A stretch of DNA of 64,000 nucleotides, from the NCBI RefSeq assembly GCF_035658495.1, contig NZ_CP141944.1:2940001-3004000 (forward strand), read 5' to 3'. Positions within the stretch are counted from its first letter, which is position 1, and each line of letters opens with the position of its first letter. The notes below the pieces were generated by a model. The model did no database searches and was not told the origin of the DNA. It worked only from the letters and a program-made list of their open reading frames with translations. This stretch comes from Novosphingobium sp. RL4 (lineage in GTDB: Bacteria; Pseudomonadota; Alphaproteobacteria; Sphingomonadales; Sphingomonadaceae). Position numbers and translations under genes: made by a program. Positions 1 to 64,000 of this stretch are shown in pieces.

Positions 1-1516
1 TCTTGGCCGGCTTTGCCTCGGCATCGGCTTCGGCAGCCTCATCCTTCTTGGCAGCGGCCTTCTTGGCGGGAGCCTTCTTCGGCTTTTCCTCGGCAGCAGG
101 AGCTTCCTCGGCGGCCTCTTCCTTCTTGGCAGCAGCCTTCTTCGCCGGAGCCTTCTTGGCCGGCTTCTTGGCTTCGACCGTCTTTTCGCCGTCGGTGTCG
201 GCCTCGATGGCGGCCTGGAGCTCGTCGCGGGTCACTTCACGCTCGGTGACTTCGGCCTTCTCGATCAGGAAATCGACGACCTTGTCTTCGTAAAGCGGCG
301 CGCGCAGCTGGGCGGCCATCATCGGGTCCTGCTGGACATATTCGAAGAAGCGCTGACGATCTTCCGGGCGATACTGCTGGGCAGCCTGGCCGACGAGCAT
401 CTGCATTTCCTGCGCGGTCACTTCGACGCCGTTGGACTGGCCGATTTCCGACAGGAGCAGGCCAAGACGCACGCGGCGCTCGGCGATCTTGCGGTAGTCG
501 TCCTTCTCGGCCTCGATCTCGGCGAGAGCGGCTTCCGGGTCTTCCTCGTGGCTGGCTTCGTGCGTGAGCTGCTGCCAGATCTGCGCGAATTCGGCTTCCA
601 CCATGGTCGGCGGCACGTCGAAGTCGTGGCCGGCGGCAAGCTGGTCGAGAAGCTGACGCTTCATCGCGGTGCGGGTAAGGCCGGCAGTTTCCTGCTCGAG
701 CTGGCCCTTGAGCAGGCCCTGGAGCTGCTCAAGGCTCTCAAGACCCAGTTCCTTGGCGAAATCGTCGTCGATCTTGCTTTCGGCGGGAGCCTTCACTTCG
801 TGCGCCACGATGTCGAAGGTGGTTTCCTTGCCGGCAAGGTTCGGAGCCTGGTAGTCCTCGGGGAAGGTCACGGTGATGACGCGCTCTTCGCCGGCCTTGA
901 TGCCTGCGAGCTGCTCTTCGAAGCCGGGGATGAAACGGCCGGCGCCGATGACCAGCGGGGCCTTCTCGGCCTTGCCGCCTTCGAACTCGACGCCGTCGAG
1001 CTTGCCGGTGAAGTCGATGATGACCTGATCGCCGTCTTCAGCCGCGCCGTCCTTGGTCTCGAAACGCTGCTGCTGCGAGGCAATGCGCTCGACCGCTTCG
1101 GTCACGGCGTCTTCAGCGACGGGCACGACCAGCTTCTCGAGCTTGAGGCCGTCAAGCGAGGGGGCTGCGATCGTGGGGAGGATTTCGAGGCTGACGGTCA
1201 GCTCGGCGTCCTTGCCCTGCTCGTAACCCTCGCCGAGGGCGACGTCGGGGTTCATTGCAGGGCGCAGGGCGTGATCGGCGACCAGCTTGTCCATGGCTTC
1301 GCGGATAGCCGCGTTCAGCGCGTCCTGGTGGATCGCTTCGCCGTGCATCTTCTTGACGAGATTGGCGGGGACCTTGCCGGCGCGGAAGCCGGGCATCTTC
1401 ACCTGCGGGGCGATCTTCTTGATTTCGCCTTCGACACGGGCCGTGATGGTCGTGGCGGGAATGGTCACCGTGTAGGCGCGCTTCAGGCCTTCGTTGGTGG
1501 TTTCGACGATCTGCAT
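1..1516 (-). CDS. tig: Trigger factor (ribosome-bound chaperone/PPIase), 3' end outside window
   Basis: Ribosome-associated chaperone and peptidyl-prolyl isomerase that receives nascent chains at the exit tunnel. The protein starts MQIVETTNEGLKRAYTV and carries the ribosome-binding signature GFRAGKVP near residue 44, followed by the FKBP-like domain (GDQVIIDFTGKLDG, about 165; VITVTFPEDY, about 215) and the helical C-terminal arms. It then continues into a tail built from lysine, alanine, proline and glutamate (KKAPAKKAAAKK occurs twice), much longer and more basic than the E. coli C-terminus. No stop is reached before the left edge, so the gene is 3'-truncated by the window. tRNA-Leu lies 77 bp upstream on the same strand. 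Identity is secure; the exact C-terminus is not visible. Confidence 0.96.
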   Translation of the reverse strand, partial: MQIVETTNEGLKRAYTVTIPATTITARVEGEIKKIAPQVKMPGFRAGKVPANLVKKMHGEAIHQDALNAAIREAMDKLVADHALRPAMNPDVALGEGYEQGKDAELTVSLEILPTIAAPSLDGLKLEKLVVPVAEDAVTEAVERIASQQQRFETKDGAAEDGDQVIIDFTGKLDGVEFEGGKAEKAPLVIGAGRFIPGFEEQLAGIKAGEERVITVTFPEDYQAPNLAGKETTFDIVAHEVKAPAESKIDDDFAKELGLESLEQLQGLLKGQLEQETAGLTRTAMKRQLLDQLAAGHDFDVPPTMVEAEFAQIWQQLTHEASHEEDPEAALAEIEAEKDDYRKIAERRVRLGLLLSEIGQSNGVEVTAQEMQMLVGQAAQQYRPEDRQRFFEYVQQDPMMAAQLRAPLYEDKVVDFLIEKAEVTEREVTRDELQAAIEADTDGEKTVEAKKPAKKAPAKKAAAKKEEAAEEAPAAEEKPKKAPAKKAAAKKDEAAEADAEAKPAK

Positions 1517-1592
1517 TTCAAATGCCTTCCTGTGCAATTCAACGGGCCTTACGGGCCAATTCTCGCGACTTATCTCCCCCAGGGCGGCGTAA

Positions 1593-1676
1593 TGGTGCGG
1601 GCGAAGGGACTCGAACCCCCACATCTTTCGATACTGGTACCTAAAACCAGCGCGTCTACCATTCCGCCACGCCCGC
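1593..1676 (-). tRNA. tRNA-Leu (anticodon UAG)
   Basis: On the minus strand a 7-bp acceptor stem (GCGGGCG with CGCCCGC), a D-arm, an anticodon stem CTGGT/ACCAG with loop TTTAGGT (anticodon TAG), a long class II variable arm, and a T-arm with GGTTCGAGTCC can be drawn. The discriminator A and an encoded CCA end at 1593. The long variable arm and UAG anticodon identify leucine. It precedes tig on the same strand. Confidence 0.96.
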
Positions 1677-1878
1677 AAAGATCAAGCCTGAAACTCAAGG
1701 GACGTGCCCTTATAAGGACACGCGGAAAAGGGCAAGCGCCGCGAGTCGCGCTATGTGCAAGTCCGTTGCGGCGTTCCCGCTGCGGGATGGATTGCCGCCA
1801 CCCCGTCTTCCGCCGTCTTGCCCCTGCCCTGCACGCTGCCCACCTTGGATGGAACAGTGCAGAAATGAGAGGTAATCG

Positions 1879-2040
1879 ATGGCCACGCAACCAGCCGACA
1901 ATCCCGGTGACACCCCGCCGGAAACGCCTGTGCCCCCGGCCGACCCCGGCGAGCCGGACGCACCCACCGAGATCCCCGAAACCGGTCCGGATTTCGACCG
2001 GCCCGAAACCGGGCCGATCGAAATGCCTCCTCCGGACTGA
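1879..2040 (+). CDS. Small proline-rich protein, 53 aa
   Basis: An ATG at 1879 is preceded by AGAGG at a usable Shine-Dalgarno distance and opens a 53-codon frame ending in TGA three bases before the stop of the convergent sppA. The product begins MATQPADNPGDTPPETP and is almost entirely proline, glutamate, aspartate, threonine and glycine, with no hydrophobic segment, cysteine or recognisable domain; it should be acidic and disordered. I do not recognise a family. The ribosome-binding site and clean fit between neighbours favour a real gene, but the composition gives little else to judge by. Confidence 0.5.
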   Translation: MATQPADNPGDTPPETPVPPADPGEPDAPTEIPETGPDFDRPETGPIEMPPPD

Positions 2041-2043
2041 ACC

Positions 2044-3936
2044 TCAGTCGCGCCCGGCAAGGCGCGAGAACGTCTCCAGAAGGGAGATAGCTTTCGCGCC
2101 CCGCGGCTGTGCCGAGCCCGTCACCACCGGGCATTCCAGGCAATAGGCCTGCGCGCCCCGGGTAGAGAGCATCGCGGTCAGTTGCTGCATGGCCCGGTCC
2201 GCCTGCTGGTCCCGGCGCAGGGAAACCAGGCTGGCGAAATCGTAGGCGCCCATTCCGCCCAGCCGCGCCTGCTGCGGCTTCGAGGTCAGGCCATTGACGA
2301 AGCGGGTGATCGAATCCTCCTCGCCCTTGAGGTAGACGGCCTGGAACTTGCCGTTGCCGACACCGCCAAGGCGCGCTGCCTCTGCAAGGGCCGCATCGAG
2401 ATTGCCGATCTTGTCGACCAGACCGATGCGGCGCGCCTCCTCGCCCGGCCAGACCCGCCCCTGCGCGATCGCGTCAAGTTTTTCCGGCGTCGTCTTGCGG
2501 GCGGCGGCGGAAAGGCCGACGAACTTGCGATAAGTGCTCTCGATCGAGGCCTGCAACATCCCTTCGACCTCGGGCGTGAAGCCCGCGAAAACATCAGGCT
2601 GGCCGGAAAGCGGCGTGGTCGTCACCCCGTCGCTCGTCACGCCGTAGTCCGCCAGCGTCTTCTCGAAGCTGGTCACGACCGCGAAGACGCCAATGGAGCC
2701 CGTGATCGTTTCGGGCTGCGCGAAAATCTGCTGGCCGGGCGTCGCGACCCAGTAGCCGCCGCTGGCCGCCATGTTGCCCATCGATACGACGATCGGGATC
2801 TTGCGCGCCTTGTAGCGCTCGATCGCGCGGCGAATCCGCTCAGCCGCCATGGCCGAGCCGCCCGGCGAATCGACCCTGACAACGAGCGCCTTGAAGCCCT
2901 CGTCGATATTGTCGTCCAGCAGGTCGGCGATACGGTCACCCCCGGCCTGTCCCGGTCCGGCATCGCCATCGACGATCTCGCCCGCGATGGTAACGACACC
3001 GATTTTGGCGCCCTCTCCCTTCTCGGGATTCGCGGCGAGCCACGGCTGAAGGCGGGTTGCCTTGTAAGGCAAGTCGCCGTTTTCGTCCTTGCCCGCGATT
3101 TCGGCGACGCGGTTCTCGAACTCGGTACGGTCGCCGATACGGTCGACCAGACCCGAAGCCTTGGCGCCCTGTGCGAAATCGCCGCCCGAGGCCTTGGCCC
3201 AGGCGATCGGATCGCCGGTCATCTGGTCAAGCCGGGCCTGCGGGCGGGCGCGCGCGATGTCGGCCTTGTAGCCGCTCCACAGCGCACCGTAGATATCCTG
3301 ATAGGCCTCACGCGCGGCGGGCGACATGTCGCTGCGGATATAGGGCTCGACGAAGCTCTTGTAGGTGCCGGCGCGGTAGACATGGGCGTTGACCTTGAAG
3401 CGGTCGATCAGGCCCTTGAAGTAGAGGTGGTTCCCACCCGGCCCGGCGACGAAGGCACCGCCCATCGGATCGACCCAGACCTCGCTGGCATGGGCCGCCA
3501 GCTGGACGCCGTCATCGGCATAGGCATTGGCGAATGCGAGCACCGGCTTGCCGGCCTTTCGCACCGCGTCGAGCGACTTTCCGATCTCCTCGATGTGCAC
3601 CATGCCGCCCCCGAGGAAGCGCGACAGATCGAGCACGACCACCTTGATCCGCGAATCCGTTGCCGCCAGCGCCAACGCCCGTTCGATATCGCGCGCCTGA
3701 TACTCTCCGGCAGGTGCCTCGGTGCTCATCAGCAGCTTGAGCGGATCGATGTTGCTCTTCTCCTCGACGATGTTCCCGTCGAGTTCGAGGAGCAGCGCGC
3801 CGTTCTCGATCTTGCCCGCCGAAGGCCGTGCGGTGAGCGCGGCATAGAGCAGCGCGAAGAACAACAGCAGGAAAATCAACGCCAGGGCATCCTTCACGCC
3901 CACCAGCAGTTTCCAGATCTTGCGCGCGAACGTCAT
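2044..3936 (-). CDS. sppA: Signal peptide peptidase SppA, long (67-kDa) form
   Basis: Membrane-bound serine protease that degrades cleaved signal peptides. The 630-aa protein starts MTFARKIWKLLVG and has one N-terminal anchor (about residues 18-35, LALIFLLLFFALLYAAL), then two tandem peptidase S49 halves, as in the E. coli-type long enzyme. The general-base lysine sits in GTYKSFVEPY of the first half and the nucleophilic serine in NMAASGGYW of the second, with VDSPGGSA just before it, so both catalytic residues are present. Start chosen at the ATG just before the anchor. It is convergent with the small proline-rich gene and divergent from pyrB. Confidence 0.95.
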   Translation of the reverse strand: MTFARKIWKLLVGVKDALALIFLLLFFALLYAALTARPSAGKIENGALLLELDGNIVEEKSNIDPLKLLMSTEAPAGEYQARDIERALALAATDSRIKVVVLDLSRFLGGGMVHIEEIGKSLDAVRKAGKPVLAFANAYADDGVQLAAHASEVWVDPMGGAFVAGPGGNHLYFKGLIDRFKVNAHVYRAGTYKSFVEPYIRSDMSPAAREAYQDIYGALWSGYKADIARARPQARLDQMTGDPIAWAKASGGDFAQGAKASGLVDRIGDRTEFENRVAEIAGKDENGDLPYKATRLQPWLAANPEKGEGAKIGVVTIAGEIVDGDAGPGQAGGDRIADLLDDNIDEGFKALVVRVDSPGGSAMAAERIRRAIERYKARKIPIVVSMGNMAASGGYWVATPGQQIFAQPETITGSIGVFAVVTSFEKTLADYGVTSDGVTTTPLSGQPDVFAGFTPEVEGMLQASIESTYRKFVGLSAAARKTTPEKLDAIAQGRVWPGEEARRIGLVDKIGNLDAALAEAARLGGVGNGKFQAVYLKGEEDSITRFVNGLTSKPQQARLGGMGAYDFASLVSLRRDQQADRAMQQLTAMLSTRGAQAYCLECPVVTGSAQPRGAKAISLLETFSRLAGRD

Positions 3937-4137
3937 GAATTCACCAGCCTTTCGATCCCCATGCCATAACGCCCGAACGGCGGCGCGGCCAGAGCAAGCG
4001 AAAGGGAAGGAACCGATACCGCCCAAGTTCCCGTCCGTGCGAAACCCGCAAGCAAAGCCCTTGTACCCAAGAGATAGGCCGCCGACCCAAAATACACCTT
4101 GAGCCCACCCCCACCCGAGCCTAAGGCCTTGTCTTCG

Positions 4138-5118
4138 ATGACAGCACCAGAATTCATTTACCCGGAAGGCTCCGCAGCCTTCCCGCATCGCAGCCTCGTG
4201 GGCATCGGCGGGCTCGCCCCGCATGAGATCATGTTCCTGCTGGACGAGGCCCAGCAATGGGTCGATCTCAATCGGGGCACGCAGAAGCGCCGTGACCTGC
4301 TTTCCGGCCTGACGATCATCAACGCCTTCTTCGAAAACTCGACGCGTACGCTGCTGAGCTTCGAGATCGCCGGAAAGCGCCTGGGCGCCGATGTCGTAAA
4401 CATGGCGGTCGCCACGTCCAGCGTGAAGAAGGGCGAAACCCTGATCGACACGGCGATGACCCTCAACTCCATGCGCGCCGATGCCATCGTCATCCGCCAC
4501 GCCAGCTCGGGCGCGGTGCATCTCATCTCGGATCTCATGGATTGCCCCGTGCTCAACGCTGGAGACGGCCAGCACGAGCATCCCACCCAGGCCCTGCTCG
4601 ACGCGCTGACGATCCGCCAGGCCAAGCGCGCCTTCAACGGCCTGCGCGTAACGATCTGCGGCGACATCCTGCACAGCCGCGTTGCCCGTTCCAACATCCT
4701 CTCGCTCAATTCACTGGGTGCCGAGGTGCGCGTCTGCGCGCCGCCCGCCCTGCTGCCCGCCGATATCGAGCGAATGAACGTCAAGGTCTTCCACGATTTC
4801 GACGCGGCGCTGAAAGGTGCCGACGTGGTGATGATGCTGCGCCTCCAGCTCGAACGCATGGAAGGCCAGTTCATCCCCTCGCCCCGCGAATATCGCCACC
4901 TCTACGGCCTCTCGCTCGATCGTCTTGCCAAAGCGGAAGGCAATGCCCTCGTCATGCACCCCGGCCCGATGAACCGCGGCATCGAGATCGACAGCAATGT
5001 CGCCGACCTCGTCGGCCGCTCGCAGATCACCACCCAGGTGGAAATGGGCGTCGCCATGCGCATGGCCTGCCTGGAAGTTCTGACCAGACGGGCACGCGGT
5101 GTGGAGGGCTGGGCATGA
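4138..5118 (+). CDS. pyrB: Aspartate carbamoyltransferase catalytic subunit
   Basis: Condenses carbamoyl phosphate with aspartate in pyrimidine synthesis. The 326-aa product begins [15 protein letters not shown] and shows the carbamoyl-phosphate site [13 protein letters not shown] (about residue 63), HPTQALLD (about 143) and the C-terminal HPGPMNRG (about 278) of the ATCase/OTCase family. An upstream in-frame ATG at 4099 would add a proline-rich leader unlike the family, so 4138 is preferred. The stop overlaps the start of the next gene (ATGA), so the two are translationally coupled. No regulatory subunit gene (pyrI) is present; in the pseudomonad-type arrangement PyrB instead pairs with a PyrC-like subunit. 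Confidence 0.96.
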
Positions 5119-6356
5119 GCAACAACGCGCCCCTGACCGTGACCGGCGGCAAGCTGATCCTGCCCGATGGCACCGTAACCGCCGGCGCGCTGCGCAGCGA
5201 AGGCGGCTTCATCACCGCCCTCGGCGCCAACGTGGCCCCGCAACCCGGCGACGAAGTTCACGACGCCCGCGGCAAGTTGATCGCTCCCGGCCTCGTCGAT
5301 ATCGGCGTCTTTGCCATCGACAAGCCCGCCTTCCATTTCGGCGGGATCACCCGCGCCGCACTGATGCCGGACCAGAACCCGCCGCTCGACGTGCCGGCGC
5401 GTGTTCGCTTCGCGGCCCAGTCGGGCAAGCCGGACCTCTGGGTCCACCCGCTCGCCGCCGCGACGCAGAATCTTGAAGGCAAGGCGCTTGCCGAAATCGC
5501 CCTGATGCGTGACGCCGGTGCGAAGGCCGTGACCACCGGCCGCCAATGGATCGGCGATTCGGGCACGATGCTCCGTCTGCTCCAGTACACCGGCATGCTT
5601 GGCATGGTCGTGCTCTCGCACCCGGAAGATGCCGGGATCACGGGCAAAGCCGTTGCCACCTCGGGCGAGATGGCAACCCGCCTCGGCCTGCCCTCCGCGC
5701 CTGCCGAAGCCGAAGCCATCGCCATTTCGCGCGATATCGCCCTTGCCGAACTGGCGGGCGCCGCGATCCACTTCCGCAAGGTCACGACCGCCCGGGGCCT
5801 CGACCTCGTGCGCCGTGCGAAGGATCGCGGGCTCAGGGTCACGGCGGGTGTCACGCCCGCCTACTTCATGCTCTCCGACCTCGCGCTGGCGGGCTTCCGG
5901 ACTTTCGCGCACCTCTCGCCCCCGCTGCGCTCGGAAGACGACCGCAAGGCCGTGATCGCCGCGATCGGCGACGGTACGATCGACGTGATCGCCTCCGGCC
6001 ACGACCCCCGCGGCCCCGAGGACAAGCGCCTGCCCTTCGCGGATTCCGCCCCCGGCATGGCCGGCGCCGAAACCCTGCTGCCGCTGACGATGAATCTCGT
6101 GCGCGACGGTGTGATCTCGCTCTCGCGCGCCTTCGAACTGATCGCGACCAATCCGGCAAGGCTCCTCGGCGTCAATGCGGGCAAGCTGGAAATCGGGGCC
6201 GAAGCGGATATTGCGATCGTCGATGCAGACCGGCCGTGGATCGTCGATTCGGACAAGATGGCGGCCGCTGCCGGAAACACCCCGTTCGACAAGCAACCCG
6301 TGCAGGGCCGCGTGCTGGCGCTGTTCAAGGGCGGCGTTGCCGTGAAGGCGAAGTAA
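5115..6356 (+). CDS. pyrC': Dihydroorotase-like protein PyrC', predicted catalytically inactive
   Basis: A 413-aa member of the class I dihydroorotase/amidohydrolase family, coupled to pyrB by a 4-bp overlap. The scaffold is intact (GLVDIG near residue 58, LSHPEDAG near 178, LSPPLR near 270, and ADIAIVDAD near the C-terminus), but the metal-binding DxHxH is replaced by DIGVF, the usual zinc-ligand histidine after the second histidine block reads IHFRKVTT, and the catalytic aspartate of the usual TDHAPH motif is replaced in ASGHDPRG. Loss of these residues matches the PyrC' proteins known from Pseudomonas, which are structural partners of ATCase rather than enzymes. An active dihydroorotase would then have to be encoded elsewhere. 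Function as an assembly subunit is inference from family knowledge. Confidence 0.85.
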
Positions 6357-6421
6357 GGGATAGGCGGGCCCCAAGTATCTGCTTAGGCCCCTGCCCCCAA
6401 TTCCCCTGAAACCAAAAAAAG

Positions 6422-6449
6422 ACGGCTCCTGTCCGAAGACAGGAGCCGT
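6422..6449 (-). terminator. Intrinsic terminator, bidirectional
   Basis: A perfect 12-bp stem (ACGGCTCCTGTC/GACAGGAGCCGT) with a CGAA tetraloop. The minus strand continues into seven consecutive T (6414-6420), ending the SPOR lipoprotein operon; on the plus strand a short TTT follows, so it may also end pyrB-pyrC'. Confidence 0.88.
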
Positions 6450-6496
6450 TTAGTTCACATGGAACTCAGGTGCGAGGCCAGGGCCTCGCGGAAACT

Positions 6497-7750
6497 CTAA
6501 AGCTCGGCGCGGCGCATCTGGTTGGTGCCGACGCCGCCCGGCAGCGGCCGCTGCTGGGCATAGGCGAGACAGGGATTGCCGCCCTGTCGCACGCTGGAAC
6601 ATACCGACTGGGCGGCGCGCTGGTCGAAGCCTTCGGCCGCGACGCGGTAATAGGTCTGCCCGTTCACTTTCGCCTCGGTAATGCGAAGACCGTGGCCTTT
6701 GAGCGCGGGATTGCGGGACTGGATGATCCCCCAGGCGCGGCGGGCACCGTCCATCGTGCGGAAGGAACCGAGCTGGACAAGATGCGTAGCCTGGGTTGAG
6801 CTCACAGTCTGCGGCTTGCGAGAAGGCACTGCCTTGCGGACCGGAGCGGGATTCGCGGCAGCCATCCGAACCGGCGCGGCAGGCATGGCTACCGGTGCGG
6901 GTGCCGCTTCGGCGGCACGGCTGGTGCCCCAGAAGCTCTCGCCGGTCTGGACGGGCGGCAATTCGCCGGTCGGCGCGGCAGGCGCCGGTTCGGGCGCTTC
7001 CACACGCGCCATCTGGACGTTGCCCGCAGGCGTATCGAGCGCAAGCATGGCCGGTTGCCCCGGATCGCTGCGCAGCGGTGCGCCGATAAGGCCGGCGATG
7101 CGGGCGCGGGACTGGTCGGGCCGCGCGGCGGCGGCCCACTGGCCGAGGCGCGCATCGAGCTGGTCCGCCGGAACGTCCTGCGAAGCGATCAGGCGAGCTT
7201 CGCTCCAACGCCCGTCAAGCGCATAGGCATAGGCGAGGTTCTGGCGGGCCTTGGGTGTATTCTCGCCGCCGCGCACGACGTCGGTCAACACGGCGACGCC
7301 TTCGGCAGGCTGCCCTGCAAGCGAGATGGCAAGGCCATAGTCGCTGGCGGGAATCCGGTCGTGAAGGCGTGCCAGCACTGCCGTCGCTTCGGCGGAACGC
7401 CCTGCGCCAATATAGGCAAGCGCGGTGCCGAGCCCCGTCCGGGGGCTCTGGTCGCCCAGCGCAACGGCATCCTCGAACGTAGTCGCCGCCGAATCGAACC
7501 GACCCGCGGAAAGATAGGCCTGCGCCAGTGCGGCGCGGGCCGAACCATCGCGCGGGGAGCGGGCCACGCGCTGTTCGGCACGGGCGAGATCCCTGTCGGG
7601 GCTCCGACCGGCCTCGGCGTCACCTGAAATGGCAGTCGCTCCGGTCGCCGCTAGCGGCATCTGCCCCGCACAGCTCACGAGGAGCGCGGCGGCCATCGCG
7701 GTGCAGACGGCAAGTCCGGCATTGCGGGCACGAATGTTGAGGCGGTTCAT
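6497..7750 (-). CDS. TPR and SPOR domain lipoprotein
   Basis: Predicted envelope lipoprotein of 417 aa. It starts MNRLNIRARNAGLAVC and has a signal peptide with lipobox LLVSC around residue 27. TPR-like repeats follow (about 45-200; for example ARAALAQAYLSAGRFDSA), then an alanine/proline-rich linker, and a C-terminal SPOR domain (about 320-400, THLVQLGSFRTMDGARRAW) that in this family binds denuded septal peptidoglycan. AAGGG lies 8 nt before the ATG at 7750; an alternative ATG at 7774 overlaps the upstream stop. It is the last gene of a three-gene operon behind a ParA-like ATPase and an RHH-like protein, which suggests a role at the division site. Function is inferred from domains. Confidence 0.85.
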   Translation of the reverse strand: MNRLNIRARNAGLAVCTAMAAALLVSCAGQMPLAATGATAISGDAEAGRSPDRDLARAEQRVARSPRDGSARAALAQAYLSAGRFDSAATTFEDAVALGDQSPRTGLGTALAYIGAGRSAEATAVLARLHDRIPASDYGLAISLAGQPAEGVAVLTDVVRGGENTPKARQNLAYAYALDGRWSEARLIASQDVPADQLDARLGQWAAAARPDQSRARIAGLIGAPLRSDPGQPAMLALDTPAGNVQMARVEAPEPAPAAPTGELPPVQTGESFWGTSRAAEAAPAPVAMPAAPVRMAAANPAPVRKAVPSRKPQTVSSTQATHLVQLGSFRTMDGARRAWGIIQSRNPALKGHGLRITEAKVNGQTYYRVAAEGFDQRAAQSVCSSVRQGGNPCLAYAQQRPLPGGVGTNQMRRAEL

Positions 7751-7773
7751 CGGATCGACCCTTTGGCCCGGCA

Positions 7774-8313
7774 TCAACCTCGCCCGCCGACCGTGACGGT
7801 CAGCGGCGCGATTTCCGGCATTTCGGAGAGGAACTTGTCGAGCGCCTCGGTCACGAGGACTTGCGCACTGCGGTTCAGCAGCACACCGGCCATCCTGAGC
7901 CGGAAGTGACGTTCCGCATCAAGCCGCAGCGTGAAGGCCGCGCGGCGACCTTCCAGCCCGGACGAACGCGTCGGCAGGGCGCCGCGATTCATGCGCTCGG
8001 AGATCGCCTCGATCTGGCGGACCACGTCAGGCACCGGCGCGCTGGCAGGCAGTTCGGTGCTCGGACCGGGCAGCGGCGCCGTTTCCGGCAGACCAGCAAG
8101 TTCCCGATCGCACCGCTCCGGATCGTTCCGAGCGCCCTCGCTCTGGCCCCAGTCGTTCCAGCCGAGATCCTCGATACGTGCGGTATCGACCGGAAATCCG
8201 CCAATTCCGAAGTTCGCCGCGTCCTGACGGCGCATCGCCGGGCGGGCGCGGCCCTTGCGGGCAAGCAGGCCCGGCGTCAGCGAGGCAAAGCCGTGTTCGC
8301 TCATTCCGGTCAT
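7774..8313 (-). CDS. Hypothetical protein with C-terminal ribbon-helix-helix-like motif
   Basis: A 179-aa protein encoded 2 bp after the ParA-like ATPase and just before the SPOR lipoprotein. AGGG sits 8 nt before the ATG at 8313 (a second ATG follows at 8304). The N-terminal two thirds are low in predicted structure (alanine, proline, glutamate rich). The last 50 residues contain AAFTLRLDAERHFRLRM then NRSAQVLVTEALDKFL, which has the strand-helix-turn-helix spacing of RHH DNA-binding folds such as the centromere-binding partners of small ParA ATPases. I do not recognise a named family; DNA binding is an inference from this pattern. Confidence 0.7.
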   Translation of the reverse strand: MTGMSEHGFASLTPGLLARKGRARPAMRRQDAANFGIGGFPVDTARIEDLGWNDWGQSEGARNDPERCDRELAGLPETAPLPGPSTELPASAPVPDVVRQIEAISERMNRGALPTRSSGLEGRRAAFTLRLDAERHFRLRMAGVLLNRSAQVLVTEALDKFLSEMPEIAPLTVTVGGRG

Positions 8314-8315
8314 CG

Positions 8316-9041
8316 TCAGGACCCTGCAACACGGCGGCCGAAGCCACCGACGGGACGAGGCGCACCGGGCGTGGCCGTCTGTCCGGCAAGCTGGGGCGCG
8401 GAAAAGACGGTGCGGCGGAAATTGCGTTCGAGACGGTCGGAAACGTAGTTCCACAGCGCCGTCACTTCCTGTGCCGAGCGCCCGTTGGGATCGACTTCCA
8501 TGACCGTGCGGCCATCGATCATCGAGGCGGCGAAGTCCGTCCGCTGGTGCAGCGTGACCGGCGCGACCGTCCCGTGCTGCGACAGCGCGACGGCAGCCTC
8601 GGCAGTGATGCGGGCCTTGGGCGTGGCCGCATTGACGACAAAGATCAGCGGTTTGCCGGAACGTTCGCACAAGTCGACGGTCGCCCCTACAGCGCGCAGG
8701 TCGTGCGGGCTGGGGCGTGTCGGCACCACGATCAGTTCGGACACCGAAATGACGCTCTGGATCGCCATGGTGATCGCCGGCGGCGTATCGATCACGGCGA
8801 GCTTGAAGCCCTGCTGGCGCAGCACCTGCAAATCGCCGGCGAGACGGGCCACGGTAGTCTGGGCGAAAGCGGGATATTCGGCCTCGCGCTCGTTCCACCA
8901 GTCGGCAAGCGAGCCCTGCGGGTCGATATCGATGAGGACGACGGGGCCAGCTCCGGCACGCTGCGCCTGCACGGCGAGATGACCGGAAAGCGTGGTCTTG
9001 CCCGAACCACCCTTCTGCGATGCCAATGCCAGTACGCGCAA
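8316..9041 (-). CDS. ParA/MinD-family P-loop ATPase
   Basis: A 241-aa ATPase of the deviant Walker A type: SQKGGSGKTT at about residues 8-17 with the signature lysine, Walker A' IDIDPQGS (about 40) and Walker B-like LAVIDTPPA (about 88). Such proteins dimerise on ATP and position DNA or protein cargo. The start chosen is the TTG at 9041 (MRVLALASQKGG), preceded by a run of G at 7 nt, because it puts the P-loop where the family has it; a TTG at 9089 would add 16 basic residues. There is no parB, repA or origin nearby, so this is a chromosomal orphan rather than plasmid partition. Partner proteins are the downstream RHH-like and SPOR proteins. Confidence 0.88.
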   Translation of the reverse strand: MRVLALASQKGGSGKTTLSGHLAVQAQRAGAGPVVLIDIDPQGSLADWWNEREAEYPAFAQTTVARLAGDLQVLRQQGFKLAVIDTPPAITMAIQSVISVSELIVVPTRPSPHDLRAVGATVDLCERSGKPLIFVVNAATPKARITAEAAVALSQHGTVAPVTLHQRTDFAASMIDGRTVMEVDPNGRSAQEVTALWNYVSDRLERNFRRTVFSAPQLAGQTATPGAPRPVGGFGRRVAGS

Positions 9042-9332
9042 AGCCGTTACCCCCCGAGGACGCCGCCGGAAAAAATCGGCGACCCACAAGAGGCTGGATC
9101 GCAGATCGTTCCTAATTTAGGGTTAATCCCGAGGGACCGTTCCGGCCTCTCCCATGCCGCGTCCGCCCCGTTGGCCGCGGTGGGGCAGACGCGGCCGCAA
9201 CATTTATTTTACCATCGAGGTTAACGCGACTTTCGCCCTTACATGGGCATTTTCCAGGATCTTCGGATGGAACGGCGAACACCTTCGCTTACCATGACCG
9301 GGACCCGGCGACGAAATTGGGGCCAAAGCAAC

Positions 9333-10424
9333 GTGCGGAAAAATCTACGCTCCCTTCGGCTCGGCCTGTGCGGCTGCACACTGGCGGGAATCGCCTTCAC
9401 ACCGGCGCTGGCCGATGTGAAGGCCGGAGTCGATGCCTGGTCCGCCGGGAACTACCAGGCCGCCGTCCAGCAGTGGAAACCCCTTGCCGACAAGGGTGAC
9501 GCCGACGCCGAATTCAACCTGGCGCAGGCCTACAAGATGGGCCGCGGCGTTCCGCTCGATCCGGCCAAGGCAGAGGATCTCTACGGCAAGGCAGCGGCCA
9601 AGGGCCACATCCAGGCGGCCGACACTTACGGGCTCATGCTGTTCCAGCGGGGCGAGCGCCAGAAGGCCCTTCCCTATCTGGAGGCGTCCGCCGCGAGGGG
9701 CGATGCACGGGCGGAATACATTCTCGGCGTTGCGCATTTCAACGGGGATGTCGCGACGAAGGACTGGGTCCGGGCTTACGCGCTCGTCAGCCTTGCCCGG
9801 CAAGCCGGACTGCCCCAGGCCGCCAATGCGCTGGCGCAAATGGATGAGCATATCCCGCTGGAAGATCGCCAGAAAAGCGTCCAGCTCGCCGCCCAGCTTT
9901 CCAGTGAGGCCGAGGCGAATCGCGCCAGGCAGACGGCGGGCGCCGAACTTGGCAGCCCGGCGCGCGCTGCGCCCACGCCCACGCTTCCCAGGGTGGCTGC
10001 GGTGAACGGACCCGCCAATGCCGGTGCGGACTATACGCTCGCCCCGTCACCCCGCCCGGCCGCCACCTCCACGCCATCGCGCATCGCCGCCGCAACTCCG
10101 GTGCCCAAGGCCGAGCCCGTAAAGGCCCAGCCGCCGAAAGCGCCGGCTCCGAAAGCGCCAGCTCCGAAACCACAAACTTCACCGGCCGCCGCGGCCGGTG
10201 GCTCCTGGCGGCTCCAGCTTGGCGCCTTTGGCGTGTCCGGCAATGCCGAAAAACTCTGGGCCTCCATTTCAGGCCGCCCGGAAATGGCAGGAAGCCGGCG
10301 CCAACTGGTGCCCGCAGGCAAGCTGACAAAACTCTATGCCACCGGTTTTTCCAGCAAGGCACAGGCGGAAAAGGCCTGCGGGGCGCTCAGGGCTTCGGGC
10401 AAGGAATGCATCGTCACCTCGTAG
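9333..10424 (+). CDS. Sel1-repeat and SPOR domain protein, exported
   Basis: A 363-aa periplasmic or envelope protein. From the GTG at 9333 it reads MRKNLRSLRLGLCG and has a signal peptide ending near ALA (about residue 26). Sel1/TPR-like repeats follow (AEFNLAQAYKMGRGVPLDPA, about 50-70; AEYILGVAHFNGDVATKDW, about 125), then a proline/alanine/lysine linker (KAPAPKAPAPKP) and a C-terminal SPOR domain (WRLQLGAFGVSGNAEKLW, about 290). ATG codons at 9294 and 9243 would give longer n-regions, so the start is uncertain. It is divergent from the ParA operon, which also ends in a SPOR gene; about 290 bp between the two starts holds both promoters. Confidence 0.82.
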   Translation: MRKNLRSLRLGLCGCTLAGIAFTPALADVKAGVDAWSAGNYQAAVQQWKPLADKGDADAEFNLAQAYKMGRGVPLDPAKAEDLYGKAAAKGHIQAADTYGLMLFQRGERQKALPYLEASAARGDARAEYILGVAHFNGDVATKDWVRAYALVSLARQAGLPQAANALAQMDEHIPLEDRQKSVQLAAQLSSEAEANRARQTAGAELGSPARAAPTPTLPRVAAVNGPANAGADYTLAPSPRPAATSTPSRIAAATPVPKAEPVKAQPPKAPAPKAPAPKPQTSPAAAAGGSWRLQLGAFGVSGNAEKLWASISGRPEMAGSRRQLVPAGKLTKLYATGFSSKAQAEKACGALRASGKECIVTS

Positions 10425-10464
10425 TCTTCGGCTCACCGTCGACTCGAAACGGTTGATCGCTTAC

Positions 10465-10480
10465 TCTCCCGGCCGGGAGA
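10465..10480 (+). promoter_or_regulatory. Perfect 16-bp palindrome over the DUF418 ribosome-binding site
   Basis: TCTCCCGGCCGGGAGA is a perfect inverted repeat ending 7 nt before the ATG of the DUF418 gene, so its right arm contains the only good Shine-Dalgarno candidate (GGGAG). As RNA it could fold and hide that site, or as DNA it could bind a repressor. Function is not established. Confidence 0.4.
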
Positions 10481-10487
10481 ATGAGGA

Positions 10488-11786
10488 ATGCCGAAAACGA
10501 TCACGGGCGAACATGCCCGTGCAGTCCACCGTGCGCCCGAAACACCGCCCGCACCCGGCGGCGGCCGCATCGTCACGCTCGACCTGATCCGCGGCGTAGC
10601 CATTCTCGGCATTCTCGCGATAAACGTGTCCGGCTTTGCCGGGCCTGCCATCGGCACATTTTCGCCGGACTTTCCTTCCCCAAGCAACTTCGCCAACGAA
10701 GCCGCGTGGGGCTTCGGATTCCTGTTCTTCGAAGGAAAGATGCGGGCACTCTTTGCCATGCTGTTCGGCGCCGGGATCGCCCTGCAATGCGAACGCATGG
10801 ATACGGCAGGACGCGACGGCGACGTGATCCAGGTGCGCCGCCTGTCATGGCTCATGGTATTCGGCACCCTGCATTACCTGCTGCTCTGGTGGGGCGACAT
10901 CCTGTTCGTCTACGCCTGCTGCGGCCTTGCCCTCCTGTTCCTGCGGCGCCTTTCCGGCCCTGTTCTGCTCGGCATTGCCGCAGGTATTTCCCTCACCGCC
11001 ATGGCCATCGACTTCTGGTCCACGCTCCCGCTCGTTCGCGCAGAAGAAGCAGTAAGGCTGGGAACCGCCAGCCTCTCCCAGCAACAGGACGTCTTCGCGC
11101 GGCTGGAGCTCTACCGCCAGAATGTCGCGGCGCAGGCCCTCCTGTACCACTCGGACTTCACCGATATCGCGCTGACCAAGCTGCGCGGCGATCCGTTCTG
11201 GCTGTTCCGGATGACGGCCCACGCCTGGAGCGAAGTGCTGCCGCTCATGCTCATCGGCGTCGTGCTGCTTCGCGGCGGCTTCTTCTCCGGCACATGGCCC
11301 CGCCGCAGGATATGCGCGCTGGGCCTTGGCGCTGGCGCGACCGGCCTCGCTCTCACGAGCGCCGTTCTCTGGTGGAGCTGGTCCCGGCACTTCCCGCCGA
11401 TCGCCATGGCCGCGCTGCTGGGCGAAGGACTGTTCGTGCCGCACCTGCTGACGGCGCTGGGCTACGCATCCCTGCTGATACTGGCCGCTCCGCGCCTGAC
11501 CCGCACCGGCCTGGGAAGACGGCTCATGGCGACAGGGCGCGTCGCCTTCAGCAACTATATCGGGACCAGCCTGCTGATGTGCTGGCTGTTCTACGGATGG
11601 GGACTGGGGCTTTACGGACAGGTCGGTCCGCTGGGCCAATGGCTCGTCGTGGCGATGGGCTGCACGGGCATGCTGGGATGGAGCGAATTGTGGCTGAGTC
11701 GCTTCCAAAGAGGCCCGCTGGAGCTGCTCTGGAGGTCTCTCGTACTGCAAAAACGGTTGAAAAATCGCCTCCCCGCAACGGCTTGA
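10488..11786 (+). CDS. DUF418/YeiB-type polytopic membrane protein
   Basis: A 432-aa inner-membrane protein. It carries the family opening RIVTLDLIRGVAILGILAIN (about residue 26), RALFAMLFGAGIAL around residue 85, and a C-terminal GRVAFSNYIGTSLLMC block typical of the DUF418 domain (about 340). Roughly nine to ten hydrophobic segments are visible. The family is thought to be involved in transport or envelope processes, but no substrate is known. It follows the SPOR gene by 63 bp on the same strand; a palindrome covers its ribosome-binding site. Confidence 0.88.
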   Translation: MPKTITGEHARAVHRAPETPPAPGGGRIVTLDLIRGVAILGILAINVSGFAGPAIGTFSPDFPSPSNFANEAAWGFGFLFFEGKMRALFAMLFGAGIALQCERMDTAGRDGDVIQVRRLSWLMVFGTLHYLLLWWGDILFVYACCGLALLFLRRLSGPVLLGIAAGISLTAMAIDFWSTLPLVRAEEAVRLGTASLSQQQDVFARLELYRQNVAAQALLYHSDFTDIALTKLRGDPFWLFRMTAHAWSEVLPLMLIGVVLLRGGFFSGTWPRRRICALGLGAGATGLALTSAVLWWSWSRHFPPIAMAALLGEGLFVPHLLTALGYASLLILAAPRLTRTGLGRRLMATGRVAFSNYIGTSLLMCWLFYGWGLGLYGQVGPLGQWLVVAMGCTGMLGWSELWLSRFQRGPLELLWRSLVLQKRLKNRLPATA

Positions 11787-11806
11787 AAGGCAAATGAAGA
11801 ACGCTA

Positions 11807-11823
11807 TTGCGATCCATTTGCAT
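11807..11823. promoter_or_regulatory. Candidate Fur box upstream of bfd
   Basis: TTGCGATCCATTTGCAT matches about 12 of 16 informative positions of the alphaproteobacterial Fur palindrome TTGCGAATnATTCGCAA. It lies about 35 bp before bfd, where iron repression of a bacterioferritin reductase would be expected. A further TTTGCAT follows immediately. Based on consensus memory only. Confidence 0.45.
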
Positions 11824-11857
11824 TTGCATATGATGGTCTCCCAAGAGGATTCGCACC

Positions 11858-12052
11858 ATGTACGTCTGCATCTGCAATGCCATTCGTGAGACCGACCTGC
11901 GTACCGTTGCCCGCTGCTGCCGCGGCGATGCCACGGCGCTTTACGGGGCTCTCGGACATGCGCCGCAGTGCGGACAGTGCCTGGACGAAGCCGAAGATAT
12001 TATCGCCGAGGAATCGGCAACCGCCAACGCGCCACTGAGCGCGGCAGCCTGA
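11858..12052 (+). CDS. bfd: Bacterioferritin-associated ferredoxin
   Basis: A 64-aa [2Fe-2S] protein that reduces the ferric core of bacterioferritin to release iron. The cluster ligands are visible as MYVCICNAI (C4 and C6) and CGQCLDEAE (about residues 38-41), the Bfd arrangement. AGAGGA precedes the ATG. The bacterioferritin gene lies 113 bp downstream on the same strand, and a Fur-like palindrome lies upstream. Confidence 0.94.
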   Translation: MYVCICNAIRETDLRTVARCCRGDATALYGALGHAPQCGQCLDEAEDIIAEESATANAPLSAAA

Positions 12053-12072
12053 CCCTGTAACAAGGCGGTCAA

Positions 12073-12095
12073 ACCCGGCTTCTGTCGGGTGTTTT
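12073..12095 (+). terminator. Weak intrinsic terminator between bfd and bfr
   Basis: ACCCG and CGGGT form a 5-bp stem with an 8-nt loop, followed by GTTTT. The stem is short, so partial readthrough into bfr is plausible. Confidence 0.45.
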
Positions 12096-12165
12096 CGCGC
12101 GCCTGCTTGCCTTGTCAGTTCGGAGGGGCCATAATCCGCCCGAACAAATTCAGGAGCATCCCCCC

Positions 12166-12645
12166 ATGAAGGGCGACCAGCAGGTCATCGACTATCTCAA
12201 CAAGGCGCTCTTCAACGAGCTTACTGCGATCAACCAGTACTGGCTGCACTACCGCATGCTCGACAACTGGGGCATCAAGAAGCTGGCCGAATACGAACGC
12301 CACGAATCGATCGACGAGATGAAGCACGCCGACGTGCTGGCCGATCGCATTCTCTATCTCGATGGCCTCCCCAACTTCCAGGCGCTCGGCAAGCTGCGCA
12401 TCGGCGAAAGCGTCGAGGAAGTGCTCAAGGCCGATCTCGCGCTGGAATACGATGCCATCCCCCTGCTCCGGGATGCGATCGCACACTGCGAAACCGTGCG
12501 GGACTTCGTCAGCCGCGAGATTTTCGCCCGCATTCTCGAAAGCGAGGAAGAGCACGTCGACTTCCTCGAGAAGCAGTTCGACATGATCGAACGCATGGGC
12601 ATCCAGAACTACTGCCAGCTCCAGAGCAAGCCGGCCGAGGACTGA
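12166..12645 (+). CDS. bfr: Bacterioferritin
   Basis: A 159-aa haem-containing ferritin that stores iron as a 24-mer. The start [15 protein letters not shown], the ferroxidase glutamate in [12 protein letters not shown] (E18), [10 protein letters not shown] (E51, haem-ligand M52, H54), the glutamate around residue 94 in [10 protein letters not shown], and [11 protein letters not shown] (E127, H130) are all present. AGGAG lies 10 nt before the ATG. It sits between bfd and a nitronate monooxygenase gene. Confidence 0.96.
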
Positions 12646-12671
12646 CCGAAACCGGAGGCGCGCAAGACCGC

Positions 12672-13730
12672 ATGGATTTTCTCGCGCGCCTCCAGCTTTC
12701 GATCCCCCTGATACAGGCACCGATGGCGGGCACTTCGACCCCCGCGCTCGCCGCTCAGGTTTGCGAAGCCGGTGCATTGGGCTCACTTGCCCTCGGCGCC
12801 ATCGGCCCTGAAGCGGCGCGGCAACAGATTGCCCAGTTGCGCAGCCACACGGCCCGGCCTTTCAACCTCAACCTCTTCGTTCACGAGACATCTCGGCCCG
12901 ATCCTGCTGGAGAGCAGGCCTGGCTCGAAGCGCTGGCCCCCACTTTCGCGTTGTACGGTGCCCAGCCACCCACCGCGCTGGAAACGATCTACGAAAGCTT
13001 CGCCGGCAACGCGGCCATGGTGGATGTGGTCCTTGAGGCCAGGCCAGCGGTCGTCAGCTTCCATTTCGGACTGCCGGAAGCCGCCACGATCGATGCGCTG
13101 AAGCGGGCAGGATGCCTTCTGCTCGGCAGCGTCACCAGTCTGGCCGAGGCCGAACTATCGCGCAGCGCCGGGATCGACGTGCTCGTTGCGCAAGGGTGGG
13201 AGGCCGGCGGACATCGCGGCATGTTCACCCCCGATGCGCCGGACGACCGGCTCGGCACCTGCGCGCTGACACGCCTGCTCGTTTCATGGGGCAAACTGCC
13301 GGTGATCGCAGCGGGCGGGATCATGGACGGCCGCGGCATTCGCGCCGCCCTCGATCTCGGCGCAGTGGCCGCGCAGCTCGGAACCGCTTTCGTCGCCTGC
13401 CCTGAGAGCAACGCCGATGACGGCTACCGCGCACTGCTGGCCTCCGATGCCGCATGGCACACGGTGATGACCCGGGCGATCTCGGGCCGTCCGGCGCGGT
13501 GCCTCGCCAATCGCTTCACGGAGCTTGGGCAGCGCGCGAATCTTCCGCCGGTTCCGGCTTATCCGCGCACTTATCATGCCGGAAAGGCGCTCAACGCCGC
13601 TGCCCTGAGCCAAGGAGAGGCCCTGTTCGGCGCGCAATGGGCGGGACAGGGCGCACCCTTGTCCCGCGCCTTGCCGGCGGCGCAGCTGGTTGCCCTGCTG
13701 GCCGCCGAACTCTCGTCTACTCGGCCTTAG
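12672..13730 (+). CDS. Nitronate monooxygenase-family FMN enzyme
   Basis: A 352-aa TIM-barrel flavoenzyme of the NMO (2-nitropropane dioxygenase) family, which oxidises alkyl nitronates such as propionate-3-nitronate. Visible marks are IQAPMAGTSTPALAAQV at about residue 14, the catalytic-histidine segment EAGGHRG (about 178), and the FMN-phosphate loops AAGGIMDGRGI (about 214) and AAQLGTAFVACPES (about 235). AGGCG precedes the ATG. Its stop overlaps the stop of the convergent S9 peptidase by 14 bp. Physiological substrate not deducible from the sequence. Confidence 0.9.
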   Translation: MDFLARLQLSIPLIQAPMAGTSTPALAAQVCEAGALGSLALGAIGPEAARQQIAQLRSHTARPFNLNLFVHETSRPDPAGEQAWLEALAPTFALYGAQPPTALETIYESFAGNAAMVDVVLEARPAVVSFHFGLPEAATIDALKRAGCLLLGSVTSLAEAELSRSAGIDVLVAQGWEAGGHRGMFTPDAPDDRLGTCALTRLLVSWGKLPVIAAGGIMDGRGIRAALDLGAVAAQLGTAFVACPESNADDGYRALLASDAAWHTVMTRAISGRPARCLANRFTELGQRANLPPVPAYPRTYHAGKALNAAALSQGEALFGAQWAGQGAPLSRALPAAQLVALLAAELSSTRP

Positions 13731-15834
13731 CAGCAGGAGCAGCGGCCTTGTCGGTGCGATACTTGTCGAACCACGCAAGGATCGCCGAGGCTTTCGCCGC
13801 CGATTGCGAGGGCCGTGCGGCAATGCCGCCATGGCTCGCCCCCGGCACCTTGACCAGCGCGGTGGGCACGCCGCGGATCTGCAGCGCCGCGTAATACTGC
13901 TCAGCCTCGCTGACGGGCGTGCGATAGTCGTCCGATCCCACCACGACCATGGTCGGCGTCTTGACGTTTCCGACCAGGCTCAGCGGCGAGCGGCGCCAGT
14001 ATTCCATGGGATCTTCCCAGGGCTTCTTGTCGAACCAGTAACGCGAGGTGAACGGCGTGGCATCCATCGTCAGGGCTTCGCTGATCCAGTTGATCACAGG
14101 CTTCTGCGTGACGGCGGCCTTGAAACGGTCATTCTTGCCGACGATCCACGCCGTCAACACGCCGCCGCCCGATCCCCCGGTGACGAAGAGGTTGTCAGGA
14201 TCCGCCACCCCGTCCGCGATCGCGGCGTCAACCGACGCCATGAGGTCGTCGTAGTCGGTGCCGGGATAAGCCCGGTCTATCAGGTTGGCGAACTCCTCGC
14301 CGTAGGACGTGCTCCCGCGCGGATTGGTATAGAGCACCGCATAGCCGTGCGCCGCGTAGAGCTGGTAATCCGTGGAGAAGCCCGGTGCATAAGCCGTGTT
14401 CGGACCGCCATGGATTTCAAGGATCAGCGGCGCCTTCCTGCCCGGCGCCAGGCCCGGCGGCGTCACCAGCCATGCATCGATGGAACGGCCGTCCGGCGCG
14501 GTCACGGCAAGCTTGCGAACGGGCGCCAATGCCTTCGCATCCATCCATGTGCCGTTGAGGTCGGTCAGCTTGCGCCCTGCCCCGCCGCCCGACACCCAGA
14601 GGTCGGCAGGCCGCTGGGCCGTGCCCGAGGTATAGGCGATGCGCCCGTTGCCGGACACGCTGAAGGCGCCTCCGGTATAGGGACGGTCGAAGTGATCACC
14701 CGGGCTCAGCCCCTCGACGACGTTCTTGATCGAACCGTCCAGCCCCACCTGCGCGACATGGGTCTTCGCGTGATCGTCATACTGAACCATGATCGCCGAA
14801 TTGCCCGCCCAATCGAGCGCATCGATCGAGTGGTCGAAGCTCTTGGTCAGCAACCTCGAACCGGTGCCGTCGATATTCATGACGTAGAGGTCTGAATTCT
14901 CGTAGGAACGGTTGACGTCATCGAAGCCCACATAGGCGACATGTTTGCCATCCGGCGAAACCACCGCGCCGGCGTCGGGCCCATTGCGCGAGGTCAGCGC
15001 CGTAACCGCGCCGCTGGCGAGGTCGAGCGCGTAGACTTCCGAGTTGTTGATGTCGCGCTGCCAGTTCTCGTGGCGATTGGCGCTGAACAGGATACGCTTT
15101 CCGTCCGGGGTCCACGACAGCGGCCCGCCATCGTCGAAATCGCCGAAAGTGAGCTGGCGCGGTGCGCCGCCCTCGGCGGAGACGAGGAACAGGTGGTCAT
15201 AGCCGGGCTGCGCATAACCGCCGCCGTCGAAACGGTAAGTCACGCGGTCGATCACCTGGAGCGGTTCAGCCCATTGCGCACCCTCCGGCCGATTCGCCGG
15301 CTGCGAACCCATCTTGGCACCCTCGCCCGGCACCCGCATGGTATAGGCGATCTGGCGGCCATCGGGCGACCAGGAAAGACCGCCGGGGCTGTCAGGAAGT
15401 CCCGTCACCTTCACTTTCGCGCCGCTGTCCAGCCAGAGCACGTAAAGCTGCGGCGCGCCGGTTCCGTCGCTGGAAACGAAGGCGAGCCGCTTGCCATCCG
15501 GCGACCAGCGCGGCGAAAAGTGCGCGCCCGCACCCGTGACGAGAGGCCGCTGCACCCCTGTTGCCGCATCGACCAGCCAGATCGAAGGAACGACCTTGTC
15601 CGTCATCACGTCGGCCGCGGCGCGAACGTAGGCTATGCGGCTGCCATCCGGGGAAATCTGCGGATCGGTAACGCCGGACAGCTTGAAGAGATCGTCGGGA
15701 GTGAACCCGCGCTCGGGCCCCTTGGCCGCGGTGTCCTCCGCCGCCAGCGCGGGCGAAAGCGGAACAGCCGCGCAGGAAAGCGCGAGTACAGCCAGCCGGA
15801 AGGGCAAGGCGCGATAGGCCAGAGATCTGGGCAA
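13717..15834 (-). CDS. S9-family prolyl oligopeptidase/acylaminoacyl peptidase, exported
   Basis: A 705-aa serine peptidase with an N-terminal signal peptide, a seven-bladed TolB-like propeller (repeated WSPDGK-type motifs such as SPRWSPDGKRLAFVSS), and a C-terminal alpha/beta-hydrolase domain. The triad is visible: serine in TGGSGGGVLT (about 545), aspartate in VGSDDYRTP (about 640), and histidine in PGASHGGIA (about 675). The TTG at 15834 has GGGGAG 9 nt upstream and gives a compact signal sequence ending PALA; a GTG at 15870 lacks a ribosome-binding site. The family degrades oligopeptides or removes blocked N-terminal residues in the periplasm. Confidence 0.9.
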   Translation of the reverse strand: MPRSLAYRALPFRLAVLALSCAAVPLSPALAAEDTAAKGPERGFTPDDLFKLSGVTDPQISPDGSRIAYVRAAADVMTDKVVPSIWLVDAATGVQRPLVTGAGAHFSPRWSPDGKRLAFVSSDGTGAPQLYVLWLDSGAKVKVTGLPDSPGGLSWSPDGRQIAYTMRVPGEGAKMGSQPANRPEGAQWAEPLQVIDRVTYRFDGGGYAQPGYDHLFLVSAEGGAPRQLTFGDFDDGGPLSWTPDGKRILFSANRHENWQRDINNSEVYALDLASGAVTALTSRNGPDAGAVVSPDGKHVAYVGFDDVNRSYENSDLYVMNIDGTGSRLLTKSFDHSIDALDWAGNSAIMVQYDDHAKTHVAQVGLDGSIKNVVEGLSPGDHFDRPYTGGAFSVSGNGRIAYTSGTAQRPADLWVSGGGAGRKLTDLNGTWMDAKALAPVRKLAVTAPDGRSIDAWLVTPPGLAPGRKAPLILEIHGGPNTAYAPGFSTDYQLYAAHGYAVLYTNPRGSTSYGEEFANLIDRAYPGTDYDDLMASVDAAIADGVADPDNLFVTGGSGGGVLTAWIVGKNDRFKAAVTQKPVINWISEALTMDATPFTSRYWFDKKPWEDPMEYWRRSPLSLVGNVKTPTMVVVGSDDYRTPVSEAEQYYAALQIRGVPTALVKVPGASHGGIAARPSQSAAKASAILAWFDKYRTDKAAAPAAKAE

Positions 15835-15951
15835 GATGGAGAGCTCCCCGCTCGAATTGTAGGATGACACTCTGTCGCGCAGAGCCGATGAAAAATCCAG
15901 TCAGGATGCCTACCGGGATTGCCTCTCCCGAAATCGTGCTAAGACAGGGTC

Positions 15952-17121
15952 ATGGAGCAACCTGAACGGCCACCTTACACCATCGAGGACTACGGTTTCG
16001 GCGTCCTCGTCATTCTCGTCACCGCGGCATTCGCCTGGCTATTGCTGCCCTATTTCGGAGCCGTGCTCTGGGGCGTGGTCGCCGCGATCCTCTTTCAGCC
16101 CCTGACCGCCAGGCTCGCCACCCACCTCGGCGGCCGCAAGAATCTGGCGGCAGGCCTCATGCTGCTGATGCTGCTGGCAATCTTCATCATTCCCACCCTG
16201 CTGCTGGGCGCCAGCCTCGTGCAGGAAGTCTCGACGATCTACGAAAAGGTCCGGGACGGGCAGATCAATGTCCCACACATGCTCGAACAGTTCCGCGCGG
16301 CCCTGCCCGATTCGCTGGAACGGATGATCGACCGCTACGGGCTCACCGATTTCGAGAACCTTCGCCGCCAGTTCGGCGCGGGCATCGCCAACGGGTTGCA
16401 AGGGCTCGCCGCAAGGCTGCTTTCGGTGGGCCAAGGCGCGCTCAGCTTCCTCGCGGCGCTGGGCGTGATGCTCTACCTCACCTTCTTCCTCCTGCGCGAC
16501 GGCGACCGGTACGGCGCCCTGATCCGCGATGCCATGCCGCTGCGCCCGCATCTGCGGGACCGGCTGGTGAGCAACTTCATCGTCGTCGTGCGCGCAACGA
16601 TGAAGGGCACCGTGGTTGTCGCGGTGGCGCAGGGCGTGGTGGGCGGTACGATCTTCTCGCTGCTGGGCATCGAGGGATCGCTGCTCTGGGGCGTAATGAT
16701 GGGCTTCTTCTCGCTGCTGCCAGCCGTCGGCACCGGCCTCGTCTGGGTGCCCATGGCCGGCTACCTCTTCGCGACGGGGCAGGTCTGGCAAGGCGCGGTC
16801 CTGGCCTTCTGCGGCATGTTCATCATCGGCATGATCGACAACATCCTGCGCCCGATCCTGGTCGGCCGCGATACCCGGATGCCCGATTTCGTGGTGCTCA
16901 TCGCAACGCTGGCGGGCCTGCAGATCTTCGGGCTCAACGGCTTCATCGTCGGCCCGGTGATCGCGGCCCTGTTCATCGCGGTGTGGAACCTCATGCGCGA
17001 GATCAAGAACAGCGACGGCCTGCTGGAACCCGACGCGATCGACATCGAGGAAGTGGAAGTCGAGGAAAGACAGGCCGAATCCCCCAGCTCCGAAGCCGAA
17101 GTGGCAGCGCACCCCTCCTGA
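15952..17121 (+). CDS. AI-2E family permease (UPF0118)
   Basis: A 389-aa inner-membrane protein with paired N-terminal helices (about 20-60), a soluble middle region (QEVSTIYEKVRDGQ and on), and a C-terminal block of helices containing GTGLVWVPMAGYLFATG (about 265), typical of the AI-2E/PerM-YdiK family. Some members export autoinducer-2, others are sodium/proton antiporters, so the family name does not settle the substrate. The C-terminus is acidic (IDIEEVEVEERQ). A strong terminator follows its stop. Confidence 0.9.
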   Translation: MEQPERPPYTIEDYGFGVLVILVTAAFAWLLLPYFGAVLWGVVAAILFQPLTARLATHLGGRKNLAAGLMLLMLLAIFIIPTLLLGASLVQEVSTIYEKVRDGQINVPHMLEQFRAALPDSLERMIDRYGLTDFENLRRQFGAGIANGLQGLAARLLSVGQGALSFLAALGVMLYLTFFLLRDGDRYGALIRDAMPLRPHLRDRLVSNFIVVVRATMKGTVVVAVAQGVVGGTIFSLLGIEGSLLWGVMMGFFSLLPAVGTGLVWVPMAGYLFATGQVWQGAVLAFCGMFIIGMIDNILRPILVGRDTRMPDFVVLIATLAGLQIFGLNGFIVGPVIAALFIAVWNLMREIKNSDGLLEPDAIDIEEVEVEERQAESPSSEAEVAAHPS

Positions 17122-17129
17122 TACGAAAC

Positions 17130-17162
17130 AGGCCGCCGGAGACGATCTCCGGCGGCCTTTTT
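17130..17162 (+). terminator. Intrinsic terminator
   Basis: A 13-bp perfect stem (AGGCCGCCGGAGA/TCTCCGGCGGCCT) with a CGA loop, followed by TTTTT on the plus strand. It ends the AI-2E permease transcript directly before the stop of the convergent der. Confidence 0.92.
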
Positions 17163-17164
17163 CG

Positions 17165-18541
17165 TTACTTGGCGAACGGGTTCTTGGGCATCCGCAAATT
17201 GAGCCGGATCGGCACCGCGTCGAACCCGAGTTCCCGGCGGATGCCGTTGATCAGGTAACGGCGGTAGCTTTCCGGCAGCAGGTCGAGCCGGGTGCCGAAC
17301 AGCACGAAGCCCGGCGGGCGGGTCTTGGCCTGCGTGATATAGCGCAGCTTGATGCGCTTGCCGCCCGGCGCCGGCGGCGGATTGGCCGACAGCGCATCGT
17401 CGAACCAGCGATTGAGCGCCGCTGTGGGCACACGCTTGCTCCATGCCTCGCGAATCGAGAATCCGGCGGCGATGAGTTCGTCCAGCCCCTTTCCGGTCCG
17501 CGCCGAAACCGCCAGCAGCGGCACGCCGCGCACCTGGGCAAGGCCATCGTCAAGCGCGCCGCGAATGCCGTTGAACAGCGCAGAGGCGCCTTCCGCAACG
17601 TCCCACTTGTTGATCGCGATGATCAGCGCACGGCCTTCTTCGAGCACCTTCGAGGCGATGGTGAGATCCTGGTGCTCCAGCCCGCGCGTGGCATCGAGCA
17701 GCAGCACGACGACTTCTGCAAAGTCGATCGCATGGCGCGCGTCGGCCACGGCCATGCGCTCCAGCTTCTCGGTGACATTGGCGCGCTTGCGCATGCCGGC
17801 GGTGTCGATCAGGCTGACTTGGCGGACTTCCTGCGTCTTGGGATCGGTCCATTCCCAATCCACCGTGATCGAATCGCGGGTGATGCCCGCTTCCGGTCCG
17901 GTAAGCAGCCGGTCCTCACCCAGAATCCGGTTGATCAGGGTGGACTTGCCCGCGTTTGGACGGCCGACGATGGCAAGCTTGAGCGGACGGCGCAGCAGCG
18001 CCTCCTCGTCAACTTCCTCCTCGAATTCCGGCTCTTCGGGCTGAAGCGGATCGAGATGCGGCAGGAGCGATTCGAACAGGTCGGCCATGCCCACGCCATG
18101 TTCGGCCGAAAACGTGATCGGCTCGCCAAGGCCAAGCGAATAGGCCTCGAGGACGCCGCTCTCACCCGCGCGCCCTTCGGCCTTGTTGGCCAGCAGGACC
18201 ACCGGCACCGGCGAGGCGCGCAGCCACTGGCCGATCTCCTCGTCGAGCGGCGTCAGGCCGGCGCGCGCATCGACCACGAAAAGCGCGACATCGGCGGTTT
18301 CCAGCGCCGCTTCGGTCTGCTTGCGCATACGGCCGGGCAAGGTTTCGGCCTCGTCGTCTTCCCAGCCCGCCGTGTCGACGATCTGGAATTTCAGGCCGAG
18401 CAACTCGGCGTCGCCGAAACGACGGTCGCGCGTCACGCCCGGCTGATCGTCGACGAGCGCGAGCTTCTTGCCGACGAGCCGATTGAACAGCGTGGACTTG
18501 CCGACGTTGGGTCGGCCGATGATGATCACCTGAGGAAGCAT
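17165..18541 (-). CDS. der: Ribosome-assembly GTPase Der (EngA)
   Basis: A 458-aa essential GTPase with two tandem G domains for 50S subunit maturation. The first domain has GRPNVGKSTLFNRLVG (about residue 9), DTAGWED and NKAEGR; the second has GRPNAGKSTLINRILG (about 190), DTAGMRKR and NKWD; a KH-like domain closes the protein. Start is MLPQVIIIGRPNVGKS at 18541, directly ahead of the first P-loop. An acidic linker (EEPEFEEEVDEE) separates the G domains. It is convergent with the AI-2E permease. Confidence 0.97.
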   Translation of the reverse strand: MLPQVIIIGRPNVGKSTLFNRLVGKKLALVDDQPGVTRDRRFGDAELLGLKFQIVDTAGWEDDEAETLPGRMRKQTEAALETADVALFVVDARAGLTPLDEEIGQWLRASPVPVVLLANKAEGRAGESGVLEAYSLGLGEPITFSAEHGVGMADLFESLLPHLDPLQPEEPEFEEEVDEEALLRRPLKLAIVGRPNAGKSTLINRILGEDRLLTGPEAGITRDSITVDWEWTDPKTQEVRQVSLIDTAGMRKRANVTEKLERMAVADARHAIDFAEVVVLLLDATRGLEHQDLTIASKVLEEGRALIIAINKWDVAEGASALFNGIRGALDDGLAQVRGVPLLAVSARTGKGLDELIAAGFSIREAWSKRVPTAALNRWFDDALSANPPPAPGGKRIKLRYITQAKTRPPGFVLFGTRLDLLPESYRRYLINGIRRELGFDAVPIRLNLRMPKNPFAK

Positions 18542-18704
18542 GTTGATAACTCGATAAAGGATTCCGGCCCCTAGGGGAATTCGGCGCAGATGGAAACGTC
18601 TGCATTTTCGCAGCGCAACAGGGAAGCCCGGGAACAAATTCTTACTTCGGCGTTAACCATGTGCCGAAGGAATCCCCTAACCGTATCGGGCAAATCTGGA
18701 AAAC

Positions 18705-19352
18705 ATGAAGGTTTATCCGATAGCAATCATGTTGAGCCTGGCTGCCGCGGCCTCCTCTCCGGCCAGCGCCCGCTCCGCGATCGACGACGCCCTGGCCGGC
18801 ATGGACGACGACCGCTCCGCCGCCGCCAAAGGCCCGGATTACCTCGAATGCGTGCCTTATGCACGCCAGCTTTCCGGCATCCAGATATACGGCGACGCCC
18901 ATACCTGGTGGAAGCAGGCAAAGGGTCGCTACGCCACCGGCCGCGCACCGCGCATCGGCGCGGTCATGGCGATGGAACCTTACGCAGGCTCGCAGCTCGG
19001 CCATGTCGCCACGGTCAGCAAGGTCGTCGATTCGCGCACGATCCTGGTGAGCCATGCCAACTGGTCGCCCATCGAGGGGCAGCGGGGGCGGATCGAAAAG
19101 AACGTTACCGTTCTCGACGTATCTCCCTTGAATGACTGGAGCGAAGTGCGGGTCTGGTATGCGCCGATCCACAATCTCGGCAACACGCACTGGCCGGTAA
19201 CAGGCTTCATCTACAACGCCCGTCCCGGCACGGTGCAGGACGGAGCGTTCCAGACAGCCGATGCGGCCGCAGCCCCCCGAGAACGGGTGAAAGCCAGGAA
19301 AAAGGGCCGCCGAAGCGACCCTATCGGCGACATCATCGCCGGAAACTACTGA
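18705..19352 (+). CDS. Exported CHAP-domain peptidoglycan hydrolase-like protein
   Basis: A 215-aa protein with an N-terminal signal peptide (MKVYPIAIMLSLAAAASS, cleavage near ASA) and a CHAP amidase/endopeptidase domain. The nucleophilic cysteine lies in LECVPYARQLSGI (about 50), the histidine in LGHVATVSKV (about 103) and the polar third residue in VSHANWS (about 120), the order expected for a CHAP fold. A basic tail (KARKKGRRS) follows. The family cleaves peptidoglycan cross-links, so an envelope-remodelling role is likely. Single-gene unit, divergent from der. Confidence 0.88.
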   Translation: MKVYPIAIMLSLAAAASSPASARSAIDDALAGMDDDRSAAAKGPDYLECVPYARQLSGIQIYGDAHTWWKQAKGRYATGRAPRIGAVMAMEPYAGSQLGHVATVSKVVDSRTILVSHANWSPIEGQRGRIEKNVTVLDVSPLNDWSEVRVWYAPIHNLGNTHWPVTGFIYNARPGTVQDGAFQTADAAAAPRERVKARKKGRRSDPIGDIIAGNY

Positions 19353-19399
19353 CAGGTCCGCGAACCGGCCGCCCGTTTCGGACAGCCGATCATGCGTCA

Positions 19400-19687
19400 T
19401 CAGGCCTTGGCGACAGGCGCGTCTTCGCCGAGATCCTCATACCAGGCTTCGACAGGCCCTGCGAGCTTGACCGTCAGGGGATTACCCTTGCGATCCAGCG
19501 TCTTGCCGGCCTGAACGCGCACCCAGCCTTCGGAAATGCAATATTCCTCGACATTGTTGCGAACCGTTCCCTTGAAACGGATGCCCACGCCGCGCTGCAG
19601 CTTTTCCTCGTCGAAGAACGGGCTCTTCGGGTTGATCGCAAGGTGGTCGGGCGGCACGTCGGCGCCGGTTTTTGTCTCTTCGGTCAT
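19400..19687 (-). CDS. DUF3297 family protein
   Basis: A 95-aa soluble protein with the DUF3297 pattern: PPDHLAINPKSPFFDEEKL at the start and GIRFKGTVRNNVEEYCISEG and VKLAGPVEAWYEDLG further on. No catalytic motif, signal peptide or membrane segment. Convergent with the CHAP gene; its start lies 88 bp from tRNA-Val on the other strand. Function unknown. Confidence 0.85.
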   Translation of the reverse strand: MTEETKTGADVPPDHLAINPKSPFFDEEKLQRGVGIRFKGTVRNNVEEYCISEGWVRVQAGKTLDRKGNPLTVKLAGPVEAWYEDLGEDAPVAKA

Positions 19688-19775
19688 GTCTCGCGATTTA
19701 AATGGAGATGGGCGCTTGTCAATTCGATCCGACTCATCTAGAGGCGCGCTTCCGCAACGGACACAGTCCAGCAGC

Positions 19776-19850
19776 GGGCGCGTAGCTCAGTGGTAGAGCA
19801 CACCCTTCACACGGGTGGGGTCGCAGGTTCAATCCCTGCCGCGCCCACCA
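19776..19850 (+). tRNA. tRNA-Val (anticodon CAC)
   Basis: Cloverleaf with acceptor GGGCGCG/CGCGCCC, D-loop AGCTCAGTGGTAGAGC, anticodon stem CACCC/GGGTG around loop TTCACAC (anticodon CAC), T-arm GCAGGTTCAATCCCTGC, discriminator A and encoded CCA. Upstream of serS by 120 bp. Confidence 0.97.
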
Positions 19851-19970
19851 TCCCTTATATCCGGGATGGCTGAAAAAGGCGGACATTTCCCCAAAAACAC
19901 GATGCAACTCCGGTCGAAACGGGCCGCACAAATCTTGCTTGTGCGGGCATGAGGCGGCATAGCGCGCGCC

Positions 19971-21251
19971 ATGCACGATATCCGCCTGATCCGCGAGAAT
20001 CCCGAAGGATTCGACGCCGGCCTCGCCCGCCGTGGGGTAGCCCCCGTGGCCGCCGAAATCCTCGCCCTCGACGAGCAGCGCCGCTCCGTCGCCACGCGCA
20101 TGCAGGAAGGGCAGAATCGCCGCAACGAGGCCTCGAAGGCGATCGGCAAGGCCATGGGCCAGGGCGACAGCACCACGGCCGAAGCTCTGAAGGCCGAAGT
20201 CGCCCAGCTCAAGGACACCCTCCCCGCGCTCGAAGCCGAGGAGAAAGACCTTTCGGCGCAGCTGCACAATGCGCTCGCCGCCCTGCCGAACATCCCGGTA
20301 GCCGACGTGCCGGACGGCGCGGACGAGACCGAGAACCTTGAAGTCGCCAAGTGGGGCACGCCCGGCACGTTCGCGTTCGAGCCGAAGGAACACGCCGATC
20401 TCGGTCCGGCGCTCGGTCTCGACTTCGAGACAGGCGCGAAGATTTCCGGCGCCCGCTTCACGTTCCTGAAGGGCCAGATGGCCCGCCTCCACCGCGCGCT
20501 CGCGCAGTTCATGCTCGACACCCAGACCGGCACCAACGGTTACATGGAATGCATCGTGCCGCTGCTGGTCAAGGACGAGGCCGTGTTCGGCACCGGCCAG
20601 CTTCCCAAGTTCGCGGAAGATCTGTTCAAGACCACCGATGGCCGCTGGCTGATCCCCACCGCCGAAGTTTCGCTGACCAATGCCGTGCAGGACGAAATCG
20701 TCGATACTGCCGCCCTGCCCCTGCGCATGACCGCGCTCACCCCCTGCTTCCGGTCGGAAGCGGGCGCTGCGGGCCGCGACACACGCGGGTTCATCCGCCA
20801 GCACCAGTTCGAGAAGGTCGAACTCGTCACCGTTTGCCAGCCCGACCAGTCGGAAGCCGAGCACGAGCGCATGGTCGCCGCCGCCGAATCGATCTTGCAG
20901 GCGCTGGAACTGCCTTATCGCAAGGTGCTGCTCTGCTCGGGCGACATGGGCGCCACCGCGAAGAAGACCTTCGACCTCGAAGTCTGGCTGCCCGGCCAGG
21001 CGGCCTACCGCGAGATCAGCTCGATCTCGAACTGCGGCGACTATCAGGCCCGCCGCATGAACGCACGTTTCAAGCCGGAAGGCTCCAAGAAGACCGAGTT
21101 CCTGCACACGCTCAACGGCTCGGGCCTCGCGGTGGGCCGCACGCTGGTTGCCGTGCTGGAGAATTACCAGCAGGAGGACGGCTCGGTACTGGTGCCTGAG
21201 GCGCTCAAGCCCTGGATGGGCGGGATCGAAAAGCTGGAGCCCCGCTTCTAA
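19971..21251 (+). CDS. serS: Seryl-tRNA synthetase
   Basis: A 426-aa class II aminoacyl-tRNA synthetase. The N-terminal coiled-coil arm that grips tRNA-Ser covers about residues 30-100 ([20 protein letters not shown]). The catalytic core shows TAEVSLTN (about 231), motif 2 [20 protein letters not shown] (about 262) and motif 3 [14 protein letters not shown] (about 385). Starts [11 protein letters not shown] as in the family. First gene of a same-strand series with surE, the NlpD-like gene and a potassium channel; a palindromic repeat separates it from surE. Confidence 0.97.
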
Positions 21252-21254
21252 GGG

Positions 21255-21350
21255 GCTTCGACAAGCTCGGCCTGAGCGGATTTGAGTGGGGCATCCTCCC
21301 ATTTCACGCAGGCCGAGCCTCCCCTCCGCTCATCCCGAGCTTGTCGAAGG
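21255..21350. repeat. Sphingomonad-type intergenic palindromic repeat
   Basis: CTTCGACAAGCTCGG (21256-21270) and CCGAGCTTGTCGAAG (21335-21349) are perfect 15-bp inverted arms, extended inward by near-matching CCTGAGCGG and CCGCTCATC. The CTTCGACAAGCTC core is a recurrent intergenic repeat in sphingomonad genomes from general knowledge. It could act as a transcript-stabilising or terminating hairpin between serS and surE. Confidence 0.75.
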
Positions 21351-21411
21351 ATGAATGGACCGGCGCCTCGCTTGGACCACCAAGCCCGCGCCACATTGCG
21401 AGAAAGACACC

Positions 21412-22172
<761 letters not shown>

Positions 22173-22176
<4 letters not shown>

Positions 22177-23288
22177 TGCGGAAGTCCCTTCTCCTGCTGG
22201 CGGCGCTCGCGCTGCCGATCGCGCCCGCCTTCGCCGCGCCCCCTAGGCAAGAAAGCGAGGCCGTGCACGTCGTCGTGGCGGGCGAGACGCTGAACGGCAT
22301 CGCCAACCGTGCGGGCGTTTCCGCCGAGGCGCTGGCCAGCGCAAACAGCCTCAAGGCTCCTTACGTCGTGAAGCTCGGCCAGAAGCTGACGATCCCTCGC
22401 GCCAAGGTAGCTGCGACCAAGGCCGCTCCGGTGCCCGCCAAAAGCGCGGCGAACCCGGCAGCGCCGGCAAAGAAGGCCGCAGCCGCCGCAAATTCGACTG
22501 CAAGAGCCGCCATCGCCGCTGCCGGGCCGCCCGAGCAGGAGAGCGTCCACGTCGTCCAGCCCGGAGAGACGCTCGGCAGCATCGCACTCGCCGCCCAAGT
22601 ACCGCGCATCCTGATCGCCGAGGCCAACGGCCTGCAGCCGCCCTACAATGTGCGCCTGGGCCAGAAGCTGCAAATCCCGCGCACCCGCCGTCATGCGGTA
22701 AAGGCAGGCGATACCGGCTTCTCGATCTCCTACAAATATGCCGTGCCATGGGAGCAGATCGCCCTCGCCAACGGCCTCGATCCAACGGCTCCGGTAAAGG
22801 CGGGGCAGTCGCTGTTGATCCCCACCCTGCTCGATCCGCCCGCGACCAGCGCCGCCCCCGTCACCGCGGTCACAGCGCCGCCCCCGCCGAAGGCAGCGCC
22901 GTCCACCGGGACAGCGCGTTTCGCCTGGCCGGTGAACGGCCCCGTGCGCCGCGGTTTCGCGACCGGCGCCGACCATCACGACGGGCTCGACATCAAGGCG
23001 CCTGAAGGCACGATGGTCCGCGCCGCCGCCGCCGGCACCGTCCGGTTCGCCGGAATGGAGAAGGAGCAGTTCGGCAACCTCGTCGTGATCGATCATGGCC
23101 AGGGCTGGTTCACCGCCTATGCCTTCCTCAGCCGGGTCACGGTGAAGGAAGGCGCGAAAGTCGCCATTGGCGAGCGCGTCGGCCTGGTCGGCAGCACCGG
23201 CCTTGCCAAGGGCAACGAACTGCACTTCGAAGTCCGGCAGGACGGCAAGCCGGTTGACCCGCTGGACGAGCTGCCCAAGGCTCCGTAA
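22173..23288 (+). CDS. NlpD/EnvC-like LysM and degenerate M23 (LytM) protein
   Basis: A 371-aa exported protein (MMRKSLLLLAALALPIAPAFA signal). Two clear LysM domains (VHVVVAGETLNGIANRAGV, about 30-70; VHVVQPGETLGSIALAAQV, about 125-165) and a weaker third (VKAGDTGFSISYKYAV) precede a C-terminal LytM domain. In that domain HHDGLDIKAP keeps the HxxxD pair, but the usual YxHL reads AYAFLS and the HLHFEV reads NELHFEVR, so two metal/catalytic histidines are missing. NlpD and EnvC show the same kind of loss and act as amidase activators at the septum. Peptidoglycan binding is well supported; the activator role is inference. ATG codons at 22173 and 22176 are both possible. Confidence 0.88.
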
Positions 23289-23299
23289 GCTCGCCGGGC

Positions 23300-24367
23300 A
23301 TGTCGAAGAGACGCTCTGCCTCCAATCCGCCAAAGGCGCCCGTTTTCAAGCCGCTGCGCCGCTCGCTGGCGGTTCCGGTGTGGGCCGACGTGGCCCTGCG
23401 GCTGGGCGGCGCATTTTTCCTGATCTTCGTCGTCATCATGGTCCACTGGAGCGACCGGGCGGGCCTCCACGATGTCCATGACGGGCAGGTCAGCTTCCTT
23501 GATGTCGTCTACTTCACGATGATCTCGATCACGACGACAGGCTTTGGAGACATCGCCCCCGTCAGTGATCGTGCCCGCCTGATCGAGGCCGTACTGGTCA
23601 CGCCGATCCGGCTCGCCGTCATCACCATTTTCGTCGGCACCGCCTACAATTTCATCATCAAGCGCAGCTGGGAGACATGGCGCATGAAGCGCATCCAGGA
23701 ACGGCTGGAAGACCACATCGTCGTGCTCGGCTTCGGCGTCAGCGGCTCGGAAGCAGTGAAGGAACTCGTCGAACGGGGAACCGAACCGGCCTGCATCGTT
23801 GTCGTCGATCCGGTACAGGCCCGGCTTGCGCAAGCCGAAAGGATGGGCTGCAACGTCCTCCAGGGAGACGCCACGCGCGACGAGATCCAGAACGCGGTGC
23901 GCGTGACCACGGCAAGAACCGTGCTGGTCTCAGCCGGACGAGACGATACCTCGGTGCTCATCGTCCTTACCGCCCGGCACCTTGCCCCCAAGGTGCCGAT
24001 CACGGTTGTCATCCGCGCCGACGACAACGAACTGCTCGCCCGGCAGGCCGGGGCGAACAACGTCATCAATCCGGTTCGCTTCACCGGCCTCCTGCTGGCC
24101 GGCTCGGCCGATGGGCAGCATGTGGCGGACTATTTCTCCGACCTCGCTTCGGTGGCAGGCCGCGTCCAGCTTGTCGAAAGACCGGTTGAACCGTCGGAAG
24201 TGGGCCGTTCGCTCGACCAGCTTGCGACCGGCGGCAAGGGCCTCAGGATCTATCGCGGAAACCGCACGATCGGCTTCTGGGAAGACGAGGCGCAGTCCCT
24301 GCAACCGGGTGATATCGTGGTCGAGATCACGCCGACGAAGAGCAGCGACGACGAGCCGTCAACCTAG
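23300..24367 (+). CDS. Two-TM potassium channel with RCK/TrkA-N domain
   Basis: A 355-aa channel subunit. TM1 spans about residues 35-53 (GGAFFLIFVVIMVHW), a pore helix leads to the selectivity filter SITTTGFGDIAPV (about 80), and TM2 follows (RLAVITIFVGTAYNFI). The cytosolic RCK domain begins DHIVVLGFGVSGSEAVKEL (about 140), the Rossmann fold that binds nucleotide, and a TrkA-C-like region closes the protein (LQPGDIVVEI). MthK-type architecture. 11 bp after the NlpD-like gene, so probably in the same transcript; its stop overlaps that of the convergent DUF1761 gene. Confidence 0.93.
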   Translation: MSKRRSASNPPKAPVFKPLRRSLAVPVWADVALRLGGAFFLIFVVIMVHWSDRAGLHDVHDGQVSFLDVVYFTMISITTTGFGDIAPVSDRARLIEAVLVTPIRLAVITIFVGTAYNFIIKRSWETWRMKRIQERLEDHIVVLGFGVSGSEAVKELVERGTEPACIVVVDPVQARLAQAERMGCNVLQGDATRDEIQNAVRVTTARTVLVSAGRDDTSVLIVLTARHLAPKVPITVVIRADDNELLARQAGANNVINPVRFTGLLLAGSADGQHVADYFSDLASVAGRVQLVERPVEPSEVGRSLDQLATGGKGLRIYRGNRTIGFWEDEAQSLQPGDIVVEITPTKSSDDEPST

Positions 24368-24751
24368 CGCCCAGAACACCAGCCCCATCGCCAGATAGGC
24401 AACCAGCCAGAACAGGCAGTCCATCACACGGCGAATCGGCTCGGCACGGTAGCGAACATGCGTCAGCCAGATCGCGGGCAAGACGAAAGCAATGGCGACG
24501 CCGCCGGTCTGCATGAAATAGAGCCAGGGCTTTGCCGCAAGCGTTTCCGCGCCGATCCGCGCGAAGTTGTGCCCGAGCATGATCGAACTGACGAGAAACA
24601 CGAAGCAGACGATTCCGTAGTTCCCCGCGCGTTCCGATTTTCCCGGCGCCAGTCGGCGGTCATTCTGAAACGGCGGTCCGTTCCAGACGAAGCCCACTAC
24701 CACGGCGAGCACTGCTGCGAGAACCACGGCCAACCAGTTTACCGGACCCAT
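24359..24751 (-). CDS. DUF1761-like small membrane protein
   Basis: A 130-aa protein with four predicted membrane helices: VNWLAVVLAAVLAVVVGFVW at the start, YGIVCFVFLVSSIMLGHNF, GGVAIAFVLPAIWLTHV and a C-terminal LFWLVAYLAMGLVFWALG. The first helix with W..GP..F matches the DUF1761 pattern. AGGA lies 8 nt before the ATG at 24751. No function is known. Divergent from rimO and overlapping the channel gene by 9 bp at the stops. Confidence 0.78.
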   Translation of the reverse strand: MGPVNWLAVVLAAVLAVVVGFVWNGPPFQNDRRLAPGKSERAGNYGIVCFVFLVSSIMLGHNFARIGAETLAAKPWLYFMQTGGVAIAFVLPAIWLTHVRYRAEPIRRVMDCLFWLVAYLAMGLVFWALG

Positions 24752-24912
24752 TGCCACATTCCTTTTTCCAACAGGACCTTCCTTGCGCAGGCTCATTGCC
24801 GTGGCGCAAGGCCGCGGTGAGATCGTGAAGCGCATCGGCGGGGCCGCAGTGCTGGCATGATTCGTTTTTCGTGACTCTTGGCCGTAATAAGCGTATCGGG
24901 CCGGCCATTCCT

Positions 24913-26295
24913 ATGGCTATTGAAATCCCCTCTCCGCCCAAGGTCGGCATGGTCAGCCTCGGCTGCCCCAAGGCGCTTGTCGACTCCGAACGCATTCTCA
25001 CCCGGTTGCGCGCCGACGGCTACACGATGAGCCCGGACTATGCCGGCGCCGATGTCGTGCTCGTCAACACTTGCGGTTTCCTCGATTCCGCAAAGGAAGA
25101 GAGCCTGGCTGCGATCGGTGAAGCCATTGCCGAAAACGGCCGCGTGATCGTCACCGGCTGCATGGGCAACGAGGCCGACGTCATCCGCGCGCGCTTCCCG
25201 GACGTGCTCGCCGTAACCGGCGCGCACCAGTACGAAGCCGTGGTCGAGGCCGTGCACGACGCCGCCCCGCCCGAGATTTCGCCCTATGTCGATCTGATCC
25301 CGCAGATCTACGACGAAGCGGGCGTGAAGCTGACGCCGCGCCACTACAGCTATCTGAAGATCTCGGAAGGCTGCAACCACGCCTGCTCTTTCTGCATCAT
25401 CCCCAGCCTGCGCGGCAAGCTGGCGAGCCGCCGCATCGACGCGGTGCTGCGCGAGGCGGAAAAGCTCGTGCAGGCGGGCACGCGCGAACTGCTGGTCATC
25501 AGCCAGGACACTTCGGCCTATGGTGTCGACGTGCGCCATGAAACGCGCACATGGAAGGACCACGAGGTCCGCACCCACATGACCGATCTCGCCCGCGAGC
25601 TTGGCCAGTTGAGCGATTCGCAAGGCCGCAAGCCTTGGGTGCGCCTGCACTACGTCTACCCTTACCCGCACGTCGACGCGGTGATCCCGCTCATGGCGGA
25701 AGGGCTGCTCACCCCCTACCTCGACATTCCGTTCCAGCATGCGGCACCCTCGGTGCTCAAGTCGATGAAGCGCCCGGCCAACGAAGCCAAGGTGCTTGAT
25801 CGCCTGCGCAAGTGGCGCGAAATCTGCCCGGATATCGCCATCCGCTCCAGCTTCGTGGTCGGCTTCCCCGGTGAGACCGAGGCGGACTTCCAGTACCTGC
25901 TCGACTGGCTCGACGAAGCGCAGCTCGACCGTGTCGGCGCGTTCCGCTTCGAGCCGGTCGAAGGCGCCAGCGCCAACAACTTGCCGAACGCCGTGCCGGA
26001 AGAGGTCAAGGAAGAACGCTACGCCCGGATCATGGAGAAGACCGCCGCGATCAGCGCGGCCAAGCTCCAGGGTAAAGTCGGCCGCATCCTGCCCGTCATC
26101 ATCGACGAAGTGGGCGAAGCGGACGAGGATGGCGACATCGGCGCAACCGGCCGCTCTCAGGCCGACGCCCCCGAGATCGACGGCAACGTCTTCCTCCGCA
26201 ATGCCGGGAAGGACATGCAAGTCGGTGATATCGTTGATGTTCTCATCGAGGATGCCGACGAGCACGATCTTTATGGAGCGATCACTACCGGCTGA
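24913..26295 (+). CDS. rimO: Ribosomal protein S12 methylthiotransferase RimO
   Basis: A 460-aa radical-SAM enzyme that methylthiolates the conserved aspartate of ribosomal protein S12. The N-terminal UPF0004 domain binds one [4Fe-4S] cluster through [22 protein letters not shown] and VTGCMGN; the radical-SAM cluster is in [13 protein letters not shown] (about 160); a TRAM domain closes the protein. VDSE after the first cysteine favours RimO over MiaB. Start at 24913 ([12 protein letters not shown]); an ATG at 24871 would only add a non-conserved leader. Followed by the candidate small RNA region. Confidence 0.96.
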
Positions 26296-26355
26296 CGACA
26301 TCGGTGGCAGACGCCTGAGTTGCACGCCTTGCAACATTGCCCAATCTTTTCGCAT

Positions 26356-26384
26356 TTGCGGCGAATCGGTGTCGGGAGCATATG
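26356..26384 (+). promoter_or_regulatory. Candidate promoter of small RNA A
   Basis: TTGCGG (26356-26361), 17-bp spacer, CATATG (26379-26384). The hexamers are imperfect, but the same spacing recurs in copy B. Confidence 0.5.
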
Positions 26385-26390
26385 GAGCAG

Positions 26391-26454
26391 GCCTTTCAGG
26401 CATCCTCTCCCAAAAACTTTCAAAGGGCTGGTCTTCGGACCGGCCCATTTTTTT
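26391..26454 (+). ncRNA. Candidate small RNA A
   Basis: Predicted about 64-nt transcript starting a few bases after the -10 box. It opens with hairpin GCCT-TTC-AGGC, then single-stranded ATCCTCTCCCAAAAAC, and ends in a terminator hairpin with seven U. The exposed pyrimidine CCUCUCCC could pair with Shine-Dalgarno sequences. The layout resembles the CcsR-type small RNAs of alphaproteobacteria (short hairpin, CU-rich loop, terminator), though no homology is claimed. Both copies conserve the hairpin and CU-rich core more than the flanks. Confidence 0.6.
26425..26454 (+). terminator. Terminator of small RNA A
   Basis: GGGCTGGTC, loop TTCG, GACCGGCCC (9 bp with one G-U pair), then A and seven T. 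Confidence 0.85.
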
Positions 26455-26718
26455 GCCCGCTTTCCTTGCCTGGCGATCGGTATCGCTCTCCGACCAAGAA
26501 GTGCGTGCGAGAACGCGAGAGGCCTGAGGACAGGCAACCCTTATCCAGATTCGATCATGCCTCGTGCATCAGCCGCAAGGAACGAGCGCCTCGGCATCGT
26601 TCACTTTGCCCTTCTTCATGTGCAATTCCGGCAAGTCCTGAAGCCGATGGGAATGCCGGTTTTCCAGCGCCTGAGCGATTGGTTGCATGTCACGCAACAG
26701 CAGGAAAGTTTTTCGCAT

Positions 26719-26747
26719 TTGCAGCAAAACGTGTCCGGGATCATAAG
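26719..26747 (+). promoter_or_regulatory. Candidate promoter of small RNA B
   Basis: TTGCAG (26719-26724), 17-bp spacer, CATAAG (26742-26747). Confidence 0.5.
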
Positions 26748-26752
26748 GATCG

Positions 26753-26816
26753 GGCCTTTCAGGCATCCTCTCCCAAAACTTTTCAGGGCTGGTCTTCGGA
26801 TCGGCCCTTTCTTTTT
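26753..26816 (+). ncRNA. Candidate small RNA B
   Basis: Predicted transcript of the same length and layout as copy A: hairpin GCCT-TTC-AGGC, single-stranded ATCCTCTCCCAAAAC, terminator hairpin and U-rich tail. The conserved core despite changed flanks suggests selection on the RNA. Confidence 0.6.
26785..26816 (+). terminator. Terminator of small RNA B
   Basis: AGGGCTGGTC, loop TTCG, GATCGGCCCT (10 bp with G-U pairs), then TTTCTTTTT. Relative to copy A one G-C became G-U, so the stem is kept. Confidence 0.85.
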
Positions 26817-26892
26817 GCCCCGGTCCCGCGCGTGCGAAAGAGAAGCAAATGCACGACTGGCGGCGCGCGCAGCTTTGTCCTAGCCATGCGCC

Positions 26893-27654
26893 ATGGCCGA
26901 ATCCTCGCGAATCTACACAGCCGCCCTCGTCGTCATCGGTGACGAGATTCTTTCGGGTCGCACGCACGACAAGAACATCGCGCAAGTCGCAACCTGGCTT
27001 CAGGTGCAAGGTATCCGCCTGAAGGAAGTGCGCGTCGTCGCGGACGACACTGCCGCGATCGTCGAAGCGGTGAACGTCCTTCGCGCCCGCAACGATTACC
27101 TTTTCACAACCGGCGGAATCGGTCCCACGCACGACGATATCACGGTGGACGCGATCGCCGAGGCCCTGGGTGTACCGGCAAGCGTACACCCCGAAGCGCG
27201 CGCAATCCTGGAAGGCTACTACGAGACTCGCGGCGGACTGACCGAGGCACGGCTGCGCATGGCACGCACGCCGGAAGGCGCCAGCCTGATCCCTAACCGC
27301 TACACCGGCGCCCCGGGCATCCGTTACGAAAACGTCTTCATCATGGCAGGCGTCCCGAGCATAACGGCCGGAATGCTTGACGCCCTGTCCGGGCAGCTCG
27401 AAGGCGGAGCGCCGCTGCTGTCCGAGACCATCGGCTGCTGGGTGGGCGAAAGCGAAGTCGCCGAATTGCTCCGGCAGACCGAGAAGACACATGAGAGCTG
27501 CCAGATCGGCTCCTACCCTTTCTGGGCGGAAGGCAAGACCGGCGCCAACTTCGTGATCCGCTCCGTCAGCGCCGACGATCTCGCCGCCTGTTCACGCGCG
27601 CTGGTCGAGGGCCTCGAAGCGATGGGCCGAGCCGCGGTGCCAGGTGGCATTTGA
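26893..27654 (+). CDS. CinA-like molybdopterin-binding domain protein
   Basis: A 253-aa protein of the CinA N-terminal/MoaB-Mog fold: ALVVIGDEILSGRTHDKN near residue 11, the molybdopterin-type site TTGGIGPTHDDIT (about 75), and IMAGVPSIT (about 155). The C-terminal nicotinamide-nucleotide amidase (PncC) domain of full-length CinA is absent, so this is the stand-alone 250-aa form common in alphaproteobacteria, annotated as competence/damage-inducible protein A domain. Its stop overlaps the next gene by 11 bp, suggesting co-transcription. Confidence 0.92.
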   Translation: MAESSRIYTAALVVIGDEILSGRTHDKNIAQVATWLQVQGIRLKEVRVVADDTAAIVEAVNVLRARNDYLFTTGGIGPTHDDITVDAIAEALGVPASVHPEARAILEGYYETRGGLTEARLRMARTPEGASLIPNRYTGAPGIRYENVFIMAGVPSITAGMLDALSGQLEGGAPLLSETIGCWVGESEVAELLRQTEKTHESCQIGSYPFWAEGKTGANFVIRSVSADDLAACSRALVEGLEAMGRAAVPGGI

Positions 27655-28198
27655 GCTTGCCGCCGCGTTTGCGCTGATGGCCACTCCTGCCCCTTCCCTG
27701 ACTGCCGCGCCCACACTGGACGCATTCGAGGCTGTGCTGAGCCGCCATGACAGCGCCACGCTGGCGCTGGAGGAATGGTGTGCCGCACGAGGATTGGGCG
27801 ATCCTGCGAGGATCACGGCGCACCTCGTCCAGGGAGCGGATCAGCCGGCACCGGACGACATTCGCACGGTGTTGGCGATCGGACATGGCGACACCGTCAG
27901 CCTGCGCAATGTTCGGTTGAACTGCGGCGCCAAGGTCCTGTCAGTGGCATGGAACTGGTATGTCCCGGAGCGCCTGACGCCGGCCATGAACGCGGCGCTG
28001 GGGTCCACCGATATCCCCTTCGGCAAGGCGGTGGCCGCCCTTCAATTCCGCCGCAAGCCGCTCTCGACAGTAGCCGGTACGGCCGCGAACTGCCCGCCCG
28101 AGACCATTTCCACCCATCAGGCGATGCTGCTGCTGCCCGATGGACGGCCGCTGGCCTATCTGGTCGAGTGCTATACGGCGGCCAACCTGGAGCCCTGA
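27644..28198 (+). CDS. Exported protein resembling chorismate pyruvate-lyase fold
   Basis: A 184-aa protein overlapping the CinA-like gene. From the GTG at 27644 it reads MAFELAAAFALMATPAP and has a signal-like N-terminus; an ATG at 27677 is an alternative. The later part VRLNCGAKVLSVAWNWYVP, LTPAMNAALGSTDIPFGKAV and LQFRRK has the order of conserved positions seen in UbiC/UTRA-type folds (arginine-rich strand, PFG turn, RK). Three cysteines occur in the mature part. I do not recognise a precise family; the UbiC similarity is a pattern judgment, and an exported chorismate lyase would be unusual. Confidence 0.65.
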   Translation: MAFELAAAFALMATPAPSLTAAPTLDAFEAVLSRHDSATLALEEWCAARGLGDPARITAHLVQGADQPAPDDIRTVLAIGHGDTVSLRNVRLNCGAKVLSVAWNWYVPERLTPAMNAALGSTDIPFGKAVAALQFRRKPLSTVAGTAANCPPETISTHQAMLLLPDGRPLAYLVECYTAANLEP

Positions 28199-28268
28199 CG
28201 CCGCCCGTGACCCGCCTGCCCTGGCAAAGCGGGTATTCGGGACGGCGTTCCTGAACGCCTGACCCGGA

Positions 28269-29117
28269 TCAGGCGGCCACGGTCTCAGTGCCGGCGATCG
28301 ATGTACGGTGCATCATGCGGCCGGTCGATTTGTCATAGGGAATGGCCCGGTGCATCGCCCCGGTATTGTCCCAGATCACGAAATCGCCCTTGGTCCACTT
28401 GTGGCGCAGGGAAAACGCCGGCTGCGCCGCCCATTCCTGCAGGCGGATCAGCATCGCCCGGCCCGCCGGAACCTCCATGCCGACGATATGATCGGCAGTA
28501 GTCCCTATCACCATCGACTTTCGGCCGGAACCGTGTGTCCAGACCAGCGGATGCTCCTTGACGAGCCCGATGCCGAGCACGCGCTCACGATGCTTTTCCG
28601 GAATGGCATCGGCGATCGGCGACAGACTGGCGCGCACGGAGTGCACGGCCTTGAGCCCTTCGAGCGCCTGCTTCTCTTCCTCGGGCAGGCCCTCGTATGC
28701 GGCATAAGTGCTGGCGAACTCGGTTTCCCCGCCGATGGCGGGCGCGATGCGGCACGACAGCAGCGTGGCGAAAGGCGGCGGCATGTCCACGGTGATCCCG
28801 TCCATGTGCCAGAAGAACGTCCCCAGCACATATTCCGGCTGAGGATTGATCTTCTCATCCAGCGTGACCTGATAGACGTTTTCGTCGTTCTGCTGGACGT
28901 TGTTGCGCGCGGTCAACTTCACGGTCCCGCCCATCGCGTCGGTAATGGCAAGTTGCTCGACATCGGTGAGGTTCAGTTCGGGGAAGACCACGACGGTACG
29001 CTCTTCCACTTTGGCCCGGATCGCCTCAGCCGCTTCCGGCGTGAAGATGTCCGCTCGGTCGTCCCATACGACACGCGAACCGATGTGTTCCTTGATGTCC
29101 TCGAATCGGATGGCCAT
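28269..29117 (-). CDS. TauD/TfdA-family Fe(II)/2-oxoglutarate dioxygenase
   Basis: A 282-aa oxygenase. Iron ligands are visible as [10 protein letters not shown] (HxD, about residue 101) and the distal NTGAMHRA (about 252), with an arginine in the following TGRMMHRTS for 2-oxoglutarate. Family members hydroxylate sulfonates, aryloxyalkanoates, carnitine precursors or other small acids; the substrate cannot be read from this sequence. Single gene with its own upstream palindrome (TGAACAGTTGTTCA), so it is probably controlled by a TetR-type repressor encoded elsewhere. It occupies the place where rplJ-rplL often follow rplA. Confidence 0.9.
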
Positions 29118-29144
29118 GGCGGCACGCTCTCCAGTTTATCGTTT

Positions 29145-29158
29145 TGAACAGTTGTTCA
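29145..29158. promoter_or_regulatory. TetR-type operator candidate
   Basis: TGAACA-GT-TGTTCA, a perfect 6-bp inverted repeat with 2-bp centre, 28 bp upstream of the dioxygenase start. TGAACA/TGTTCA half-sites are characteristic of several TetR-family repressors. Confidence 0.5.
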
Positions 29159-29228
29159 GCACGAAATACACCGCTCGGCGGAACGGTGCAAGAAGGAGCG
29201 CCCTGCCGAAGGATCGCCGCAACGAAAA

Positions 29229-29256
29229 AAGGGCCGGAGGTTTCCCTCCGGCCCTT
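29229..29256 (-). terminator. Terminator of the rplK-rplA operon
   Basis: 12-bp perfect stem AAGGGCCGGAGG/CCTCCGGCCCTT with TTTC loop; on the minus strand the transcript continues into U-rich sequence. It lies 38 bp after the rplA stop. Confidence 0.9.
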
Positions 29257-29294
29257 CTATCCGTTTCGCATGATCCCGAAGGATCAGGTGCCTA

Positions 29295-29996
29295 TCAGGC
29301 GCCAGCGATTTCGGTCGTGTCGATCTTCAGGCCGGGGCCCATCGACGACGAAAGCGAAATCTTGCGAACGTACTTGCCCTTGGAGCCCGAGGGCTTGGCC
29401 TTGACGATCGCATCGACGAACGCGCTGAAGTTGGTCAGCAGGTCGGCGTCCGAGAACGACATCTTGCCGATGCCGGCGTGGATGATGCCCTGCTTTTCGA
29501 CGCGGAACTCGATCTGGCCGCCCTTGGCGTCCTTCACGGCCTGCGTGACGTTCGGGGTCACGGTGCCGAGCTTCGGGTTCGGCATCAGGCCCTTCGGACC
29601 CAGCAGCTTACCGAGACGACCGACGACGCCCATCATGTCCGGGGTGGCAATGACGCGGTCGTAGTCGAGGTTGCCGGCCTGCATGTCGTCCATGAGGTCT
29701 TCCGCACCAACCTTGTCGGCGCCGGCGGCGAGAGCTTCCGCAGCCTTGTCGCCCTTGGCGAACACGGCGACGCGAACGGTCTTGCCGGTGCCGGCCGGAA
29801 GCGAAACCATGCCGCGAACCATCTGGTCAGCGTGACGCGGGTCAACACCCAGGTTCATCGCGACTTCGACGGTTTCGTCGAACTTGGTCGTCTTCAGGTC
29901 GCGCAGGGTCTGCAGCGCTTCAGCGACAGGGTAGTGCTTGAGGTTTTCGCCGAGCTTCTCGGTCAGCGACTTCTGCTTCTTGGTCACCTTGGCCAT
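29295..29996 (-). CDS. rplA: 50S ribosomal protein L1
   Basis: A 233-aa protein forming the L1 stalk that guides deacylated tRNA out of the E site, and the autogenous repressor of its own operon. It starts [16 protein letters not shown] and carries the L1 signature around [20 protein letters not shown] (about 120) and [12 protein letters not shown]. Follows rplK after a 4-bp gap on the same strand. Confidence 0.98.
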
Positions 29997-30000
29997 GGAA

Positions 30001-30432
30001 TCAGCCCTCCACCACTTGCAGGCCCATCGCGCGGGCCGAACCTTCGATGATCTTGGTGGCGGCTTCAATGTCGTTGGCATTGAGGTCGGCCATCTTGACC
30101 TGGGCGATCTCGGCAAGCTGCGAGCGCTTGACGGTACCGGCGCTGATCTTGCCCGGCTCCTTCGAGCCCGACTTCAGGTTCACGGCCTTCTTGATGAGGA
30201 AGGTCGCCGGGGGGGTCTTGGTGACGAACGTGAAGCTGCGATCCGCATACACCGTGATGATGGTGGGGATCGGCATGCCCTTTTCGAGCTCCTGCGTGGC
30301 AGCATTGAACGCCTTGCAGAATTCCATGATGTTCACGCCGCGCTGACCCAGCGCAGGGCCGATCGGCGGGGACGGCGTGGCGCTGCCAGCCTTGACCTGC
30401 AGCTTGATGTAACCTTCGATCTTCTTGGCCAT
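30001..30432 (-). CDS. rplK: 50S ribosomal protein L11
   Basis: A 143-aa protein of the GTPase-associated centre. [40 protein letters not shown] and [12 protein letters not shown] are the family blocks. GGAGTGGCCAA precedes the ATG. It starts the rplK-rplA transcript; the opposite-strand acetyltransferase gene lies 204 bp upstream, so rplKA cannot be read through from nusG in the usual way. Confidence 0.98.
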
Positions 30433-30636
30433 TTGGCCACTCCTTTCACACTTTCACACCTGCACGGCAGATGCTCATGTTTAGCGGTCTTACGGACGCT
30501 GGAGCATCCTCCCGCAGGGAATCGCACCGGCACGAGGCCGATCCGAAGTGCGCGCCCCTAAACGATATCGGGATAAAAGGAAAGGGCAGGATTTCCGGCT
30601 TTCTCTCGCCCGGTGCAACCGCCATAGAAAGCCAGC

Positions 30637-31380
30637 ATGCACGAGAAACAGGACGCCGGCCGAGACCGTGACCACGGGCACGAACTCGACAACCTCATCT
30701 GGAACGCCCTCGAGGGCGAGCAAGCCGGCTTTGCGATCGGAACCGCGAACGCACGGCGCTTCCGCCCCGAAATCGGCCCGCTTGCGGCGGTACGCGATTT
30801 CTCCCCGGAATGCCTGGCCGAATTCGCCGACCTTGTGCGCACTACAGGCCCGTTAGCCCTCGCCCGCAGCCGGGTCGCCGAGGACACGATCATCCCGGAC
30901 CTCGAGATCGTGCGCGGCGCGCAAGGCGTGCAAATGGTCTTCGCCGGTGACGAGGCTGCACTGGAAGCGGTGGAGCACGCCGTCGCCGATCCCCGCATCG
31001 TGCCTCTCGGCGAAAGCGACTATCCGGAAATGCTTGCCCTGGCATCCCTGACCGAGCCCGGCCCCTTCGCGGCACGTACCGGTGACCTGGGACGGTTCTG
31101 GGGCTTGCGTGAGGACGGGCGACTGCTCGCGATGGCAGGCCAGCGAATGCGCACCCGCCATCATATTGAAGTCAGCGCCGTCTGCACTCATCCGGATGGA
31201 CGCCGACGAGGCCTCGCCGCCCTGCTCTCCCGGCGCGTGGTGGCGGCGATCCGGGCGGAAGGGCGCCGACCGGTGCTTCACAGCTACACCGACAACGCGA
31301 CTGCACGCGCGCTCTATCGCCGGCTTGGCTTTACCGAGCGCAGCCTTGTACGCTTCACGCAATACGCCCCGCAGGCCTGA
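30637..31380 (+). CDS. GNAT-family N-acetyltransferase
   Basis: A 247-aa protein with a C-terminal GNAT fold. The acetyl-CoA loop is [17 protein letters not shown] (about 187-203, Q/RxxGxG/A type) and the later [19 protein letters not shown] is the motif B of FR47-like acetyltransferases. The N-terminal 110 residues are less conserved and may be a degenerate second GNAT lobe. Substrate unknown. It is inserted in opposite orientation between nusG and rplK, which are adjacent in most bacteria. Confidence 0.87.
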
Positions 31381-31407
31381 CGGCGAGCGGGGCGCTTTGA
31401 GCGAGGT

Positions 31408-31426
31408 GCCGGGCCGAAAGCCCGGC
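31408..31426. terminator. Hairpin between convergent acetyltransferase and nusG genes
   Basis: GCCGGGC-CGAAA-GCCCGGC, a 7-bp stem. Neither strand has a clear T-tract, so termination is only likely. Confidence 0.4.
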
Positions 31427-31431
31427 CCCGA

Positions 31432-31968
31432 TTACTTGCTGAGTTCGACGTGCTCGAAATCGAGCTCGACCGGCGTGGCGCGGCCGAAGATCGAGACTGC
31501 AACCTTGACCTTGTTCTTGTCGAAGTCGAGTTCCTCGACCAGGCCGTTGAAGCTGGCGAAGGGACCGTCAAGAACCTTCACCGAATCACCGATCTCATAG
31601 TCGATGTTGATCTGCTTGCGCGGCGCGGCGGCAGCGGCTTCGGCGGCGCCGAAGTAACGCGCGGCCTCGGTTTCGCTGATCGCCTGCGGCTTGCCGCTCG
31701 ACCCCAGGAAGCCGGTGACTTTCGGGGTGTTCTTGACGAGGTGGTATACGTCGTCATTCAGCGCGAGCTTGGCGAGCACGTAACCGGGCATGGTCTTGCG
31801 TTCGACCTGGACCTTCTTGCCGCGCTTGACCTCGGTGATGGTCTCGTGCGGGACCTGAACGTCCTCGACGAGCTGCGAAAGACCCATCCGCTCGGCTTCC
31901 GAGAGGATGGATTCCTTCACCTTGTTCTCAAATCCGGAGTAGGCGTGGATGATGTACCAGCGGGCCAT
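31432..31968 (-). CDS. nusG: Transcription termination/antitermination factor NusG
   Basis: A 178-aa RNA-polymerase elongation factor. The NGN domain starts [17 protein letters not shown] and the C-terminal KOW domain is [19 protein letters not shown] (about 125). Binds RNA polymerase, Rho and S10. Second gene after secE on the minus strand with a 30-bp gap. Confidence 0.98.
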
Positions 31969-31998
31969 GGTTCTCTCTTCGTTGTCTGGTTCAGGCGA

Positions 31999-32193
31999 TC
32001 ACAGCAGCGACAGGATCGAGGTGACGATCCAGCCGAACAGCGCATCGATGCCAAGGAAGAACACCGCAAGCAGGACAGTCATCAGCCCGACGAAGATCCC
32101 CGTCGTCACCGTCTCCTGGCGCGAGGGCCAGTAGATCTTGGAGGCTTCGTTACGCACCTGCCGGATGAATTCGCCGGGACTGGTCTTGGCCAT
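31999..32193 (-). CDS. secE: Preprotein translocase subunit SecE
   Basis: A 64-aa subunit of the SecYEG channel in the short single-span form. MAKTSPGEFIRQVRNEASK leads to the conserved amphipathic KIYWPSRQET, then one transmembrane helix (about 30-58, FVGLMTVLLAVFFLGIDALF). The start at 32193 is chosen because the sequence before it has no SecE features. Confidence 0.96.
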   Translation of the reverse strand: MAKTSPGEFIRQVRNEASKIYWPSRQETVTTGIFVGLMTVLLAVFFLGIDALFGWIVTSILSLL

Positions 32194-32379
32194 TTCAGTC
32201 GTTCTCGCGTCTTGCCTGCTGCCTGAGCAGAAATGTGTCTCGTTTCTTCCGGATAGGGGCCATCGCCGCCCCGGCCGAGGCCGGGAGGGGCAATTCGTGA
32301 TCCGCATATCGGAAGGAACCGCGGACTTAGCCCCGCTCCCTGCATTTTGCAAGGGTCGCCCTTCCCATCGCCGGACGAT

Positions 32380-33909
32380 CTAGTTGGCGATATCCGCCGG
32401 ATCGGCCAGGCGCGCCAGGAACGAGTTGGGGCTGGAGTAGAGGATACGCGCGCCGTCCGGCAGCGCCACGGGCTTTATCCTGCCGATATACCAGAGGTAC
32501 TCGGCATGACGGGCCGGCGCGAACTTGCGCAGGTCGATATGCTGGCGCGGCGAATAGAGGATGCGCTGGCTCGGATCGGCAAACCGATAGGAAAGATCGC
32601 GCATAGACAGCATGTGCACGTCGGGGAGCGCGAAATTCGAATTCTCCATCGCGCTGCGGCGGACCACGGCATAGGAGCCGAAGTGCTCGAACGGACCGAA
32701 ACGCCACTGGACGCGCGGAATGGCGACGGCCGTAGCGACTCGCGCGCCCTCCGGCACCTGGTCCAGCGCCGCGATCAGTTGCCGCGCGGTCTGCGCATCC
32801 TGATACCACACGACCGTCGTAACAGCGGTGCGCGAGATGAACAGCGAAGCCGCAGCCACGATCGCCCAGCGTGGCAGGCTCCAGTCGATCGCCAGGCAGG
32901 CGACGAGAAGCGCGGTCGTGCTGAGACGATAGTCGGCATAATCGCCGCCGAAGATCTGGCGCGGCACCGCCAGCGTCAGTACCAGCAGGATGACCGCTGC
33001 CCAGCCCAACCTGCCGTCGAAATGGCGACGGAAGATGGCGACTGCAAGCAAGGCGGCAACCGCGCTGACACTGGCGATGTCGAACCAATAGTCATAGCTG
33101 CGCATCGCCTTGTACAGGATGCCGAACTTGTAATCGAGGACGTAGCGCCCGTAGGAAACCTTGGAATTCGCGCCTACGCCGAGCAGCATCGGGAACAGCG
33201 GGAAGATCAGCGGCCAGGGCTTGATGAAGGGCCGCCAGTCCAGCCAGTTACGGCGGCGGCTCCATTCATAGCCGAACATCAGCACGCCCATCACGCCCCA
33301 GCCGGAAACGTGGCAGAGCCAGACGACGAAGCCGATCGGCACCATCACGGCCCAGCGCCAGGGCCGGTCTTCAAGCCTGATCCAGAGCGCGAATGCCAGC
33401 AGCCCCAAGGCCACCGACAGCGAATAGTTGAGGAAGCCCATCAGCAGCGAGGGCGACCAGATCATCGCGAAGGCGAGAATCGGGCCGACATCGACCCGGC
33501 GGCCCAGCGAGCGGCAGACCGCGATGATCGACAGGCCCGAAAGGAACGGAATCATCACCACGATGATTCGCCCGGCCTGCTCAAGACCGAAGAGCGGCGC
33601 CATCGGCACCATCAGCAGTTCGACGCCGAGGTTCCCCGTCCACTCCCAGTTGAACACGAAATAGCGTGTCAGGTAGGGGTCCTGGCCGTGGTCCAGCGCA
33701 ACCTTGTATCCCGCAAGGTGCGAGGGATAGTCCGTCATCTGCGGAGCCCAGGCAACCAGCGCCGGCAAGGCCGCGATCGCGGCCAGCAGCACGCCCAGCA
33801 ACAGCGCCCGGTCCCCTCCGAGCAATTCGGCGAGGCGTTGCCATCGGGCTCGCCATGAGGCCCGTGTGAGACCGATCTGTTCCGTCTGCGGTCGCGCGGT
33901 TCCGTGCAT
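32380..33909 (-). CDS. Polytopic membrane protein, GT-C-like
   Basis: A 509-aa protein with about ten to eleven membrane segments between residues 35 and 390 (ALLLGVLLAAIAALPALVAW first) and a soluble C-terminal domain of about 120 residues. A periplasmic loop after TM1 begins QMTDYPSHLAGY, where GT-C glycosyltransferases have their acidic catalytic motif. No family name comes to mind with confidence; a lipid-linked sugar transferase is possible but unproven. Upstream is tRNA-Trp; downstream is secE. Single-gene unit. Confidence 0.78.
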   Translation of the reverse strand: MHGTARPQTEQIGLTRASWRARWQRLAELLGGDRALLLGVLLAAIAALPALVAWAPQMTDYPSHLAGYKVALDHGQDPYLTRYFVFNWEWTGNLGVELLMVPMAPLFGLEQAGRIIVVMIPFLSGLSIIAVCRSLGRRVDVGPILAFAMIWSPSLLMGFLNYSLSVALGLLAFALWIRLEDRPWRWAVMVPIGFVVWLCHVSGWGVMGVLMFGYEWSRRRNWLDWRPFIKPWPLIFPLFPMLLGVGANSKVSYGRYVLDYKFGILYKAMRSYDYWFDIASVSAVAALLAVAIFRRHFDGRLGWAAVILLVLTLAVPRQIFGGDYADYRLSTTALLVACLAIDWSLPRWAIVAAASLFISRTAVTTVVWYQDAQTARQLIAALDQVPEGARVATAVAIPRVQWRFGPFEHFGSYAVVRRSAMENSNFALPDVHMLSMRDLSYRFADPSQRILYSPRQHIDLRKFAPARHAEYLWYIGRIKPVALPDGARILYSSPNSFLARLADPADIAN

Positions 33910-34105
33910 CTACGCTGATTCTTTCCCGAGCAAGTTGCCGAACGAATCTGGGCCGCACTGTCGACCGAAGCCGCGCAAATGCCCGATTCGCCAAACGCGG
34001 CCCTCCTAGTCACAGCACCGCGTTTGACAAGGGCGACACGGTATCGTGCTTCCCCGTTCATCGCAAATGCCGGAATGAGCCGCGCAAAAACCCTTAAAAG
34101 CAAAA

Positions 34106-34135
34106 CGCCCGCCGCGGAGTATTCCGGGGCGGGCG
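34106..34135 (-). terminator. Terminator of tRNA-Trp
   Basis: CGCCCGCCGCGGA/TCCGGGGCGGGCG (13 bp with one mismatch, loop GTAT); the minus strand then reads TTTTGCTTTTAAGGGTTTTT. Confidence 0.82.
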
Positions 34136-34159
34136 ATATCGCCGCTTTTCATAAAAAGC

Positions 34160-34235
34160 TGGCAGGAGTGCACGGACTCGAACCGTGGGCCCTCGGTTTT
34201 GGAGACCGATGCTCTACCAACTGAGCTACACTCCT
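34160..34235 (-). tRNA. tRNA-Trp (anticodon CCA)
   Basis: Minus-strand cloverleaf with acceptor AGGAGTG/CACTCCT, D-arm AGCTCAGTTGGTAGAGC, anticodon stem around loop CTCCAAA (anticodon CCA), T-arm ACGGTTCGAGTCCGT, discriminator G and encoded CCA. In most alphaproteobacteria this tRNA sits just upstream of secE; here a membrane-protein gene separates them. Confidence 0.97.
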
Positions 34236-34382
34236 GCGGGCGAGGCAGCCTCTAGAAGGAGATGGAGAGGAATACAAGAGGGTGCAGCAGCATGATGACA
34301 AGATATTCCCGCCCCTTGCAATTTGACGTGGAGAAGCCCCAACTCAAGATGGAATTCCGCAGAAACCCTTCAGGATAAACAC

Positions 34383-35207
34383 GTGCACGCCCCCCGCTCC
34401 CCCACCACGATCGAGCCGGAACTCCTGATGCTGGCCTATCGCAGCGGAATTTTTCCGATGGCGGACAGCCGCGACGATCCGGAAATCTTCTGGATCGAGC
34501 CACGCCTCCGCGCGACTCTTCCGCTCGATGGCTTTCACATGTCGCATTCACTCGCTCGCACCTTGCGGCGCGGACGCTTCACGGTCACCTGCAACGCCGC
34601 CTTTTCGCAGGTCATGGACGCCTGCGCCGCGCCGCGCCGCGTCCGCCCGGATAGCGACGACGAAGGCGGAAGCTGGATCAGCCATCGCATCCAGTCCAGC
34701 TACGAAAGCCTTCATGCACTGGGCCATGCCCATTCGATCGAAGTCTGGCTGGAACGCGAATCGAGCGAACGCGAACTGGTAGGCGGGCTCTACGGCGTCG
34801 GCTTCGACCGGGTATTCTGCGGCGAAAGCATGTTCTCGCGGGAGACCGATTCGTCGAAAGTGGCGCTATGCTGGCTGGTAGCGGCGCTGCGGCGGGCCGG
34901 TGCGACCTTGCTGGACTGCCAGTTCATGACGCCGCACCTTGCATCGCTGGGCGCTGTGGAAATGCCGCAGAAGCGCTATCTTGCGCTATTACAGCAGGCT
35001 CAATCCTCGACGGGAGCCTCGGGGGACGCGACAGGAGCCGGAGCGACGGCCGATGGCGCGGCGGTCGGCGAAGATACAGCGGCAGGCGCGGAAGCCGTGC
35101 TCGCACTGCCGGCGGCTTTTGCGGCATTGCTGGAGGATGCCTCTGCCGTGGGCAAGGCTTCTTCACCCGGGAAGGTCATAGCGCAGGCCTTGACCCAGAC
35201 ATCGTAG
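34383..35207 (+). CDS. aat: Leucyl/phenylalanyl-tRNA-protein transferase with C-terminal extension
   Basis: A 274-aa enzyme that adds leucine or phenylalanine to the N-terminus of proteins with basic N-termini, marking them for ClpS/ClpAP. Family blocks are LLMLAYRSGIFPMAD (about 14), WIEPRLRATLPLDGFH, GGLYGVGFDRVFCGESMFS (about 140-158) and DCQFMTPHLASLGA (about 180). The GTG at 34383 has AGGA at 8 nt. The catalytic domain should end near RYLALLQQ (about 205); about 70 more residues rich in Ala, Gly, Thr and Ser follow, and that tail lies antisense to the C-terminal tail of the DUF2155 gene (208-bp overlap). Confidence 0.93.
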   Translation: MHAPRSPTTIEPELLMLAYRSGIFPMADSRDDPEIFWIEPRLRATLPLDGFHMSHSLARTLRRGRFTVTCNAAFSQVMDACAAPRRVRPDSDDEGGSWISHRIQSSYESLHALGHAHSIEVWLERESSERELVGGLYGVGFDRVFCGESMFSRETDSSKVALCWLVAALRRAGATLLDCQFMTPHLASLGAVEMPQKRYLALLQQAQSSTGASGDATGAGATADGAAVGEDTAAGAEAVLALPAAFAALLEDASAVGKASSPGKVIAQALTQTS

Positions 35208-35662
35208 ACCGGATGCTCGACGACGTTGAGCGCCGGCGAATTCTTGAACAGCCAGCCCGAGAACACCTTGCGCCAGCCGAGTTTTTCGGCGGCATTGCGG
35301 CGTTCCTCGGCGAAGACCTGCACAAACGCACCCTCTTCCTGCGGCCGCTCCCAAGGGAGTGACTTCTCGCAAGTGGCCACCTTGACGACGAGGTTGCCGA
35401 TGCGGCGCGCCTCGCCCGGCTTCATCACCAGGTCCTGCGTCAGGTTGTTGCGCTTGTTGAGGACGCCGAGCGTGACCACGCGGTCCTTGTTCGGCGTGCC
35501 GATCTGCTGCCCCTTGGCGGCTTGCGCCGGTCCAGCCTGCATCCCCGCGATGGCATCGGGAACGCTGGTGTCCTGCGCCTCGGGCGCAGGTTCGCCGCTA
35601 CCGCACCCCGCGAGGAGCGGCAGCAGGACGAGAACGGGTGCGAGGGCATGAACCGGCTTCAA
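35000..35662 (-). CDS. DUF2155 lipoprotein with low-complexity tail
   Basis: A 220-aa lipoprotein. The TTG at 35662 has GAGGGG 7 nt upstream and yields MKPVHALAPVLVLLPLLAGC, a clean lipobox signal; a GTG at 35692 overlaps the NDUFA12 reading and lacks a good site. The DUF2155 domain spans about 55-150 (VVTLGVLNKRNNLTQDLVMK, CEKSLPWERPQEEGAFVQV, WLFKNSPALNVVEHPVYDVW). About 60 residues of Ala/Ser/Pro follow, antisense to the Aat tail. Immediately after NDUFA12 on the same strand, the usual alphaproteobacterial order; function unknown. Confidence 0.88.
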   Translation of the reverse strand: MKPVHALAPVLVLLPLLAGCGSGEPAPEAQDTSVPDAIAGMQAGPAQAAKGQQIGTPNKDRVVTLGVLNKRNNLTQDLVMKPGEARRIGNLVVKVATCEKSLPWERPQEEGAFVQVFAEERRNAAEKLGWRKVFSGWLFKNSPALNVVEHPVYDVWVKACAMTFPGEEALPTAEASSSNAAKAAGSASTASAPAAVSSPTAAPSAVAPAPVASPEAPVED

Positions 35663-35673
35663 GGCAGCGCCCC

Positions 35674-36081
35674 TCAGGCGTCGGGCGACCACGCTTCGTA
35701 GTCGCCGGTGGCGGCGGCACGCTTCCCGCCGCGCTCGAGCGCGCCCTGGGGGCGATAGGCGGCGGCGGTACCGGTGGCGTTGGGCGTATAGTCCACTTCC
35801 CAGATGCGCGGCGGCGCCAGATGGCTTTCCGGCACGCCGTCATAGGAATGGTGCAGCCAGCCGTGCCATTCGGAAGGCACGTTGCTGGCATCGTTCGCGC
35901 CGGCATAGATCACCCAGCGGCGTTCATAGCCCTCGGTGGTACGCACCTTGTCCCGCTTGGAACGATAGTACTTGTTGCCCTGCGCGTCGGTGCCGACGTG
36001 CTCGCCATTGCGCGAGCTCCAGAGCGAGGTGCCGATGGTGGCGCCGTCCCACCAGGTGAAGATCTTGGACAGGATTCCCAT
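35674..36081 (-). CDS. NADH:ubiquinone oxidoreductase accessory subunit NDUFA12
   Basis: A 135-aa complex I supernumerary subunit (B17.2 type), shared by alphaproteobacteria and mitochondria. Starts MGILSKIFTWWDGATIGT and has VGTDAQGNKYYRSK, RRWVIYAGANDASNVPSEWHGWLHH and YRPQGAL as the conserved blocks. Start at 36081 matches the family N-terminus. Probably in one transcript with the DUF2155 lipoprotein (11-bp gap). Confidence 0.93.
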   Translation of the reverse strand: MGILSKIFTWWDGATIGTSLWSSRNGEHVGTDAQGNKYYRSKRDKVRTTEGYERRWVIYAGANDASNVPSEWHGWLHHSYDGVPESHLAPPRIWEVDYTPNATGTAAAYRPQGALERGGKRAAATGDYEAWSPDA

Positions 36082-36323
36082 GAGCGGCGCGTTAGCGCTG
36101 TTCGCAGCGGATGCCAAGCGTGTTGAAAGCGGACACCGGGCATATTCGCTCCATCCGCGCGAGACATGCCCAAAACAGCCATACGAGCTTCCGCCATTCG
36201 GCAGTACCTCCGTTTCCGATACGACCCGGCCGCCTCAAGGCTGGACATGTGGCAAGCCGGGGAACACCGTGCCTTCGGGAGAAATGCCGAAGGCTGCGTT
36301 TGATCGATATCGAAGCGCCATAT

Positions 36324-36341
36324 CGAACAGGGGAATGTTCG
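36324..36341 (+). promoter_or_regulatory. Inverted repeat around the esterase ribosome-binding site
   Basis: CGAACA-GGGGAA-TGTTCG. The Shine-Dalgarno GGGGAA lies in the loop and the ATG follows one base after the right arm. Could be a start-site hairpin or an operator. Confidence 0.35.
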
Positions 36342-36342
36342 C

Positions 36343-37395
36343 ATGCCTCCATGGTCACTCTTCCGGATTGTCCTTTGCGCTCTTGTGCTTGCGACTTTCG
36401 CACCAGCACATGCCGGCCTTGCGGCAGCCCGCACGCCGCCGCCACTCACCCAACTGCCGAAGCTGGGTGCCGATTCGGCAAGAACCTCGGTCTCGGGCCT
36501 GTCCTCGGGCGGGTTCATGGCCGTGCAGTACGCCGTGACCTATTCGGCAAGCACCATCGGCGCCGGCATCGTTGCTGGCGGGCCTTACGGCTGCGGCCTC
36601 ATGGGGCTGGCAGCCACCCTGCCCTGCATGAAGGGTACACCTTCCGGAAGCGGAAGCTATTGGGCCGCAAACTGGTATCAGGGATTGGGCGCAATCGATC
36701 CGATCGCCCACATCGCCCGGCAGCGCATCTACCTTTTCCATGGCACTGCCGACAGCATCGTGGGCTCGGCAACGATGAAGGCCGTGCACGATTTCTACAC
36801 CGACCTGCATGTCCCGCCGGCCAATCTCGCCTACATCGCAGACTTGCCCGCCGGGCACGCATTTCTGTCCATCGCCCTGGGCGGGGCCTGCGATGCCAAT
36901 GCAGATCCCTACGTCAATCGCTGCAAGGTGGACGACAAGCCTTACGATCAGCCCGGCGCAATCCTCACGCAGATACTCGGCCAGGCTCTGAGCGCGCGCG
37001 CCGAAACGCTCTCCGGCAAAGTGCGCAGCTTCGACCAGCGTCCCTACCTGAGCCCGTTCAGCGCTATGGCCGACACCGGCTACCTCTACGTCCCCGCCGG
37101 ATGTCGGAAATCCGGCGCGAAGTGCGCGGTACATGTCGTATTCCACGGGTGCGGTCAGGCCGCGAAATATGTGGGTGACGATGTCTACGGCCAACTCGGC
37201 TTCAATAACTGGGCGGATACCAACGGGCTGATCGTGCTCTACCCTCAGGTCGAGAAGAGCCAGCCCCTGCCGTTCAACCCGATGGGCTGCTGGGACTGGT
37301 GGGGCTATACCGGGTCAACCGCCTTTGCCACGCGCTATGGCCCGCAGCTCAGTTCGGTTCGTGCCATGGTCGAGCGATTGGGCGGGGAAGACTGA
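36343..37395 (+). CDS. Exported PHB depolymerase-family esterase
   Basis: A 350-aa alpha/beta-hydrolase. Signal peptide MPPWSLFRIVLCALVLATF, cleavage near AHA. The lipase box is VSGLSSGGFMAVQY (about residue 51), the aspartate lies in FHGTADSIVG (about 133), and the histidine in LPAGHAFLS (about 170). Several cysteine pairs (GGPYGCG, LPCMKG, VNRCKVD, FHGCGQ) suggest disulfides in the mature extracytoplasmic form. Family members degrade short-chain polyhydroxybutyrate or its oligomers, so extracellular or periplasmic storage-polymer turnover is likely. Divergent from NDUFA12. Confidence 0.88.
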   Translation: MPPWSLFRIVLCALVLATFAPAHAGLAAARTPPPLTQLPKLGADSARTSVSGLSSGGFMAVQYAVTYSASTIGAGIVAGGPYGCGLMGLAATLPCMKGTPSGSGSYWAANWYQGLGAIDPIAHIARQRIYLFHGTADSIVGSATMKAVHDFYTDLHVPPANLAYIADLPAGHAFLSIALGGACDANADPYVNRCKVDDKPYDQPGAILTQILGQALSARAETLSGKVRSFDQRPYLSPFSAMADTGYLYVPAGCRKSGAKCAVHVVFHGCGQAAKYVGDDVYGQLGFNNWADTNGLIVLYPQVEKSQPLPFNPMGCWDWWGYTGSTAFATRYGPQLSSVRAMVERLGGED

Positions 37396-37418
37396 CCCCT
37401 GCCCCGCCGTCCGCTGCC

Positions 37419-37913
37419 CTACCAGCGCATCTCATCGCCCGGCTTGATACCCAGTTGCGCCGCACGTCCGCCATTAAGTTCGAGAACGCCGATCGCCACG
37501 CCCTTCGCCGGCAGCGGGGTTTCATCGTAGGGCACCGCATTCGCCGCAATATTGAGGATGCGGTGATCTGTCCCGATGAAGATGATATCGAGCGGGATCA
37601 CTGTGTTTCGCATCCAGAAAGCGGCACGGCGCGGCGTCTGCTCCGGAAAAATCATGCCCTCGTCAGCCCCCATTTGCGTGCGGAACATCAGCCCTTTGGC
37701 CTGCTCCGCTTCGCTGCGCGCCACTTCGACCATGAACGTGTGCGTTCTGCCGCCCGACTGCACCTTGAGCGGGACCACCGGCAAACCTGATTCGGAATGA
37801 ACCGCGGGCTTGCCCGACGCCTGACCGGCCGCCACCTTGTCATCGCCCTGAGAGCATCCCGTAGCCGCCATCAGGCCGGCCAACGCGAAAACGAAGCAAC
37901 GGGTCAGGCGCAC
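37419..37913 (-). CDS. DUF192 lipoprotein
   Basis: A 164-aa exported protein with lipobox-like AATGC (about residue 19) after MRLTRCFVFALAGLM. The DUF192 domain covers about 50-155: GLMFRTQMGADEGMIFP, FWMRNTVIPLDIIFI and VLELNGGRAAQLGIKPGDE. GTG start directly abuts the recX stop (TGAGTG), so translation is coupled. DUF192 proteins are periplasmic and of unknown function. Confidence 0.9.
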   Translation of the reverse strand: MRLTRCFVFALAGLMAATGCSQGDDKVAAGQASGKPAVHSESGLPVVPLKVQSGGRTHTFMVEVARSEAEQAKGLMFRTQMGADEGMIFPEQTPRRAAFWMRNTVIPLDIIFIGTDHRILNIAANAVPYDETPLPAKGVAIGVLELNGGRAAQLGIKPGDEMRW

Positions 37914-38459
37914 TCAATAGTCTCCGCAGTCAGATTCGGCCCATTGTTCGGCCGCTTCAGGATCGTCGGCTTCTACGACCCTGCGGGCAATGTCGAGCCG
38001 GTGGCCGGCCCGCAGCATCGCCGCGATATGCTTTTCCCGCGTAGGCCGATCTGGCAAATCCCGCGCGAAGGGCCCCAGCCGCCGCCGCCGCGCCAGCACC
38101 ACCGCCGCCTGACGCTCCGCCGCGGCATCGGGCCGCATCTCGTCGCGCAGTTCCTCACCAAGACCGGCCTGGCCGAGCGCTTCGCCCACACGCCGCGCCC
38201 CATAACCGCGCCTCAGCAGGCTTCCCGCCTTCATCCGCGCCCAGCCGGCATCGTCAACATAACCCAGTTCCACGTAGCGCGCGATCAGCCGGTCGATATC
38301 GGGCCGTTCCTCCTCGTCCCAGCCACGCTCATGCAGCTTGCGCTGGAGATAATCGCGTAACTTGCCTTGCGTAGTGGCGAAACGCGCGACATAGGCCAGC
38401 GCCAATTCTTCCAGGCGGGGTCCCGTAAGGGGCTGTGGATTGTGACGCTTGGCGGACAT
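37914..38459 (-). CDS. recX: Regulatory protein RecX
   Basis: A 181-aa helical-repeat protein that inhibits RecA filament extension. Three-helix repeats are visible as LAYVARFATTQGKLRDYLQR, DIDRLIARYVELGYVDDAGW (the family signature) and KAGSLLRRGYGARRVGEALG. recA is not adjacent, which is common in this group. Followed by the coupled DUF192 gene. Confidence 0.9.
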   Translation of the reverse strand: MSAKRHNPQPLTGPRLEELALAYVARFATTQGKLRDYLQRKLHERGWDEEERPDIDRLIARYVELGYVDDAGWARMKAGSLLRRGYGARRVGEALGQAGLGEELRDEMRPDAAAERQAAVVLARRRRLGPFARDLPDRPTREKHIAAMLRAGHRLDIARRVVEADDPEAAEQWAESDCGDY

Positions 38460-38608
38460 CTTGCCCTATTCGTGCCACAGTCGGCTCGGAATGGGGAGAG
38501 CGCGCGGAACTTGGCATGTGGAACAGCTATCTCCGGTTCATGTAACGCCGGTTAGAAGCGCCCGGTTCCGATAAGATAAACGTTATAACAACAACGGGTT
38601 AGAACGAA

Positions 38609-40369
38609 ATGAACGACACCATCAACATGGTGCCGCAAACGAGCGAAGCACTTGTCGCCACCCCCAACAGGGACGCGCTTGCCCGCCGGTTTGCCGATTT
38701 CGACACCTTCTGCGATGCGCTCGACTATGCGGCGCAGGGCCAGCGTGGATTCAATTTTCATGACCCGCGCGGCACGCTGAAGCAGGTCTATCCGTATAGC
38801 GCGCTGCGCGAGGATTCGATCAAGGTCGCCCATGCGCTGGTCGCTCGCGGCGTGAAACCGGGTGAACGCGTGGCGCTCATCGCCGAAACCGGCTCCGATT
38901 TCGCAGCACTGTTCTGCGGCGTGGTCTACTCTGGCGCCTGGCCGGTGCCGCTCCCGCTGCCGACCAGCTTCGGCGGCAAGGACAACTATATCGAGCAGTT
39001 GGCCGTCCAGCTTTCCAGCTCGGACCCGATCCTGCTCGTCGGCCCCGACGAGATCGCCGAGATGACCGCGAAAGCGGCCGAACGCCAGGGTTGCGGCCAC
39101 GCCACCTGGGCTGACTTCGCGGGCAAGGACGCCCCCGAAGTCGAACTGCCCAAGGCCAGCCCGGACGATATCTGCTACCTCCAGTATTCGAGCGGCTCGA
39201 CCCGCTTCCCGCACGGCGTCGCGGTCACGCATCGTTCGCTCATGTCGAACCTTGCCGCGCACAGCCACGGCATGGAACTGGCCGAGAACGACCGCTGCAT
39301 CTCGTGGCTGCCCTGGTACCATGACATGGGGCTGGTCGGCTGCTTCCTCTCGCTGATCGCCAACCAGGTCTCGGGCGACTACCTCAAGACCGAGGACTTC
39401 GCCCGCCGTCCCCTGGCCTGGCTCGACCTCATCACCCGCAACGAAGGCACCTCGATCTCGTACTCGCCGACGTTCGGCTACGACATCTGCGCACGCCGCA
39501 TTTCCAGCCAGAGCCATGTCGACGACCGCTTCGACCTGTCGCGCTGGCGGCTGGCCGGCAACGGCGCCGACATGATCCGCCCGGACGTCATGCAGAACTT
39601 CGTCAACGCCTTCGCCGATGCGGGCTTCAAGGCCTCTGCCTTCCTGCCCAGCTACGGCCTTGCCGAAGCGACGCTGGCCGTCACCATCATGCCCCCGGGC
39701 GAAGGTATCCGCGTCGAACTGGTCGAGGAAGAACGCCTCTCCGGTAGCCCGCGCGACCTCAGCCGCCCGGCCCGCTACCGCGCCATCGTCAATTGCGGGA
39801 AGCCCGTGCTCGACATGGAAGTGGTGATCCGGGGCGAGAACGGTGCGAGCCTTGCGGACCACAAGATCGGCAAGGTCTGGTGCCGCGGCACCAGCGTCAT
39901 GCATTCCTACTTCCGCGATCCCGAAGCGACCGAGGCCTGCCTTGTCGACGGATGGCTCGACACCGGCGATATGGGCTACATGGCGAACGGCTATCTGTTC
40001 ATCGTCGGCCGCGCCAAGGACATGATCATCATCAATGGCAAGAACCACTGGCCCCAGGACATCGAATGGGCCGTGGAACAGCTGCCGGGCTTCAACCATG
40101 GCGACATCGCGGCCTTCTCGGTGGAAATGGACAATGGCGAGGAAGCTCCCGCCGTCCTCGTGCACTGCCGCGTCTCCGATCCGGTAAAGCGCATCGAACT
40201 GCGCGACCTGATCCGCGACAAGGTGCGTTCGATCACCGGCATGAACTGCGTGGTCGAACTGGTGCCCCCCAAGAGCCTGCCGCGTACCAGCTCGGGCAAG
40301 CTCAGCCGCGCCAAGGCCAAGAAGCTCTACCTTTCGGGCGAGATCGAACCGTTCAAGCTCGCCGCCTGA
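38609..40369 (+). CDS. Fatty acyl-AMP ligase (FAAL)
   Basis: A 586-aa adenylate-forming enzyme that activates fatty acids as acyl-AMP and passes them to an acyl carrier protein. Motifs: YLQYSSGSTRFPHGVAVTH (P-loop, about 186), LPWYHDMGLVGC (about 232), PSYGLAEATLAV (about 347), DGWLDTGDMGY (about 448) and GKNHWPQDIEW (about 478). YSSGST and YHDMGL are typical of FAALs rather than CoA ligases. A carrier protein or sphingolipid synthesis gene is not adjacent in this window. Its terminator lies 22 bp downstream. Confidence 0.92.
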   Translation: MNDTINMVPQTSEALVATPNRDALARRFADFDTFCDALDYAAQGQRGFNFHDPRGTLKQVYPYSALREDSIKVAHALVARGVKPGERVALIAETGSDFAALFCGVVYSGAWPVPLPLPTSFGGKDNYIEQLAVQLSSSDPILLVGPDEIAEMTAKAAERQGCGHATWADFAGKDAPEVELPKASPDDICYLQYSSGSTRFPHGVAVTHRSLMSNLAAHSHGMELAENDRCISWLPWYHDMGLVGCFLSLIANQVSGDYLKTEDFARRPLAWLDLITRNEGTSISYSPTFGYDICARRISSQSHVDDRFDLSRWRLAGNGADMIRPDVMQNFVNAFADAGFKASAFLPSYGLAEATLAVTIMPPGEGIRVELVEEERLSGSPRDLSRPARYRAIVNCGKPVLDMEVVIRGENGASLADHKIGKVWCRGTSVMHSYFRDPEATEACLVDGWLDTGDMGYMANGYLFIVGRAKDMIIINGKNHWPQDIEWAVEQLPGFNHGDIAAFSVEMDNGEEAPAVLVHCRVSDPVKRIELRDLIRDKVRSITGMNCVVELVPPKSLPRTSSGKLSRAKAKKLYLSGEIEPFKLAA

Positions 40370-40390
40370 ACCGCGGAACCTGAATGGAAT

Positions 40391-40424
40391 ACGGGCCGGA
40401 AAGCTACACGCTTTTCCGGCCCGT
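40391..40424 (+). terminator. Terminator of the FAAL gene
   Basis: ACGGGCCGGAAA/TTTCCGGCCCGT, 12-bp perfect stem with 10-nt loop, followed by TTCGTTTTCG. The stem's A/T edge makes it usable on both strands against the convergent MFS gene. Confidence 0.85.
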
Positions 40425-40440
40425 TTCGTTTTCGGGTGGC

Positions 40441-41709
40441 TCAGGCGATCGCTTCGTCCACGGGCTCAGCGCTATCCCAGCGCGGGTAGGCCGGCAGCGT
40501 CACCAGCAGCCCGCCGCCGAGAATGCAGCCGATCGTCCCGGCCCACAGGAACGGACCATATCCTCCCGAATAGTCGTAGATCGCGCCCGCTATCAGCGGC
40601 CCTAGACCCGAGGCGAGCGCAACGATGGCGGACATCATTCCATATATCGCGCCAAAACTGCGCATGCCGGCATAGCCCGCCGTCAGATAGGCGCAGATCT
40701 GCATCTTGGTGCCGGCGGCATAGCCATTGACCAGCAAGGCGAATACGATCGCTGCCGTCGATCCCATCGCCACGGTCAGCAGGAAGAAGGTCACGGCCGT
40801 CACCCCCATGGTCAGGCCGCCGATCCAGTTGGGCCGGAACCTGTCAAGCAGAGCGCCCGTCGCCAGCTTGCCGATGATCCCGGCAACGCCCGTCAGCGAA
40901 CTGAGCCAGGCTGCATTGGTCCGGCTCATCCCCGATTCGGTAAGGATCGGAAAAAGATGGATCCCCAGACCCATGGTCAGCAACATGACCACGAACGTCG
41001 AGATCGCCACTTGCCATAGCGGACGGCTGCGTAGGGCCTCCTTGCGGGTCAGGCCCGGAAGATGGGCACCGCCACGCGAAACGCCCGTCTCGCCCCGCCT
41101 GGCCGCGCGGTCATGCGCATCGTAAAGGAAAAGCACACAGAGCAGCAGCGACAGCCCGCCCCAGCCCAGCCCGAACCACACGAACGCCCCGCGCCATCCC
41201 ACTTCGTCAATCAGGAAATTGCCGAGCGGCGGCACGATCGCCTGCGCCAGCGCGGTGCCGGCAACGGTAAAGCCCAGCGCGAGCCCCCTCCCCTTGTCGA
41301 ACACACTGGCAACCGCAGCGGTCCAGATCGTGGACTTGATGCTGGTAAGGAGCACGCCGAACACCAGCCAGAGCGCGATCCACTGCACTTTCGATCCATT
41401 CGCAAATGCGAAGGTGCAAGTTGCCGCCATGACGGCAACGAGGCCCGGCAGGGCCAGCTTTCGCGATCCCAGCTTGTCGATCAGGACACCGTAGAACGGC
41501 GAGAGAATTGCAGTGATGAAAGTCGCCAGTCCTGGCCCGGCGGATAGCAGGGAGCGGCTCCAACCGAATTCCTTCGACAGCGGCTCCATGAACAGGCCCG
41601 TCCCCGCCAGCAGCACGGACAGGAACGAAAATCCGATCGACGAGGCAAGTACGAGCGTCCAGCCCGACTTCCATTCCCCGGCCTGCCCTGGCACGCGCGG
41701 CTTGTTCAT
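40441..41709 (-). CDS. MFS transporter, monocarboxylate/oxalate-type
   Basis: A 422-aa twelve-helix carrier. N-terminal helices begin WTLVLASSIGFSFLSVLLAG; the MFS loop 2-3 motif reads FYGVLIDKLGSRKLAL (about 78); the central loop is DAHDRAARRGETGVSRGG; helix 8 region is TGALLDRFRPNWIGG. Placement of charged residues resembles the OFA/monocarboxylate branch. Substrate not identifiable. No signal for co-transcription with neighbours (82 bp to DUF2721). Confidence 0.85.
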   Translation of the reverse strand: MNKPRVPGQAGEWKSGWTLVLASSIGFSFLSVLLAGTGLFMEPLSKEFGWSRSLLSAGPGLATFITAILSPFYGVLIDKLGSRKLALPGLVAVMAATCTFAFANGSKVQWIALWLVFGVLLTSIKSTIWTAAVASVFDKGRGLALGFTVAGTALAQAIVPPLGNFLIDEVGWRGAFVWFGLGWGGLSLLLCVLFLYDAHDRAARRGETGVSRGGAHLPGLTRKEALRSRPLWQVAISTFVVMLLTMGLGIHLFPILTESGMSRTNAAWLSSLTGVAGIIGKLATGALLDRFRPNWIGGLTMGVTAVTFFLLTVAMGSTAAIVFALLVNGYAAGTKMQICAYLTAGYAGMRSFGAIYGMMSAIVALASGLGPLIAGAIYDYSGGYGPFLWAGTIGCILGGGLLVTLPAYPRWDSAEPVDEAIA

Positions 41710-41791
41710 GGCAATTCTCTCCCTCGGCGCAGAAGCCTAAAGGGAAAGCGAAAATCACCAACCGCAGGGACGATACCCGCGAGAGCGCAGA

Positions 41792-42232
41792 TCAGATGGT
41801 GCGATGCAGTTCCAGATAGTCGCGCGGGATGCTGAGCGCCTGAGCGGCGACCTGCGTTTCATGCAGAAACAGCACCAGCGCCACGAGCAAAAGCACGATC
41901 GAGGCCAGAAAGATCACCGCGGCCAGCCCATGGAGATCGAGCCCGGCCAGCCCTTGCAGGAAGAGGATCGCCACGGTCGTGCCGATCGCCAGGGCCGACA
42001 GCACCATGAAGCGGATGGCTTTGGTGATGATCGTGATGCGCCTGTCGACAAGGCGAATCTCCAGCACGACCATGTCATGCTCGGCGCCCTGCGTTTCGTT
42101 ATGGAGCTGCTGCAAGGTCCGCGCACGATCGACCACCCGGCCGAGGCGCGTCGAGAGGATATTCAGAATATTGCCGATCGCCACGAGGACGAACACCGGC
42201 GTCAGGGCCAACTGGATGGTCTGGACGATCAT
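41792..42232 (-). CDS. DUF2721 membrane protein
   Basis: A 146-aa protein with a membrane segment at the N-terminus (LALTPVFVLVAIGNILNIL), a cytosolic helical stretch (LGRVVDRARTLQQLHNE, VLEIRLVDRRITIIT) and two C-terminal helices. This is the DUF2721 layout. The ATG at 42232 has AGGA at 4-5 nt and a family-like N-terminus; a GTG at 42253 is less likely. 24 bp after the mannose-6-phosphate isomerase stop. Function unknown. Confidence 0.83.
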   Translation of the reverse strand: MIVQTIQLALTPVFVLVAIGNILNILSTRLGRVVDRARTLQQLHNETQGAEHDMVVLEIRLVDRRITIITKAIRFMVLSALAIGTTVAILFLQGLAGLDLHGLAAVIFLASIVLLLVALVLFLHETQVAAQALSIPRDYLELHRTI

Positions 42233-42256
42233 GGTGTCCTGTATGGCAAACACGCC

Positions 42257-43072
42257 TCAGACTGCACAGGCCCTGGCCAGCAGACAGACGCCGTTTTCCG
42301 CAAATTCGACGTCCTCCAGCGCGGCTGCCAAGCCGCAGCCGCCCGGCCCTATGGCCTCGCCCGCAACCCTGACAGTGCCTTCGCGCGGGATGACCAGCAA
42401 GGCGTCGGGATAACGGCCGGCGATTTCGGCCGAAGGGCGCCCTTCAACCTGGTCGAGCAGGAATAGGGGACCATCTACCAGGGTTTCAGTGGCATGCGCC
42501 GCCACCCGCTTGTGCCATTTCGCCAGATCGTAAACTTCGCCCTTCGAGACGGCCATGCCTTCTTCAAGGTGAAGTTCGCGCGGCCGGCCATAGTCGTAGA
42601 GGCGGTAAGTGATGTCGCTGTTCTGCTGCACCTCGATCAGGCTGACGCCGATACCGATGGCGTGAACTGTGTTGGCGGGAATATAGAAGAAATCCCCCGG
42701 CACGACCTCGTGCCAGGTCATCAATCCCTCGATCGAACCGTCAAGCGCAGCTTCGCGCATGTCCTCCTCGCTGATCGGCGCGTTGAAACCGATCCCCAGC
42801 GTGGCGCCGGGCTCTGCGGCGAGGATGAACCAGCATTCTTCCTTGCCCTGCCTGCCGATCCCCTTGGCGAGCGTCTGCGCGTCGCTCGGGTGGACCTGCA
42901 CCGATAGCTTCTCGCTCGTGAAAATGTACTTCACAAGAAGGTCCGGCAGCGCGGCAGGCGGTTCGAACCAGATCTCGCCAATGCGCTTCCCCTCCGGCGC
43001 CTTGAACGGCGCGGGCAGGACATCCTTACCCCAGGGCTTTTCAACCTGGCGGATAGGCAGCGCAGCATTCAT
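42257..43072 (-). CDS. manA: Class I mannose-6-phosphate isomerase, short form
   Basis: A 271-aa zinc cupin interconverting fructose-6-P and mannose-6-P. Zinc-site blocks: EKLSVQVHPSDAQT (about 62), GKEECWFILAAEPG (about 80) and FFYIPANTVHAIGIGVSLIE (about 130-150), then the catalytic-arginine region SDITYRLYDYGR. Ten bases after the manC stop, forming a GDP-mannose supply pair. Short cupin-only form common in alphaproteobacteria. Confidence 0.93.
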   Translation of the reverse strand: MNAALPIRQVEKPWGKDVLPAPFKAPEGKRIGEIWFEPPAALPDLLVKYIFTSEKLSVQVHPSDAQTLAKGIGRQGKEECWFILAAEPGATLGIGFNAPISEEDMREAALDGSIEGLMTWHEVVPGDFFYIPANTVHAIGIGVSLIEVQQNSDITYRLYDYGRPRELHLEEGMAVSKGEVYDLAKWHKRVAAHATETLVDGPLFLLDQVEGRPSAEIAGRYPDALLVIPREGTVRVAGEAIGPGGCGLAAALEDVEFAENGVCLLARACAV

Positions 43073-43082
43073 CGACTTGTCC

Positions 43083-44222
43083 TTACTGGTTGACGGCACC
43101 GGATAGCTTGCCGACCTTTTGCACACCTTGGACGGTGGTGACCAGTATGTCGTTTCCATCGACGACGACGACGACGTTTTCGAGGCCGATGACCGAGACG
43201 CGCGGGCCGTCGCTGTCGACCAGGACATTGCGGCAATCCACCAGTTCCGCCTCACCCGCGCCGCGCGCCGCGTTGCCGTCGGCGTCGCGATCGAGCGCTT
43301 CGTGCAGGGCGTGCCAGTTGCCGATGTCCGACCACTCCATGTCGGCCGGCACCAGCGCCGCGCGGCGGGTGTTTTCCATCACCGCATAGTCCACCGAATC
43401 GCTTTCCACTTCGGCGAAAGTCGCCGCGTCGGGATGGAAGCGGTGGCCGTCGAGCGTGCCTTTCGCCACGGCCTCGCGCACCTTGGCGGCGATCTGCGGG
43501 CGGTGCTCGGCGAGTTCGGCCATGAAATCGCTCACCCGGAAAGCGAAGATGCCTCCGTTCCAGGCGTAATTGCCCTCAGCCAGGAAGGCGCGGGCACGTT
43601 CGAGGTCGGGCTTCTCGACGAACTGGGCCGTGCGGAAACCGGGCGTGCCCTCGATCGCCTCGCCGCGCCTGAGGTAGCCGAAGCCGGTTTCCGGCGCGGT
43701 CGCCTCGATGCCGAAGGACACCAGCCAGCCGTCCCTGGCAAGCGCGGCGGCAGCAGCCGCGGCACGGGCAAACACGTCCGGGCGGCCGATATGGTGGTCG
43801 CTCGGGCAGACCAGCATCACCGCGTCATCCGGCAGGCGGCAGGCGGCCAGCGCGATGGCGGCAGCGGTGTTGCGCGCGGCCGGCTCCACGATCACCGAGG
43901 CACCTTCCTGCCCGTGAAGCTGCGCCTCGACATGTTCGAGGTGCTGCCGTCCCGTCACCACCACCGGCGCCGCGAAACCCAGATCCGGCGGGCAGCGCGA
44001 CACCGTCGCCTCGAACAGCGTGCTCTCTCCCACCAACGGCAGGAAAGGCTTGGGCTTGGCAACGCGGCTGCGCGGCCAAAGCCGCGTGCCGCTGCCTCCG
44101 CACAGAATAACTGGAACGATCTGGGACATGGGGCTCGATGAAGGGGCCAAATCGGCGTCATTGGGCGCGTTAATGGTAGCACCTTCCATCAATGCAACGG
44201 AGTCGATCAGGTTCGATTTCAT
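43083..44222 (-). CDS. manC: Mannose-1-phosphate guanylyltransferase
   Basis: A 379-aa nucleotidyltransferase making GDP-mannose. Catalytic signature VILCGGSGTRLWPRSRVAKPK follows about 35 residues of leader, and further blocks are VEPAARNTAAAIALAA, VCPSDHHI, FVEKPDLERA, WNGGIFAF and VPADMEWSDIGNW. The isomerase domain of fused AlgA/ManC proteins is absent; it is supplied by the next gene. The ATG at 44222 has AGGAG at 6 nt; ATGs at 44189 and 44129 (MSQIVPVILCGG) lack good sites, though 44129 gives the more usual N-terminus. Confidence 0.92.
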   Translation of the reverse strand: MKSNLIDSVALMEGATINAPNDADLAPSSSPMSQIVPVILCGGSGTRLWPRSRVAKPKPFLPLVGESTLFEATVSRCPPDLGFAAPVVVTGRQHLEHVEAQLHGQEGASVIVEPAARNTAAAIALAACRLPDDAVMLVCPSDHHIGRPDVFARAAAAAAALARDGWLVSFGIEATAPETGFGYLRRGEAIEGTPGFRTAQFVEKPDLERARAFLAEGNYAWNGGIFAFRVSDFMAELAEHRPQIAAKVREAVAKGTLDGHRFHPDAATFAEVESDSVDYAVMENTRRAALVPADMEWSDIGNWHALHEALDRDADGNAARGAGEAELVDCRNVLVDSDGPRVSVIGLENVVVVVDGNDILVTTVQGVQKVGKLSGAVNQ

Positions 44223-44394
44223 CCAAAGCTCCTGCCGGGGCAACATCTCTTTCGGGCAGAGGCTGCCCTGCCTTCGCTCGGTTAGTCCGATCCGGGGCTT
44301 CCGGAGATCCAGATCAGCTAAAGGATGACGAGTTGCCTCGCGAGGATCGACACCACCATATCGGATCAACGCGGCGAGGCAGCCGGAAGATCCC
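44223..44394 (-). promoter_or_regulatory. Structured leader region of manC-manA
   Basis: 172 bp between the manC start and the tonB stop. On the minus strand it can form CCTCGCGAGG, TCCGG-AAGCC-CCGGA type and GGGCAG-CCT-CTGCCC hairpins before the ribosome-binding site. No known riboswitch class was matched. Confidence 0.35.
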
Positions 44395-45222
44395 TCACCC
44401 GGCATCCCTCAGGAACCAGCGCTGGCGCCATCCGAATTCCGCTTCCACCGGCTTGCCGGCAGCATCGCGGGCCGGACGGAAACGAAACCGCTCGGCAGCA
44501 AGCAGGCACGTGATGCGATCGGCTTCGTCATCCGGGCTGGCCCTGATGACGCGGCAGCCCTTCACACGTCCATCCACCCCCACCTTCAAGGACACGATGA
44601 CTTCCGAGCCCAATCGCAAATCACGGCTCCGGCGGGGATAATCGCGCGCCGAATTGATATCGCCGCCGATCTTGACCGGCCCCGAGGCTGCTCCGCCTCC
44701 CCCTCGCCCGGAGCCGCCCGTGCCGGCCCCCGTGCCTGTTCCTTGACCGGACGCCCCGGTTCCGTCTCCCTGATCCCGCGCGCCGGACGCATTTTCCGTC
44801 CCTTTCCCCACGACTTGTGGCGCTTGCGTGGGCCTGATGGCAATGACCGCCCTGGGCACGGCGACGGCGCGCGGCGCGGCCCGCTTTCCCGGGCTCCCTG
44901 CGCCGCCTTCCGCGGCCGGAGCCACCGGCGTCACCGCCAGCGTGGGTTCAGGGCGAGGTTCCGGTGAAGGCCGGGGCGGGTCGAGCGGGATGTCGAAGGC
45001 CTGCGTCACTCTACCCGCGATCGAAGCGGCGATCTCCGGGGTAAAGGCCCTGATCAGCACCGCGATCGCCGCAAGATGAAGGATCGTCACCAGCGCTATC
45101 GCGCCAAGACGCGCCTTGCGCGCCGGTTTCAGATCGGCCCCGGTCATGCCTTCGAATGCCACGCCGCCGCCATCCCTGGCAATGTCCGGCTGTGCTTTGA
45201 CATGACCACTGATTGAAGCCAT
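44395..45222 (-). CDS. tonB: TonB energy transducer, C-terminal domain protein
   Basis: A 275-aa inner-membrane protein that couples proton-motive force to outer-membrane receptors. One transmembrane helix (about 39-58, IALVTILHLAAIAVLI), a proline/glycine-rich periplasmic spacer including GTGTGAGTGGSGRGGGG, and a TonB C-terminal domain (about 190-270: YPRRSRDLRLGSEVIVSLKV, VDGRVKGCRVIRAS, RFRFRPARDAAGKPV). exbB/exbD are not adjacent. Likely supports the TonB-dependent receptor 1.2 kb away, among others. Confidence 0.9.
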   Translation of the reverse strand: MASISGHVKAQPDIARDGGGVAFEGMTGADLKPARKARLGAIALVTILHLAAIAVLIRAFTPEIAASIAGRVTQAFDIPLDPPRPSPEPRPEPTLAVTPVAPAAEGGAGSPGKRAAPRAVAVPRAVIAIRPTQAPQVVGKGTENASGARDQGDGTGASGQGTGTGAGTGGSGRGGGGAASGPVKIGGDINSARDYPRRSRDLRLGSEVIVSLKVGVDGRVKGCRVIRASPDDEADRITCLLAAERFRFRPARDAAGKPVEAEFGWRQRWFLRDAG

Positions 45223-45301
45223 TCTCGATTTGCGAACATAAATTCACCAATTCGACGCGATTCGAAAACGAGGGTGAAACGCGCGAGGAGAGAGCGAACC
45301 G

Positions 45302-46069
45302 ATGACCGGCTTCGAACCACTGCCATGCATTCATGACGGCACGCGCTTGTCGGGCCGCCTCGCACGGCCGCAAGGCCGATGGAACGGCGCCGCCGTCCTG
45401 ATGTTTCCAGGCGCAACCGGCCCCGGCCCCAGCTTCGACCGCGCGATCCGGGAACTGGCGGCAATGGGCTATCTGGTGGTGAGCGCGGACATGTACGAGG
45501 CAGGTGCCGACCTCTCTTCGCGAGAAGCCGCAGGCGCGCAGTTCGCAGCCCTCATGGCCGCCCCGGGATTATTGCGGGACCGCACCGTCGCATGGTTCCG
45601 GCACGTTCGCGGGCTCGACGGTGTCGACCCCGAACGCATCGCCGCGATCGGCTACTGCTTCGGCGGGAAATGCGTGCTCGAACTGGCACGCAGCGGAGAG
45701 CCGGTAAGGGCAATATCCAGCTTCCACGGCCTGCTGGCCACCGATGCGCCTGCCCAGCCGGATACGATCCAGGCCGAAATCTCGATCTGGACCGGCGGAG
45801 AAGACCCTTATGTCCCGCAAGAAGATGTCGAGGCCCTGCAAGCAGAACTCGGTGCCGCCCGCGCCCGCTATCAGGTCACGCGCTTTGCGAAAGCCAGGCA
45901 CGCCTTCACCGATCCCGATCATGATGGCTTCGGACCCGGTATCGCCTATGACCGAATAGCACACAGAATTGCCTGGATGGGCACTCTTGGGCTGCTAGCC
46001 GAAACGGTCGGCGAAGATGCGCCATCAAATGTTACCTTACAGCAACGAATACCCGAAAAAGCGCGCTGA
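45302..46069 (+). CDS. Dienelactone hydrolase family protein
   Basis: A 255-aa alpha/beta-hydrolase. The catalytic cysteine lies in IGYCFGGKCVLEL (about residue 120), the aspartate in WTGGEDPYVP (about 165) and the histidine in AKARHAFTDPDH (about 200): the dienelactone hydrolase triad. GAGAGAG sequences precede the ATG. Family members open dienelactones in chloroaromatic pathways, but many do other ester hydrolyses. Divergent from tonB and 361 bp before the TonB-dependent receptor. Confidence 0.9.
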   Translation: MTGFEPLPCIHDGTRLSGRLARPQGRWNGAAVLMFPGATGPGPSFDRAIRELAAMGYLVVSADMYEAGADLSSREAAGAQFAALMAAPGLLRDRTVAWFRHVRGLDGVDPERIAAIGYCFGGKCVLELARSGEPVRAISSFHGLLATDAPAQPDTIQAEISIWTGGEDPYVPQEDVEALQAELGAARARYQVTRFAKARHAFTDPDHDGFGPGIAYDRIAHRIAWMGTLGLLAETVGEDAPSNVTLQQRIPEKAR

Positions 46070-46430
46070 CCCGCTACAGGAGAGAATTGCGCAAGTTCTC
46101 TTCGAGGCATATTTTCCATCCCGTGCCCGGTCTGAAAGCCGGCACGGACGAAAGAACGAAAACATAAGAGAGGTCTCGGCCATCTGCGCAAAATCAACGC
46201 GGGCGGGACTTTTGGGATTGAGAAGCAAAGACCTGTGAAGCCGAATACGGCTCGGGATTTGGGAGGGACGGCACCTGGGGAATTACGGGATCACGCCCAG
46301 TTCGGGTCGTAATTCCGCACCTTTATCCAACCCTGGACAACCGCAGTAACTCACGGACCGGCAATGACCGGCTACCCGGCGTTCAATTCGGCGACAACTG
46401 AGAACACAGTTTCCGGAGGAGAGGACGAAC
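46070..46430. other. 361-bp region upstream of the TonB-dependent receptor
   Basis: No gene. It contains a GTGCC/GGCAC hairpin shortly after the hydrolase stop and an inverted repeat at 46280-46315 that may be regulatory. The TTCGnTATnnCGAA motif found at the other promoters of the cluster was not seen here. Confidence 0.6.
46280..46315. promoter_or_regulatory. Inverted repeat GAATTACG/CGTAATTC
   Basis: Perfect 8-bp arms separated by 20 bp, about 115 bp before the receptor start. Could be an operator with two-turn arm spacing; function unknown. Confidence 0.35.
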
Positions 46431-49082
46431 ATGGTTGCAAGGAATTTCAGGGCAGCGCTGATGGCTGGCGCTGCGCTTGGCGGCACCACGGCGGCAATGC
46501 CGGCGCTGGCGCAGAGTTCGCCGACCATCAATCCGGGCGAGATCATCGTGACGGCTCGCCGCACGGAAGAGCGCCTGCAAGACGTTCCCATATCCATCAC
46601 CGTGTTCAACCAGGAGCAGCTCAACAATCGGAACGTGGTGAGCGCCAGCGACCTTGCGACGAGCACGCCTTCGCTTTCGGCGAACAACAATTTCGGCTCG
46701 CAGAACTCGTCCTTCGCGATCCGCGGCTTCGTGCAGGAAATCGGCACCGCACCGGCCGTGGGCGTCTACTTCGCCGACGTGGTTTCCCCGCGCGGCGCAT
46801 CGAACGGCCTTCCGTCAGGCGACGGCGCCGGTCCTGGCGCCTACTTCGATCTCCAGAACGTCCAGGTCCTCAAAGGCCCGCAAGGCACGTTGTTCGGTCG
46901 GAACACCACGGGCGGCGCGATCCTGCTGGTGCCGCAGAAGCCCACCGATGTGCTGGAGGGCTACGTCCAGGGCTCGATCGGCAATTACGACATGCGCCGC
47001 GTCCAGGCCGTCTTGAACGTTCCACTGGCCGAGACGTTCAAGGTTCGCCTCGGCGTCGACCGCATGAAGCGCGACGGCTACCTGAAGAACAACAGCGGCG
47101 TTGGGCCGAAGGACTTCAACGATGTCGACTACCTGTCCGCGCGCCTCAGCGTGGTTGCCGAACTGACGCCAGATCTGGAGAACTACACGATCGCGACGTA
47201 CAGCCGGTCTGACACGCATGGTGACGCGCAGAAGCTCATTGCGGCCGACGCCGCCTATTCGCTGGGCCATTTCGCCGCCGAACAGCTCGATCCCGACAGT
47301 CCGAACTATCAGGGCGGCGGCTTCTACGACTTCGCGCAGGACCTTCCGAACGCCCGCTCCCTGTTGACGACATGGCAGATCATCAACACCACGACCTGGC
47401 ACGCCAGCGACACGCTGACGGTGAAGAACATCGTGAGCTATGGCGAACTGCGCGACCTGTTCAACAATCCGATCTTCGGCACCGCCTTCGAAAGCCCCGC
47501 CATCGCTCCGATCGGCCTGCCGAGCTATCGCTTCGGCTTCGCCAGCAGCCAGTCGCTTCCCGGCCATCGCACTGCCGACGAATCGACCTTCACCGAAGAG
47601 TTCCAGCTCCAGGGCCGCAGCACGGACGACAAGCTGAACTGGCAGGCCGGCGCCTATCTGGAATCGGTGCGTCCGCTCGACGTGGTCGGGTCCAAGTCAC
47701 CGGTCATCCAGTCCTGCGCCGGGCCGGAGCAAGTGGCAGCCAGCGAATGCTACGACATCCTGGGCTATCTGGGCGCGATCACCCCGGTGTTTTCCGGCGG
47801 CGCCTTCGACCCCACCTCTCACGCAGGCGCGATCAACACCACGGCGGGCCGGACCTCGTTCCACGACGTCGGCCTTTACGCGCAGGCAACTTACAAGCTG
47901 AGCGACCAGTTCAAGATCACCGGCGGCTTCCGCTACACCTGGGATCGCGAAAAGAACACCAGCGTCCAGACCACCACGATTACCGGCTATCCGCTGAGCT
48001 TCCCCGGATTCCAGCCGATCCCGGCAGGCCCCCTCGCCACGTTCTGCACTTATCCCGATGCGCCCGTGCAGGATCCCGGCGCGATCGACGGCTGCCGCCG
48101 CGATATCAAGCAGAAATCCAAGGCGCCGACCTGGCTGATCGATATCGACTATACCCCCACGACCGACGTTCTGATCTACGCCAAATATGCCCGTGGCTAC
48201 CGCACCGGTGGCATCGCACCGAACGTGACCTCGGCCTTTGCCGTGTTCGAGCCCGAGAAAGTCGATGCCTACGAAATCGGCGCCAAGACCGGCTGGCACG
48301 GTTCCATGCCGGGCACGTTCAATGTCGCCGGTTTCTATAACGACTTCCAGAACCAGCAGCTCCAGCTCGGCTTCAACGCCAACCCCTGCCAGTCGGTCGA
48401 CGCCAACGGCAACTGCGTGGCGGCGCCGGTTTCGCCCACGGCTGCGCCGGTCAATGCCGGCAAGTCGCGTATCTGGGGCGTCGAAGTGGAAGCCTCGTTC
48501 AATCCGTTCGCGGGGCTGCTGCTTCAGGTGGGCTATACCTACCTGAACACGAGACTGACCTCGATCGACACCTTCTCGCTGGAACCCGGGTCTCCCTATG
48601 TGCTGGCCGGGGCCTATACCAAGGGCGATCCACTGGCGCTTTCGCCCAGGAACAAGGTCACGATAACCGGCACCTACACGCTGCCGCTGCCGGAATCCGT
48701 GGGTGCGGTCTCGTTCGGTGCCACATTCACGCACACCGACAGCATGTTCGGCAATCCGTCCAACCGCTTCTACTTCGGCTGCAACGGCACGGCCAATACC
48801 TACATGCCCAACTGTCAGACCGGCGCGGTCTCCGACCCTGCCACGGTCGCCTATATCCAGAGCCTCAGCCGCATCCAGAGCACGGACCTGCTCAACCTGA
48901 ACTTCAACTGGAACAATATCGCGGGAGCCCCGGTCGATCTTGCCCTCTTCGCCACCAATGTCACCAAGGAGAAGTACTACAACTTCTACCCCGGCCTCGT
49001 ATCCGGCACCGGCTTCGAGACCGCATCGGTCGGCGCACCGCGCATGTACGGGATGAGCCTCAAGTACCACTTCGGAATGTAA
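46431..49082 (+). CDS. TonB-dependent outer-membrane receptor
   Basis: An 883-aa beta-barrel receptor. Signal peptide MVARNFRAALMAGAALGG, cleavage near ALA (about 28); no clear TonB box beyond EIIVTARRTEERLQDVPIS at about 37-55, which opens the plug domain; plug blocks SSFAIRGFVQE, LKGPQGTLFGRNTTGGAI; then the barrel, ending GMSLKYHFGM. GGAGGAGAGGAC precedes the ATG. Many sphingomonad receptors of this branch import plant-derived or aromatic carboxylates. Placement ahead of the CoA-catabolic cluster suggests it delivers that cluster's substrate, though no shared operator was found. Confidence 0.95.
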   Translation: MVARNFRAALMAGAALGGTTAAMPALAQSSPTINPGEIIVTARRTEERLQDVPISITVFNQEQLNNRNVVSASDLATSTPSLSANNNFGSQNSSFAIRGFVQEIGTAPAVGVYFADVVSPRGASNGLPSGDGAGPGAYFDLQNVQVLKGPQGTLFGRNTTGGAILLVPQKPTDVLEGYVQGSIGNYDMRRVQAVLNVPLAETFKVRLGVDRMKRDGYLKNNSGVGPKDFNDVDYLSARLSVVAELTPDLENYTIATYSRSDTHGDAQKLIAADAAYSLGHFAAEQLDPDSPNYQGGGFYDFAQDLPNARSLLTTWQIINTTTWHASDTLTVKNIVSYGELRDLFNNPIFGTAFESPAIAPIGLPSYRFGFASSQSLPGHRTADESTFTEEFQLQGRSTDDKLNWQAGAYLESVRPLDVVGSKSPVIQSCAGPEQVAASECYDILGYLGAITPVFSGGAFDPTSHAGAINTTAGRTSFHDVGLYAQATYKLSDQFKITGGFRYTWDREKNTSVQTTTITGYPLSFPGFQPIPAGPLATFCTYPDAPVQDPGAIDGCRRDIKQKSKAPTWLIDIDYTPTTDVLIYAKYARGYRTGGIAPNVTSAFAVFEPEKVDAYEIGAKTGWHGSMPGTFNVAGFYNDFQNQQLQLGFNANPCQSVDANGNCVAAPVSPTAAPVNAGKSRIWGVEVEASFNPFAGLLLQVGYTYLNTRLTSIDTFSLEPGSPYVLAGAYTKGDPLALSPRNKVTITGTYTLPLPESVGAVSFGATFTHTDSMFGNPSNRFYFGCNGTANTYMPNCQTGAVSDPATVAYIQSLSRIQSTDLLNLNFNWNNIAGAPVDLALFATNVTKEKYYNFYPGLVSGTGFETASVGAPRMYGMSLKYHFGM

Positions 49083-49134
49083 GAGACCCGGCAGGGCCGC
49101 GCCTTCACCGGCGTGGCCCTTCCGCTTTCGGCAG

Positions 49135-50202
49135 TCAGATCCCCAGCAGGGCATGGCTTTCATGGCGAGTAACCGCCTTGCCAAGGCGATCGACGAAAGT
49201 GGCGATGATCGGCGGATCGACGCGGCGGGTGATCGCCCAGAGATAATAGCCGTAGATCGCCGCTTCGCGGTACTGCCGCCACGCCTCCTCGTCGCCGGGC
49301 ATTGCCAGGCCGTGGCCACGCATCATCGAGAGATATTCACCGAGCAGCCTGCGCTCCTCGGCTTCGGCAACATCCACGCAGAGCACCGCATTGACGTGAT
49401 AGGCCACGTCCAGCGCCCAGCCGCCGCGTTGAAGCAGTTGCCAGTCGATCAGGCCCACCCCCCCGCCAAGGCGGAAGACGTTTCCGGCATGGGCATCACC
49501 ATGGACGAGGAATTGCGGGCACTGTCCATCGCGGGCCGCCAGCGCCCGGATTCCCGCGATCAGGCGCGGTGCGCTGCGGACTTGCCGGGAAAGACCGTCG
49601 CCGCGCGGTCCGTCCAGCAGCTCCTGGAGCGTTTCCGGTGTAACGTAGGTCATCTCCGCCAGTTGCGAAACGCGCGGGCGGATCCAGTCTGCCCCTTCCA
49701 GCAGGTCGCTGCGCGCGTGAAGCTGTGCGAGTTGCCCCAGACTGAGCACCGCGTCATCGGCACTGAAACTATCCAGAGCGGAACAGAACGTCGCGCCCTG
49801 TCCGATCAGGTCGAGCATCACCGTCACCGCCTGCCTGCCCCCCCGGTCGATCACCGTCGCCACGCAGTCAGGCACGGTGAGATCGACGGTCGGCGCGATC
49901 CGTCCGTAGAAGTCAGCCTCCAGAACACAGGTCGGTCCGCCGCGTGCGGTCGTCTCGTCCACGTCGAGCAGGCCCTTGAGACAGAACGCGCCGCTCTCCC
50001 CGCCCTCGAAAGTGACGGTGAACCGTACCTTGGTCGCGACCGTGCGGATCACTTCGACGGTCTCGACCCCGGATACCACCCTCCCGCCCGAGAACCCGGC
50101 GAGCACCGTGGTCAACCAGGCAGGATCGAGCGCCTCCGCGAGTGTGCGGGGAACATGGGCGCTAATCTGCTGCGGCCTCTTCCGAATGGCGGCTTCCGGC
50201 AT
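49135..50202 (-). CDS. APH-fold phosphotransferase (kinase), copy 1
   Basis: A 355-aa aminoglycoside-phosphotransferase-like protein. The catalytic loop is FLVHGDAHAGNVFRL (about residue 235) and the metal-binding motif GLIDWQLL (about 255). N-terminal blocks are weaker. In CoA-catabolic clusters such proteins can phosphorylate hydroxyacyl-CoA intermediates, as LvaA does in levulinate breakdown; drug resistance is not indicated here. The ATG at 50202 is chosen; in-frame starts further up run through the operator region. Divergent from the CoA-transferase gene with paired operator sites between. Confidence 0.83.
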   Translation of the reverse strand: MPEAAIRKRPQQISAHVPRTLAEALDPAWLTTVLAGFSGGRVVSGVETVEVIRTVATKVRFTVTFEGGESGAFCLKGLLDVDETTARGGPTCVLEADFYGRIAPTVDLTVPDCVATVIDRGGRQAVTVMLDLIGQGATFCSALDSFSADDAVLSLGQLAQLHARSDLLEGADWIRPRVSQLAEMTYVTPETLQELLDGPRGDGLSRQVRSAPRLIAGIRALAARDGQCPQFLVHGDAHAGNVFRLGGGVGLIDWQLLQRGGWALDVAYHVNAVLCVDVAEAEERRLLGEYLSMMRGHGLAMPGDEEAWRQYREAAIYGYYLWAITRRVDPPIIATFVDRLGKAVTRHESHALLGI

Positions 50203-50241
50203 GTCTGTTCTCCCGTGGCCGGTTCCGTCCGGCTTGTACAA

Positions 50242-50275
50242 TTCTCTATTTCGGTACATAATTCGCAATAGAGAA
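50242..50275. promoter_or_regulatory. Paired operator site 1 (APH1/CoA-transferase intergenic)
   Basis: TTCTCTATTTCGGT (50242-50255) and TTCGCAATAGAGAA (50262-50275), start to start 20 bp. The outer parts also form an 11-bp inverted repeat, AATTCTCTATT (50240-50250) with AATAGAGAATT (50267-50277). It lies between two divergent genes and could serve both. Confidence 0.65.
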
Positions 50276-50350
50276 TTTATCGTGCCCGCGCAAATAGTCC
50301 CGAATGACCGGGAAAGCTGCGGAAATTCGCGAGATGGAGAAGGATCGCCG

Positions 50351-51562
50351 ATGGGCAGGCCGCTGGAAGGCATCAAGGTCGTGGAGGTCGCGATGTGGGC
50401 ATTCGTGCCGGCTTGCGGCGGCATGCTGGCCGATCTCGGCGCGGACGTCATCAAGGTCGAACCACCCAGCGGAGACCCCTTGCGCGGCCTCACGATCGGC
50501 TCGCTATCGGGCAAAGGCACGATCGACTATTCCTGGGAGAGCTACAACCGGGGGAAGCGCTCCGTCACCCTGGATCTCAAGCAGGAGGCGGGCCGCGCCG
50601 TGCTGGATCGCCTGCTCGCCGATGCCGACGTGTTCCTCACCAACCTGCTGCCTCCGGCCCGGCGCGCCATGGGGATCGATGCGGAAACGCTGCGCCGCAC
50701 GTTCTCGAACCTGATCTACGCCAGCGGCAGCGCACTCGGCCCCAACGGCCCTGAAAGCGACCGTGGAGGCTACGACGCGATCACTTTCTGGGCACGCGGC
50801 GGCATCGCATCCTCGCTCACCGCGGATGAGGCGCCGCATCCGGTCGGCCCGCCCGGCCCGGCCTTCGGCGATACCTTGTCCGCTGCCATGCTCGCCGGCG
50901 GGATCTGCGCCGCCATAGCCCGCCGCGCGATGACCGGCGAGGCAGGCGAAGTCGATGTTTCCCTGCTGGCCGCCGCCATGTGGTCGCAGCAGCGGCTGAT
51001 CTGCCAGGCCACTGCCGACGGGGTGCGGAAGTTCCCGCGCCCCGATGCGGCCCACCCGCACAATGTACTGGTCGCCAACTACCGCACCCGCGACGGCCGC
51101 TTCCTTGCGCTGTGCATGTTGCAGGCGGATCGCTACTGGGCCCGCTTCTGCGAGGTTTCGGGCCGCCCCGACCTTGCCGCCGACCCGCGCTTTACCGATG
51201 CCGAGGCCCGGCGCCGGAATCTTGCCGCCTGTCATGCCGAAGTGACCTCCCTGTTCGCCTCGAAAACGCTCGCGGAGTGGAAGCAGATCCTCGCCCGGCA
51301 GGACGGCCAATGGGATGTGGTGCAGGATGTCGGCGAACTGGCGCAGGACGAACAGGTTCGCGCCAATCGCTATCTCAAGGCGGTGCACTGCGCGGACGGC
51401 AGCACGATCCCGATGGTTTCGGTGCCGATGCTGTTCGAAGGCGAGGCCTTGCCCTCTGACCGCTCGCCCGAACTCGGCGCGGACAGCGACACCGTGCTTG
51501 CCGCACTGGGCTACAGCGAAGACGAAATCATCGACCTGAAGGTGCAGGGCGTGGTGTTCTGA
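50351..51562 (+). CDS. Class III (CaiB/BaiF) CoA-transferase
   Basis: A 403-aa CoA-transferase. N-terminal MGRPLEGIKVVEVAMWAFVP and LADLGADVIKVEPPSGDP (about 30-47) are family blocks; the active-site aspartate is expected in the region of YDAITFWARGG (about 140); GGYDA and HPVGPPGPAFGDTLSA match the family. Moves CoA between organic acids without ATP, so would activate the substrate or recycle CoA from an end product. AAGGA lies 8 nt before the ATG at 50351. First of four plus-strand genes; overlaps the next by one base. Confidence 0.9.
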   Translation: MGRPLEGIKVVEVAMWAFVPACGGMLADLGADVIKVEPPSGDPLRGLTIGSLSGKGTIDYSWESYNRGKRSVTLDLKQEAGRAVLDRLLADADVFLTNLLPPARRAMGIDAETLRRTFSNLIYASGSALGPNGPESDRGGYDAITFWARGGIASSLTADEAPHPVGPPGPAFGDTLSAAMLAGGICAAIARRAMTGEAGEVDVSLLAAAMWSQQRLICQATADGVRKFPRPDAAHPHNVLVANYRTRDGRFLALCMLQADRYWARFCEVSGRPDLAADPRFTDAEARRRNLAACHAEVTSLFASKTLAEWKQILARQDGQWDVVQDVGELAQDEQVRANRYLKAVHCADGSTIPMVSVPMLFEGEALPSDRSPELGADSDTVLAALGYSEDEIIDLKVQGVVF

Positions 51563-51963
51563 TGTTGCCCCGCAAACTGCCCATGCTGGAACCGGAAAGC
51601 GCCTTCTTCTGGACATCGGGCCAAGACGGAAAGCTGCGTATACAGCACTGCCTCGCCTGCGGGACATGGCAGCACCCTCCCCTGCCCCGGTGCGCCCAGT
51701 GCGGCAGCGAGGATGTCTCGCCGGAACCGGTTTCAGGCAGAGGCGTGCTGGCCAGCTTCACGATCAACAACGAACCATGGCTGCCCGGCCTCGAAGTGCC
51801 CTTCGTGTTCTGTGCAATCGAACTGCCCGAGCAACGCGGGCTCTACGTTTTCAGCAACCTTCTTGCCGACGTGGCGACCGCTCGCATCGGACTTCCTGTC
51901 ACGGTCGTGTTCCAACGACACGAGGATATCTGGCTGCCCTTGTTCACACCCGAGACCGCATGA
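51562..51963 (+). CDS. Zn-ribbon/OB-fold (DUF35) protein
   Basis: A 133-aa protein with an N-terminal zinc ribbon, four cysteines in QHCLACGTW and PRCAQCGSE (about 29-48), followed by an OB-fold (VSGRGVLASFTINNEPWLPG, VPFVFCAIELPEQRGLYVFS). DUF35 proteins form complexes with thiolase-like partners; in steroid side-chain degradation such a pair is a retro-aldolase. TGATG overlap with the CoA-transferase stop and 4-bp overlap with the next gene indicate coupled translation and a shared complex. Confidence 0.9.
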   Translation: MLPRKLPMLEPESAFFWTSGQDGKLRIQHCLACGTWQHPPLPRCAQCGSEDVSPEPVSGRGVLASFTINNEPWLPGLEVPFVFCAIELPEQRGLYVFSNLLADVATARIGLPVTVVFQRHEDIWLPLFTPETA

Positions 51964-53144
51964 CCCTGCTTCCCGAAAAACACGTCTGCGTGACCGGCGC
52001 CGCCCTATCGGAGATCGCACGTCCATCCGGGCGAACCGCGCTGCAACTGACCGCCGACGCCTGTCTCGCCGCCATCGCCGACGCCGGCCTTTCCCCGCGC
52101 GAGATCGACGGCATCGCCACCTATCCCGGCAAGTCATCCGAAGGCGGCGGGATCGCGCCGGTCAGCCCATCCGAGGCCGCTGCCGTACTGGGGATCGCTC
52201 CACGCTGGATTCTCGCTTCCTCGGAAGGCTTCAGCCACATGGCGCCGATCTTCAACGCGATCACCGCCATCGCCTGCGGCCTTGCGCGCCATGTCGTCAT
52301 TTTCCGCACCGTGGCTCAGGCGAGCGCGCGGCAGCACGCCCGCGGCTCCACGCTGATGGCGGCCAGCCGGGAGCGCGTCGATGGCAACAATGCCTGGACG
52401 GTACCCTTCAACGCCCTCTCGCCGGTCAACACTTTCGCGCTTTACGCCCAGGCCTACTTCGAACGCTACGGCGCGGCGGCAGAGGAACTCGGCGCCATCG
52501 CCGTCAACGCCCGCGCGAACGCCGCGCACAATCCTTCCGCGATCTACCGCGAACCCATCACTCTGGACCAGTACATGGCCGCCCGCGTGATATCCTCGCC
52601 GCTGCGGCTGTTCGACTGCGACGCGCACGTCGACGGCGCCACCGCGCTGGTGCTGTCCCACCGGGATGCCGCCAAAGACCTGCTGAACCCGCCCCTCCAT
52701 ATCGAAGCCATGGGCATGGCCGTGGGCGGCCTCTGGACCGGACAGCACGAAGGCGACTTCACCCAGCTGCCCGCCGCCCGCCGCGCCGGAGACATGCTGT
52801 GGTCCCGTACCGACCTGAAGCCCCGCGAGATGGACTGCGCGCAGATGTACGACGGGTTTTCCATCTTCGTCTGGCTCTGGATGGAAGCGCTCGGCCTCGT
52901 TCCCCGCGGCGAGGCCTGCCGCTTCACACGCGGCGGCGAACGTATCGCGATCGGGGGGGAACTGCCGCTGAACACCGGCGGGGGCCAACTCTCCGCCGGA
53001 CGGCTTCACGGATATGGCCACATTCATGAGGCAACCGTCCAGCTCTGGGGACGCGGTGGCGGCAGGCAGGTGCCCGGCGCCAGAACCGCAATCGTCTCGA
53101 ACGGGGGCTATGGATACGGCGCGATGATCCTGCGGCGCGACTGA
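51960..53144 (+). CDS. Thiolase-like/lipid-transfer protein lacking the nucleophilic cysteine
   Basis: A 394-aa protein of the SCP-x/thiolase-like family. The position where thiolases have Cys reads LASSEGFSHMAPIFNAI (about residue 80) with no cysteine. The C-terminal block LNTGGGQLSAGRLHGYGHIH (about 340) keeps the glycine-rich loop and a histidine, and DCAQMYDGFSIF supplies a tyrosine/aspartate pair. With its DUF35 partner this matches Ltp2-type aldol lyases, not classical thiolases. Predicted reaction is retro-aldol cleavage of a 3-hydroxyacyl-CoA; substrate unknown. Confidence 0.85.
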   Translation: MTLLPEKHVCVTGAALSEIARPSGRTALQLTADACLAAIADAGLSPREIDGIATYPGKSSEGGGIAPVSPSEAAAVLGIAPRWILASSEGFSHMAPIFNAITAIACGLARHVVIFRTVAQASARQHARGSTLMAASRERVDGNNAWTVPFNALSPVNTFALYAQAYFERYGAAAEELGAIAVNARANAAHNPSAIYREPITLDQYMAARVISSPLRLFDCDAHVDGATALVLSHRDAAKDLLNPPLHIEAMGMAVGGLWTGQHEGDFTQLPAARRAGDMLWSRTDLKPREMDCAQMYDGFSIFVWLWMEALGLVPRGEACRFTRGGERIAIGGELPLNTGGGQLSAGRLHGYGHIHEATVQLWGRGGGRQVPGARTAIVSNGGYGYGAMILRRD

Positions 53145-53183
53145 TCGTATCAGCCGGACCGAGTCGCCCAATTGACTAGACAG

Positions 53184-53217
53184 TTCTTAATTGCGATCAT
53201 TTGTTCGGTATTGCGAA
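53184..53217. promoter_or_regulatory. Paired operator site 2 (amidohydrolase promoter)
   Basis: TTCTTAATTGCGAT (53184-53197) and TTCGGTATTGCGAA (53204-53217), 20 bp start to start, ending 17 bp before the amidohydrolase ATG. Confidence 0.65.
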
Positions 53218-53234
53218 TAAAAAGGAATCGGGAG

Positions 53235-54446
53235 ATGAGCGAAGCCGATCTGGCACTGAAACCGGCCCCGGAAGGCGCCCAAGCCGCATCCTGGCCCTAT
53301 GGCCCGATCTTCGATGCCGACGCGCATATCGATCCCCCCCACGACATGTGGAAGGACTACCTTCCTGCGCGGCTCAAGGACCGCGCGCCCTTCATCGAGC
53401 ACGCCGAGGACGGCGACTACATCTGCTTCGAAGGCAACCGCCGTCCCTTCATGATGATAAACAACCAGGCCGGGCGGGAAGGCAGGAACTTCAAGATGAA
53501 GGGCCGCCTCGCCGATCAGCGCAAGGTCTGGGAACCCACAACGCGGCTGGCCGACATGGACGCGGACGGCATGGGCGCCGCCCTGCTGTTCGGCGGCGGG
53601 CCGCTCGGCTCGTTCGACAACGAACTCTACGTCGCCAGCTACGAAGCCTATCAGAACTGGGTTCTGGACTTCTGCGCCGCCGCACCGGACCGGCTCTATC
53701 CAGTGGGCTACGTGCCGATGCGCGATGTCGGCGAAACCGTTGCCCACGTCCGCCGCCTTGCGGCCAAGGGCTTTCGCGCCATCAACCTGCCTGCCTTCCC
53801 CCAGAACCCCGAAGCCTGGAACACCAGTTCCGGCGTCGCCGCGCTCAAACCGGGGCAGGTCTCCGCGCTTACCGGCGATCCGAAGGGAAGCCTGCAATAT
53901 TACCAGCCGGAGTTCGATCGCCTCTGGTCAGCGATCTGCGATCACGATCTCGTCGTCACGTTTCACCTGGGTGCCCGGGTGCCGCGCTTCGGTGAGAAGC
54001 AGTTCTTCCTGCCCGACATGCCGATGAGCAAGCTGGCCATGGCCGAACCGCTCGGCATCCTGATCTACAACGGCGTGTTCGACCGTTTCCCATCCCTTCG
54101 CATAGGCTCGATGGAAAGCGGTGTCGGCTGGTTCGCATGGTACGCCGAATACAACGACCGCACCTGGGAAAAGCAGCGCTTCTGGACGGAATCCCCGCTC
54201 AAGAACCCGCCGAGCTGGTACATGGACCGCAACGTCTACGGTTCCTTCATCCAGGACCGCGCCGGTATTCTGAACCGGGACCTGCCGGGCGGCCGCAACA
54301 TCATGTGGTCATCGGACTATCCGCACTCGGAAACCACCTTCCCCCGCTCGCGCGAGGTTATCCTGCGTGACTTCGAGGGCGTGCCGGAGGCGGATGTACG
54401 GGCGATCATCCATGACAATTGCCGGCGGATGTTGGGGCTGACGTAA
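53235..54446 (+). CDS. Amidohydrolase-family (ACMSD/LigW-like) metalloenzyme
   Basis: A 403-aa TIM-barrel metal-dependent hydrolase/decarboxylase of the amidohydrolase_2 branch. IFDADAHIDPP (about residue 26) gives an HxD variant of the N-terminal ligand motif; VVTFHLGAR (about 240) and WSSDYPHSETTFP (about 359) supply the later histidine and catalytic aspartate. Members decarboxylate aromatic acids or hydrolyse ring amides and esters. Start at 53235, with AAAGGA and GGGAG upstream; it begins 91 bp after the thiolase-like gene and has its own paired operator. Confidence 0.88.
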   Translation: MSEADLALKPAPEGAQAASWPYGPIFDADAHIDPPHDMWKDYLPARLKDRAPFIEHAEDGDYICFEGNRRPFMMINNQAGREGRNFKMKGRLADQRKVWEPTTRLADMDADGMGAALLFGGGPLGSFDNELYVASYEAYQNWVLDFCAAAPDRLYPVGYVPMRDVGETVAHVRRLAAKGFRAINLPAFPQNPEAWNTSSGVAALKPGQVSALTGDPKGSLQYYQPEFDRLWSAICDHDLVVTFHLGARVPRFGEKQFFLPDMPMSKLAMAEPLGILIYNGVFDRFPSLRIGSMESGVGWFAWYAEYNDRTWEKQRFWTESPLKNPPSWYMDRNVYGSFIQDRAGILNRDLPGGRNIMWSSDYPHSETTFPRSREVILRDFEGVPEADVRAIIHDNCRRMLGLT

Positions 54447-54496
54447 CGAAAGCAGGGGCGGTGAGCGCAGCGGGCGCTCCCCCTTCGCCAGCGCCC

Positions 54497-55546
54497 TCAC
54501 CCCACCTTCAATCTCGCAGCCATCGCCGAAGCATCCATCATCGGCGAACCGCGCAGATGGCCAAGCCGGATACCCGTGCACGTCATCTTGAACTTCGCAA
54601 AGTCCTCATACCATTCAAGGTCGGCGGCAGACTTTCCGGTCAGTTCCTCCCACAGCGCGACTGTTTCCTCACGGCTGCCCATGCCTTCCAGCGGAGCCCC
54701 GTGGGCCGAGCGCGGACCATGCATCGTTTCCGCCAGTACGCAGAACCACGCGAGGTCATGAAGAGCCCCGCCAAGCGAGGGCTGTTCCCAGTCCATCACC
54801 GCCACCACGTCGAAATCCTTATCGAACATCATGTTGCCGACCCGCGCATCGCCCCAGACGAGGCCCTCGGGCTGATTATCCGGCCAGAGCGAGCGAAGGC
54901 GCGCCAGCGCCGCGTCGAGCACGGGCAGCGGCTCGACCTGTTGCAACCAGCGCGCGAAGCGATTGTACTTGGCCCATTCCTGATCGAGCCCGCGCGGCGC
55001 GTCCGGCTGCCCGGCAAGGAAATCGAGAGAGCCGAGCGGAACCGCCTGCACCGCAGCAAGCTGCCCCACTGCATTGCGCCAGAGCACGCGGCGCTGCGCG
55101 GGGCTCGCATCCCGCAGCCACCCTTCACGGGCATAGGGCGGGACCGAAACCGGCACCCGCCCGACCTTCCTCTCCATCACGAAGAACGGATTGCCGAGCA
55201 GCGCCGGGTCAGGCTCGAACCAGAGCGGCCGGGCGACGCGAACCTGTCCGTCATCGGCCAGGACTTGCATGACCCGGTACTGCTCGTCGAACAGGTCGTC
55301 GGGAAAGACCGTGAAAGCGCGCGGCTTGATACGGACCACGCAGCCCTGCCGGCGTTCGGCACCCTGTTCGCGCCAGCAGGCATCGAACAGGACCGTCTCA
55401 TGGCTTTGCCCGGCCCCGCGCGGATAGGCGACATCGCGGATTTCGACATCTGCCGCCTGCGGCATGCGCGCACCGAGCCAGCGCGCGAGCGTCACCGCCA
55501 GTTGTTCGAGATTCCGGGTCTCCGGCGCGACGATCACGTCCGACAT
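54497..55546 (-). CDS. APH-fold phosphotransferase (kinase), copy 2
   Basis: A 349-aa kinase-like protein. Nucleotide-binding region ends FFVMERKVGRVPV (about 125-137), the catalytic loop reads GLVWGDARVGNMMFD (about 228) and the metal motif VAVMDWEQ (about 248); the usual catalytic histidine is a tryptophan here but the aspartate and asparagine are kept. Closest in style to the ACAD10/LvaA-type acyl-CoA-associated kinases. Unlike copy 1 in sequence, so not a recent duplication. Has its own paired operator 32 bp upstream. Confidence 0.85.
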   Translation of the reverse strand: MSDVIVAPETRNLEQLAVTLARWLGARMPQAADVEIRDVAYPRGAGQSHETVLFDACWREQGAERRQGCVVRIKPRAFTVFPDDLFDEQYRVMQVLADDGQVRVARPLWFEPDPALLGNPFFVMERKVGRVPVSVPPYAREGWLRDASPAQRRVLWRNAVGQLAAVQAVPLGSLDFLAGQPDAPRGLDQEWAKYNRFARWLQQVEPLPVLDAALARLRSLWPDNQPEGLVWGDARVGNMMFDKDFDVVAVMDWEQPSLGGALHDLAWFCVLAETMHGPRSAHGAPLEGMGSREETVALWEELTGKSAADLEWYEDFAKFKMTCTGIRLGHLRGSPMMDASAMAARLKVG

Positions 55547-55577
55547 CCAGTCCTACTCCCACCTGCATTCACGATTG

Positions 55578-55611
55578 TTCGATATCGCGAATTTATTTTC
55601 GGTATTTGTAA
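55578..55611. promoter_or_regulatory. Paired operator site 3 (APH2 promoter)
   Basis: TTCGATATCGCGAA (55578-55591), the best match to the consensus, and TTCGGTATTTGTAA (55598-55611), 20 bp start to start. Confidence 0.65.
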
Positions 55612-55678
55612 GATGCCGCACGGATGCGGTCAAGCGAGGCGAGCCTCGCCTGAAAGGAAAGCCGCGTGGAGCGGGGTG

Positions 55679-56515
55679 TCAGTCGGTTTCGGGATGTCCG
55701 ATCAGGAAGCGCGAAATGCGGGTGCAGGCTTCGGCGAGCGCATCGCCCGCCCTGCGGATTTCCACACCGGTCATGGGGCCGTTGAATCCGGCCAGCACCA
55801 GCGAGATCGAGACCTTGTCCCTCGCTTCGTAGATCGGCGCCATGATCGCCATCAACGGATAATTGCGCGCATCGTCCAAAGCGGTTTCAGGCAGGACTGG
55901 CGGATCTTCCAGGTTGGTGACGATCGCGTTTTCGCCCGGGATACTGTCCGGCCGGCGGGTCAGCGCGATGAAGCCGTGCTCGCGCACGAAGGCCATGCCG
56001 CCGGCAAGCTGCTCGATCTGCTCGGCCGTGGGGGACGGGTTTATCCGTGCCTGGGCGGCGTCCGCGTCACGCGGGCTGCGCGCGTAGAACGCCGTTGCCT
56101 GCACCCAGCGCAGCGGCATCCGCGTACCCAGCGGAACCGGATATCCCACATGGCTCACCGAAGCGGCACGCTCGCGCAAGTGGATCACATCGCCTTCGAG
56201 GAAATAGGCGCCGCAGACGACATCGAAATCGTCCGCCAGCTTGCGCATCTCCGGCTGGGCTACCTGTAGCGGCGAGAAATGCTCGGCGGCGGTACGGCCG
56301 ATCGCCGCCAGCGCCGGGCCCAGCACGTAAGTCTTGTCGCTGGTACGATAGAGGTAGCCCACGTCGACAAGGCCGGTCAGCAAGGCGTGACAGGTCGCGC
56401 GGCTGAGCTTGAGCGCGCGGACGAGATCGGTCAGCGCGAAGGCCTGCCCCGGATGGTCGGCGATGAAATTCAGGATGGCGGCCATGCGGGCGACGCCGGG
56501 AGAGGAACGCGACAT
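55679..56515 (-). CDS. IclR-family transcriptional regulator
   Basis: A 278-aa regulator. N-terminal winged helix-turn-helix: ARMAAILNFIADHPGQAFAL, LVRALKLSRATCHALLTGLVDVGYLYR (about 8-55). The C-terminal effector domain of IclR type follows (VCGAYFLEGDVIHLRERA, LGTRMPLRWVQATAFYA, RNYPLMAIMAPIYE). Start MSRSSPGVARM at 56515. One copy of the cluster's TTCGnTATnnCGAA motif lies 8 bp before the start, so autoregulation is likely. Proposed to control the whole cluster in response to a CoA or acid intermediate. Confidence 0.92.
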   Translation of the reverse strand: MSRSSPGVARMAAILNFIADHPGQAFALTDLVRALKLSRATCHALLTGLVDVGYLYRTSDKTYVLGPALAAIGRTAAEHFSPLQVAQPEMRKLADDFDVVCGAYFLEGDVIHLRERAASVSHVGYPVPLGTRMPLRWVQATAFYARSPRDADAAQARINPSPTAEQIEQLAGGMAFVREHGFIALTRRPDSIPGENAIVTNLEDPPVLPETALDDARNYPLMAIMAPIYEARDKVSISLVLAGFNGPMTGVEIRRAGDALAEACTRISRFLIGHPETD

Positions 56516-56522
56516 GGGCACT

Positions 56523-56536
56523 TTCGCTATTTCGAA
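56523..56536. promoter_or_regulatory. Single operator site 5 (IclR autoregulation)
   Basis: TTCGCTATTTCGAA, centred about 15 bp before the regulator's start codon, over its ribosome-binding region. No second copy at 20 bp was found. Confidence 0.55.
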
Positions 56537-56577
56537 TTCGTCGGGTATGCCCTGCACCGATCTTCGTCAATAGCGCC

Positions 56578-58131
56578 CTACCCCTGCCGCCGGAGCCGTT
56601 CCGCCACGACCCGCGCGATCTCCCGCCGGGCCACCTTGTTGGAATGGAGCAGCGGCACGTCCTCACGCGCCATTTCCACCCAAGCACGGGGCACCTTGTA
56701 GCCGGAAAGGCTGGCGCGCATCCTTGCTTCGATGGCGGCAAAGTCCAGCACCGCCCCCTCGCGCGGAACCACCGCCGCCGCCAGCAGCGTTCCGCGCTCC
56801 CGGTCCGGCAGGCCGACGACATAGGCGCTGTGCACTCCGCCAAGCGCCTGAAGCTCCATCTCGACTTCGGCGGGAGAAACATTGGAGCCGGACACCTTTA
56901 TCATGTCCCCACCCCGCCCGACGAAATGAATGCGGCGCCCGTCGGCATGATCCTCGACCAGGCACATGTCCCCCGTGCGCAAGTAACCATCGGCGGTATA
57001 GTGATCGGCGCGCTCTATCTTGTGCAGGGCGGGTGCAACCGCGAGCCCGCGCACCTGCATCTCGCCCACTTCGCCGTCACCTACGGAATTGCCCTCCTCA
57101 TCGGCTATGCGGATGTCGTAGCCGGGGGCGAAATGGTCCATCGGCGCGCAGACGGGGCGGCCGGGCACGCGGAATTCATCCCCCCAGCCGTATGGCCCCA
57201 GAGTCTCGCTCATGCCGAGGCCCCACCAGGGTTGCGGCCCCCGGATGCGTTCCAGATCCTCCTCGGCCAGTACGCTCCCCATGGCGAAGCGGCTGTTGCT
57301 GAGCGTGCGTTCGGTACAGACCGTTACCGCACCCACTTCCCAGTTCGGCACCAGCGAAAGCATCAGCCCGCCAACCCAGAACATCGGCAATTGCGCGGCG
57401 CGTTGCTCGCCCGCCTTGATTCCCAGCATTCCCGCCAGCCAATGGCCACGCGCCATGACCGCTCCATGGAGGTGGCGCACGCCCTTGGGCAGGGCCATCG
57501 ATCCGGACGTGTAGATCTCGATCATCTGGTCGGTCGGATGAACTTCGCTCTCGACCGCCCTGAGCAGGTCTTCGCTCACGCCAGTCCCGGCCTCGATCAG
57601 CCAGGCCGTCGGCGCGATAGCCTCGTGAAGCGCCTCTCCATCGGAAACGATCCAGCGCAAATAGGGAATGCGGGGGATGAGCAGCGCCCCTGCCACCTGC
57701 CCATCCAGTTCGGGAACCGCCTCGGCCAATCGCGCCGCCATATCCTTGCCCAACATCTCGCGCTGGACCACCAGGCCCTGCACGTCGGACTGGCGCAGTA
57801 CGCGGACCAGTTCATTGGCGCGGATCATGGTGCTGATCGGAACGGCGACGGCGCCGATCCGCGCTATCGCGGCCAAGGTAACGGCAAACCCCGGTCCATT
57901 GCCGAATATGAAACCAACGCGCGTACCCTTGCCCACCCCGCGCGCCAGCAAACCCTTCGCAAGGGCCGCTGAATCGCGGTCTAGACCGGTGAACGTGGCG
58001 CTATCGACACCGGACTCGGTTTCGAGGGTGATGGCGCATGTCCCGCCATGGGCATGAGCGGCCGACCGGATCAGTTCCGGGAAAGTGCGGGCCTTGCCCG
58101 GCGCATCTTCCGCGCACGCTTCGCTGGTCAC
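56578..58131 (-). CDS. Acyl-CoA synthetase-like AMP-forming ligase
   Basis: A 517-aa ANL-superfamily ligase. IEIYTSGSMALPKGVRH (P-loop, about 210), GLGMSETLGPYG (about 305), ADGYLRTGDMCLV (about 385), FVGRGGDMIKVSGSNVSP (about 408-425) and the C-terminal catalytic lysine in LHSNKVARREI. Activates a carboxylic acid through its adenylate to the CoA thioester, the probable entry step of the cluster. GTG start at 58131 with AGAGGA 11 nt upstream. 62 bp upstream of the IclR gene on the same strand. Confidence 0.9.
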   Translation of the reverse strand: MTSEACAEDAPGKARTFPELIRSAAHAHGGTCAITLETESGVDSATFTGLDRDSAALAKGLLARGVGKGTRVGFIFGNGPGFAVTLAAIARIGAVAVPISTMIRANELVRVLRQSDVQGLVVQREMLGKDMAARLAEAVPELDGQVAGALLIPRIPYLRWIVSDGEALHEAIAPTAWLIEAGTGVSEDLLRAVESEVHPTDQMIEIYTSGSMALPKGVRHLHGAVMARGHWLAGMLGIKAGEQRAAQLPMFWVGGLMLSLVPNWEVGAVTVCTERTLSNSRFAMGSVLAEEDLERIRGPQPWWGLGMSETLGPYGWGDEFRVPGRPVCAPMDHFAPGYDIRIADEEGNSVGDGEVGEMQVRGLAVAPALHKIERADHYTADGYLRTGDMCLVEDHADGRRIHFVGRGGDMIKVSGSNVSPAEVEMELQALGGVHSAYVVGLPDRERGTLLAAAVVPREGAVLDFAAIEARMRASLSGYKVPRAWVEMAREDVPLLHSNKVARREIARVVAERLRRQG

Positions 58132-58234
58132 TGCCCGATCATCCTCTCGCTGGGGTCATGCCCTGTCGAGAGCGATCCTGCGGCTTGCGGCAGGGCTGGG
58201 CAAGTTACCGGCAAAGGGCATCGCCCCTGCGTCA

Positions 58235-58269
58235 TTCCCTATATGAGAATATACGTTCACTATCGCGAA
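58235..58269. promoter_or_regulatory. Paired operator site 4 (ligase promoter)
   Basis: TTCCCTATATGAGAA (58235-58249, one base longer) and TTCACTATCGCGAA (58256-58269), 20-21 bp apart, about 105 bp upstream of the ligase start. Confidence 0.55.
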
Positions 58270-58272
58270 TTT

Positions 58273-59670
58273 TTAGCTTTCGGCAAAAGTGTAGGGCTGC
58301 GCCGCGCGGCGGTAGTCGTCGGCCAATACGTCCCGCCCGATCGGCGGCACCGAACGGGCGGCGCATTCCGCGCGCTGGCAGAGGCGGCAAGTCACCCCGA
58401 TAGGCGTTCCCGCCACGGTCCCACCCTTCACACCTGCCGCATAGACAAGCTTGTCCGCCTCGTCCGCCGCACAGGCAAGCGCCACGGCGCGTGTCACCCT
58501 GGCGCGCCCATATCGCCCCTCGCCAAACGTCACCGTGCGCGCGATCGAGAAGAAGCGCTGCCCGTCCGGCAGTTCGAGCCACTGGGTGCGTATCTCTCCC
58601 GGCCAGCGGAATACCTGATGTACCGACCACAGGGGGCAGCCGCCGCCATGCGCCGCGAAAGGGAAGCCTGCGCCGTCCAGCCGCTTTGAGACATTGCCGG
58701 CCTCATCCACGCGAAGGAAGAAGAACGGCACCCGTTCCTCTCCCGGCCGATGGAGTGTGGTCAGTCGGTGCGCGACCTGCTCGAAACTGGCACCGAACAG
58801 GGCGCCGAGCGCATCGATATCGTAACCGCGCGCCTCCGCGGCACGGGCAAACCGGCCGTAAGGCATGAGGATCGCCGCCGCCGCGTAACCGGCCAGCGCG
58901 CGCCGCACGAGCGTGGCGGTCGTGGTCTGCGCAAAAGCCGCAGCGCGCACGACCGACACGATATCGCTGCGCATGGCGGTATGAGCGATGTGCGTGGCGA
59001 TCTGGAACGCCCGGCTGGCGGGGCCAAGCGTGTCGTCGATCAGGAGTTGCTGGTTATGACGGTCGAACCGCCGCAGGGAATCGACCATGACATCCGGCGG
59101 CAGGAAGCGCACCCGCACGCCTTTTGCGCCCAGCCATGCCGCAGCCCCTCCCGCCTGCTCGATTTCGGCAGCCAACTCTTCGGCACGAACATCCAGCGCA
59201 TGAAAATAGTTGCGAGACTGGCCAAGGAAGCGCTGCGCTTCGCGAACGGGCTCGCTTTCCTCCGCCGCCGGGCCGGATGCGCGTTGCTCCGCCAGCGCCT
59301 GGCTTTCGCGGGAATAGGCGCCGTGCAGGCGCAGCAGCGCTTCGGAAATGCTGGGGAAACTCATCGCAAGGTCGGCGATCTCCAGCGGCGGCAGGTCAAT
59401 ATCCGCGAACAAGGGATCGCGCAGCACCTCGCCCACGCGGCGGGCGTAGTCCTCACCGTCGTCTCCGGCGATGTCGGCCATGTCGAGCCGGTAGGTCCGC
59501 GCAAGGCGCAGCAGCATGTCCGCCGTAACGGGCCGCTGGTTGCGTTCCAGCAGTGCGACGTAGCTGGGCGAAATCTCCAGATCGTCGGCCATGGCCTGCT
59601 GCGTCAGCCCCAGTTCGCGGCGCAGGCGGCGCAGTCGGGGACCGAGATAAAGAGGGCGCGATTCAGCCAT
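58273..59670 (-). CDS. Short-chain fatty acyl-type regulator (ScfR/RamB-like)
   Basis: A 465-aa XRE-family regulator. HTH at about 10-65 (LRRLRRELGLTQQAMADDLE, YVALLERNQRPVTADML), a middle IrrE-like metallopeptidase-type domain (QIATHIAHTA, about 237) that appears non-catalytic, and a C-terminal cysteine-containing ScfR domain (GVTCRLCQRAECAARSVPP, about 430). RamB-type relatives control isocitrate lyase and methylcitrate genes. Divergent from aceA, with a palindrome between. Start at 59670. Confidence 0.9.
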   Translation of the reverse strand: MAESRPLYLGPRLRRLRRELGLTQQAMADDLEISPSYVALLERNQRPVTADMLLRLARTYRLDMADIAGDDGEDYARRVGEVLRDPLFADIDLPPLEIADLAMSFPSISEALLRLHGAYSRESQALAEQRASGPAAEESEPVREAQRFLGQSRNYFHALDVRAEELAAEIEQAGGAAAWLGAKGVRVRFLPPDVMVDSLRRFDRHNQQLLIDDTLGPASRAFQIATHIAHTAMRSDIVSVVRAAAFAQTTTATLVRRALAGYAAAAILMPYGRFARAAEARGYDIDALGALFGASFEQVAHRLTTLHRPGEERVPFFFLRVDEAGNVSKRLDGAGFPFAAHGGGCPLWSVHQVFRWPGEIRTQWLELPDGQRFFSIARTVTFGEGRYGRARVTRAVALACAADEADKLVYAAGVKGGTVAGTPIGVTCRLCQRAECAARSVPPIGRDVLADDYRRAAQPYTFAES

Positions 59671-59697
59671 GACGGCAATCTTGTCATGCCCACACAT

Positions 59698-59720
59698 CTT
59701 TACAAGGAATATCTGTAAAG
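59698..59720. promoter_or_regulatory. Palindrome CTTTACA-N9-TGTAAAG, ScfR operator candidate
   Basis: Perfect 7-bp arms, 9-bp spacer, 28 bp before the regulator start and 95 bp before isocitrate lyase, so positioned to control both divergent genes. Confidence 0.55.
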
Positions 59721-59814
59721 TTTGACAACCGGACTTCGCCGCGCGTTTCGCACTGCACAAATGCCGCCTAACTCAAGGTCATCGCCCAAACACTTTCGAC
59801 GGGGACTTTTGGCA

Positions 59815-61407
59815 GTGACCTACCAGAGCAAGATCAGCGAAGCCGGCCAGACCATCGGCACCGAGCCCACCTGGAACGGCATCGAACCGGAATCGGTCGC
59901 ACGCATGCGTCTGCAGAACCGCTTCCAGACCGGCCTCGACATCGCCCGCCATACCGCGCGCATCATGCGCGAGGACATGGCCGCCTATGACGCCGATCCT
60001 GCCCGCTACACCCAGTCGCTGGGTTGCTGGCACGGATTCATCGGCCAGCAGAAGATGATCTCCATCAAGAAGCACTTCGGCACGACCAAGGGCCGCTACC
60101 TCTACCTGTCGGGCTGGATGGTCGCGGCGCTGCGCAGCGAGTTCGGCCCCCTGCCCGACCAGTCGATGCACGAGAAGACATCGGTTCCGGCGCTGGTCGA
60201 GGAACTCTACACCTTCCTGCGCCAGGCCGATGCCCGCGAGCTTGGCATGATGTTCCGCGATCTGGACAAGGCGCGAGACGCCGGAGACGAAGTCGAGGCC
60301 AAGCGGATCGAACATGCGATCGACAGCCACGAAACCCACGTCGTGCCGATCGTCGCCGATATCGATGCGGGCTTCGGCAATGCCGAGGCGACCTACCTGC
60401 TCGCCAGGAAGTTCATCGAGGCGGGCGCCTGCTGCATCCAGATCGAAAACCAGGTCTCGGACGAGAAGCAGTGCGGCCATCAGGACGGCAAGGTCACCGT
60501 TCCGCATGAGGACTTCATCGCGAAGATCCGCGCGGTTCGTTACGCCTTCATGGAACTGGGCGTGGACGAAGGGCTTATCGTGGCACGGACCGACTCGCTG
60601 GGTGCGGGGCTGACCAAGCAGATCGCCTTTACCCGCGAGGCAGGCGACATCGGCGACCGGTACAACAGCTTCCTCGATTGCGAGGAGGTTTCGCCTGATA
60701 CGCTTGGCCACGGCGAAGTCCTCATCAGCCGCGACGGCAAGTTGATGAAGCCCCGGCGCCTGCCCAGCAATCTCTACCAGTTCCGCCCCGGGACCGGCGA
60801 GGATCGCTGCGTGCTCGATTGCATCGAATCCCTCAGGAACGGCGCAGACCTGCTGTGGATCGAAACCGAAAAGCCGCACATCGGCCAGATCGGCGGAATG
60901 GTCAGCCGCATCCGTGAGGTGATCCCGAATGCCAAGCTGGTCTACAACAATTCGCCCAGCTTCAACTGGACCCTCAACTTCCGCCAGCAGGTCTACGATG
61001 CCTGGGAAGCGGAAGGGCGTGACACCGGCGCCTATGACCGGGCAAAGCTGATGAGCGTGGACTACGACGGCACCGAACTGGGCCAAGAAGCAGACGAGCG
61101 CATCCGCACCTTCCAGAAGGACGCGGCGCGCGAGGCGGGGATCTTCCACCACCTCATCACCCTGCCGACCTACCACACCGCCGCCCTGTCGACCGACAAT
61201 CTGGCGAAGGAGTACTTCGGCGAGGCGGGCATGCTCGGCTACGTCAAGGGCGTGCAGCGTCAGGAGATCCGCCAGGGCATCGCCTGCGTGAAGCACCAGA
61301 ACATGGCCGGCTCCGACATCGGCGATGACCACAAGGAATACTTCGCCGGCGAGGCGGCCCTCAAGGCCGGCGGCACGCACAACACGATGAACCAGTTCGC
61401 TGCCTGA
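59815..61407 (+). CDS. aceA: Isocitrate lyase
   Basis: A 530-aa glyoxylate-shunt enzyme of the longer Pseudomonas-like subfamily. The catalytic cysteine motif is EKQCGHQDGKVTVPHEDF (about 218), the magnesium site is VADIDAGFGN (about 180), and LVYNNSPSFNWTLNF (about 378) closes the active site. Starts MTYQSKISEAGQTI from a GTG at 59815. Splits isocitrate to glyoxylate and succinate, so supports growth on acetyl-CoA-yielding substrates. Malate synthase is not in the window. Its C-terminal NQFAA lies in the first unit of a triple repeat. Confidence 0.95.
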   Translation: MTYQSKISEAGQTIGTEPTWNGIEPESVARMRLQNRFQTGLDIARHTARIMREDMAAYDADPARYTQSLGCWHGFIGQQKMISIKKHFGTTKGRYLYLSGWMVAALRSEFGPLPDQSMHEKTSVPALVEELYTFLRQADARELGMMFRDLDKARDAGDEVEAKRIEHAIDSHETHVVPIVADIDAGFGNAEATYLLARKFIEAGACCIQIENQVSDEKQCGHQDGKVTVPHEDFIAKIRAVRYAFMELGVDEGLIVARTDSLGAGLTKQIAFTREAGDIGDRYNSFLDCEEVSPDTLGHGEVLISRDGKLMKPRRLPSNLYQFRPGTGEDRCVLDCIESLRNGADLLWIETEKPHIGQIGGMVSRIREVIPNAKLVYNNSPSFNWTLNFRQQVYDAWEAEGRDTGAYDRAKLMSVDYDGTELGQEADERIRTFQKDAAREAGIFHHLITLPTYHTAALSTDNLAKEYFGEAGMLGYVKGVQRQEIRQGIACVKHQNMAGSDIGDDHKEYFAGEAALKAGGTHNTMNQFAA

Positions 61408-61457
61408 GGCAGCGGAGGGAACCAGTTCGCTCTGAGGCAGCGGGCGAACCAGTTCGC
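61390..61457 (+). repeat. Triple direct repeat of AACCAGTTCGC
   Basis: AACCAGTTCGC occurs at 61390-61400, 61420-61430 and 61447-61457, each followed by a CTGAGGCAGCG-like unit in the first two. The first copy encodes the end of isocitrate lyase; GCTGCCTGAGGCAGC there is palindromic. Looks like a local tandem duplication. Confidence 0.8.
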
Positions 61458-61508
61458 GGCCTCAGGCCCTTGGGGAAGATCCCCGCATAGCAAGGAAAGG
61501 AAGGTACT

Positions 61509-61679
61509 ATGACCACCATGACCACCGAACCGGCCCGCGCCCGCGCGGTGCTTTCGAACCAGGACTTCAAGCTGCTTCAGGAAGCCGTGCTGTTCTACAT
61601 GCGTGCACACGAGGACGATCCGGTCTCGTCGACTTATTCGAACCTCTACCACCGCCTCGGAACCGCGGGTCGGCGCTGA
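61509..61679 (+). CDS. Small conserved-looking protein, 56 aa
   Basis: ATG at 61509 with AAGGAAGG 4-9 nt upstream, ending TGA at 61679. The product starts MTTMTTEPARARAVLSNQDF and has an amphipathic helix region KLLQEAVLFYMRAHEDD, then SSTYSNLYHRLGTAG. No cysteine or membrane segment. Next to aceA on the same strand, so possibly co-transcribed. I do not recognise a family, but the ribosome-binding site and codon use support a gene. Confidence 0.65.
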   Translation: MTTMTTEPARARAVLSNQDFKLLQEAVLFYMRAHEDDPVSSTYSNLYHRLGTAGRR

Positions 61680-61790
61680 GCCAGTGAAATCCGCAAGGGA
61701 ACGCCGGCATCGATAACGCCGGCGACCCGCGCGACCGGCCCCTCGGGACCGGATAACCACTCAAGCGTTTTCCTGGGGAGGAAAGCCAAG

Positions 61791-61816
61791 GCCCGTCGCA
61801 CTCCGGTGCGGCGGGC
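61791..61816 (+). terminator. Terminator-like hairpin after the small gene
   Basis: GCCCGTCGCAC-TCCG-GTGCGGCGGGC, 11 bp with one G-U pair; the tail TTCTCGTGT is poor in T. Confidence 0.6.
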
Positions 61817-61974
61817 TTCTCGTGTCAGTTAACTTTATCTTCGAATGCGCCTCCCCATCGGCAACCAAATGCTCCGCCCTGCGTTGGCAGAAAAATTAAC
61901 GTCTTGTGGCATAAGGTGATTTCAGCACAGGGGCTTGGTCGTTGGTTCTGGGAAATGCTGAGAAAGAATACGTG

Positions 61975-64000
61975 ATGCCGGACGGCGACCTGCCGACCGG
62001 AACGCTCGAAGCCGCACTGGCTGCTGCTTCGCGGGCGGATCAGCGACTGCGCGAAGCGATCGACGTGCTGCCGCAAGGCGTGGTGTTCCTCGACGAGGAA
62101 GGCCGATACATCCTGTGGAACCGCAAGTACGAGGAAATCTACTGCCGCTCGGCCGACCTGCTGGAACCGGGCGCCAGGCTGGCCGATACGCTGCGAGTGG
62201 GCGTCCAGCGCGGCGACTATCCCGAAGCCATGGGCCGCGAGGAAGAATGGCTGAACGACCGCCTTGCGCTTATCCAGCAGCCCACCAGCCGTCACGAACA
62301 GCGCCTGTCCAATGGCCGCTGCATCCTGATCGAGGAACGCAAGACGGAGGACGGCGGCTCGATCGGCCTTCGCGTCGACATTACCGACCTCAAGCAGAAG
62401 GAAGAAAGCTTCCGGCTGCTGTTCGAACAGAACCCGCTGGCCATGCTGGTTCACGATTCCGGCACCGGCCGGATCAATACCGCCAACGAATCCGCCTGCC
62501 GCCTGTTCGGCTATTCCGCCGCCGAAATGTCGGGCCTCAACGCCCGAAAGCTGTTCGGCGAGGATAACTGGGCTGCTGCCGCCAGAATGCTGGCCGCCAG
62601 GAACCCCACCCGCGATGCCGGATGGCAGATGCTGCGGCGCGACGGCGAAGTGGTGGAAGCGGTTGTCTCCACCCGCCGCCTGCTCCTCGATGGCGTGGAA
62701 GTGACGATCGTCTCGATCTTCGACGTGACCGAGCGCCGCCGGATCGAGCAGCGCATGGAACACATGGCGCGCCATGACGAACTGACCGGCCTCGCCAACC
62801 GCTCGCACTGCCGCGATACCTTGCGTAACATGCTCGACGCGGCCTCGCCTGCCGAAACCGTCACTCTCGCGCTGATCGACCTGGATCACTTCAAGACAGT
62901 GAACGATACTTACGGCCATCATTTCGGCGATGCCCTGCTGACCGACGCGGCGCGCAGAATGCGCGAACTCGTGCCGCCAGGCGCCTTGCTCTGCCGGATC
63001 GGCGGAGACGAATTCGCGATCATCTTCCGCCGGTCGAGCCTTACGCAAGCCGAACTCGTGAGCAAGGCGATCATCGCGACGCTTTCCGAACCCTTCCACG
63101 TCCACGGCAACACCCTGCACATCGGCGCCACCGTCGGCTTTGCCAGCGCGCCCTTCGACAGCACCGACCACGAAACGCTCATGCGCTTCGCGGACCTTGC
63201 GCTCTATGCCGCCAAGGCCGAGCGCAGGGGCAGTTGCCGCGCCTTCGAAATGGCGCTGGACGAAGCCGCACAGGCCAAGAGCCGGCTGGAAAAGGACTTG
63301 CGCCAGGCCGTCCGCGACGGCGAACTCGAAGTCCATTACCAGCCGCTGCTCAATCTCGAAACGAACACCATCGAATGCTGCGAAGCGCTGCTTCGCTGGA
63401 ACCACGCCGAGCGCGGCCAGGTCTCGCCCGAAGTGTTCATCCCGCTTGCCGAGGAACTCGGGCTGATCGACAAGCTGGGACGCTTCGTGCTCCAGACTGC
63501 CTGCCACGAAGCCATGAAATGGCCTGACGATGTGCGCCTCTCGGTCAATGTCTCGCCGGTCCAGTTCCGCAACGGAAACCTCCTGGGCACCGTCATCAAC
63601 GCCCTGTCCAGTTCCGGCCTCGCCGCAGACCGGCTTGAACTGGAAATCACCGAGGCCGTGCTGATGGAGCGCGGCCCCCGTCCTGCCGCGATCATCCGCA
63701 ACTTGCGCTCCTTCGGTATCGGCATTTCGCTCGACGATTTCGGGACCGGCTACTCATCGCTGAGCTACCTGCTCAATTACCCCTTCACCAAGATCAAGAT
63801 CGACAAGTCCTTCATCCTCAACCTCCACGAAGAGGCCAATTCGCGCGCGGTGATCCGGGCAGTGATCGGTCTGGGCCGCAGCCTCGGCCTCACCGTCGCG
63901 GCAGAAGGGATCGAAAGCGAGGTGGAGCGCGAATACCTTCGGGCCGAAGGCTGCACGCAAGGCCAGGGCTTCCTGTTCGGCCGCCCTCAGCCAGGCACGA
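61975..64000 (+). CDS. PAS-PAS-GGDEF-EAL cyclic di-GMP protein, 3' end outside window
   Basis: At least 675 residues; the frame is open at the right edge. Two PAS domains (about 20-135, LREAIDVLPQGVVFLDEEG; about 145-265, FRLLFEQNPLAMLVHDSG), a GGDEF diguanylate cyclase domain with intact active site RIGGDEFAIIF (about 341) and an EAL phosphodiesterase domain with intact CEALLRWNH (about 468) and DDFGTGYSSL (about 588). Both catalytic halves look competent. PAS domains suggest signal or cofactor sensing. No transmembrane segment. Begins ATG at 61975, with GTG at 61972 also in frame; a promoter-like TTGTGGCATAAGG lies upstream. Confidence 0.94.
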   Translation, partial: MPDGDLPTGTLEAALAAASRADQRLREAIDVLPQGVVFLDEEGRYILWNRKYEEIYCRSADLLEPGARLADTLRVGVQRGDYPEAMGREEEWLNDRLALIQQPTSRHEQRLSNGRCILIEERKTEDGGSIGLRVDITDLKQKEESFRLLFEQNPLAMLVHDSGTGRINTANESACRLFGYSAAEMSGLNARKLFGEDNWAAAARMLAARNPTRDAGWQMLRRDGEVVEAVVSTRRLLLDGVEVTIVSIFDVTERRRIEQRMEHMARHDELTGLANRSHCRDTLRNMLDAASPAETVTLALIDLDHFKTVNDTYGHHFGDALLTDAARRMRELVPPGALLCRIGGDEFAIIFRRSSLTQAELVSKAIIATLSEPFHVHGNTLHIGATVGFASAPFDSTDHETLMRFADLALYAAKAERRGSCRAFEMALDEAAQAKSRLEKDLRQAVRDGELEVHYQPLLNLETNTIECCEALLRWNHAERGQVSPEVFIPLAEELGLIDKLGRFVLQTACHEAMKWPDDVRLSVNVSPVQFRNGNLLGTVINALSSSGLAADRLELEITEAVLMERGPRPAAIIRNLRSFGIGISLDDFGTGYSSLSYLLNYPFTKIKIDKSFILNLHEEANSRAVIRAVIGLGRSLGLTVAAEGIESEVEREYLRAEGCTQGQGFLFGRPQPGT

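Follow-up and report, generated by a model that had tools for sequence, protein, structure and literature searches.

Tandem palindromes as probable operators of an IclR-family repressor in a CoA-linked catabolic cluster of Novosphingobium

PcaU and PobR of Acinetobacter are activators, and sites of the type they use do not cover the core promoter. They share with the regulator described here the IclR family and half-sites of the TTCG/CGA type, but their half-sites are spaced by N5 and accompanied by an extra external half-site (PMC8222616), whereas those at this locus are arranged as TTCG-N6-CGAA. An earlier note on this DNA had proposed a PcaU/PobR-like reading. We rejected such a three-box arrangement on half-site spacing and promoter position: the sites are two N6 palindromes (a single one at the IclR gene) that overlap the predicted core promoter at four promoters.

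Tandem sites with 18–22 nt between centres were described in 94 of 181 IclR ortholog groups (Suvorova & Gelfand 2021, PMC8222616), and the present regulon is therefore a well-supported case of a known kind. The sites here are, as in the group-1 tandem operators of that study, TYCR-N5/6-YGRA palindromes with centres 18–22 nt apart, and the inverted boxes, tandem arrangement, position near the gene start and autoregulation (probable at this locus) are common to both. They differ in combining A/T flanks with N6 half-site spacing, and in that at two genes, AMH and APH2, the weak palindrome upstream shares bases with the predicted −10 box. By eye, the closest motif in the table of that paper is that of NpdR from Rhodococcus opacus, GTTCMRYATMRTGAWS, which shares TTC-N8-GA(A/T) and a central AT; phylum, substrate and genes are different, and the likeness is one of motif alone. 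The main text of the study makes no mention of Novosphingobium.

A sphingomonad IclR-family repressor has been described in Sphingobium sp. SHPJ-2, where PheR gives a 44-bp footprint from +23 to −21; its minimal motif (GCAACG) and its target, a phenanthrene operon, are different (PMC13273656). The model of the present IclR protein also matches the TtgV–operator complex (2XRO), an IclR-fold protein on DNA, the likeness to this efflux regulator resting on protein fold. A literature search for four motif strings returned no match, and one on the cluster itself, largely confined to papers open without subscription, returned no title on it among the matches listed. A DAP-seq paper on N. aromaticivorans lists IclR proteins (PMC12352068); none of the 37 loci of our comparison set is from that species.

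Palindromes and predicted promoters of the cluster

In the 64-kb window, the whole stretch of DNA that was analysed, a CoA-linked catabolic cluster carries the palindrome TTCG-NN-AT-NN-CGAA at five promoter regions. The cluster has the following features.

49135–50202, minus strand: APH1, APH/ecdysteroid-kinase-like phosphotransferase (profile match)
50234–50262, plus strand: probable CoA-transferase core promoter, TTGTAC-N17-CATAAT
50242–50275 (50242–50255 and 50262–50275), unstranded: candidate tandem operator of the divergent APH1 and CoA-transferase promoters, spacing 20, kept in relatives
50351–51562, plus strand: family III CoA-transferase, CoAT (profile match)
51562–51963, plus strand: ChsH2-like zinc-ribbon/OB (DUF35) protein (profile match)
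51960–53144, plus strand: thiolase-like protein, THI (best solved relative 6ok1, a lipid-transfer protein)
53172–53200, plus strand: probable AMH core promoter, TTGACT-N17-GATCAT
53184–53217 (53184–53197 and 53204–53217), plus strand: candidate tandem operator of AMH, spacing 20
53235–54446, plus strand: amidohydrolase-fold protein, AMH (nearest solved chains DitZ and PtmU3)
54497–55546, minus strand: APH2, APH-like phosphotransferase (solved relatives include ACAD11)
55578–55611 (strong 55578–55591, weak 55598–55611), minus strand: candidate tandem operator of the kinase-like gene APH2, spacing 20
55605–55633, minus strand: probable APH2 core promoter, TTGACC-N17-TACAAA, with bases in common with the weak site upstream
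55679–56515, minus strand: IclR-family regulator, 278 aa, proposed binder (PF09339 and IclR fold)
56523–56536, minus strand: single palindrome TTCGCTATTTCGAA at the IclR promoter, 8–21 bp before the ATG (56515)
56543–56570, minus strand: probable IclR core promoter, TTGACG-N16-ATACCC, weak −10
56578–58131, minus strand: acyl-CoA ligase, AMP-forming (profile match)
58235–58269 (strong 58256–58269, weak 15-mer 58235–58249), minus strand: candidate tandem operator upstream of the ligase gene, spacing 21

A mismatch search of the window confirmed the palindrome where the earlier note had placed it. With at most one mismatch, TTCGNTATNNCGAA has five matches, all in the cluster (50262, 53204, 55578, 56523 and 58256). 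With up to three mismatches there are 85, among which three pairs lie 20 bp apart (50242/50262, 53184/53204 and 55578/55598), while any other spacing up to 60 occurs at most once. At four of the five promoter regions a strong palindrome is accompanied by a weaker copy, two to three mismatches from the consensus. The note's pairs about 20 bp apart hold exactly at three promoters; the ligase pair (58235/58256) is 21 bp apart with a 15-mer partner, as against 20 bp in relatives. The single site at 56523, said to lie over the IclR start, is in fact upstream of the ATG, and we predict that it is probably an autorepression site. The TonB receptor gene (46431–49082) was rejected as a direct target because its upstream DNA lacks a good site, the best TTCG-N6-CGAA match there having two mismatches.

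As for promoter geometry, TTGAC boxes recur at a near-fixed distance from the sites: at −32 for AMH (14/18 loci), between −41 and −47 for APH2 (24/29), at −29 for CoAT (6/15) and at −33 to −38 for IclR (30/36). At the ligase promoter the box was absent in all 15 loci. These distances place the sites over the probable −10 box and start at AMH, APH2, CoAT and IclR, although the −10 boxes are weak and we therefore infer the transcription starts. At CoAT the upstream site occupies the spacer and the downstream one begins at the final base of the −10 box. At AMH it is the degenerate arm of the upstream site that coincides in part with the −10 box. Sites over the predicted core promoter at four promoters are expected of a repressor and not of a PcaU/PobR-like activator. 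It is accordingly improbable that the IclR protein acts here as an inducer-dependent activator of that type or in a dual role: the family does include activators (PMC8222616), and the four structural promoters have an extra upstream site that the IclR promoter lacks, but the sites are not upstream of −35, the half-site spacing is N6 and the three-box layout is absent.

Spacing and conservation of the sites

Since the motif was derived from these very sites, independent tests weigh more. Across 36 further loci totalling 631,807 bp, a set without the near-identical strain L018, counting pairs of one site with at most one mismatch and another with at most three, we found 29 pairs at 20 bp, followed by nine at 8 bp, a number that reflects the shifted self-overlap of the motif, and four at 28 bp. 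Eleven permuted palindromes yielded no pair at 20 bp in the same loci. We then scored the 14-mer 20 bp upstream of each strong site for mismatches over eight bases, again leaving L018 out. The mean was 2.12 at AMH (n = 17), 3.18 at APH2 (n = 28), 3.62 at the ligase (n = 16) and 3.93 at CoAT (n = 15), against a background at other offsets of about 6.0 of 8 (SD 0.37–0.49). The IclR promoter gave 5.74 (n = 35), which indicates that no second site is present there. All promoter analyses dropped alignments below 45% identity, and the anchored and TTGAC-box tests were restricted to promoters with a site of at most one mismatch; L018 was retained in the site listing and in the TTGAC-box, best-pair and IclR-autosite counts. 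The best-pair scan within 220 bp, run without a control, left more than five mismatches at APH2 in three loci (L035, L049 and L051), at AMH in L041 and at the ligase in five (L035, L042, L044, L045 and L046), by a cut-off that is lax because it also admits 31 of the 37 IclR promoters despite their lack of a second site.

When the whole genome was scanned with a pair pattern built from the three 20-bp cluster pairs, these were the best tandem matches, with 0 (AMH), 1 and 2 mismatches, the third being tied by one place elsewhere (C2:15625). The motif also has two exact matches that stand alone, one (C2:357439) some 160 bp ahead of a LysR-like gene and the other (C2:733723) some 55 bp ahead of a TonB receptor gene, both genes named by eye.

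The pair pattern has matches in 41 of the 42 genomes of the genus that carry the IclR gene versus 21 of 107 others (Fisher p = 7e-20, which ignores the relatedness of the genomes). The IclR gene of G309 is in two pieces at contig ends, and counting this genome as a carrier changes the figures to 42/43 versus 20/106; there are thus 20–21 genomes with a match yet without the IclR. The amidohydrolase gene is present in 41 of 149 genomes, all of which also have a homolog of the IclR: it is found at E ≤ 1e-40 in 40 of them, including G400, where it is only 39% identical, and in pieces in G309. Two genomes, G310 and G338, have the IclR without the amidohydrolase gene. Because the loci are related, such counts are not independent events. 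In a plasmid search for close relatives every record was below 60% identity; among the matches listed, the best amidohydrolase was 47% and the best IclR 38% identical.

In eight hand-picked genomes the IclR half and the CoAT–AMH half of the cluster are split, lying about 61 kb or more apart in three and on different contigs in five; at least as many others have the halves on separate contigs. The pair is present at CoAT/APH1 in 8/8 and at AMH in 7/8. This shows that, in the relatives examined, splitting of the cluster leaves the sites beside the distant genes. Tandem sites that relatives have outside the cluster are mostly near genes for aldehyde dehydrogenases, P450s and CoA-related proteins: of ten places hand-chosen among the matches listed, seven adjoin oxidation or CoA-related genes, and three (L072, L076 and L077) do not obviously do so. 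Since G383 and G432 have further IclR homologs, the sites at L070, L071, L075 and L076 may belong to a paralog.

We give almost no credence to the idea that these patterns reflect shared ancestry or chance AT-rich palindromes with no functional regulon. In its favour are the relatedness of the loci and the base composition of the intergenic DNA with the operators (GC 0.46–0.57), which is AT-richer than the window (0.646), but permuted palindromes form no 20-bp pairs, identical motif and spacing occur at non-homologous promoters, and the sites follow their genes on cluster splitting and recur by unlinked oxidation genes. Window-wide and genome-wide searches and permuted motifs, used in place of sampled random intergenic regions, gave no equal motif density elsewhere, and the 20-bp spacing is conserved beside IclR orthologs. 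Spacing and conservation together support the earlier proposal of a regulon with tandem sites two helical turns apart.

The IclR-family protein as candidate binder

The IclR protein has an N-terminal HTH_IclR domain (PF09339, 36.4 bits, cut-off 22), and a profile search did not match PF01614 at E ≤ 0.001. Its structure model (pLDDT 87) matches whole IclR structures (best E 8.5e-15, TM 0.63) and the ligand domain of E. coli IclR (1td5, E 1.2e-6), so that the C-terminal effector-domain fold is present by model match.

All 36 loci with upstream DNA have a site with at most one mismatch no more than 45 bp from the IclR ATG, and a site is also present at a 42%-identical ortholog from another genus (L014). 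An alignment judged by eye shows hardly any variation in the recognition helix among loci that keep the motif, and changes in L015, L016 and G400, where the motif is shifted or absent. The G400 homolog, 38–39% identical and with changed contact residues, has no such sites by its genes. These autosites, the co-occurrence across genomes and the absence of sites in G400 make the local IclR protein the most likely candidate binder, as the note had suggested, judging from sequence data.

It is very unlikely that the binder is another regulator, such as the adjacent RamB/ScfR-like protein (58273–59760) or an IclR paralog. The genome has 15 HTH_IclR matches, and the RamB-like gene adjoins the cluster in many loci and is near the AMH half in three split genomes (G405, G326 and G419; L058, L060 and L064). 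The sites nevertheless persist without a RamB-like match at L026, L031, L041, L043 and L047–L054, where that gene lies or may lie elsewhere in the genome, and the site listing shows none upstream of RamB. Moreover, site presence tracks this IclR ortholog and the motif is of the IclR-family type. The RamB-like neighbour is therefore not favoured.

Proposed mechanism and pathway

From the DNA evidence, the paired palindromes and the autosite are very probably operators of the local IclR-family repressor. Without inducer, an IclR dimer would occupy the strong palindrome, which covers the predicted transcription start. The four structural promoters would each take up a second dimer at the weaker palindrome, 20 bp further upstream on the same helix face and over the spacer/−10 region, and the two would exclude RNA polymerase cooperatively, as a tetramer. 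At the IclR promoter a single dimer would be enough for autorepression. Release of IclR by an acid of the pathway, or by the CoA ester of that acid, would turn on the genes for CoA activation (ligase and CoA-transferase), an oxygenase-like amidohydrolase, the DUF35/thiolase-like pair and the two kinase-like proteins.

Two of these enzymes bear on the possible chemistry. The solved relative of THI, 6ok1, we take to be Ltp2. By eye, THI has YDGF, keeping Tyr and not His, at the position of YDHF, the catalytic motif of the Ltp2-type DUF35-linked aldolase (PMC12329534). The best solved relatives of AMH are DitZ and PtmU3, both by sequence (4e-32 and 6e-27) and by fold (2e-22 and 2e-21; model pLDDT 73). 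Its PF04909 fold is nearest that of known dinuclear members such as PtmU3, but fold alone discriminates little, since the next matches, at about 1e-16 and of similar TM, are mononuclear decarboxylases. Residues D29, H31, H244, E294, D361 and H364 are invariant in seven alignment rows; these three His and three carboxylates, candidate metal ligands, align with those of DitZ/PtmU3 by eye and in sequence only. The literature matches listed contained no use of DitZ.

We tentatively suggest, as a possibility we hold below even odds, that the sites mark a sphingomonad regulon not yet described, by which a hindered hydrophobic acid, perhaps terpenoid- or steroid-like, would undergo terminal oxidation and lose its side chain by cleavage. 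P450/alcohol and aldehyde dehydrogenases would act first, followed by CoA ligation; a DitZ/PtmU3-like dinuclear oxygenase would then hydroxylate the product and the DUF35/Ltp2-like pair perform retro-aldol cleavage. A single IclR would control all of these steps, its weak upstream palindrome lying across the predicted −10 box.

As regulation, this is a clear but ordinary case of tandem IclR operators. For a CoA-linked pathway in Novosphingobium and relatives, the operator pair serves as a sharp tag across the genome. It picks unlinked candidate pathway genes with no more than the DNA sequence and so narrows the chemistry, and it makes the inducer and two unusual enzymes directly testable.

Paired palindromes of the cluster

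The genome harboring the window (G000:C1:2940001-3004000) consists of two contigs (5.4 Mb), and its cluster encodes an IclR identical to that of the relative locus L018 from Novosphingobium sp. ST904. The genes are arranged as follows:

46431-49082, + strand: TonB receptor
49135-50202, - strand: APH-like phosphotransferase (APH1)
50351-53144, + strand: CoA-transferase (CoAT), DUF35/OB and thiolase-like genes
53235-54446, + strand: amidohydrolase-like gene (AMH)
54497-55546, - strand: second APH-like phosphotransferase (APH2)
55679-56515, - strand: IclR
56578-58131, - strand: acyl-CoA ligase
58273-59760, - strand: RamB/ScfR-like regulator (362 bits, cut-off 700)

The last gene adjoins the cluster in many relatives.

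The cluster holds all five matches in the 64-kb window, with one mismatch at most, to the palindrome of the earlier note; by our own reading, TTCG-NN-AT-NN-CGAA is a better form of the consensus. Three pairs in the window are spaced exactly 20 bp. Across 37 ortholog loci, when matches with up to three mismatches lying within 45 bp of each other were counted, this spacing was seen 53 times, followed by 8 bp (10 times) and 28 bp (seven times). Once one strong site was demanded and a near-identical strain left out, 29 pairs at 20 bp were found, while 11 permuted palindromes gave none in the same scan. The palindrome and paired spacing described in the earlier note are confirmed. When the search was anchored on the strong site, the 14-mer at exactly -20 stood out for APH2, AMH, CoAT and the ligase; it did not for the IclR promoter. 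For CoAT, offset -8, at which the motif overlaps itself, gave a slightly lower mean mismatch than -20.

On the second contig, a TonB receptor gene is preceded at ~55 bp by an exact single motif (G000:C2:733723; L009:7724-7737), and beyond the receptor come an MFS transporter and a TauD-like ORF; the motif is possibly an extra target or a chance match. Another exact palindrome, with no partner seen (G000:C2:357439; L008:7440-7453), lies between TonB-like and LysR-type genes. Gene names at both places were assigned by eye.

IclR as the proposed binder

Every one of the 36 loci with DNA upstream of IclR has a site of no more than one mismatch 45 bp or less from the IclR ATG (the contig of L037 carries no such DNA and falls outside this count). 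In L014, from another genus, a site stands directly ahead of the start codon of an ortholog with 42% identity. Of 149 genomes of the genus, 42 carry IclR (E≤1e-40) and 41 carry AMH (E≤1e-150). The pair pattern, at up to two mismatches, occurs in 41/42 IclR carriers versus 21/107 other genomes, one of which (G309) has its IclR split in two pieces at contig ends. The lone carrier without the pattern, G400, encodes a homolog of 39% identity whose recognition helix is changed; in two 6-kb stretches fetched from it, ten sequences match TTCG-N6-CGAA with no more than one mismatch, one of them having the central AT and none lying directly before a gene start. In eight genomes fetched with split clusters, operators are kept at CoAT/APH1 in all eight and at AMH in seven. 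By eye, the recognition helix is nearly invariant in loci keeping the motif, and it differs in L015 and L016, where the site near the IclR start also reads otherwise. The earlier proposal of an IclR regulon has good support; the analogy drawn with PcaU/PobR is unsupported.

The structure model of the window IclR shows an IclR fold. Its C-terminal domain has no Pfam PF01614 match at E≤0.001, yet the fold matches, in view of which its ligand may be unusual. L044 carries two autosite copies 16 bp apart before IclR (L044:1822-1851). In L013, the IclR homolog (G172:C1:1763973-1764800) has one in-frame stop, which may be real or a sequencing error, and sites by the cluster genes remain.

Group-1 IclR motifs are described in PMC8222616, where 94 of 181 ortholog groups have tandem sites spaced 18-22 nt; the operators seen here match both the motif and the spacing given there. 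Within the literature searched, which reached few subscription journals and the main text of that paper, this regulator's ortholog group seems new, as do the regulon and the pathway indicated.

Promoter geometry

Relative to the strong palindrome, a TTGAC box is found at -32 in 14/18 promoters for AMH, at -41 to -47 in 24/29 for APH2, at -33 to -38 in 30/36 for IclR and at -29 in 6/15 for CoAT; the 15 ligase promoters have none. If the spacer is set at 17 bp, the -10 box of AMH (mostly GATAxT) meets the upstream palindrome at its degenerate arm, and that of APH2 (often TATCAA) at its outer arm. The core promoters predicted in the window are:

AMH: TTGACT-N17-GATCAT
APH2: TTGACC-N17-TACAAA
CoAT: TTGTAC-N17-CATAAT

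The weak site would thus owe its weakness partly to the same DNA doubling as promoter, and protein bound at the sites would shut out polymerase.

Pathway enzymes and outlying sites

AMH is closest, both by sequence and by fold, to DitZ, a name taken from a structure title, and to PtmU3; both proteins have a diterpenoid setting. The thiolase-like protein is closest to 6ok1, a lipid-transfer protein, the OB protein is ChsH2-like, and ACAD11 is among the relatives of APH2. PMC10811679 deals with PtmU3-type oxygenases, and PMC12329534 with the retro-aldol chemistry of pairs like the thiolase-like and OB proteins. Between AMH and APH2, L034 and L046 carry P450 genes and L028 an MFS transporter.

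Outlying tandem sites were located from DNA alone in IclR carriers, and 10 places were fetched, including:

L069: aldehyde dehydrogenase and SDR
L070, L071: aldehyde dehydrogenase and P450
L073: P450
L075: P450 and divergent CoA ligase
L074: AMH paralog
L078: GMC oxidoreductase with CoAT/AMH paralogs

Three of the 10 do not fit a pattern of oxidation and CoA chemistry, and the binder of the outlying sites of G383 and G432 could be a paralogous IclR. In L069-L071 and L078, a TTGAC was seen by eye ~17 bp before a -10-like box adjoining or overlapping the pair. Together, the cluster enzymes and the genes by outlying sites, in their putative roles, suggest that the regulon serves to oxidize a hydrophobic compound to an acid, followed by CoA activation and side-chain cleavage.
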